This document shows positions 1-32,048 of a stretch of DNA of 32,048 nucleotides, one piece after another. Where the stretch lies: the NCBI GenBank assembly GCA_016838885.1, contig JAEKNW010000322.1:1-32048 (forward strand), written 5' to 3'. Position numbers and translations under genes: made by a program. How positions within the stretch are numbered: position 1 is the first letter of the stretch; each line of letters begins with the position of its first letter. This DNA is from Candidatus Cloacimonadota bacterium (GTDB lineage Bacteria; Cloacimonadota; Cloacimonadia; Cloacimonadales; JAFGVF01). The notes under the pieces are model-generated. The model worked only from the letters and a program-made list of their open reading frames with translations. It was not told where the DNA came from and ran no database searches.

Positions 1-113
1 AATAACTTACAGAATTTGAAGGCATATAATATATATATTCCTGAAAATTATGGAAGTTACTTTTGCAAAAGAATATAGTGCTATTCTCAAAGATCTACTA
101 CATTATTTGGGTT
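1..113 (+). repeat. Palindromic repeat element, copy A (5' end cut off by the window)
   Basis: This is the right two thirds of a roughly 166-bp element also found at 9539, 31695 and 31900. It starts inside the left arm (AATAACTTACAG), passes an AT-rich apex containing TATAAT at 25-30, and ends with the right terminal arm CTACATTATTTGGGTT. The two visible arms pair with each other: AATTT at 13-17 with AAATT at 45-49, and TAACTT with AAGTTA around positions 6 and 56. It lies downstream of the minus-strand operon that ends at 198. Confidence 0.85.
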
Positions 114-114
114 T

Positions 115-140
115 AACCCGAATGGTACAGTAAACCTTTC
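115..140 (+). repeat. Truncated left arm of the same element (A')
   Basis: One base after copy A ends in GGGTT, the sequence AACCCGAATGGTACAG begins. This matches the left terminal arm of the family (AACCCGAATGATGCAG in other copies). Homology stops after about 26 bases, just before the terminator at 146. The A/A' junction is itself a small palindrome, GGGTTTAACCC. It reads as the stump of a second element placed head to tail with copy A. Confidence 0.75.
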
Positions 141-145
141 ACGTA

Positions 146-179
146 AAAAGCCCCCGCCTAAATCTAGGCAGGGGCTTTA
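146..179 (-). terminator. Rho-independent terminator of the 198-9471 operon
   Basis: Read on the minus strand, GCCCCTGCCTA and TAGGCGGGGGC form an 11-bp GC-rich stem with one mismatch or wobble and a short ATT-type loop, followed by TTTTT. It lies 18 bases past the stop codon of the lipoprotein gene. The plus-strand tail is weaker (TTTAAATTT), so the main direction is minus. Confidence 0.88.
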
Positions 180-197
180 AATTTCTCATAGTTTTTG

Positions 198-1043
198 TTA
201 TTTCTTCTGAATTGATTCAACTATCTCTTTAGTAATTTTATTCACGTGATTTAAATCATCTTTTGTATAGAATTGATCATCACCCACACTGTAGATAATA
301 TCTTTAATCTTGGCATAACCTTCAGATGCTAAAGAGTAATATTTAGCTTCTTTAATCTTGTTAGATTTGATATATTGAAGGTTATTGATTAAACTATTAA
401 CAATTCCTTTTTGATTAATAATTTTAGCACCTTTCTCATCCCAATTTTCCAAATACATTGAACTTATGCGATATAATCCCTCTGACCATCCACCTAATTG
501 CATCAAAGTAAACTGGTCTAACATATCAGCTTCATAGAGTGCTAGTTCAACTTCAATTTGGTATTTGATAATTAGTTCTTCTAGTCTCTCCCACTTATCA
601 GCATTATTAGTACCTAGGACAGATTGAATTTCATCTGCCATCATCAAAATCTCATCCTTTAGCCCTATATTTTTAGAGTATTCAATTAGAACTTCAGTGT
701 AACTTCTAAGTTTTGTCTCATCTTGAGAACTGATTGCCATTACAGCATCTGCACTAATAACCCCAATGGCAAAAGATTGATCATAAGGATTTTCACTAAC
801 GCGAAATGCCTTTGCAGGGGTTTGTTTAGCAATCTCTTTCCCTACCGGACGTAAGCTCTTGATCACAACTTCGAAAGGTAAAGGGTCTTGTCTAATCTGA
901 AACACCTCAGTTTGATTTGGATCAAGCTCTTTTGTTTCTGATTCACCCTCATTCATTTGACCTTTTTCACCAGCCTTTTCACCACAACCAATTAAGGTAA
1001 CTAATAAAATTAACATTAACAACAATGATATTAATTTACGCAT
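198..1043 (-). CDS. Hypothetical lipoprotein
   Basis: This 281-residue protein has a short positive N-terminus, a leucine-rich hydrophobic stretch and a lipobox LIGC with the lipidated Cys at residue 20, so it is probably a lipoprotein anchored in a membrane. An acidic, Glu/Lys-rich linker (GEKAGEKGQ onward) follows, then a mostly helical-looking soluble domain. I do not recognise the family and give no enzymatic function. A strong ribosome-binding site (GGAAGGAG, 5 bases before ATG) supports the start. It is the last gene of the minus-strand operon, 23 bases after the giant ABC transporter gene and directly before the terminator at 146-179. That position makes a role as accessory lipoprotein of the transporter possible, but this is inference from order alone. 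Confidence 0.8.
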   Translation of the reverse strand: MRKLISLLLMLILLVTLIGCGEKAGEKGQMNEGESETKELDPNQTEVFQIRQDPLPFEVVIKSLRPVGKEIAKQTPAKAFRVSENPYDQSFAIGVISADAVMAISSQDETKLRSYTEVLIEYSKNIGLKDEILMMADEIQSVLGTNNADKWERLEELIIKYQIEVELALYEADMLDQFTLMQLGGWSEGLYRISSMYLENWDEKGAKIINQKGIVNSLINNLQYIKSNKIKEAKYYSLASEGYAKIKDIIYSVGDDQFYTKDDLNHVNKITKEIVESIQKK

Positions 1044-1066
1044 AATTTCTCCTTCCTATTTTAAAT

Positions 1067-4000
1067 TTATTCATTATAATAATATTTTAATCTAATCGCT
1101 AAAAGTAGATTAATCAACATAATATAAGTTAGTACTATAACTATATTCACATTAACAGTCTTTACTTCAACTCCCCAGAATTTCTTTCTTGGTGAGATGA
1201 ATACATTCATACTCCGATTTTTAAATCTGCCATACATCATATCAACAATTAAGTTGATATCCTGGTTAGTAAATTTTCTCTTAGGAAACCTGATATTCAT
1301 TTCCTCAATGAGTTCATATTTCTCATCTCTAAGTTCAGTTTTACTTAAAACAGAAGTTTTCTCAAGTGTCAATATCTTTTTATCAATTTTCTCAAATTCT
1401 TTATTATTTACATTTTCTGTTGAGTAACCTGTTACCAAACCTTCAAATAACCAGCGTGAAGGAATTGTTTGAACAACTTCAGGAATTGGATTCTTTTTCA
1501 TAATTGTTAAGTTTCTATTCATTTTATCAAACTGAATCACTGCTCCACCAAAGATTATTTGCGGGATAAGAATCAAAGGTAAAATATTAATTACACCCTT
1601 TGTATCATTGATAAAGCTAGAGAAAAGCAAACCAATTGATAAACCTATTAAACCAGAAAGAGAGAAATATAAGACATTCAAAAAGAAGAATCCTCTTATT
1701 TCTAGGATGGAAGAGCTGATTAAGTGGAAAAGTAAAGCCTGGACAACAGTAAAAATTCCCAAGACTAAAAACTTTGAAATATGATAATGCGATATTTTTA
1801 AATTTCTTACCTTTTCTCGTAGAATAAACTTTCTCTCCTCCAAAATTTCATGAATACTATTTGTCATTCCAAAGAAGATAAATATTATGATACTTACGAA
1901 AAGATAAAGGGTTATGTTAGGATTCTCGTAAAATGAATATTTATCGCTGGTAGGGGTTAATCTCAAGATATAGGCAACAACTAGAGCTAATAAGGGAGCT
2001 TCTAGGAAAGTTATCATGAGATTGGTCTTATTCCTCAACTTATTCACTAGGTTGCGATGTAAGTAGGTTGAAAATTGAACTAACCTGGCATAGTAAGATA
2101 ACTTCTTGCGATATTTTATCTTTTTCTTTTCTACCTGAACTCTTTCATCACTATCTTCTTTGGTAATTAGTTGAAAAAGTATCTTTCTTTTATATTTATC
2201 TCGCCAATATTCTGAAGAAAACTTCCGTTTAGTTACGACTTGTTGATTAATTTGCTCAAACTTAATATTTCCTCGCACATCATATTCTGGGAATAGGATT
2301 ATATCATAGAAAAAGTCGGGATTAGCATCTTTAACTTTTTGATCTAACAAACTTTTTCTAAATTTAATTACCTCCAACTCTTCTTGAAAATATGAGAAAG
2401 CCTGGGTTGGTGAACCAAAGAACACCTCTTTTCCCCCATTATCCATCAATAATACTTTAGAAAATTTCTTGAAGATATAAGCATTGGGTTGATGAGCAGT
2501 TATGATAACTATTCTGTTCTGACGTCTCTGTTCATGCAAGAGTTCAATAATTTGTTCTGCATCAAATGAAGACAAACCAGAGGTGGGCTCATCACAAACT
2601 AACACTATTGGCTCAAATAATAACTCGAGGGCTATATTGAGTCTTTTCCTTTGTCCTCCACTTAGTATCTTATTAGAATCATTCCCGACTAAGGTATTTC
2701 TTTTATGAGCTAAAGTAACTTGGTTAAGGATATTATCAATCTTGGAAATTAGTTGATTTTGTGGAACATTTGGCATCCTCAAGCGGCCATAGAAATACAT
2801 ATTCTCAAATACTGTCAGATTAGCGAAAATCATATCCTCTTGAGGAACATATCCAAAGTACTGCATGAACTCAGATCGATTTTTATAGAGTGATTTCCCA
2901 TCTACTTCTATCTTGCCGTGAGTTGGTTGAAACTCTGCCACAAGCGTCTTTAACAGAGTTGATTTACCACACCCGGAAGGACCTAAAATCCCAATCAGCT
3001 CTCCCTGTTTGGCATTGAAAGAGATATTATCTAAACCAATAGTCTTATCTTTGTGATAATGTTTTATAGCTGTAACTTCCAAATTGTTGATTTCAAAAGG
3101 CACTTCTACTAAATCAAAGAAGTTATTGATTCTGAAATTGAAGCTGTCCCTGTTTCTAAGTTGCTGTTTAACCTTGTTCTTAAGTTGTTTTCCCAGAGCT
3201 TTCTCACTATTCTGAGCTGATTTATCAACAGCAAGATGTGCACCCTTCAGAACTTCTATAGTGATAATATCTTCATTTAGTTGAATAATCTTCTCATTTA
3301 GAAAATCTTCCCCATTGATAAGGAATTGATAATTCTTTTTTAAGGGAATAAAATGATAGGAATTGTTTCTATTCTCAATTTGGGCTATTGCTTTGTCACT
3401 TGAGTGCTTAACTAGACTATAGAAGCCGTTATCTAAGTTGAGATAAAGGACATCGGGAGCAAGGTCATCTATGCCTATTCTCTCTTTCTCATCTAGAACA
3501 TCTATCAATGAAAAAGCTGCATAACCTTTAATTCTGAGATTATCATCCCATAAAATTGGCAAGTCTCGATTATATGAGACAGATTTACCATTTTTATAAA
3601 CATATCCTCTGCGAACATTGATATAAAATTGATTACCTTCACAAGATATTTTAAAATCATAATCAGCTTTAGTGAAGTTAATGACATCACAGTTATCCAT
3701 ATTCTGCATTAGCTTATCCACAAATTTGGTATTGAACTTTAGTTTTTGAATCTCAATTTTGCATTGTTGAGGGAGATAGTAGATATGATTAGCTCTTAGT
3801 TCATTACCATTAAGCTTAACCGAAGGTTTTGGTCCGGCAATGAGAAAATAATTAGCATCAATCCCAAACATTACTAACTCAATGTTAGCAAGAGTTGGAT
3901 CTTTAAATCTCAAATTACATCGTTCAGATTTGCCCACAACTAAATAATCAGTAAAAAGAGAATTCTCAAATTGGAAGATTGATGATATATCTGTAATACG

Positions 4001-4414
4001 AAGAGGGGCAGTAGTTTTTAATTCTAAATTTCTCATCAAGTCCATGAATCCTGAACCATCAATTTTGAAATATTTCATCATGCTTTGGATTGATGATATC
4101 TCATACATTTCAAAATCACTATCGGAAAAGGCCATGATGATTAGAGTAATTATTACTCTAATTTTGTCTAATTGATTCAAATTACGATTAAGAAAATTAA
4201 TGACATTAACTAAATCATACTCCTCATTCATTATCTCTTTTATATAAACTTCCCATGATATGGGTAAGCTTTTAAATAAATTCAATAATAAAGGATACAA
4301 GATGTCTATTTCATTCTTTTTAATCTCTTCATCTGACCTAATGATATGCACATAAAAACGTGTAAGCATATCAATTAATTCATTCTTTTTACTCTCTGTA
4401 GTTAATTCTTTCAT
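1067..4414 (-). CDS. ABCG-type exporter fused to TerB-like and FHA-like domains
   Basis: This is a 1115-residue multidomain ABC transporter. Residues 1-130 form an acidic helical segment resembling the TerB fold. Residues about 155-230 look like an FHA domain (VGKSERCNLRF then KDPTLANIE), and a second FHA-like stretch lies near 325-390. The nucleotide-binding domain follows, with Walker A GPSGCGKST (about 477-485), signature LSGGQRKR (about 584) and Walker B VLVCDEPTSGLSS (about 601). The C-terminal part has roughly six hydrophobic segments of ABC-2/ABCG type, with a soluble insert before the last helix. The order ATPase then membrane domain is the ABCG arrangement, so it is probably a homodimeric exporter of unknown substrate. 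Residues that FHA domains normally use for phosphothreonine (Arg, Ser-x-x-His) read as Lys and Asn-x-x-Glu, so phosphopeptide binding by the first domain is doubtful. The start codon abuts the upstream stop (TAAATG), which suggests coupled translation. Confidence 0.88.
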   Translation of the reverse strand: MKELTTESKKNELIDMLTRFYVHIIRSDEEIKKNEIDILYPLLLNLFKSLPISWEVYIKEIMNEEYDLVNVINFLNRNLNQLDKIRVIITLIIMAFSDSDFEMYEISSIQSMMKYFKIDGSGFMDLMRNLELKTTAPLRITDISSIFQFENSLFTDYLVVGKSERCNLRFKDPTLANIELVMFGIDANYFLIAGPKPSVKLNGNELRANHIYYLPQQCKIEIQKLKFNTKFVDKLMQNMDNCDVINFTKADYDFKISCEGNQFYINVRRGYVYKNGKSVSYNRDLPILWDDNLRIKGYAAFSLIDVLDEKERIGIDDLAPDVLYLNLDNGFYSLVKHSSDKAIAQIENRNNSYHFIPLKKNYQFLINGEDFLNEKIIQLNEDIITIEVLKGAHLAVDKSAQNSEKALGKQLKNKVKQQLRNRDSFNFRINNFFDLVEVPFEINNLEVTAIKHYHKDKTIGLDNISFNAKQGELIGILGPSGCGKSTLLKTLVAEFQPTHGKIEVDGKSLYKNRSEFMQYFGYVPQEDMIFANLTVFENMYFYGRLRMPNVPQNQLISKIDNILNQVTLAHKRNTLVGNDSNKILSGGQRKRLNIALELLFEPIVLVCDEPTSGLSSFDAEQIIELLHEQRRQNRIVIITAHQPNAYIFKKFSKVLLMDNGGKEVFFGSPTQAFSYFQEELEVIKFRKSLLDQKVKDANPDFFYDIILFPEYDVRGNIKFEQINQQVVTKRKFSSEYWRDKYKRKILFQLITKEDSDERVQVEKKKIKYRKKLSYYARLVQFSTYLHRNLVNKLRNKTNLMITFLEAPLLALVVAYILRLTPTSDKYSFYENPNITLYLFVSIIIFIFFGMTNSIHEILEERKFILREKVRNLKISHYHISKFLVLGIFTVVQALLFHLISSSILEIRGFFFLNVLYFSLSGLIGLSIGLLFSSFINDTKGVINILPLILIPQIIFGGAVIQFDKMNRNLTIMKKNPIPEVVQTIPSRWLFEGLVTGYSTENVNNKEFEKIDKKILTLEKTSVLSKTELRDEKYELIEEMNIRFPKRKFTNQDINLIVDMMYGRFKNRSMNVFISPRKKFWGVEVKTVNVNIVIVLTYIMLINLLLAIRLKYYYNE

Positions 4415-5605
4415 TTATTTTTCTCTTATAGTTAAATACAAATCTCTTTCCTGACGACATAACTGACAATCATGTCTCCGACAATAATTATTCATAAGGT
4501 AATATAAACCTTGATAATAGATCTCTCTATTCTCTAAATTCAGCTTTTGATAATCGCTTATCTTGTTCATAAATGAGTTGATTACCCTATTGTTACCTAT
4601 TTTTGGGAAGTCTTTTATAAATTGATTAATCTTGGCAAGATTTTTTTTATGCTTTAAATCAGATACTAAAGAATAGATGAAAGGCAGGAGTGAATTATAA
4701 GCTATAATTTTGATTAATTCATAACCAAACAAGCTCTCTTCATAAGTGGAATTAAGTAGTTTATCAACATTACCAATGAAGTCCTTGACTGTGTCAGAAG
4801 AGTTAAAAATATCCCAAAGCAAGATGGCAAAGTTCTCATGCCTAAATAACCATCTAAGCTGAATATATTCTTTGACTCTCTTCTCAGGTTTTGAGGCAGG
4901 CCTGATTCTGAATTGCTGCCAAATACTGCTATGTCGATTATCTTCGGATAAGCCCACATTCTTGCTCACCTGCTCTACATAGATTGGAAGGTCATGAGAT
5001 GATAGCATTTTAAGCTCTCTCTTTTTCACCTCAGAAGCAAGTAATTTCATCCCTAATTTATTATTGGGTGAGCCCAATGCACCTGCTATAACCTTAAAAA
5101 TAGTCTCTTCATAAGGCTCAAGATAGCTTATTTGACGTATGATATCAGCTTTTTCGCTTAACCTCTTTTGCCCACATTTCAATAAGACATAATTTAATTG
5201 ATTCTTATCTAATCCACTAAAAAAATGACAATCATAAGCTATCTTTTGAGGAATCTCTTTATCGGGTAAATAAAACTCAGATAATAACAGAGTTGGAATT
5301 GTTTTATGGGAATGAGTCATTACCCGGCTCTTATCATTCTCCCAGATTAGATGTAAAATTACCTTGTTGTACTCCGGATCATTTTGATGTTTATGACTTA
5401 ACCAATCTCTCTTTTTAATATGAATCTCCACATCCCCATGATACTCAACATCTCCTATCTTTAGAGTTGCATCTTTGAAATCAGCTCCTCTATCACTATT
5501 CAAATTACCGGGATATATTACTCTAATTGCTTGGCCTGTAGTTGTATGTAAATCATGATTAAGCATCTGATTGGCCCAGATTGAATACAACTCAGCTTCA
5601 CGCAT
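4415..5605 (-). CDS. DUF2851 family protein
   Basis: This 396-residue soluble protein matches what I know of DUF2851. The N-terminus has an LYSIWANQML start, then GADFKDATLKIGDVEYHGDVEIHIK, a stretch with the look of a nuclease-like core (D, then E-x-H), then HLIWEND. The C-terminus has a Cys cluster (CRRHDCQLCRQ) that could bind metal. DUF2851 proteins are common in Bacteroidota and relatives, and their function is not established to my knowledge. The ribosome-binding site GAGGAG comes from the last codons of tcdA, 3 bases upstream. The gene ends exactly where the ABC transporter starts. Its placement next to a tRNA-modification enzyme and a TatD-type hydrolase hints at a nucleic-acid housekeeping role, which is inference only. 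Confidence 0.85.
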   Translation of the reverse strand: MREAELYSIWANQMLNHDLHTTTGQAIRVIYPGNLNSDRGADFKDATLKIGDVEYHGDVEIHIKKRDWLSHKHQNDPEYNKVILHLIWENDKSRVMTHSHKTIPTLLLSEFYLPDKEIPQKIAYDCHFFSGLDKNQLNYVLLKCGQKRLSEKADIIRQISYLEPYEETIFKVIAGALGSPNNKLGMKLLASEVKKRELKMLSSHDLPIYVEQVSKNVGLSEDNRHSSIWQQFRIRPASKPEKRVKEYIQLRWLFRHENFAILLWDIFNSSDTVKDFIGNVDKLLNSTYEESLFGYELIKIIAYNSLLPFIYSLVSDLKHKKNLAKINQFIKDFPKIGNNRVINSFMNKISDYQKLNLENREIYYQGLYYLMNNYCRRHDCQLCRQERDLYLTIREK

Positions 5606-5608
5606 TTA

Positions 5609-6343
5609 TTACTCCTCTTCTATATAATAACGAATGACATAAGAGGCCATCATCATCCCCATGATAGCCGGATAATATGAAATCGAACCCACTAAGGTTC
5701 TATCTCGACCTCGGGTGCTAGCCTCAACAGCTTCACCTCTCCCTTCTTTCAAGTAATCCTTTATAGGTAACTCCTCAGAATAAACAACAGGTATTCCCTT
5801 AGTTATTCCTCTTCTGCGAAGATACTTCCTAACCCTGCTGGCTAAAGTGCAATTCTTACTCTTGGCTAAATCTGCTATCCTTATCTTGCTGGGATCTAAT
5901 CTGTTGCCTGACCCCATACTAGAAATTACCTTAATCTTTTTATTATAACAATCTTCTAACAAACCTACCTTTGGCCCTAAACTGTCTATCGCATCTACCA
6001 CAAAATCAACCCTATCTAACAACTCTAACCTTAACTTCTCATCAAAAAATTCGGTAATTATCTCAACCTCAGCTTGAGGATTTATATCCAAGACTCTCTC
6101 TTTAAATAATTCACTCTTTAATCTGCCAATCGTAGAATGAAGAGCTATGATTTGACGATTTATATTACTCTCACTAACCACATCAAAATCGACTAATACG
6201 AACTTTTTAAAGCCTGCTCTAGCTAATCCTTCTACAGCATAACCTCCAACTCCACCTAAGCCAATAACTAAGATTCTCTTCTCCTGGAATCCTTGAAGTG
6301 ATCTCTCATCTACGATTAAGCTACTTCTCTGATAAAGACTCAC
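5609..6343 (-). CDS. tcdA: tRNA threonylcarbamoyladenosine dehydratase (TcdA/CsdL-type, ThiF fold)
   Basis: This 244-residue E1-like protein is expected to catalyse ATP-dependent cyclisation of t6A37 in tRNAs to ct6A. The ATP-binding glycine loop GLGGVGG is at residues 28-34, preceded by an ILVI strand. The acidic VDFD and the NINRQ motif that contacts ATP lie at about 51-64, and VVDAID follows. The later arginine-rich CTLASRVRKYLRRRG segment is the part that sets TcdA apart from ThiF and MoeB, and the CxxC zinc pair of those relatives is absent. The gene starts with GTG (6341-6343) with AAGGAG four bases upstream. It overlaps the TatD-like gene by 23 bases, so translation is probably coupled. 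Confidence 0.87.
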   Translation of the reverse strand: MSLYQRSSLIVDERSLQGFQEKRILVIGLGGVGGYAVEGLARAGFKKFVLVDFDVVSESNINRQIIALHSTIGRLKSELFKERVLDINPQAEVEIITEFFDEKLRLELLDRVDFVVDAIDSLGPKVGLLEDCYNKKIKVISSMGSGNRLDPSKIRIADLAKSKNCTLASRVRKYLRRRGITKGIPVVYSEELPIKDYLKEGRGEAVEASTRGRDRTLVGSISYYPAIMGMMMASYVIRYYIEEE

Positions 6344-7070
6344 ACTTCTCCTTCAAGAGATTTTTAAAATTCTGGGCTTGAATCTCTTTAATTTCATTGA
6401 TATTTATATTATAATCTCTTTCTATTATTTCTGCAACTCTTTTTACATCAAATAAATTAGCAAGGTTAAGAGCATCACTTTCCAGGAAGAATCTTTTCTC
6501 GCTCAATATTGCATCTATGGTTCTTTTATTTTTGGGATTCTCCAGTAACCTTGTCCCGATTGAATAATAAAAACCCAATTTATCTAACTCTTTAAAAACC
6601 TCATAGGAGGAGTTAAAAGCATGGATAATCTTCATTCTTGGTAAATTAATTTTCTTTTGTAGTTTGATAAAATCATACTCATACCCCACCAAATGATAAA
6701 GAGTAGGCAAATCATGTTCTAAAGCCCTCTCTAATTGAATCTGTAAAAGATAAAACTGTCTCTTTTTTTCCACAAAACGTCTATCTAATCCGATTTCCCC
6801 AATACCTGTAATCTTATCGTAAGGCAACTTGCAAAGAAATTCGTTGATATCTTCATTAGACATCTTGCTATCTTGAGGATGCAGCCCGGCAAACCAGTAC
6901 TTTATACCTTTTTCCTCATGCAATTTAATCTCATGACTGTTTAAGGCCGTGGATACATGGATAATCTCACGATCAGGTTCTATAACTCCACCAGCTTGAT
7001 GTGCTAAAAAATTAGCTAAATGGCAGTGGATATCGATAAATTTCATTTCCTTATTTGCAACAGCGCTCAT
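6321..7070 (-). CDS. TatD family metal-dependent hydrolase
   Basis: This 249-residue protein has the TatD/amidohydrolase metal-site pattern in order: FIDIHCHL (H15, H17), GIGEIGLD (metal-bridging Glu), TLYHLVGY (His), IIHAFNSS (His) and FLESDAL (late Asp). Family members act as divalent-metal 3'-5' nucleases or related phosphohydrolases; the exact substrate here is unknown. It is slightly short but complete. The start overlaps the upstream stop in an ATGA. A second in-frame ATG eight codons later has its Shine-Dalgarno only one to two bases away, so the first ATG is preferred. It forms part of a tight housekeeping block with tcdA and DUF2851. Confidence 0.83.
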   Translation of the reverse strand: MSAVANKEMKFIDIHCHLANFLAHQAGGVIEPDREIIHVSTALNSHEIKLHEEKGIKYWFAGLHPQDSKMSNEDINEFLCKLPYDKITGIGEIGLDRRFVEKKRQFYLLQIQLERALEHDLPTLYHLVGYEYDFIKLQKKINLPRMKIIHAFNSSYEVFKELDKLGFYYSIGTRLLENPKNKRTIDAILSEKRFFLESDALNLANLFDVKRVAEIIERDYNININEIKEIQAQNFKNLLKEKCESLSEK

Positions 7071-8020
7071 TTAACATTTCCTTTTGTAAGTGAATCCTTT
7101 GCTTGAATGACCTCAGCTAACAATTGGGAAAATTTGATAGCTCCGGTAAAATTCAGATGATTAGAATCATAAAAATCTTCGTGAACGAAGGTCCTCTCCG
7201 AGATAAAATCGTAATATTTCACACTTGGGTTCTCTTGGATAAACTCATCAATAGCTAGATAAATTCGATTTAAAGCTTCTTTATCGAGTAAATCTAAGTA
7301 TTCATCCGTAACAGGAGTAGTAATCAGAATCAAACTCACTCCTTGGCTAGCTAAGCTAGCTTTGATATCAGATAAAACAGTTAAATTGTCAGAGAAATCT
7401 TCGACTCCTCTATTGTGATATGTAATATACCTCTGAGCATCATCAGCAAAATTTATTTTCTTCCTTTTCCCATGAACAATTTCCCAACCTAAAGAATCAG
7501 AAGTAATTAAATCTTTATTTTTAACCAGGTAATCTTTAGCAACCTTGTAAGATTTTTTGAATCCTTTATTCATAATAACTGAATAATACTCTAAGTCGAA
7601 TCTTGATAACAGTTCAGAAGCAACCCCATGATATCTAAAATAATCATATTTTCTCGGAGAATCTTCATCAAATCCAAGATCTTTCCTCAAGGAAAAATAA
7701 GAGATTGGGATAACAACTCTTTTTAAGTTTGGCAGTTCTGCTAGATACTTCTCCAAAACCATTTTATCAAAAAGTAAAGATTGAGCAGAATAGGCTAAAT
7801 TATAAGAGTGGGGTAAAAAATAATCTGGTTTAATTCCCTTATAAGTATGGGAAGATCCCAAAATTAAATTCTCAATTTCACCTCCATGCTCGTGAATATA
7901 TTCTCTTTTCCTTTTGTAATCATTTGGGATTAATCGTAAGACAATTTCTAAGCTAATCAGCAATACGATGGGGATAATAAAAAACAAGACCATTTTTTTA
8001 AGATAATGTTGCATATTCAT
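7067..8020 (-). CDS. SGNH-like membrane-anchored protein, partner of the MBOAT acyltransferase
   Basis: This 317-residue protein has one N-terminal membrane anchor (about residues 10-30) and an extracytoplasmic domain. It carries the SGNH-type signature: LILGSSHTY with the candidate nucleophile Ser at 56-57, and DSNHLN near 285-290 supplying the Asp/His pair. Such proteins next to AlgI/DltB-type MBOAT genes (compare AlgJ, AlgX, DltD, PatB) complete transfer of an acyl group, usually acetyl, onto a glycan outside the inner membrane. The MBOAT gene ends two bases upstream and the stop overlaps the TatD-like start, so the pair is co-transcribed. The glycan is not shown by the sequence; the nearby glycosyltransferase clusters are candidates. 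Confidence 0.8.
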   Translation of the reverse strand: MNMQHYLKKMVLFFIIPIVLLISLEIVLRLIPNDYKRKREYIHEHGGEIENLILGSSHTYKGIKPDYFLPHSYNLAYSAQSLLFDKMVLEKYLAELPNLKRVVIPISYFSLRKDLGFDEDSPRKYDYFRYHGVASELLSRFDLEYYSVIMNKGFKKSYKVAKDYLVKNKDLITSDSLGWEIVHGKRKKINFADDAQRYITYHNRGVEDFSDNLTVLSDIKASLASQGVSLILITTPVTDEYLDLLDKEALNRIYLAIDEFIQENPSVKYYDFISERTFVHEDFYDSNHLNFTGAIKFSQLLAEVIQAKDSLTKGNVK

Positions 8021-8022
8021 CC

Positions 8023-9471
8023 TTAAAACTGAAAATATATGAAAGTTTGCTGTACATTGCTAAACCAAAGAATAGTATAAAGAAGACTATAGTACAGAAG
8101 ATGTCTAAAAGGCATCTTAATCCTGCTGTTTAATTCTGCTAAAGCAAAGTCTTTTTTCCTTCCTAACCATTCAATCACTAACATCACGATTATCATATAA
8201 ATTGTTGATTGAGCTTTAGTTTCATCTGGATAATTTGGTAATGTAAAAAGTGATGTAGAGAAGATTTCTCCAATTATGCTAAAAGCTTGTTTGATATTTT
8301 GTGATCTAAAAAATACCCAGGATAGAACGATTAGGCAGAAAGTTGACACCATTTTTGCGATTTCATTAACAGGAGGTATTATTCTATGTGATGCGATTAT
8401 ATCAATATATCTTCTATTCCCTTTCACAAAAAATGATGGGAGAAAGAGAAGACTATGAATAAGTCCCCACACTATGAAAGTCCAATTTGCTCCATGCCAG
8501 AAACCACTTACAAGAAATATAATAAATATATTTCTTATTTGTTTTGATCTTTGAACTCGACTACCCCCTAAAGGGATGTATAAATAATCTCTAAACCATG
8601 ATGATAAAGAAATATGCCACCTTCTCCAAAACTCTGCTATATTGCGAGAGAAATAGGGAAAAGCAAAGTTTTGCATTAGTTTAAAACCAAATAGTTTTGC
8701 TGTTCCAATAGCAATATCTGAATATCCTGAAAAATCACCATAGATTTGGAAAGTGAAAAAGAAGGCTCCCAGAAAAAGTGTACTACCAGAATAATCACCA
8801 TAATTATTAAAAATAACATTACTATATGTGGCACAATGATCAGCAATGACTATTTTCTTAAACAATCCCCACAAGATTTGCCTTGTTCCTTCAACAGCAT
8901 GGTCATAATTAAATTTCCTGGGAGTTGAGAATTGAGGTAAAAGATTTGATGCCCGTTCTATTGGCCCTGCAACCAACTGTGGGAAGAAGCTGACAAAGGC
9001 AAAAAAAGCCACAAAATCTGTAGTTGCCTTAATCTTTTTCCTATATACATCAATTGAATAACTCAAGGTTTGAAAAGTATAAAAAGAGATCCCAACAGGA
9101 AGAATTATCCTTAATCTGTTGGTCTCCATTGTGTAACCGAAAAAAGAAAAAGCAGAAACAAAACTATCGATGAAGAAGTTATAATATTTAAAAGCAATCA
9201 ATAAACCTAAATTAACAACAACACTAACTAAGACTAATAGTTTTCTTATCTCATCTCTTCCTTCAGTCTTTAAGGCCTTACCAACATAGAAATCAACAAA
9301 TGAAGAGAATATTATTAGTGATAAAAATCTCCAATCCCACCACCCATAAAAAATATAACTGGCTATCAAGATAAAAAGATTTTGACTTCTAATATTTTTA
9401 TTTACCACAAACCAGTAAATAAAAAAGACTATCACCAAAAAGACAATAAAATCAATTGAATTAAACAGCAT
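8023..9471 (-). CDS. MBOAT family O-acyltransferase (AlgI/DltB-like)
   Basis: This polytopic protein has family hallmarks: the start MLFNSIDFIVFL, then SFYTFQTLSYSIDVYR, FFPQLVAGPIERASNLLPQF, FAFPYFSRNIAEFWRRWHISLSSWFRDYLYIPLGGSR, SGFWHGANWTF and the catalytic-His region VWGLIHS. It should move an acyl group across the inner membrane for O-acylation of a surface polysaccharide, together with the SGNH-like protein encoded next. The open frame extends 15 codons further upstream (to 9516), but the ATG at 9469-9471 has GGAG at the right distance and gives the usual AlgI N-terminus, so I use it (482 residues). It is the first gene of the seven-gene minus-strand operon. Confidence 0.9.
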   Translation of the reverse strand: MLFNSIDFIVFLVIVFFIYWFVVNKNIRSQNLFILIASYIFYGWWDWRFLSLIIFSSFVDFYVGKALKTEGRDEIRKLLVLVSVVVNLGLLIAFKYYNFFIDSFVSAFSFFGYTMETNRLRIILPVGISFYTFQTLSYSIDVYRKKIKATTDFVAFFAFVSFFPQLVAGPIERASNLLPQFSTPRKFNYDHAVEGTRQILWGLFKKIVIADHCATYSNVIFNNYGDYSGSTLFLGAFFFTFQIYGDFSGYSDIAIGTAKLFGFKLMQNFAFPYFSRNIAEFWRRWHISLSSWFRDYLYIPLGGSRVQRSKQIRNIFIIFLVSGFWHGANWTFIVWGLIHSLLFLPSFFVKGNRRYIDIIASHRIIPPVNEIAKMVSTFCLIVLSWVFFRSQNIKQAFSIIGEIFSTSLFTLPNYPDETKAQSTIYMIIVMLVIEWLGRKKDFALAELNSRIKMPFRHLLYYSLLYTILWFSNVQQTFIYFQF

Positions 9472-9499
9472 TACTTCTCCAAAATTATAAATGATATTC

Positions 9500-9527
9500 A
9501 TAAGATTCCTTCTCAATTTATTGTCAA
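9500..9527 (-). promoter_or_regulatory. Candidate sigma70-like promoter of the MBOAT operon
   Basis: Read on the minus strand, a perfect TTGACA (9527-9522) is followed after 16 bases by TCTTAT (9505-9500), about 30 bases before the chosen ATG at 9471. It lies only 11 bases from the end of palindromic copy B. Promoter consensus in this phylum is not known to me, so confidence is moderate. Confidence 0.5.
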
Positions 9528-9538
9528 TACTTTTATTT

Positions 9539-9731
9539 AACCCGAATGATGCAGTAGAACTTTAGTAATACTTCGCTAAAGCTACGTATCACAGGCGAAG
9601 AGTGCAGCTTCTTTTAGCAAAATAACTTACAGAATTCGAACGCATATAATATATGTTCGGGAGAATTATGGAAGTTACTTTTGCAAAAGAATATAGTGCT
9701 AATCTCAAAGATCTACTGCATTATTTGGGAT
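9539..9731 (+). repeat. Palindromic repeat element, copy B (full length, carrying an insertion)
   Basis: Full copy from AACCCGAATGATGCAG to CTGCATTATTTGGGAT. The outer 25 bases of the two ends are near-perfect inverted repeats. The arms continue inwards (TTCTTTTAGCAAAA opposite TTTTGCAAAAGAA) to an AT-rich apex with TATAAT. It is longer than copy D because about 30 extra bases sit in the left arm. In the upper stem it has C9637-G9663 where other copies have T-A, which preserves pairing. It occupies the space between the divergent operons 198-9471 and 9972-12328. Confidence 0.9.
9566..9600 (+). repeat. Short hairpin insert nested in copy B
   Basis: Copies D and E run directly from the terminal arm into GAAGAGTGC. 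Copy B instead has about 30 additional bases with the inverted ends CTTCGC (9571-9576) and GCGAAG (9595-9600). It looks like a second, smaller hairpin repeat inserted into the larger element; the exact borders are uncertain. Confidence 0.6.
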
Positions 9732-9736
9732 AATAT

Positions 9737-9871
9737 GTATATTCATAAAAATTTAGGTTCTCCCAATTGCTTTTGTTGAAGGCATATATCATGAATCTTC
9801 ACAACAATTATGATAGCTTTTTTAGGCAAAAAAATAATGCCGTCCGAAATATATCCTGTAATATTCGGGTT
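9737..9871 (+). repeat. Degenerate tandem copy of the palindromic element (B')
   Basis: From 9778 the order GAAGGCATATA, AATTATG, TTTT-GCAAAA, CCTGTAATATTCGGGTT follows the right half of the element. The distance from GAAGGC to the final GGGTT is 94 bases against 96 in copy D. Many substitutions suggest an old copy. A left half may begin near 9737 but is too decayed to be sure. Copy B and B' would be tandem, like A/A' and D/E. I see no convincing protein-coding frame here. Confidence 0.5.
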
Positions 9872-9911
9872 AAAATTTCCACGACCGTTTCTAATAAATT
9901 AATATTTTACC

Positions 9912-9942
9912 TTGACACAGCTGATAATGACAATTTTATAAA
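9912..9942 (+). promoter_or_regulatory. Candidate sigma70-like promoter for the plus-strand GT4 pair
   Basis: A perfect TTGACA at 9912-9917 is followed by TATAAA at 9937-9942 (spacer 19), or TTTATA at 9935-9940 (spacer 17). The first ATG at 9972 is about 30 bases downstream, with AGGTGA at 9959-9964 as ribosome-binding site. Position and consensus fit a promoter for the two genes that follow. Confidence 0.55.
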
Positions 9943-9971
9943 GCTTGAATATCAAATTAGGTGAAATAAAT

Positions 9972-11180
9972 ATGAAAAAAATATTGATCTGGTCCTATCA
10001 TTTTCCACCAGAAGGTGGTCCTGGAGTTCAAAGAATATCAAAACTGATTAAAAATTTTCCTCAGGATAAGTATCAAATTTTCGTCCTTACTGCTAAAAGA
10101 AGAATCAAGGTATTTGACCAATCATTACTAGATGAAATCAGTTGCAAGTGCCAAATAATAAGAGTATTAGATTATTATTCATATTTTTTGGGAGATATAA
10201 AGAAATGGCTATCATCCCTTTTAATCCCGGATAAATCATTCTTATGGGCATTCTCTGCCTATTATAAAGCAAAGACTTTACATAAAAAGCACGACTTTGA
10301 TTTAATCATATCTACTTCTCCACCGCATAGCTCACATATTTTTGCTATAAAATTAGCCATGAAATACAAAATTAGAAGTATAATTGAATTCAGGGATGAA
10401 TGGACAAGTAATTCACTTTTTCACAAGGCAAAAAAACAGAAAAAGCAGATAGAAATAGAGCGAAATGTACTCAAGAACTGTGATAATATTGTTACTATTT
10501 CAGAAACAGCAAAAAGCAATTTTATTGATAAGAATATTCCTGCTGAAAAAGTTCATGTCATCTATAATGGATATGATGAAGATGATTTCACAAACCTAGA
10601 AATTTCTTCCAACACTAATAATGATAATATTTTAAGCTTTGGTTATATGGGAAGATTAAATACCTTGCATAGTCCCAGTTCCTTTTTTAAGGGATTAAAT
10701 CAGTTACTGGATGAAACAGATGAAATCAAGATCAACGGCAAAATTATTGGGGACATTGAGAATTCTAAGTGGGTAAAAAACTATCCTAATCTGCAAGATA
10801 AAATTGATTTTGTCGGATATATGGAGCATCACTCCTGTTTAGCAGAAATTTCTCAATCAGATGTTTTGCTTTTATTATCAACTAACTCAAATAAAACAGA
10901 GGTAGTTACAGGGAAAGTCTTTGAATACTTTAGATTAAAGAAACCTATTTTCGCAGTTCTTTCCACTAAGAAAGAGCTTTATAATTTGTTAATTAATTAT
11001 AATAACGCCTATATTGCCTTCGATGATGATCTTGATTCCATAAAGAATCAACTAAAACTTCTCTATACTAATTATCGAAGCAATAATCTAAATCGTACTG
11101 TAGCAGATGATTTTGTTAAAACATTTGATCGGAAAACCTTAGCTAATTCATATCTAAAGATTATCGAGAGGATGAGATAA
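9972..11180 (+). CDS. Glycosyltransferase family 4 (WcaI-like)
   Basis: This protein of about 402 residues has the GT-B fold layout. The N-terminus KKILIWSYHFPPEGGPGVQRISKL is typical of GT4 enzymes with a glycine-rich nucleotide-sugar loop. A central switch reads VHVIYNGYDEDDF, then FGYMGRLNTLHSPSSFFKGL, and a C-terminal donor-site segment reads TEVVTGKVFEYFRLKKPIFAV, resembling the E-x7-E region. It probably transfers a sugar during synthesis of a surface glycan in the cytoplasm; donor and acceptor cannot be read from the sequence. A TTG 27 bases upstream extends the frame, but the ATG at 9972 has AGGTGA seven bases before it. Its stop overlaps the next start by one base (TAATG). Confidence 0.85.
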   Translation: MKKILIWSYHFPPEGGPGVQRISKLIKNFPQDKYQIFVLTAKRRIKVFDQSLLDEISCKCQIIRVLDYYSYFLGDIKKWLSSLLIPDKSFLWAFSAYYKAKTLHKKHDFDLIISTSPPHSSHIFAIKLAMKYKIRSIIEFRDEWTSNSLFHKAKKQKKQIEIERNVLKNCDNIVTISETAKSNFIDKNIPAEKVHVIYNGYDEDDFTNLEISSNTNNDNILSFGYMGRLNTLHSPSSFFKGLNQLLDETDEIKINGKIIGDIENSKWVKNYPNLQDKIDFVGYMEHHSCLAEISQSDVLLLLSTNSNKTEVVTGKVFEYFRLKKPIFAVLSTKKELYNLLINYNNAYIAFDDDLDSIKNQLKLLYTNYRSNNLNRTVADDFVKTFDRKTLANSYLKIIERMR

Positions 11181-12328
11181 TGAATATAATCTACGTCCAC
11201 TCCGGTGAGTTTCCCTCAAACTCTCCCAGTCTAACATTTACATCATACACCGTGAATTCTTTAGCCAAAGAAATCGATACCTGTTACTTCTTCATCAAAA
11301 AAAACAGTGATAAGACCCCTGAAGCGATATTCAATGAAGTCTTAGGACTTCCCATGGAAAAAGGGTTGAAAATAAGACCTCTCAAGGTTTTACTCAATAA
11401 GAGATTTAACTCACTTTACTTTTACCAAGTATATTTTCAAATCCTCAGATTAAAAAAGACTAGTAAGATAGATGCGATAATCACTAGAAATGTTACATTT
11501 TTGCCCTTGTTGATAAAACTTAAAAGTAAAATTGAGTGTAAAGTATTTCTTGAAACTCACGATTTTTTTACAGATTTATCGTTAAGAGATGATATTAATA
11601 TTAAGAAAAAGGTTAAACAAGAGAGACTTGAACAGAAATACATCCCCCACTTAAATGGTGTTTTTTGTTTAACAAATACTCAAATTCAACTTTATTCCAA
11701 GTATTATCCTCATACCAAGCTTATTCTGGCCCGAACCGGTTTATCACCTCTTACCCCTTCCCCCCTGTCCCAAAGAAGATATTTAGGTTATGTTGGATCT
11801 CTAGACCTTCATAAAGGCATACTTAATCTTATCAAGATTGCCTCTCTCACTGAAACAAAACCAAACATTGTGATTATCGGAGCTAAATCTGAAGAAGAGG
11901 GTGATCTTTTCTTAAGAGAAGCAAGCAAAGTCTATGATGTTAACAAGATTGAAGTTTTTTTATGGCAAAACAAAGCCGACTTACATAAGATTTTAGACCA
12001 AGTTAAAATAGGTTTTGTTACCTTAACAGACACTTTCTTTAATAATTACCTTACTTCTCCCTTGAAGATTTTTGATTATTTAAGCAAACAAATCCCTGTT
12101 ATTGGTTCAAAATTACCAACAATAGAAGAAGTCATTAAGGATAATAATAATGGTTTTCTTTATGAACTTGGTAAAGAGGAAGAGATTGCTAAGAAGATTG
12201 ATAAGCTTCTTACAGATGACAAGCTTTATACAGAATTTCAAGCTTTTATAGAAGCTCAAACACAAGAGTTAACTTGGTCAAAACGGGCAAAAATTATTAA
12301 AAAAGCTATCGAGTTAGCTAAAAGCTAG
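11180..12328 (+). CDS. Glycosyltransferase family 4
   Basis: This 382-residue GT-B type protein has an N-terminal half starting MNIIYVHSGEFPSNSPSL, then FLETHDFFTD. The C-terminal half has LGYVGSLDLHKGILNLIKIAS, NIVIIGA, SPLKIFDYLSKQIPVIGSKLPTIEEVI and NNNGFLYELG, the usual nucleotide-sugar binding half of GT4. It is translationally coupled to the preceding GT4 (TAATG), so the two probably act in sequence on one glycan. Its TAG stop overlaps by four bases (CTAG) the stop of the convergent heptosyltransferase-like gene, and a remnant of the palindromic element begins nine bases further on. No terminator hairpin was found between the two convergent operons. Confidence 0.83.
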   Translation: MNIIYVHSGEFPSNSPSLTFTSYTVNSLAKEIDTCYFFIKKNSDKTPEAIFNEVLGLPMEKGLKIRPLKVLLNKRFNSLYFYQVYFQILRLKKTSKIDAIITRNVTFLPLLIKLKSKIECKVFLETHDFFTDLSLRDDINIKKKVKQERLEQKYIPHLNGVFCLTNTQIQLYSKYYPHTKLILARTGLSPLTPSPLSQRRYLGYVGSLDLHKGILNLIKIASLTETKPNIVIIGAKSEEEGDLFLREASKVYDVNKIEVFLWQNKADLHKILDQVKIGFVTLTDTFFNNYLTSPLKIFDYLSKQIPVIGSKLPTIEEVIKDNNNGFLYELGKEEEIAKKIDKLLTDDKLYTEFQAFIEAQTQELTWSKRAKIIKKAIELAKS

Positions 12329-13386
12329 TTATCTTCAAAGCAGTCTACTGTATTATTTGGGTTTAACTTTTCCAAAATTCTATCAGCTACTATTCCAGGT
12401 TCAATCATCTTCATACAGTTATGATGACCTAAAGGGCATTTTTTATGACCGTGCATCCCACAGGGACGGCATTCCAAGTCAATCTCAAAAACATAATCCT
12501 GAGGGCGATATGGATAATAACCAAATTTTTCAACTGTCGGTCCGAAAAAGGCAAAAACTGGAGTATTGACAGCATTGCCGATATGTAGAGCTCCACTGTC
12601 ATTGCAGATTAGAGCTTTACATTGTGAGATTAAAGCTGCAGATTGAAGGATTGAAAGAGAACCACAAGAGTTAATTGCATCTATCCCAGCTCTATCGATA
12701 ATCTCTTGGGCTAATTCTTGCTCTGACTTGCTTCCGATAAATATTAAATTATATCCCTTCTCTTTCAAGAGCTTAGATAAGGCTACATAGTTTTCTTTAC
12801 TCCATCTTTTAGTATTCCATACTGAACCTGGGGCAATAGCAATATTATTATCTGCATAAAGGTATTTTGAACTATCTTCATAATCTTTTTTATCAGGAAA
12901 GAGTTCAGAATACCAGTTAAGTTTATCATCTATAAGAATTTCAGGTAAGGTTTTTAAATCTGGATAATTGTCAGTTAGAAAAGGCTTTAGTAAGCCAAGG
13001 TTTTTCTCAGCCTTATGTGGGCTTTTTGGGTGTCTCACTCCACAAGTTAATAAGTGGCGATAAATATCTCTATTAAAGCCAATTCTTTCCTTAATTTGGG
13101 CTAGAAAGAGGAGGGTAAGAGTTCTAGCAGATCTATGAGGGGTTAAAGCAAGATCATAAGCTTTTTTTCTCAAAATAAAGAGAGTTTTTACATAGTCCAA
13201 AACTTTTTTCTTATCAGTTATTAGAATCTCATTTATGTGGGGATTATTATTAAGAATTGCTTGATTTCCCGAAGTTACTAGGACATCTATAATAGCACTA
13301 GGGAATATTTTCCTTGTTTCTCTAATTAATGGTGTTATCAAGATAACATCACCGATAAAAGCTGTCTGAACAATTAGTATTTTCAT
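12325..13386 (-). CDS. ADP-heptose:LPS heptosyltransferase-like GT9 protein
   Basis: This 353-residue protein has the GT9 signature: KILIVQTAFIGDVILITPLIRETRKIFP at the N-terminus, HRSARTLTLLFLAQIKERIGF, then IAPGSVWNTKRW, LIFIGSKSEQELA, CNDSGALHIGNAVNTPVFAFFGPT, and the Cys-rich CRPCGMHGHKKCPLGHHNC near the end, common in RfaF-type enzymes. It should add heptose or a similar sugar to the lipopolysaccharide core. It is last in the minus-strand glycan operon, and its ATG overlaps the upstream stop (ATGA). Its last dozen residues (NPNNTVDCFEDN) are unusual: residues 342-350 are encoded by a terminal arm of the palindromic repeat at 12337-12364, so the native C-terminus was probably near EKL and the tail was acquired. 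Confidence 0.87.
   Translation of the reverse strand: MKILIVQTAFIGDVILITPLIRETRKIFPSAIIDVLVTSGNQAILNNNPHINEILITDKKKVLDYVKTLFILRKKAYDLALTPHRSARTLTLLFLAQIKERIGFNRDIYRHLLTCGVRHPKSPHKAEKNLGLLKPFLTDNYPDLKTLPEILIDDKLNWYSELFPDKKDYEDSSKYLYADNNIAIAPGSVWNTKRWSKENYVALSKLLKEKGYNLIFIGSKSEQELAQEIIDRAGIDAINSCGSLSILQSAALISQCKALICNDSGALHIGNAVNTPVFAFFGPTVEKFGYYPYRPQDYVFEIDLECRPCGMHGHKKCPLGHHNCMKMIEPGIVADRILEKLNPNNTVDCFEDN
12337..12364 (+). repeat. Right-arm remnant of the palindromic element inside a gene end
   Basis: AAAG...TCTACTGTATTATTTGGGTT matches the right terminal arm of the full copies (CTACTGCATTATTTGGGTT) with one substitution and a short indel near its inner end. Only this arm is left. On the minus strand it is read through as codons 342-350 of the GT9 gene. 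Confidence 0.75.
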
Positions 13387-14462
13387 CTCTTCATCAACCT
13401 TTGATATAAGGCAATGTGTTGATCAACAAGCTGGGCAATATCAAACAGTTTTGCTGACTCTTTTGCTTCTATGGCTAATTTATCTCTCAATTTTTCATCA
13501 TCTATCAGTTCAACAATCGCCCTTGCCAGCTCCTGTGGATTCTGCTTAGAGACTAATAGACCATTTACCCTATCAACTATCATCTCAGGAATTCCTCCGG
13601 CGTTTGTAGCTACAATGGCTTTTCCACAAGATAGCGCATCCAAAACACTTGTCCCTAGTCCTTCTAATTTTGACGATAGAACAAAGATATTGAATCTTTT
13701 CAAATAGTCATAGACATTAGTTTTATAACCTAGGAATAAGAAATTATCTTGCAAACCTTTACTTAAGATTAAAGCATTTAAGTTATCTGCTAATTTACCA
13801 TCTCCGATAGCTACAAATTTAACACTAGCTCTTTTTTGTAAAACTAGCTCAGCAGCTTCTATTAGATTTGGGTAATCTTTATGGCCAGTCAGGGCCGCTA
13901 CTGTTCCAATAATAAACTCAGACTTAGGAAATTCTGATATAATATTTTCTATATCGCCATCTCTATCTGCTTTAGTTATATCTATGGCACTTCTAATAGT
14001 AATTAGTTTATCTTCAGGAACATTTGAAGCCTTGACAATCTTTCTAATATTATCCGAGATACATATAAGCTTGTTTAATTTAGAAGTTTTATATTTGAAT
14101 CGACTAAAAATGTTCTTTTGCAAGGGAAAATCTACTCGTCTTGAAGCAACTAAGGGAATATCAATAAAAAATTTAGTGAGAAGAGCTAGCCCTAAGGCGT
14201 GAGAATTATGGCAATGCAATAATGAAGCCTGGTGTTTTTTGATGAGTTTTCTCAGCTTAAGGGCTGAAAAGATATCATACTCCGATAGCAAAGGAAGAGT
14301 CTCCACAGGAAGATTATTTTTCCTAGCATACTCATATAGTTTTGAATCATTGCGACAAATCAACAAGACTTCTATATTTCTCTTAATCAAGCCTTCAATT
14401 AAGTAAATTGCTTGTTGCTGACCTCCTCGCCACTCAGTTTCAGTATCCAGATGAAAGATCAT
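13383..14462 (-). CDS. Glycosyltransferase family 4 (LPS core/WaaG-like)
   Basis: This protein of about 359 residues starts MIFHLDTETEWRGGQQQAIYLIEGL, a typical GT4 N-terminus for envelope glycan enzymes. Next come LLHCHNSHALGLALL, IIGTVAALTGHKDYPNLIEAAELV, VKFVAIGDGKLADNL, FLGYKTNVYDYLKRFNIFVLSSKLEGLGTSVLDALSCGKAIVATNAGGIPEMI (with the E-x7-E donor site) and NGLLV. The open frame extends 12 codons upstream, but ATG at 14462 overlaps the previous stop in an ATGA and is preceded by GGGAG 11 bases away, so I use it. The linkage it makes is unknown; neighbours (WaaE-like GT2 and GT9) suggest lipopolysaccharide core. Confidence 0.87.
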   Translation of the reverse strand: MIFHLDTETEWRGGQQQAIYLIEGLIKRNIEVLLICRNDSKLYEYARKNNLPVETLPLLSEYDIFSALKLRKLIKKHQASLLHCHNSHALGLALLTKFFIDIPLVASRRVDFPLQKNIFSRFKYKTSKLNKLICISDNIRKIVKASNVPEDKLITIRSAIDITKADRDGDIENIISEFPKSEFIIGTVAALTGHKDYPNLIEAAELVLQKRASVKFVAIGDGKLADNLNALILSKGLQDNFLFLGYKTNVYDYLKRFNIFVLSSKLEGLGTSVLDALSCGKAIVATNAGGIPEMIVDRVNGLLVSKQNPQELARAIVELIDDEKLRDKLAIEAKESAKLFDIAQLVDQHIALYQRLMKR

Positions 14463-15199
14463 TTTCTGTTCAACTCCCATAGTTTTGCATACTTCCAAAA
14501 AACTCCCATAGCTGAATTATAGGAAAGAATGAAGCCAACCTTGCCATCTAAGAAGCCCAACTGAAAAAGATACATTTTCCAGAATTTCCAGTTTGATTTA
14601 AAACAAGCTCCCAGTAAAGTAGTTTTTTTCTTTTTCGTGAACAAGCTAGCACTTCCCAATCCTGAATAAAGGACCATCTTGGATATATGACTATCAATGT
14701 TGGGGTAGGTATAGTGTAGGAGATGGTCATGAATGTAACCAATTTTTCCATCAATCTGAATTGATTCATGAACTAGCTTAGAATTAAAGTGTCCCTTATC
14801 TTTATGAAACAACCTCAATGTATAGTCATGATTCCAACCACAATGATTTATCATTTTATTTAGATAAAAAGACTTTCTTTTTATTCTATAACCGGCATAT
14901 TCAGAATCGGACTGAATGATTTGTTGAATCTTTGTTTTAAGTTGGGGAGTAACTACCTCATCAGCATCTAAAGAAAGGATCCATTCATGACTACAGTAAT
15001 TAACTGCAAGTTGTTTGCATTTACCAAATCCCAACCACTCACTTTCATAAACCTTACATCCTGCTTCTTTAGCAATTTGCTTAGTATTATCATCAGAGCC
15101 TGTATCTAAGATAATGATTTCATCTGCCCAAGAAATACTTTCCAGCATTCTGGGTAGATTTCCTTCTTCATTTTTAACTATTACAGCAACACTTAACAT
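14459..15199 (-). CDS. Glycosyltransferase family 2, WaaE/KdtX-like
   Basis: This 246-residue GT-A protein opens with LSVAVIVKNEEGNLPRMLESISWADEIIILDTGSDDNTKQIAKEAGCKVYESEWLGFGKCKQLAV and has the metal-binding LSLDADEVVTPQL. This is the characteristic series of the WaaE/KdtX group, which adds glucose or a similar sugar to the lipopolysaccharide inner core. Later LFHKDKGHFNSKLVHESIQIDGKIGYIHDHLLHYTYPNIDSH is also typical. The length is close to the family norm. It overlaps its upstream neighbour by one base and its downstream neighbour by four, so it sits in the middle of a coupled operon. Sugar identity is not evident. Confidence 0.88.
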   Translation of the reverse strand: MLSVAVIVKNEEGNLPRMLESISWADEIIILDTGSDDNTKQIAKEAGCKVYESEWLGFGKCKQLAVNYCSHEWILSLDADEVVTPQLKTKIQQIIQSDSEYAGYRIKRKSFYLNKMINHCGWNHDYTLRLFHKDKGHFNSKLVHESIQIDGKIGYIHDHLLHYTYPNIDSHISKMVLYSGLGSASLFTKKKKTTLLGACFKSNWKFWKMYLFQLGFLDGKVGFILSYNSAMGVFWKYAKLWELNRK

Positions 15200-16146
15200 T
15201 AGATTTTTTTTAGTAAATTATAATTACGGAAACCACCAATCTGCTTTCCACCATTAAAGTATCTCTCTATAAAACTTAGAAATCTATATTTAAACTGCTC
15301 ATGTTTGTGGAGTTCGCGATAAGGATTTGGTTTCCCTTCAAGTTGCAATTTATCTGACCAATTAAACTCAGAAATCATCTTTTCCATAACCTTAGGATGC
15401 GTGCCTGTGAACTCTCCCAAGCGATCTAATGGACCATAATCAAACTCTTTAGGTGCCTTATCATAATATTCTTGAGCTCTACCCTTTCCCCAATGAACAC
15501 TATCCAAAGCTTTTCTTTTATTTTGCATTAAATGAGGAGGTCTAACCCAACCATAATGATAGATTTCAGCTTCAACTCTAGCTACATTTATCTTGCGAGT
15601 TCCTTCTGCTTGTCTGGGGTTATCATAATATTCATATCTTCTGAATGATTGAGCTGATTGCCATGAATAGATGTCAGCTTTGTTCTTAATAATCCTTATC
15701 TCATTAGGGTACCAACCATGACCAATGTGGTAATGATTATAATCACCCCAAAAATGCTTATATTTAAAAAGCAAACCATCTACTTCATCAACATCAAGTA
15801 AGTCTTGGCATCTTTGTTTAATCACAGGTAAATATTTCTCATGGACGACTTCATCAGCTTGAACATAGAAGAGCCAATCCCCACTACAATGCTCTTTAGC
15901 GATATTGGTTTGCATGCCATTGATTACACCTTTCTTATAATATTGTTCTTCCCATACTGTATCAATAATTTTAATCTTGGGGTCTCCAATCGCTTCCACT
16001 CTTGCTCTTGTATCATCATCATCATCACCTTTACCTATAGCAATCACAAATTCATCGCAGATAGGTAATATTGATTTAATAGACTCAACAACTGGATAGT
16101 AGAGTTTTACTCCATTTCTAACAAATGAGAATCCACTTATTTTCAT
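15199..16146 (-). CDS. GT2-like glycosyltransferase
   Basis: This 315-residue protein has a GT-A style N-terminus (ISGFSFVRNGVKLYYPVVESIKSILPICDEFVIAIGKGDDDDDTRARVEAI) and a DxD-like metal site in DWLFYVQADEVVHEKYLPVI. The rest is rich in aromatic residues and His (HFWGDYNHYHIGHGWYPNEIRII), with no membrane segments. The acidic GKGDDDDDTR stretch takes the place of the usual G-S-x-D-x-T. I recognise it as glycosyltransferase-like but cannot name donor or acceptor. A 63-base gap separates it from the preceding gene. That gap holds a TTGACT 47 bases before the start but no good -10 box, so an internal promoter is possible but unproven. Confidence 0.75.
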   Translation of the reverse strand: MKISGFSFVRNGVKLYYPVVESIKSILPICDEFVIAIGKGDDDDDTRARVEAIGDPKIKIIDTVWEEQYYKKGVINGMQTNIAKEHCSGDWLFYVQADEVVHEKYLPVIKQRCQDLLDVDEVDGLLFKYKHFWGDYNHYHIGHGWYPNEIRIIKNKADIYSWQSAQSFRRYEYYDNPRQAEGTRKINVARVEAEIYHYGWVRPPHLMQNKRKALDSVHWGKGRAQEYYDKAPKEFDYGPLDRLGEFTGTHPKVMEKMISEFNWSDKLQLEGKPNPYRELHKHEQFKYRFLSFIERYFNGGKQIGGFRNYNLLKKI

Positions 16147-16209
16147 AATAGTTCTACCTTATATTTTTTTCCTAATTTTGTTGATAATATATGTTAGTCA
16201 AGTTATTTA

Positions 16210-17286
16210 TTAATAAGGTTTACCCCAAGAGCTCTTGGAAATTAACTTATTGATTGTTCTGTCAATCTCCTCCTTAGCTCTTAAACTTGCTTTCCCATCT
16301 AATTCACCAAACATTTTATCATTATAGAATTTTCTTTTAACCTGATGAATATCCTCACCATCAATGACCTTTTCTATAGTCTTATACATCTCTTCAAAAG
16401 TATCAACTCGATAAGTTATCTCATCTAACATGTCCACAATCTCTGAAGATATTCGTCCTCCAATAGGTATTCTATAAGTTATGACAGGCTTATCAAGGGC
16501 AGTAAATTCCGCAATAATCGAAGAAATATCTCCAACCATTAGATCTGCAATCATTAGATATGGAAGAATATTTTTATCTTCAATATAATGGATCTTGTGA
16601 TTATTCTTTAACTCACTTTTGATAGACTCTGGAGTCCATTCATGCACAGTAACCAGAATATTATAGTTTTCTGAAATTAGATCTAACTTATCATACCATT
16701 TGAGAATAGCCGAATAATTACTTTTGCTCCAGGTTGCAGAGAATATGATGGTAGGTTTATCAGACTTAAATCCCAGCTCATGTCTTAGTTTATTTAGCTG
16801 TTCAGAAGTAATAGAACCATCGAAAGCATCATCTAATTTGGGGAATCCAACTCCAACTCCGTTTTTTATTCCTAAGTATTGAGCTTGTATCGCTTCTGTA
16901 GGGGATGTAAAAAGAAAAAGGTCAAATTCATTATAAGACTTAGCTTTGATAAAATCTTTGAAATGATATGGACCATGCCTCATCCCAATTTTGATAATAT
17001 TTTGAAGAGGATATCGCCAAGTTGAATGCCTACACATAATTACTACATCCGGATAGGATGGATAGATTATAGTAATTACACCTAGAGATTCTAGTGCTTT
17101 CTGTAATTTTCTATCTTTGACTACCACTCTTATCTGGGGAGATAGTCCTAAAATCTTTTTAAAACAGATATAATCTGTCACATTATCACAATAAAAATCA
17201 ATCTGGAGATTTGCCTCATTCTTATGCTTTAACTTCCAAGCAATCAAATAGGGTAAATAATTACGTATTTTTTTTATGTCTGCCAC
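16210..17286 (-). CDS. CDP-glycerol glycerophosphotransferase family protein
   Basis: This 358-residue protein resembles the TagB/TagF-type polyol-phosphate polymerase domain: GMRHGPYHFKDF, LFLFTSPTEAIQAQYLGIKNGVGVGFPKLDDAF, TIIFSATWSKSNYSAILKWYDKL, ILVTVHEW and DLMVGDISSIIAEFTALDKPVITYR. In Gram-positive bacteria such enzymes move glycerol-phosphate units from CDP-glycerol. In diderms, family members decorate capsules or lipopolysaccharide with phosphoglycerol or related groups. There is no signal peptide; it is probably cytoplasmic or membrane-peripheral. It follows the MsbA-like gene by 39 bases. The role in core or O-chain modification is inferred from context. Confidence 0.8.
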   Translation of the reverse strand: MADIKKIRNYLPYLIAWKLKHKNEANLQIDFYCDNVTDYICFKKILGLSPQIRVVVKDRKLQKALESLGVITIIYPSYPDVVIMCRHSTWRYPLQNIIKIGMRHGPYHFKDFIKAKSYNEFDLFLFTSPTEAIQAQYLGIKNGVGVGFPKLDDAFDGSITSEQLNKLRHELGFKSDKPTIIFSATWSKSNYSAILKWYDKLDLISENYNILVTVHEWTPESIKSELKNNHKIHYIEDKNILPYLMIADLMVGDISSIIAEFTALDKPVITYRIPIGGRISSEIVDMLDEITYRVDTFEEMYKTIEKVIDGEDIHQVKRKFYNDKMFGELDGKASLRAKEEIDRTINKLISKSSWGKPY

Positions 17287-17325
17287 GGTTTTTATCTTCT
17301 TCTATGCAAAAAAAAGTAACTTCTT

Positions 17326-19212
17326 TTATTTATACTGCAAATCATATAATTCTTTATATCTGCCACAAGTATTAAGCAACTCCTCATGTTTTCCGATACC
17401 AACGACTTTCCCATCTTCCATGACAATAATTTTACTACTGCTGATAATAGTAGAAAGCCTGTGAGCTATCATGATTACTGTTCTGTTTTTTGTAGCTTTT
17501 TCAATAGCAATTTGAACATTATTCTCTGAATCTGTATCCAAAGCAGAGGTTGCTTCATCAAAGATTAAGATTGGCGGATTATCGATAATAGCACGGGCAA
17601 TACAAATTCTCTGTTTTTGTCCCCCTGATAAATTTGACCCTTTAGTGTCTAACATCTGATCATATCCATTTTCTAATTTTTCAATAAATTCACTGGCATA
17701 AGCAATTTCTGCTGAGGTTATTATATCTTCCCTCTGGACTTCTTTACGAGAACCATAAGCAATATTGTTAGCTATTGTATCACTGAACAGAATAGACTCT
17801 TGGGTAACTAATCCGAACAAGGCTCTGAGGTCATTAATTTTGATTTTAGTTAGGGGAACTCCGTCAATAGTAATTGAACCACTTTGATAGTCATATAATC
17901 GATTAATTAAGTTGATTATAGTCGATTTACCTGAACCTGATGAACCTACGATACCAATAGTCTCACCTTTTTTTATTTCAAAAGAAACATCATTTATCAC
18001 ATGTTTATCTGCTTTATATCCGAAAACTACATTTTTCAAAACAATCTTATCTATGAAATCCTCTTTAGGAATAGGATTAGGGTCTTCTTTTATCTCTTGT
18101 TCTAGATGGATAACTTCGGCAACCCTGTCTAATGAAACATTGGCTTTCTTAAAATCTGTATAGGCTTTAGTCAGTACCTTCAATGGGTGTAACATGGAAA
18201 AAATAGCAGCCAAAAAAGCAGTGAAGCTACCCAGAGAAAAATCAGATTGATCATTAACTATCATTCTGGCACCAATTAAAATAACAATTATTCCTGTGGC
18301 CATAGAAGTTAACTCAGACAAAGGTACATTTAGAGCAGCATAAATCTGGCTTTTAATCTTTAGTTTCATATATTTATCATTAACGATGCCCATTCTATCC
18401 TGTTCATACTTCTCTCTGGAAAAAGCCTTGACTATCTTCATACTACTTAAGACTTCTTCTATGTTTGAGAAAAGAGTAGAGGCTTGCCCTTGGATTCGTT
18501 TAGCATATTTTTTAATTTTCTTGCCTAAGAAACTAACACCCCAAGTAAATATTGGCACTATGATTAAACTCATTAAAAAAAGTTCTGTATTGATAAACAT
18601 AGCTATAAAAATAAAAATTACTACCGTTAACAAATCTCTTAAAATGTTAAATATTGAAGATATGTATAAGTCGCTAATCATGTTAACATCATTTACCATT
18701 CTAACAATTGAATCGCCAACTCTATTCTTATTAAAAAAGGCAACTGATTGTTTTAAATAACTATCAAAAATCTCATTCCTGATATCTCTTACAGCTTTTG
18801 ATTTTAAAGCAGTAAAAGAAAATCTATTTAACATATAAAAGACGTTTTTTAAGATAAGGGCCAGGAAGATTATCGTTAATACTAAATAGAGAAGTTGAAT
18901 TGGAGATGAGTCCTCAAAAACTTGTTTATAGTTGGTTATTAACAAATCAAGACTACTTTTATTAAAAATATTCAAATTCCCTGAACTAATGAAGTCAGAT
19001 GTCTTATTGGATAAAGCAGTCAGAATTTCTCCACTACTTGTGTATATAACTTCTCTGTCTAAATTGGTAAATACATAATCAAAAAGTGGTACCAATAGTG
19101 TAATAGTAGCTCCACTAAACATAGCAAAGAAGATCATGGTGATTATTCCCACCACTAAATTCGTTTTATATTTGAATATTTTAGAACTTATTATTTTTAC
19201 TTTTTTGTTCAT
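17326..19212 (-). CDS. MsbA-like lipid/glycolipid flippase (type I ABC exporter half-transporter)
   Basis: This protein of about 628 residues has a six-helix ABC exporter domain followed by an ATPase domain. The N-terminal helices include NLVVGIITMIFFAMFSGATITLLVPLFDYVF. The ATPase has Walker A GSSGSGKST, the Q-loop VTQESILFSDT, signature LSGGQKQR, Walker B ILIFDEATSALD and the H-loop IAHRLS. Fusion order and length match MsbA, which flips lipid A-core across the inner membrane; neighbouring core glycosyltransferases support this. The frame can be opened to 19407, but that extension runs through palindromic copy C. ATG at 19210-19212 has AAAGGTGA a few bases upstream and gives a normal exporter N-terminus. 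It is the first gene of the minus-strand glycan operon. Confidence 0.86.
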   Translation of the reverse strand: MNKKVKIISSKIFKYKTNLVVGIITMIFFAMFSGATITLLVPLFDYVFTNLDREVIYTSSGEILTALSNKTSDFISSGNLNIFNKSSLDLLITNYKQVFEDSSPIQLLYLVLTIIFLALILKNVFYMLNRFSFTALKSKAVRDIRNEIFDSYLKQSVAFFNKNRVGDSIVRMVNDVNMISDLYISSIFNILRDLLTVVIFIFIAMFINTELFLMSLIIVPIFTWGVSFLGKKIKKYAKRIQGQASTLFSNIEEVLSSMKIVKAFSREKYEQDRMGIVNDKYMKLKIKSQIYAALNVPLSELTSMATGIIVILIGARMIVNDQSDFSLGSFTAFLAAIFSMLHPLKVLTKAYTDFKKANVSLDRVAEVIHLEQEIKEDPNPIPKEDFIDKIVLKNVVFGYKADKHVINDVSFEIKKGETIGIVGSSGSGKSTIINLINRLYDYQSGSITIDGVPLTKIKINDLRALFGLVTQESILFSDTIANNIAYGSRKEVQREDIITSAEIAYASEFIEKLENGYDQMLDTKGSNLSGGQKQRICIARAIIDNPPILIFDEATSALDTDSENNVQIAIEKATKNRTVIMIAHRLSTIISSSKIIVMEDGKVVGIGKHEELLNTCGRYKELYDLQYK

Positions 19213-19262
19213 CTTCACCTTTAAATATTTAATTTGTATCATTTTTATGGTTTTACTTTTTT

Positions 19263-19268
19263 TGTCAA
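19263..19268 (-). promoter_or_regulatory. Possible -35 box of the MsbA-led operon
   Basis: A perfect TTGACA reads on the minus strand about 50 bases before the msbA-like ATG, in an AT-rich stretch. No clear -10 box lies at a standard distance (CATAAA is only about 13 bases away), so this is a weak call based on position and on TTGACA occurring before two other operons. Confidence 0.3.
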
Positions 19269-19361
19269 TATGTTTAGAAAAGGACTCTTCTGAATAGAAT
19301 AAATCGGATGAAACCCAAGATAACATTTGCGTAGGAATATAAATTGCATATTCATATATTA

Positions 19362-19430
19362 AACCTGAATGATGCAGTAAAACTTTGATGAAGAGTGCTA
19401 TTCGCAAAGGTCTAATGCATTATTTGGGTT
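19362..19430 (+). repeat. Short palindromic element, copy C (69 bp, hairpin top deleted)
   Basis: It begins AACCTGAATGATGCAG and ends AATGCATTATTTGGGTT, the same two terminal arms as the full elements. The left arm runs only to GAAGAGTGCTAT, then jumps straight to TCGCAAAGGTCTA of the right arm. About 95 central bases, both upper stem halves and the apex, are missing, so the remainder is still one hairpin. It lies in the divergent region between the msbA-like gene and the C25-family gene. Confidence 0.87.
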
Positions 19431-19471
19431 AGATAAGTGAAATAATATTGAAATTAATATGGAGGAAATAT

Positions 19472-22400
19472 ATGAAGAAGTTTTTTAATACGCTTTTAGC
19501 TTTAATGCTATTTTCCAGCATTTTTGCCCTGAGCAACGAACAGGTAAACACCTATGGGAATAGTGTAAATTATTCCTATGAACTGACGCGATCAGAGGAT
19601 TTACCAGAAATTATTAGTAGAACCTTTGCCCTGCCAGCTACTGAAGCTGAACTTTTTATAAATTCAGCTTTATTAGTAACTTATGATGAAAGTGGCAATA
19701 TTGTTGAATCAACCCGTAATATCAATGATCAGATTGTTAATCTAAGTCATTCTTTCCAAATGAGAGAAATGCATGGATTTACCGTTGATATTAATCTTAA
19801 TCAAGATTTAAGAAATGGACATCGTCAAGTATTAGAATCTCTTGATTTTGAAGTTAGAGGAACAAATTACGTTGATCCTCCTACAGAAATCTCAGAAGCA
19901 TTTTTAAGTTCTTACAAGAAACTGGCAAGCAACTTCAATGATTCATACCTCTCTTCTCTTCCCCTCTCTCGTCCTAGTATGTTGATAGTGTATCCATCTT
20001 CTCAATTAGAAAATTTCATGAACATTTTTATGAGATGGAAAAGAGCATCAGGTTTTGAAGTTGGAACATTATTAAAAGACCCATCATGGAACACTGCATC
20101 ACTAGTCAAGCAAAACATCGCTGCCTATTATGAAGTCCACAAACCTGACTATATTATGTTGATTGGTGACACTTCAGGTTCATTTGTAATTCCTACCAAC
20201 ATGTTTATTTCTCCTGATGGAACAGAAAATGATGCAGATGATAACTTTTACACTCTTTTAGAGGGTGATGAAACTGATTATTTCCCTGAAGCTTTAATTG
20301 GCCGTTTTTCAATTGGAGACGCTCTTAACTTAGCAGTTCAAGCCTCCAAGACTATCACCTACGAAAGAGATCCTGATATTGAACCGGGAGCTGATAATGA
20401 ATGGATGACCAGAGCCCTAGTTGTTGCAGGAAACTATGCAGAAAATAATCTACAACCAAGTACTCCTGTCAGAATGTCTCGCTGGGTTCGTGAAAAGTTT
20501 TTAGAAAAAGGATACACTCAAGTTGATACAGTATTCTACCCACCAACATATCCAGGTACCGGAGCTATCACATCTGCAATAACAAATGGAACCCAATATA
20601 TCTCCTATCGCGGTTGGGGTGATGCTAATGGTTGGCATTATCCTCTATTCCACATGGGTGATTTGAATCAAGTATCTAACGTTAATAAATTACCGATTGT
20701 TTATTCCATCGTTTGTAACACCGGTGATTTCGCTAACTCTGTTAACCCAAGCTTTGGTGAATTCTGGATGCGCCTGGGAACAACCTCAAACCCTAAAGGA
20801 AGTGTGGCTTTTGTAGGTCCTTCAGATCTTCATACAAAAACAAAGTTCAATAACGCTATTTCCACAGGTATGTTCTATAGTTTCCTTCAAGATGACACAA
20901 GAATTTTCGGTTCTACTGTTTTGGATGGAAAAATTGAACTGTATAATAACTATCCCCTTGACAGAGAACACGGTGGATATGTTCAATTCTACTTCCATGT
21001 TTACAACATGCTAAGTGACCCTTCCCTAAAAATGTGGGTAAAGATTCCTTCAGCTATCGTAGCAACAGGTATTCCTTACTCTCTTGATGCAGGTACTAGT
21101 TACATAGAATTAGAATTTCCTGAAGAGTTAAATAATGCCATTGTTACAACCACTAAAAATCAGATAGATTATGAATACGTTAGGGTAATAAATGGTTCAG
21201 CTATTGTGCCAATCAACACCACTATTGAGGGTGATGAAGTAAAATTAACTATAACAAAAGTAAATTATAAACCCCTAAGAGCTGATATCCCAATTACTAC
21301 TGAGAATAATATCGCTATCACTAATACCGTTCTTGATAACTATCTTCAACCCGGATATAGTTCAAATATGACTATTCACCTATATAATCACGGGTCAAAC
21401 TACGAAAACGTAGTTGCTGAATTAAGTACTATCAATCCACATATTTCAATTAGTGAATTTTCTCAAACAGTTGGAAATATGAATACTGGCACTACTGCTT
21501 CAATCAACTTTAACATTGAAGTTTCTAATGAAGCTGTGTTTGGTGAAATTGCTGATTTTGAACTCTCACTTACCCCTTCTGGTAATAGTGAGAAATTTAG
21601 CAAGTATTTAACTGGTGGAAATCCTCATTATATCCTCCACAACGGAGAAATTATCCCTGGAGAAGCTAACCAAATACAAGTTACTTTCAGAAATATTGCT
21701 AGTGTAGACTTAGCCTCTGGTAATGTGCAAATTACTGCTCTACATTCAGGTGTTATAAATAATCAGATGAATTTAGAATATAGTTCAGCTGCCGTTAATA
21801 ACACTACAACCTTAACCTTCTCTCCAGAGCTTGATGCCTTGGCAACTCCAGGTGCACCTGTTCTCTTTAGATTTGATTTTACAGAATCACTTACCGGATA
21901 TGCAATTACTAAGTTTGTAATCATCCCAATTAGTGGAGCTGAACCTAGTCATCCTACCGGACCAGACACTTATGGATATTATGCTTATGGCAGTAATGAC
22001 ACATCATATTCTTCTGCTCCTGTCTATGATTGGGTAGATATCGATCCTATTGAAGGTGGTTCCGGCGCTGTTCAAATCTTAGGAGATGATGATTCCTATG
22101 TAACAGACCTACCCTTTACTTTCAGGTACTATGGACAAGACTTCGATGAAGTTACTATCTGTTCTAATGGCTGGATGAGCTTTGGATCTACTTGGTATGT
22201 TAACTTTACAAACTCAGCTATACCTTCTGATCTAGGTCCTAAGTATCAAGTTTGCCCAAATTGGGACGATTTAAAAGGCCTCCAAACTCAACAGAATGTC
22301 TTTGCTGATATGAGAATTAGCACTTATCATGATGAAGTTAATAACAGGTTTATTATTGAATGGAACGATACTTATACTCAATCCACTATTGATCAATTTG

Positions 22401-22957
22401 AGAACGCTGATTTACAGAAGTTCCAAGTTATCTTAGAACCAATTCCTAGTGAAGACGGTGATTTAATTTTCCAATACCACACTTTCTCTAATCCTTCTGC
22501 TGTAAGTAATTTTACTACTGTAGGAATCATGAACGGAGAAAGAAATGATGGTATTCAATATACTTATGCCAATATCTATCCGGAATCAGCTCAAGAAATC
22601 TCAGATGGATTTGCTATAAGGTTCACTAAAACTCCTCCAGACTCTTTTGTTAGTAACGATAATGATGCAATAGTGCCTCAATCATACTTACTTCAAAACT
22701 ACCCTAATCCTTTCAACCCTGAGACAAATATAACTTTTGCTCTTAAGGAGAAAAGCACTAATACTGAACTAGCAGTCTATAATATCAAGGGTCAGTTAGT
22801 AAAAACTCTTGTTCATGGAACTGTTGAGGCAGGAACTCATAATATCGTTTGGAATGGTTCTAATAATAAAGACCAAGCAGTTGCCTCTGGTGTATATTAC
22901 TACAAATTGAAAACTGAAAACCAAACCATTACTAAGAAAATGATTCTTATGAAATAG
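19472..22957 (+). CDS. Secreted C25 (gingipain-type) peptidase-family protein with type IX sorting domain
   Basis: This protein of about 1161 residues has a signal peptide (MKKFFNTLLALMLFSSIFALS), a pro-region, a C25 domain, beta-sandwich repeats, a nidogen-like domain (LPFTFRYYGQDFDEVTICSNGWMSFGSTW) and a FlgD-like C-terminal sorting domain (LLQNYPNPFNPETNITFAL...GVYYYKL...KKMILMK). It should be exported by Sec, pass the outer membrane by the type IX system and be surface-attached or released. The catalytic Cys is visible (YSIVCNTGDF, C415), but the usual GHG reads GWG (W382), with another His seven residues on (H389), so activity is uncertain. The frame opens at a TTG at 19448, but ATG at 19472 follows GGAGG by six bases and gives a proper signal peptide. 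It is a single-gene unit with a strong terminator downstream. Confidence 0.88.
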   Translation: MKKFFNTLLALMLFSSIFALSNEQVNTYGNSVNYSYELTRSEDLPEIISRTFALPATEAELFINSALLVTYDESGNIVESTRNINDQIVNLSHSFQMREMHGFTVDINLNQDLRNGHRQVLESLDFEVRGTNYVDPPTEISEAFLSSYKKLASNFNDSYLSSLPLSRPSMLIVYPSSQLENFMNIFMRWKRASGFEVGTLLKDPSWNTASLVKQNIAAYYEVHKPDYIMLIGDTSGSFVIPTNMFISPDGTENDADDNFYTLLEGDETDYFPEALIGRFSIGDALNLAVQASKTITYERDPDIEPGADNEWMTRALVVAGNYAENNLQPSTPVRMSRWVREKFLEKGYTQVDTVFYPPTYPGTGAITSAITNGTQYISYRGWGDANGWHYPLFHMGDLNQVSNVNKLPIVYSIVCNTGDFANSVNPSFGEFWMRLGTTSNPKGSVAFVGPSDLHTKTKFNNAISTGMFYSFLQDDTRIFGSTVLDGKIELYNNYPLDREHGGYVQFYFHVYNMLSDPSLKMWVKIPSAIVATGIPYSLDAGTSYIELEFPEELNNAIVTTTKNQIDYEYVRVINGSAIVPINTTIEGDEVKLTITKVNYKPLRADIPITTENNIAITNTVLDNYLQPGYSSNMTIHLYNHGSNYENVVAELSTINPHISISEFSQTVGNMNTGTTASINFNIEVSNEAVFGEIADFELSLTPSGNSEKFSKYLTGGNPHYILHNGEIIPGEANQIQVTFRNIASVDLASGNVQITALHSGVINNQMNLEYSSAAVNNTTTLTFSPELDALATPGAPVLFRFDFTESLTGYAITKFVIIPISGAEPSHPTGPDTYGYYAYGSNDTSYSSAPVYDWVDIDPIEGGSGAVQILGDDDSYVTDLPFTFRYYGQDFDEVTICSNGWMSFGSTWYVNFTNSAIPSDLGPKYQVCPNWDDLKGLQTQQNVFADMRISTYHDEVNNRFIIEWNDTYTQSTIDQFENADLQKFQVILEPIPSEDGDLIFQYHTFSNPSAVSNFTTVGIMNGERNDGIQYTYANIYPESAQEISDGFAIRFTKTPPDSFVSNDNDAIVPQSYLLQNYPNPFNPETNITFALKEKSTNTELAVYNIKGQLVKTLVHGTVEAGTHNIVWNGSNNKDQAVASGVYYYKLKTENQTITKKMILMK

Positions 22958-23008
22958 TCTCTTGCTTCGCATGAATGAAAAAATGAAAAGATAAAAATGA
23001 AAATTAAT

Positions 23009-23040
23009 AAAAGCCCCGCTGATGCGGGGCTTTTTCTTTT
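23009..23040 (+). terminator. Rho-independent terminator after the C25-family gene
   Basis: AAAGCCCCGC, loop TGAT, GCGGGGCTTT forms a strong stem followed by TTTTTCTTTTT on the plus strand. It lies about 50 bases after the stop at 22957. The opposite strand also has a short T run, so some bidirectional action is possible. Confidence 0.92.
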
Positions 23041-23041
23041 T

Positions 23042-23120
23042 CACCACAAAGACACAAAGGCACTAAGAAAAGGAAGAAAGTCTATCCACGAATTACACGA
23101 ATTACACCAAGAAGAAAGGG
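23042..23120. repeat. Two short tandem motifs typical of dispersed intergenic repeats
   Basis: CACAAAGACACAAAGGCAC (9-base period) begins near 23045, and ACGAATTACACGAATTACAC (10-base period) begins near 23097. I recall similar strings scattered through intergenic DNA of many environmental bacteria, but only one copy of each is present here, so the assignment rests on memory. Confidence 0.45.
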
Positions 23121-23225
23121 CTCTCTCTCAAGTAGAGTGGGTCTTAGAAAAAAAGTAATAGAAGTATCTTTGAAGTATGCCATGTTTACAACAGATACAG
23201 GGCTGTAAAAACACACCCTTCTACC

Positions 23226-23383
23226 AGCTGCAGAGGCAGCAACATCTTTGTAGATAAGAGATGCCAAACCATTTTCTAAGCTCCAGAGGAGCGACATCTT
23301 TGTAGATAAGAGATGCCAAACCATTATCTTAGCTGCAGAGGCAGCGACATCTTTGTAGACCAGAAAACCTAACCCATCACTAA
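23226..23383. repeat. Three tandem 52-53-base repeats with a small stem-loop each
   Basis: Units start at about 23226, 23279 and 23331. Each opens with a hairpin (GCTGC-AGAG-GCAGC, GCTCC-AGA-GGAGC, GCTGC-AGAG-GCAGC) followed by (G/A)ACATCTTTGTAGA. Units 1 and 2 continue TAAGAGATGCCAAACCATT, where CATCT and AGATG form a second small stem; unit 3 diverges after TAGA. The hairpin base pair that differs in unit 2 changes on both sides. Confidence 0.85.
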
Positions 23384-23515
23384 GCTTTATATTGTAAACA
23401 GTATAATAAGAAAACTTGTCAAAATTAAACTTTGCTCTTTATCTGAAAGCAGACTAAATCCCACATTTTTCTAAGTGCCTTTAATAGGCATGTCAAAAGG
23501 GTTTGCCTAGTGATG

Positions 23516-23565
23516 CCTTTAAGTATCTCGATGAATCATTGGGAATTCATCGAGATACTTAAAGG
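23516..23565. repeat. Perfect 21-bp inverted repeat with an 8-base loop
   Basis: The left arm 23516-23536 begins CCTTTAAGTATCTCG and the right arm 23545-23565 is its exact reverse complement; the loop is CATTGGGA. No T run follows on either strand, so it is not a standard terminator. Confidence 0.9.
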
Positions 23566-23708
23566 AATGACTATGGTTTCCCTAGGATTAGACTAAGGAC
23601 TACGATATCATCATTGTAAATCCTATTACAAGATAAATAGTGAAATAAATCTTATCATTAGGTATCTGTTACATCTATGTCATCAGTGTTCCATTCTTCT
23701 TCTCAATT

Positions 23709-23784
23709 AAACAAATAAACAAATAAACAAATAAACAGTTAAACAAATAAACAAATAAACAAATAAACAAATAAACAAATAAAC
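23709..23784. repeat. Octamer tandem array (AAATAAAC)
   Basis: After an initial AAAC there are three AAATAAAC units, one variant AGTTAAAC, five more AAATAAAC units, then AGTTATTT, whose TTA is the stop codon (minus strand) of the TSUP gene. The array lies just outside the reading frame and could vary in length between strains without changing the protein. Confidence 0.92.
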
Positions 23785-23786
23785 AG

Positions 23787-24557
23787 TTATTTAAACTGGT
23801 CCCAAACTACTTTAATCAAGAGTAATATCAAGACAAAGATAAAGACTGGTTTAATAAAACTATTTCCTTTCTTGACTACTAAGTATGATCCGGTTAAATT
23901 ACCTAAGATACCACATATTGCAGCTGGAATAGCAATTTCATAATTGACTTTTCCACTAGCAATAAATGTAACTACTGTAGCAAGATTAGAAGCCAAGTTA
24001 ACGACTTTGGCATTAGCATTAGCAACTACGAAATCATAACTAAGTACCGAAGTATAAATTAAGATTAGAAAGGCACCGGTTCCAGGACCAAAAAAACCGT
24101 CGTAAAAACCTATACCCAATCCGGCTATAACTGCTGTTATGAGCTTTTTTTTAAGACTGACAGTATGAGAGTTATTAATTTTCCCCAGCTTATTATTAGT
24201 GATCAAAATAATAGCAATGACAGGGAGTGCAATGATGAGCAGAATGTTTAGAAAATCTGGAGCTAGATACAAAACTGTTTTTGTTCCAAAAAAGGACCCG
24301 ATAAGAGCAAAAAAAGCACTAAACAAGGCAACTTTCGTATCGATAAGATTATTACGAAAGTATCTGATTGTTGTGAAAATAGTCCCATTAGCTGAAGAAA
24401 ACTTATTGTTTCCTAGAGCAAAATGGGGTGGTAATCCAGCTGCTAAGTAGGCTGGAATGGAGATTAATCCCCCGCCCCCAGCCATTGAGTCAATAAGACC
24501 GGCTAAGAAGATAGCCGGTAAAATAATCACCATTCCATAAGGTTGCAACATTTCCAT
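23787..24557 (-). CDS. TSUP (TauE/SafE, YfcA-like) membrane permease
   Basis: This 256-residue polytopic protein has about eight hydrophobic segments. The N-terminus ILPAIFLAGLIDSMAGGGGLISIPAYLAAGLPPHFALGNNKFSS carries the family's glycine-rich and N-K-x-S motif. The second half repeats the pattern (GIGFYDGFFGPGTGAFLILIYTSVLSYDFVVANANAKVVNLASN). Family members move sulfur-containing organic anions or sulfite across the inner membrane, but the substrate of this one cannot be told. The start lies one base after the stop of the giant outer-membrane protein gene, so it is the last gene of the ybeY-led operon. Its stop codon touches the octamer array. Confidence 0.86.
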   Translation of the reverse strand: MEMLQPYGMVIILPAIFLAGLIDSMAGGGGLISIPAYLAAGLPPHFALGNNKFSSANGTIFTTIRYFRNNLIDTKVALFSAFFALIGSFFGTKTVLYLAPDFLNILLIIALPVIAIILITNNKLGKINNSHTVSLKKKLITAVIAGLGIGFYDGFFGPGTGAFLILIYTSVLSYDFVVANANAKVVNLASNLATVVTFIASGKVNYEIAIPAAICGILGNLTGSYLVVKKGNSFIKPVFIFVLILLLIKVVWDQFK

Positions 24558-24558
24558 A

Positions 24559-27500
24559 TTAAAATTCTGCCTTTACTTCGATATTGATATTATTTTCCAT
24601 TTTATTTTGGGGGTATTTGTTCCCAAAATATGTTAGATTCACTGTAATATATTGATTATAATTATATTTAGCTGAGATATTCCACTTGGTCGATAATCCT
24701 TGTCTTTTTTCAGGAATAAAGACAAAGTCTGTTTTGCTATCCCGCAGAGTATAGCTGAGATTACTATTAATTTGAATAAGATATTTTTTTGCTAAACTAG
24801 CTGTAATAACATTAGTTATGGTAGAGACACGTATTTTATATTCATCAACAAAGGCACTTTCTTCTCCCTCTTCAAACTTAAAGAGAAGATTACCATTGTA
24901 GATATAGTTTTGCCAGAAGTTATTTTGATATTTCAAGGCTGAGGTATATTCTCTTATCATCTGGTCATAACGAGAATCCTGCTCTTCTCTAAAGATAAAC
25001 TGTGTTCCCGCATTACCGAAGTTAAATCTTCTTAGCATCATTTCATTATCAATCACCTTAATCCTAGTTTTATTAACATCTTGATTATTAGCATCTTGAT
25101 AGCGATTATCTAAGATATTATCCCATTCAAAGGACAAACGATAATTGAATTTTCTGTTATCTGAGTTAAAAATAAGGCTTGATTGGGTATTGTTGCGTCC
25201 GTAGAGAGTAGTTTCTGAATTCATCAATACTTGGGGGTTAAGCAGATATAACTTAAGTTTCTCTGAGGTTCTGCTATCTTCAGTGATAAGAGTTTTAAAC
25301 TCAGCTGATAAATTCTTCCAAAACAAGGCTTCTGTAAAGCGATTTAAACGCAGATAACTATTCAGTCCTAAGTTGAGTTCGGTAGATAGTTCCGGTTGGC
25401 CTGAGTTAACGTATAGCCAGTCAAAATCTCCATCATCTTGATATACACCCAAGGAGTCATAATCTCCTTGTTCATCGCCAACATACTGAAGTTGTCTTAG
25501 CTTAGGATAGAACTCCAAATTGTTTATTCTGTAGTTATAATTTAGGTCTAGCCCATTGTTAAAAAAAGAATGAGTTGAGCTAATCCGAATCATATTGAAA
25601 ATATTATCTTCTTCCGATTCGACCTTGCTATCAACCTTCCGCAGTGTATATTCTACATTTGTGTTGTGCTCTTTGAAACTTAAGAGAAGATTATTTGTTG
25701 AAGTTTGAGAAGAACTTAGATCTTTCCAGTCATTACCGTCTAGATTTCTTTTCTTATCATACCAGTAAGTAGAAGTAATATTTACATTATTCAAATCAAA
25801 GCTGTTTAGGGAATAGCTATATTTTTCATATTTAAAACCAAACTTCTGATCTTCAGTTAAGTTATCTTGGTTCTTCTCTTTAACTAAAGAAAACTTACCT
25901 CCCACAAATCCTACTCTTTTCCAAATCTCAAAGGAGTGGTTATTATATAAATAAGTATCCCGTTCAGGGATTTCATAATCATTATCTTGGCTGGTGAAAT
26001 AGTAACTTAACCCAGGTGTATAAATTTTCTCCTCAATTATCAGATAACCATTGAATAATCTGCTATCATACAATTTTGCAAACTTTTGCTCTTTAAAGAG
26101 AAGAGATAATCTAACATATTTCTTGAGACTGAAGTCATTACTGATCTGAAAAGTCTCATACTTGAGAGAATCATAATTTGTTGTTCCCCCACCATAACTT
26201 AGCTCTAAGGGATTTACTAAATCAGCAAATGATTTTAGATGCTTTGTCTTTCGTTCATAAGATAATTTATTTGTTGTAGTCCAAAGTTCATCTTGATGAT
26301 TGAGATTTAAAGCTAGCTTGGAGATACTTCCTTGATTATCTGAATCTTCTTTAGAAGAAAAAGTATTTTGATCATATTCAGTCAAAAGAGTCTCTAATTC
26401 CAAGTAGATTGACTCTAATCCAAACCTCATCACTATGTTATAATTACTAAGCCTTTGAGGGGGATTAAGTTTCCTAATAGGTTCATAGTCTCCTAAGCCA
26501 GACCCAACATATTCAAATTGATTTGGTAAAGTTTGTTGGTAACTACCTTGGTTTTCTCCCAAATATGAGAAATAAATATTGTAATTACCCTCTCCACCTA
26601 AACCAACATAAATATAAATTGTCTCTCCTTCAGAATTAGTCCCTGCTACATAATTACCCTCTCCTATCTCTACCTCATAAATACCATTGGCAAAAACCAC
26701 ACTGTCCCCTGCATCTTCAAAAGCACTCAAATCTTCCTCAGTATGAATATCTTCTAAGGGATTATCCTTATCATCCTCACGATGAAGAACATGAATGTTA
26801 ATGTTAAGATAATCTCTTATTCTATAACTTGATGAAGCCAAATAAAGGTTGTTTCGATACTTCTCATCGCTATATTCGAAGGTTATATAAATCTCAGTTT
26901 CGGCAGTAACCAACTTCTCAAAGGTAAGACTTCCCTCACTATAATCAATGAAATAATCTATACCGCGCGAAGCCCGAACTCCGTCTATAAAAACTGTTTC
27001 TGAATTTGCTATGATGCTGACATAGTCATTTGAATCACCAATATTGATATAATAAGGTCCTTGTTTCCCCTCTATACCCTTAAACCTGTAAGAGCTATTC
27101 TTTCCTTGAGATACGGCTAAAGCTCCCCACAAGTTATTCTGAATCTCAAAATTTCCGGTATAGATATTGTTTTTATCCTCAAAGAGACCGAATTTAAGTC
27201 CTTCAAATTGAGCAAGATAGTTCATATATGAGGTATTGGATATCTCATGAGTTAAATCACCAAAAGATAACTCAAAGTTATCATTATAAATGGAGATAAA
27301 CAATCGATCTAAAGCACTTAGCTCACGCGAACTTCCTTCAACTGAAATAGGTGAATTGCTATCAGATAATTGAGCTTCTACGAAAAGATTAGAAGCAATT
27401 TCACCTGATAATTTTAAGTATAATGATTGATTAATATCGAAATCCTTGCCTTCAGAAAATGAGATAGCAAAGGTTTTTGACCCTTTAATTAAAAGGTTAT

Positions 27501-27882
27501 TATTATCAAAAAAGATAGTCTTCTGGTCCGGTTTTTTTACTGTAAAAGTAGAATCCGGGTTCATTTCAATTCTATAGAGAAATAAAGGTTCAAGAAAGTC
27601 TTGAGGAATAATCTTATACTCAATTTTTAGTTGTTTTTCTTGCTTAAAGCTATCTGATAGGGAAGTAACTGAACCTTCTTGATAATTAATCTCATAATCC
27701 ACATCTCTCACAAAGATGAGAGAATCAGAGGTAATTTTTTCTGAGTAGTTAATCAGGTTAGTTTTGCTTAACTCAATTGGTTGATACTGTGTAGATATAT
27801 ATTCAGTAAACCAATAGCTGGCTTCTTTCCCTTCCAGGAAACTTAAGAGCAATACAAAAAGGAGAGTAAAGCATTTCTTCAT
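24559..27882 (-). CDS. Giant outer-membrane beta-barrel protein, possibly SprA-related
   Basis: This 1107-residue protein starts with a signal peptide (KKCFTLLFVLLLSFLEG) and ends in Phe (NIEVKAEF), as outer-membrane barrels usually do. Most of it alternates polar and hydrophobic residues in predicted strands, with many Tyr, Asn, Ser and Asp. Two stretches (VRDVDYEINYQEGSVTSL near 60 and SRGIDYFIDYSEGSLTFEKL...TEIYITFEY near 305-335) look like the G-x-DY-x-IDY-x-x-G-x-I-x-F modules I associate with SprA, the type IX translocon barrel. SprA itself is more than twice as long, so orthology is not claimed. It could be a translocon-like barrel, a porin-like protein or a surface protein. It sits 5 bases after the Nudix gene and one base before the TSUP gene. 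Confidence 0.7.
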   Translation of the reverse strand: MKKCFTLLFVLLLSFLEGKEASYWFTEYISTQYQPIELSKTNLINYSEKITSDSLIFVRDVDYEINYQEGSVTSLSDSFKQEKQLKIEYKIIPQDFLEPLFLYRIEMNPDSTFTVKKPDQKTIFFDNNNLLIKGSKTFAISFSEGKDFDINQSLYLKLSGEIASNLFVEAQLSDSNSPISVEGSSRELSALDRLFISIYNDNFELSFGDLTHEISNTSYMNYLAQFEGLKFGLFEDKNNIYTGNFEIQNNLWGALAVSQGKNSSYRFKGIEGKQGPYYINIGDSNDYVSIIANSETVFIDGVRASRGIDYFIDYSEGSLTFEKLVTAETEIYITFEYSDEKYRNNLYLASSSYRIRDYLNINIHVLHREDDKDNPLEDIHTEEDLSAFEDAGDSVVFANGIYEVEIGEGNYVAGTNSEGETIYIYVGLGGEGNYNIYFSYLGENQGSYQQTLPNQFEYVGSGLGDYEPIRKLNPPQRLSNYNIVMRFGLESIYLELETLLTEYDQNTFSSKEDSDNQGSISKLALNLNHQDELWTTTNKLSYERKTKHLKSFADLVNPLELSYGGGTTNYDSLKYETFQISNDFSLKKYVRLSLLFKEQKFAKLYDSRLFNGYLIIEEKIYTPGLSYYFTSQDNDYEIPERDTYLYNNHSFEIWKRVGFVGGKFSLVKEKNQDNLTEDQKFGFKYEKYSYSLNSFDLNNVNITSTYWYDKKRNLDGNDWKDLSSSQTSTNNLLLSFKEHNTNVEYTLRKVDSKVESEEDNIFNMIRISSTHSFFNNGLDLNYNYRINNLEFYPKLRQLQYVGDEQGDYDSLGVYQDDGDFDWLYVNSGQPELSTELNLGLNSYLRLNRFTEALFWKNLSAEFKTLITEDSRTSEKLKLYLLNPQVLMNSETTLYGRNNTQSSLIFNSDNRKFNYRLSFEWDNILDNRYQDANNQDVNKTRIKVIDNEMMLRRFNFGNAGTQFIFREEQDSRYDQMIREYTSALKYQNNFWQNYIYNGNLLFKFEEGEESAFVDEYKIRVSTITNVITASLAKKYLIQINSNLSYTLRDSKTDFVFIPEKRQGLSTKWNISAKYNYNQYITVNLTYFGNKYPQNKMENNINIEVKAEF

Positions 27883-27887
27883 TTAGT

Positions 27888-28352
27888 TCAATAAAAATTT
27901 ACTGAGTAATCTATTAACTGTTTATCTAAGTAGTTAAACTTTGCTGAGAAGAATCTATTCTCTAACATCCATTTGATAAAGTATTTATCTCCTTCCCATA
28001 AATTTAAATCCAATAACTGGGAATTGGGAATCCACTCTAATTTACCTTCTTGGGATTCAATTATTTCACCCTCAAATTTTGTTGCTTGATAGAGAAAAAC
28101 TTGCCAATCATTATTACCATCGAATTTTGGAAAAGTTAATAGTCCTACTAAGCTATACTCCAATAAAGTTAGACCACTCTCTTCTTTAATCTCTCTTAAT
28201 AAGCAATCTTCTGGGGATTCGCCACTCTCAAATTTACCACCTAATCCATTCCATTTATCTTGATGTAGATCATTCTCTTTTTTGATGCGATGCAACATCA
28301 AAGTGTGATTATTATGCTGAATATAGCAAAGAGTTGCGTTAATTGTCTTCAT
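27888..28352 (-). CDS. Nudix hydrolase (MutT/MTH1-like)
   Basis: This 154-residue protein contains a complete Nudix box, GKFESGESPEDCLLREIKEESGL (G-x5-E-x7-R-E-x2-E-E-x-G), at about residues 38-60, preceded by DKWNGLGG. The layout and the KWNGLGGKFE lead-in resemble MTH1-type purine triphosphatases that remove oxidised nucleotides such as 8-oxo-dGTP, but substrate is not provable from sequence. The start overlaps the upstream stop in an ATGA, indicating coupling with the HisRS-like gene. It is a cytoplasmic housekeeping enzyme within the ybeY-led operon. Confidence 0.87.
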   Translation of the reverse strand: MKTINATLCYIQHNNHTLMLHRIKKENDLHQDKWNGLGGKFESGESPEDCLLREIKEESGLTLLEYSLVGLLTFPKFDGNNDWQVFLYQATKFEGEIIESQEGKLEWIPNSQLLDLNLWEGDKYFIKWMLENRFFSAKFNYLDKQLIDYSVNFY

Positions 28353-29563
28353 AAAAACAAGAGCTGTTTTGCACTCTTTTTGATAACTTCTAACTCTTCA
28401 ATAATAGAATCTAATGAAATGTGATAACTATGAATTTTGGGAATGTTAAAAACCTCAACTTTACCGTTATAGAGGGAATCATTATCGATGTATATCAAAA
28501 CAGAACAATTAGCTTCCTTAGCTATTTCTAGCGCTTTACGACCATCTGGCGTAACCTTACCTTGAATAGTATAGATCATTTTCTTGTGAAGTTCTTGTAA
28601 AATCTGCATCTCATTCAGAAGCAAATCTTCACTTTCGGAACAGATAAATACTTTAAACTCGAACCCACTATCTGGGAAAAGATTGCTTTTCTTGATTAAA
28701 TCATAGATTATATCCAAGTTCAAATCGAATCCAATTGAAGGAATCTCTTTACCTGTTACAAACTTGGTCAAATGATCATATCTTCCACCACCCCCGACTA
28801 AGATGTCTTCATCACCTTGTTTAACATAAAGATTGAATACCATACCATTATAGTAGTTATAAGTTCTTTTTAAATCAGGATTATAGTTATATTTAATCAT
28901 TAGATTTGAGAGAAAATGTCTAATCTGATGTAGTCTTTCTTGGCATACGTTACAATAATTAGAATTAGAAAGTGAATCTTGATAATAGTTGGCAGGTAAT
29001 TTACTACTCTTCTCTTTCTGATTAACTTGGCCTTGCCATTTATTTTTCATAGCTGGGGGAAGATTAAGAGTACATTTTTCACAACCAAATGAGTTTATTT
29101 CCACTAAAGTTTGCTTAAAACCAAAAGAATTGAGTAATTTCAAAGATGTATCAATAACTGTGATATCAGAAACTATGGTATCATCTCCATAAATTTCAGC
29201 TCCTAAGCGATAAGTCTCTTCGATTTCATTATCAATGACTCTAATCATATTACCCAAATAGTAGTATTTAAAGACTTTGTTAGAGTCATAGTTATTTAGA
29301 AAATTAGATAATAAATTTATTGTTCCTTCAGGACGTAGGCTTAAATTTTCTTTTAGCGAAAGATCTATCACAACATTCTCTTGTTTCTTTTCATCTTTAT
29401 GAGTGAAGAAATCCTTCTGCAAACACTTTTTTAACATATCACTATCTTGCAATAATGATAATCTAATTTCCTCAAAATCATGAAGTTTCATTACATCATA
29501 AATCAGTTGCTCAGCATTCCTCCAATTGGAAGTATCCAGGCTTGTAATATTCTTTAATTTCAT
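28349..29563 (-). CDS. Divergent histidyl-tRNA synthetase-like protein (HisZ-like or paralogue)
   Basis: This 404-residue class II synthetase fold is related to HisRS. Conserved are LRPEGT (77-81), motif-2 Arg (NMIR, R108), LGAE (E123), RTYNYYNGMVF (R233, matching the HisRS R-x-x-DYY motif) and GGGGRYDHL (257-265). Two Cys pairs, C161/C164 and C204/C207, match the zinc-type insertion seen in some HisRS. However motif 3 reads GFDLNLDII, where HisRS has an Arg (G-x-ERL), and motif 2 lacks the usual R-x-R-E-F-H-Q context. A C-terminal anticodon-like domain is present. The loss of ATP-contacting residues suggests a non-charging role, such as the HisZ regulatory subunit of HisG or another paralogue; a very divergent active HisRS is not excluded. 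Confidence 0.75.
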   Translation of the reverse strand: MKLKNITSLDTSNWRNAEQLIYDVMKLHDFEEIRLSLLQDSDMLKKCLQKDFFTHKDEKKQENVVIDLSLKENLSLRPEGTINLLSNFLNNYDSNKVFKYYYLGNMIRVIDNEIEETYRLGAEIYGDDTIVSDITVIDTSLKLLNSFGFKQTLVEINSFGCEKCTLNLPPAMKNKWQGQVNQKEKSSKLPANYYQDSLSNSNYCNVCQERLHQIRHFLSNLMIKYNYNPDLKRTYNYYNGMVFNLYVKQGDEDILVGGGGRYDHLTKFVTGKEIPSIGFDLNLDIIYDLIKKSNLFPDSGFEFKVFICSESEDLLLNEMQILQELHKKMIYTIQGKVTPDGRKALEIAKEANCSVLIYIDNDSLYNGKVEVFNIPKIHSYHISLDSIIEELEVIKKSAKQLLFL

Positions 29564-29952
29564 AGAAAATCTCTTTTATTGTGGATAAATATCCTAATTA
29601 ATATTGAAAGTATAACCCCAATTAATACACCTATATAATTAGCTAAGATATCATAAGCTGAAACACTTCTACCTGGAGCCATGATTTGAATAAGCTCGTC
29701 AATTATTGGATAAAACTGTAGAGGGATATAAACCATCAACTTATGTGAATAACTCCAATTTGAATAATGAAGAAAATTATAGAGTATTAGAGAAAAAAAG
29801 ATAAACTTAATCGCATGTAAGAGTTTATCATAACCCAATATATAATCAATAGAAATACTATCGGAAGGTAATAGACTGGTAACAATACTGGCTATAAACC
29901 ATAAAATGAGTAATATTCCAAAAATTTGTTTTGCTCTATTCATTACTAACAT
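29560..29952 (-). CDS. VanZ-like small membrane protein
   Basis: This 130-residue protein has four hydrophobic segments and the VanZ-family motifs DKLLHAIKFIFFSLILY, DELIQIMAPGRSVSAYDILANYIGVLIG (D-E-x-x-Q, P-G-R, D-x-x-A-N-x-x-G). The family is widespread and named for a teicoplanin-resistance protein, but most chromosomal members are uncharacterised. It overlaps the corC-like gene by 17 bases (or 8 if the second ATG at 29943 is used; neither has a strong ribosome-binding site) and its stop overlaps the HisRS-like start (ATGA). This is an unremarkable member of a housekeeping operon. Confidence 0.85.
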   Translation of the reverse strand: MLVMNRAKQIFGILLILWFIASIVTSLLPSDSISIDYILGYDKLLHAIKFIFFSLILYNFLHYSNWSYSHKLMVYIPLQFYPIIDELIQIMAPGRSVSAYDILANYIGVLIGVILSILIRIFIHNKRDFL

Positions 29953-31222
29953 TCTTATTCAAAAGATTTAGCTTCACAAACTCAATTCTCTGACCATTAA
30001 TAGAAGTAATCGTAAATTTTGCTATTCCCTCTATTTCGAAAATCTCACCTTCATCAGGAATATGATTAAGTTCAGACAGAAGATAATCAGCTAAATTATC
30101 AAACTCCTCAGAGTCTATCTCTAGTTCAAACTTTTCGTTTATTTCCGAAATACTTAATTTTCCTGATAACATGAATATATCTTGAGCTATTTCATCAATT
30201 TCTTTAGGTTCATCTGCATCATATTCATCTAAAATATCACCTACTAACTCTTCTAAGATATCTTCCAAGGTTACTAATCCTGCTGTTCCACCATACTCAT
30301 CCACTACAATGGCAATCTGCATCTTATTGGTTTGGAAATGGTTGAAAAGCATCTGGATTTTTGTATTCTCAGTTATGAAAAAAGCAGGTCTTTTTAAATC
30401 GGTAATATTACTATAACCATTGTTTAAAATTAGGTCTTTAACATTAATGATTCCGGTAATATTATCAATATTTTCGCTGTACACAGGAATACGAGAATAA
30501 CCATAATCCCTGATTAATTGCTTTAAATCTTCTATTGAATCATGCTCTTCTACTGCAATTATATCGACCCGAGGCATGATTATCTCCCGAACTTCAGTGC
30601 TAGAAAATCTAAAAATACCTGCGATAATCTCTTTTTCATTATCTTGAAGGGGATGATCAACAGATTCTGATTTTACCAAATTCTTAAAATCTTCTGAAGT
30701 AATATTGTAAGAGTCTCTGGTGGACATAACATTCTTTTTTGAAAATAGTCCGATACCCAGCTCAATTGGTTTTAGAATTGGGTAAAGAATGTAGCTCAAA
30801 GGTAGTAAAAAGATGCTGGCAAATCCGGCAAATTTTTCACTATTACCAAAGGCAAAAAGCTTAGGAATGATTTCGCCCATGGTTAGCAAGGCAATAGTTG
30901 TAATTACTATTTGGATAGCTATTAAGACCGGGCTTGTTTCATTAGCAAACCAATGAAACCTTTTATTTAATTCAATAGCTAAAATTGTTGAAATTGATGA
31001 AACTGTTATATTAACCAAAGTATTACATAACAGGATCTTAATTAAAAGATATGTCGGATTTTTTAGTAACCTTAGAATTCTTTTAGAAGTACTATCTTTA
31101 TTACTTTCTAATTTCTTAATCTGCAATTTATTAATTGAGAAAAATGCGGTTTCTGAACCTGAAAAAAATGCGGATAACATTAACAACAATAACAATATCA
31201 GATATGGAAGCGAGTCGTCCAC
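29936..31222 (-). CDS. CorC/HlyC-family CNNM-type membrane protein with CBS domains
   Basis: This 428-residue protein has a DUF21/CNNM transmembrane domain (about 1-185: FFSGSETAFFSINKLQIKKLES, then GEIIPKLFAFGNSEKFA), a CBS pair (about 205-325: VREIIMPRVDIIAVEEHDSIEDL, YSRIPVYSENIDNITGIINVKDL, IAIVVDEYGGTAGLVTLEDILEELVGDI) and a C-terminal CorC_HlyC domain (about 340-425). Such proteins are inner-membrane Mg/Co-type ion transporters or regulators; the haemolysin name is historical. It starts with GTG at 31220-31222, two bases after ybeY, with AAGGAG about 11 bases upstream. Adjacent ybeY and corC-like genes are found in many bacteria. Confidence 0.9.
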   Translation of the reverse strand: MDDSLPYLILLLLLMLSAFFSGSETAFFSINKLQIKKLESNKDSTSKRILRLLKNPTYLLIKILLCNTLVNITVSSISTILAIELNKRFHWFANETSPVLIAIQIVITTIALLTMGEIIPKLFAFGNSEKFAGFASIFLLPLSYILYPILKPIELGIGLFSKKNVMSTRDSYNITSEDFKNLVKSESVDHPLQDNEKEIIAGIFRFSSTEVREIIMPRVDIIAVEEHDSIEDLKQLIRDYGYSRIPVYSENIDNITGIINVKDLILNNGYSNITDLKRPAFFITENTKIQMLFNHFQTNKMQIAIVVDEYGGTAGLVTLEDILEELVGDILDEYDADEPKEIDEIAQDIFMLSGKLSISEINEKFELEIDSEEFDNLADYLLSELNHIPDEGEIFEIEGIAKFTITSINGQRIEFVKLNLLNKNVSNE

Positions 31223-31224
31223 TA

Positions 31225-31641
31225 TTACAGTATCTCCTTTTTAAATAAACTTATATATTCTTTTTCTTTACTGTCCATAATCTCCTTATCATTTACTGAT
31301 AGGTGATCATACCCTAACAAATGAAGTAATCCGTGCATAAACAAAACCATTACTTCATAATCTAAACTCTCATTTCCTCTCTGTTTATCAGCAACAGAAA
31401 GATCAATGACTATATCTCCATAGGTAGGTAAAAATGCTAAATCAGAAGCAAATGAGATAACATCAGTCTCAGAATCTTTTCCCCGAAACTTCTTGTTATA
31501 ATATCTTATTTGTCCTTTCTCTAAAAGAAGTAAAGAAACATCTTTTTCTTCTCTATTCTCTTCTTTTAAAAGCCTTTTATAGATATATTCAAGCTTGCTT
31601 AAATCTATATCTATGCTGGTCTGATTATCTATATCTAGCAT
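31225..31641 (-). CDS. ybeY: Endoribonuclease YbeY (rRNA maturation factor)
   Basis: This 138-residue protein has the zinc-site motif HGLLHLLGYDH (H103, H107, H113), preceded by the family strand GDIVIDLSVA and the DVISFA segment (KDSETDVISFASDL). YbeY is a single-strand endoribonuclease involved in 16S rRNA 3'-end processing and ribosome quality control. The ribosome-binding site GAGGAAATA lies directly before ATG. It is first in a seven-gene operon running to 23787. Palindromic copy D begins 54 bases upstream, and a TTGACT lies between them, but I found no convincing -10 box. Confidence 0.92.
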   Translation of the reverse strand: MLDIDNQTSIDIDLSKLEYIYKRLLKEENREEKDVSLLLLEKGQIRYYNKKFRGKDSETDVISFASDLAFLPTYGDIVIDLSVADKQRGNESLDYEVMVLFMHGLLHLLGYDHLSVNDKEIMDSKEKEYISLFKKEIL

Positions 31642-31694
31642 TATTTCCTCATTAAGGTGATTTTTTTTATTACTATAGATTAGTCAAGTATTTT

Positions 31695-31860
31695 ATCCCG
31701 AATGATGCAGTAGAACTTTGATGAAGAGTGCTATATTCTTTTAGCAAAATAAGTTACAGAATTTGAAGGCATATAATATATATATTCCTGAAAATTATGG
31801 AACTTACTTTTGCAAAAGAAGATAGTGCTATACGCAAAGGTCTATTGCATTATTTGGGTT
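31695..31860 (+). repeat. Palindromic repeat element, copy D (intact reference copy, 166 bp)
   Basis: It runs from ATCCCGAATGATGCAG to TTGCATTATTTGGGTT. The two halves are reverse complementary along nearly their whole length: terminal arms of about 25 bases, then CTATATTCTTTTAGC against GCAAAAGAAGATAG, then ATAAGTTAC against AACTTACTTTT, then AATTTGAAGGCATAT against ATATATTCCTGAAAATT. By eye each arm is about 80 bases with perhaps 15 to 20 mismatches or bulges. G31753 and C31803 are both swapped relative to copies A, B and E, keeping the pair. It has no open reading frame of note. Confidence 0.92.
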
Positions 31861-31899
31861 TATTGTAACCACTTAAAAGAAGTGCTAAATCTCCTCTTA

Positions 31900-32048
31900 A
31901 ACCCGAATGGTGCAGTAGAGCTTTAGAGAAGAGTGCAGATTCTTTTAGTAAAATAACTTACAGAATTTGAAGGTATATAATATATATATTCCTGAAAATT
32001 ATGGAAGTTACTTTTGCAAAAGAATATAGTGCTATTCTCAAAGATCTA
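31900..32048 (+). repeat. Palindromic repeat element, copy E (3' end cut off by the window)
   Basis: It starts AACCCGAATGGTGCAG, 39 bases after copy D and in the same orientation, and runs to AAAGATCTA at the window edge; about 17 terminal bases are missing. Its last 97 bases match window positions 1-97 with one difference (T versus C at position 23). Confidence 0.9.

Follow-up and report, generated by a model that had tools for sequence, protein, structure and literature searches.

The YPAL (RU-2) repeats of Yersinia (~168 bp) and the ERIC/IRU repeats (127 bp) resemble the element described here in being MITE-like, intergenic and present in many copies, and each folds throughout as one long stem-loop of nearly the same length as ours (PMC2229807, PMC2267715). 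Action in cis on neighbouring mRNAs has been proposed for ERIC and Correia/NEMIS repeats (PMC2229807). REPINs, found in Pseudomonas and others, are short palindromic mobile units in which, as in the present family, the hairpin carries compensatory changes; such changes on both hairpin sides have been called common (PMC3116915), and the Borrelia repeats provide another precedent for them (PMC2674063). Reports of compensatory changes in bacterial hairpin repeats come from single genomes, in which the same pattern can arise through shared descent. The family to which the present locus belongs occurs in eight genomes, and descent and selection can therefore be separated.

The repeat, its copies and their placement

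The window analysed here is a stretch of 32,048 nucleotides from the 3.34 Mb, 350-contig genome of a Candidatus Cloacimonadota bacterium, and all window coordinates refer to its plus strand. Copies of the repeat were gathered by pattern search and from sequence stretches. The aligned intact copies show a unit of ~166 bp with inverted ends CCCRAATRATGCAGTAGA; the terminal inverted repeats (TIRs) are ~18 bp long and start with CCC, giving CCC...GGG ends, and the entire length forms a single imperfect hairpin. The left arm was matched ~239 times genome-wide, compared with five matches for a reversed-pattern control, and the outer end 468 times, compared with none; the latter count is about two per element because the complement of the right end falls within the two mismatches allowed. 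This genome holds ~240 copies, an approximate number since many contig ends fall in the element.

Copy D occupies 31697-31858 (covariance model match 31695-31860, 165 bits), running from CCCGAATGATGCAGTAGA to TATTTGGG as a MITE-like hairpin throughout. The assembly breaks repeatedly inside the element, and both ends of the window are therefore truncated copies: copy A (1-113) is cut off by the contig start and copy E (31900-32048) by the contig end. Copy B (9539-9731) is full length and has an additional module of ~28 bp in its 5' arm. A small additional palindromic module in one arm was seen in copy B, at 9566-9600, and also at loci L142 and L143 of a related genome (G019; e.g. CCCGATGCATATCGGG); the presence of such modules in some copies indicates that the unit tolerates nested hairpins. 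A short version of ~70 bp, which shares the ends of the unit and lacks the inner hairpin, lies at 19362-19430, just upstream of a large Peptidase C25 protein (19448-22957) that also has FlgD-like and type IX sorting domains; a protein of this make-up suggests that the genome belongs to the FCB group. The window contains other repeats as well: an 8-bp repeat array, (CAAATAAA)n, at 23696-23799, and, at 23212-23377 and 23508-23573, an imperfect tandem repeat of 52 bp and close to it a distinct inverted repeat of 29 bp (93% complementary, 8-bp loop), which gave a weak model hit only.

Copy D is flanked by TTTAT on the left (31692-31696) and again on the right (31859-31863). Exact 5-bp direct repeats of this kind flank 38 of 55 copies in this genome (mean 14.5 and maximum 25 in 5000 shuffles) and 40 of 56 copies in other genomes (mean 11.0, maximum 20, likewise in 5000 shuffles). 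The flanking pairs are AT-rich and of TTWAA type, and include TTTAT/TTTAT, TATTA/TATTA, ATAAT/ATAAT and TTGAA/TTGAA; variants such as these show that they are duplications of the target (TSDs) and not extensions of the inverted repeat. The element is thus short and multi-copy, has TIRs and flanking TSDs, and is far too short for a transposase gene, which are the features of bacterial MITEs. The site is most likely occupied by one copy of a MITE-like mobile element, non-autonomous and of DDE type.

Of 65 copies in 362 kb surveyed, 86% of which is coding according to predicted ORFs, 61 were intergenic. This placement is compatible with a function at the resident site, whereby transcribed copies would act in cis on the processing, stability or termination of neighbouring mRNAs, and so are the strong predicted RNA fold of copies with flanks (about -65 to -92 kcal/mol) and the ERIC and Correia/NEMIS precedent. 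The orientation of flanking genes speaks against it, being effectively random (21 same and 28 opposite on the 5' side, 26 and 25 on the 3' side), and a cis-regulatory orientation of the copies was rejected for lack of any such bias. Copies D and E also have no terminator-like tail. Nor did the copies contain a recognisable promoter, and an Rfam search returned nothing at the gathering score, only sub-threshold look-alikes among microRNA hairpins. The repeat was also sought in viral contigs and plasmids and was not found there.

Seven further genomes from the same order (G013, G019, G044, G049, G073, G077 and G085) contain sequence homologues of the repeat. The full unit used as query found distant copies within the order, a covariance model found more, and homology was confirmed with a sequence-only profile (nhmmer). 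In another genome, G032, a second family of hairpin repeats, 167 bp long, was found at loci L167, L171, L179 and L190-L192; it has the architecture and TSD type of the present family without sequence homology to it by nhmmer, and was left out of the alignment.

The paired base change in copy D

Window positions 31750-31757 in copy D read TAAGTTAC, with G at 31753, and positions 31800-31807 read GAACTTAC, with C at 31803; the two bases are opposed in the predicted hairpin fold. The matching arms of copy E (hairpin 31939-32037) read TAACTTAC and GGAAGTTAC, and the same C/G state is found in copies A and B. The contrast between copy D and copies A, B and E that the sequence-only reading had described was therefore confirmed by reading the window. 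Its argument against a simple inversion of the stem was also upheld, since the loop retains its orientation and the arms do not match an inverted sequence, and inversion was ruled out.

The swap is not peculiar to copy D. A pattern search of the same genome yielded 47 hairpins with G on the left (opposite C in 43, G in three and A in one), 45 C/G hairpins and a single C/C hairpin, so that 88 of the 93 hairpins read are paired, in two states (43 G-C and 45 C-G), and five are unpaired. As each paired state is present in dozens of copies, the swap is a subfamily marker. Subfamily I carries the TAACTTAC/GGAAGTTAC arms and subfamily II the arms TAAGTTAC/GTAGCTTAC, with outer flanks unlike those of subfamily I; further subfamilies have CTTCTAGC/GCAGAAG or AATTCGGACG/CGGGAGAATT. 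Copy D has the flanks of subfamily II, but its right arm is GGAACTTAC instead of the usual GTAGCTTAC.

The direction and manner of the change also differ from those first proposed, in which a C-G pair was turned into G-C by two substitutions at once. The swapped pair takes the form G-C or G.T in the homologous copies from G019, G044, G077 and G085, and varies in the more distant homologues from G073 and G013. Because the relatives with clear states carry G-C, copy D is ancestral-like and copies A, B and E are derived; judged from these related sequences, G-C is the older state of the pair and C-G the derived one. Copies with G.G survive at C2:4350, C32:17516 and C80:15619, and parsimony gives the order G-C > G.G > C-G. 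Simultaneous change is therefore unsupported, and the surviving G.G copies suggest that the change was stepwise.

Maintenance of pairing and the timing of selection

A covariation test, by which the sequence-only reading had proposed to check its claim, was written for the purpose along the lines of R-scape (Fitch substitutions on a tree from FastTree, redistributed over columns; G statistic with APC correction). Within this genome (44 units) none of 70 pairs reached E<0.05, the swapped pair giving E=0.17, and within-genome covariation was accordingly dropped as sole proof. The absence of any significant pair given the tree, like the absence of any branch in this genome with a compensated double change, is what would be expected from plain descent, in which the subfamilies differ at both positions by chance and the hairpin is a relic of an ancestral palindrome. 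The summed covariation in the same genome is at odds with it: at 76.5, it exceeded all 200 tree nulls (maximum 61.3).

The comparison between genomes weighs more heavily against plain descent. When 14 sequences from four genomes were compared, pairing was found in 92.9% of cells, 24 of 70 pairs had changed on both sides (7-9 in slid structures), and the covariation score was 0.300, compared with 0.057-0.103 with slid partners. Among 84 sequences from all eight genomes there were 30 branch events of compensated double change, compared with a mean of 2.4 and a maximum of 11 in 5000 re-paired controls, and the summed covariation was 886, compared with a tree-null maximum of 267. Two of the 70 pairs were individually significant (E<0.05) with 84 sequences and none in the one-set test, the number being so small because few lineages were sampled. 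Plain descent is largely refuted at the level of the family and is regarded as very improbable, and the data support the preservation of the hairpin as a whole, beyond one pair, by matched changes across genomes. The proposed test was thus negative within the genome and positive, in sum, across eight. The argument that paired changes indicate maintained pairing is supported family-wide; it does not hold for the lone swap, which is common to dozens of copies by descent and so cannot carry the inference.

The time at which pairing is constrained was sought by comparing the branches of the tree. On terminal branches, where changes are mostly post-insertion, paired and unpaired columns changed equally (2.38 changes per column in each). 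On internal branches there were 1.61 changes per paired column and 2.96 per unpaired column, a comparison that is rough in that there are only 26 unpaired columns, among them mismatches and loop positions. The contrast was significant (Fisher p=0.0016; p=0.017 in this genome alone). Statistically, then, constraint on the stems is seen in lineages with several descendant copies and is lacking in single copies after insertion. Pairing seems to be selected while the element propagates.

This restriction of constraint to propagating lineages argues against both continual hairpin-templated repair and a function at the resident site. The latter does not fit the equal rates of post-insertion change in paired and unpaired columns, and with the random gene orientation it is considered quite improbable. 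Hairpin-templated copying (quasipalindrome correction), the other cause that had been offered for the paired changes, would have replication rewrite one arm from the other, so that pairs change jointly without selection. It predicts both paired changes and long near-palindromes, and the subfamilies do differ on both sides at several pairs (alignment columns 59/111, 70/100, 74/96 and 47/123). However, it does not predict constraint confined to propagating lineages; mismatched copies (G.G, C.C, G.A) persist, and many fixed mismatches and bulges remain. Moreover, as no branch in this genome has a compensated double change, the 127 private stem changes counted there include no compensated pair, which disfavours ongoing repair of this kind. 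Hairpin-templated copying is therefore improbable, and selection on structure, the alternative cause in the sequence-only reading, fits better.

The explanation preferred for these observations, which is considered moderately probable, is that the repeat is a MITE with TIRs and 5-bp TSDs, mobilised by an IS1380-type transposase, that the G-C and C-G states mark subfamilies, and that pairing is under purifying selection during amplification. The old G-C pair would have changed to C-G, probably via G.G, in the master lineage of copies A, B and E, and copy D would have retained the old state. The folded form may be needed for amplification, or may spare the element during it, and pairing would thereby come under purifying selection. 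The structure is apparently selected during spread and ignored after landing, and it thereby becomes testable why the hairpin extends over the full length of so many bacterial MITEs.

A refinement of this explanation is that selection acts on the single-stranded top strand, as RNA or as one DNA strand, and therefore permits G.U but not A.C. Transitions were counted with ancestral ties resolved at random, direction-free, and calibrated on re-paired columns. On internal branches, 57 transitions between Watson-Crick and G.U pairs were found and 17 between Watson-Crick and A.C pairs (direction-free, with structures from either strand), a G.U fraction of 0.75, compared with 0.60 in re-paired controls (p=0.012). 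The re-paired value reflects a top strand richer in G than in C, which already sets a baseline of about 1.5 to 1. The two transition classes were balanced (38 to 36), and strand mutation bias is therefore no explanation; the top strand was also the more stable as RNA in all 84 copies. Against this, a ratio just as extreme, 51 to 11, arose in one slid control, the excess was not significant in this genome alone (p=0.23) and was absent on terminal branches (p=0.26), and the copies have no recognised internal promoter. An earlier count of 39:11 (p=9e-5) was discarded, as alphabetical resolution of ancestral ties favours G.U. The evidence for strand-specific, RNA-like selection on the element is suggestive, and the refinement is possible, if on the unlikely side. 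More doubtful is the broader proposal that amplification of this DDE-type MITE requires a folded form of one particular strand, either an RNA or one of the two DNA strands; the hairpin would be selected in multiplying lineages, with G.U tolerated and A.C not, and resident copies would decay freely. If true, the role of the long hairpin in MITE propagation would exceed recognition of the ends by a transposase.

Mobilisation and relation to known elements

The ends of IS1380-family elements begin with CC, and TSDs are 4-5 bp across the family. The present element has 5-bp TSDs and CC-starting ends, as is the case for elements derived from IS1380. A complete insertion sequence of this family is present at L222 in G032 (NCBIfam equivalog score 214 bits, cut-off 180), and its TIRs, CCTAACCTGAGCGATT and CCTAAACTGAGCGATT, match the ends of that genome's own 167-bp hairpin repeats. 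In G044, an IS1380-like gene adjoins a CCCATTTAATGCCTTAGA end that resembles the end of the present family; the match in G044 is weak (14/18). Searches of the genome studied here, with PF13701 and the L222 transposase as queries, found no IS1380-type transposase. By analogy with these systems, the best inference is that a transposase of the IS1380 family moves the element in trans.

IS1380-family insertion sequences thus share CC ends and a 5-bp target duplication with the element (IS1247, DR 5; PMC3281130), and differ from it in encoding a transposase, which the element lacks. The YPAL/RU-2 and ERIC/IRU repeats belong to another lineage and are set apart from the element here by their published descriptions: many repeats of the YPAL/ERIC type have a TA dinucleotide motif at their ends (PMC2229807), whereas the present element has 5-bp TTWAA-type TSDs and CCC ends. 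REPINs consist of two inverted REP sequences and are associated with a RAYT, in contrast to the 166-bp unit with TIRs and 5-bp TSDs found here. REPINs are not known to have 5-bp TSDs of this kind, and the presence of these duplications in the flanking sequence argues against a REP/REPIN identity of the element. The family is a newly found one among the long-hairpin MITEs and REPIN-like repeats already known.
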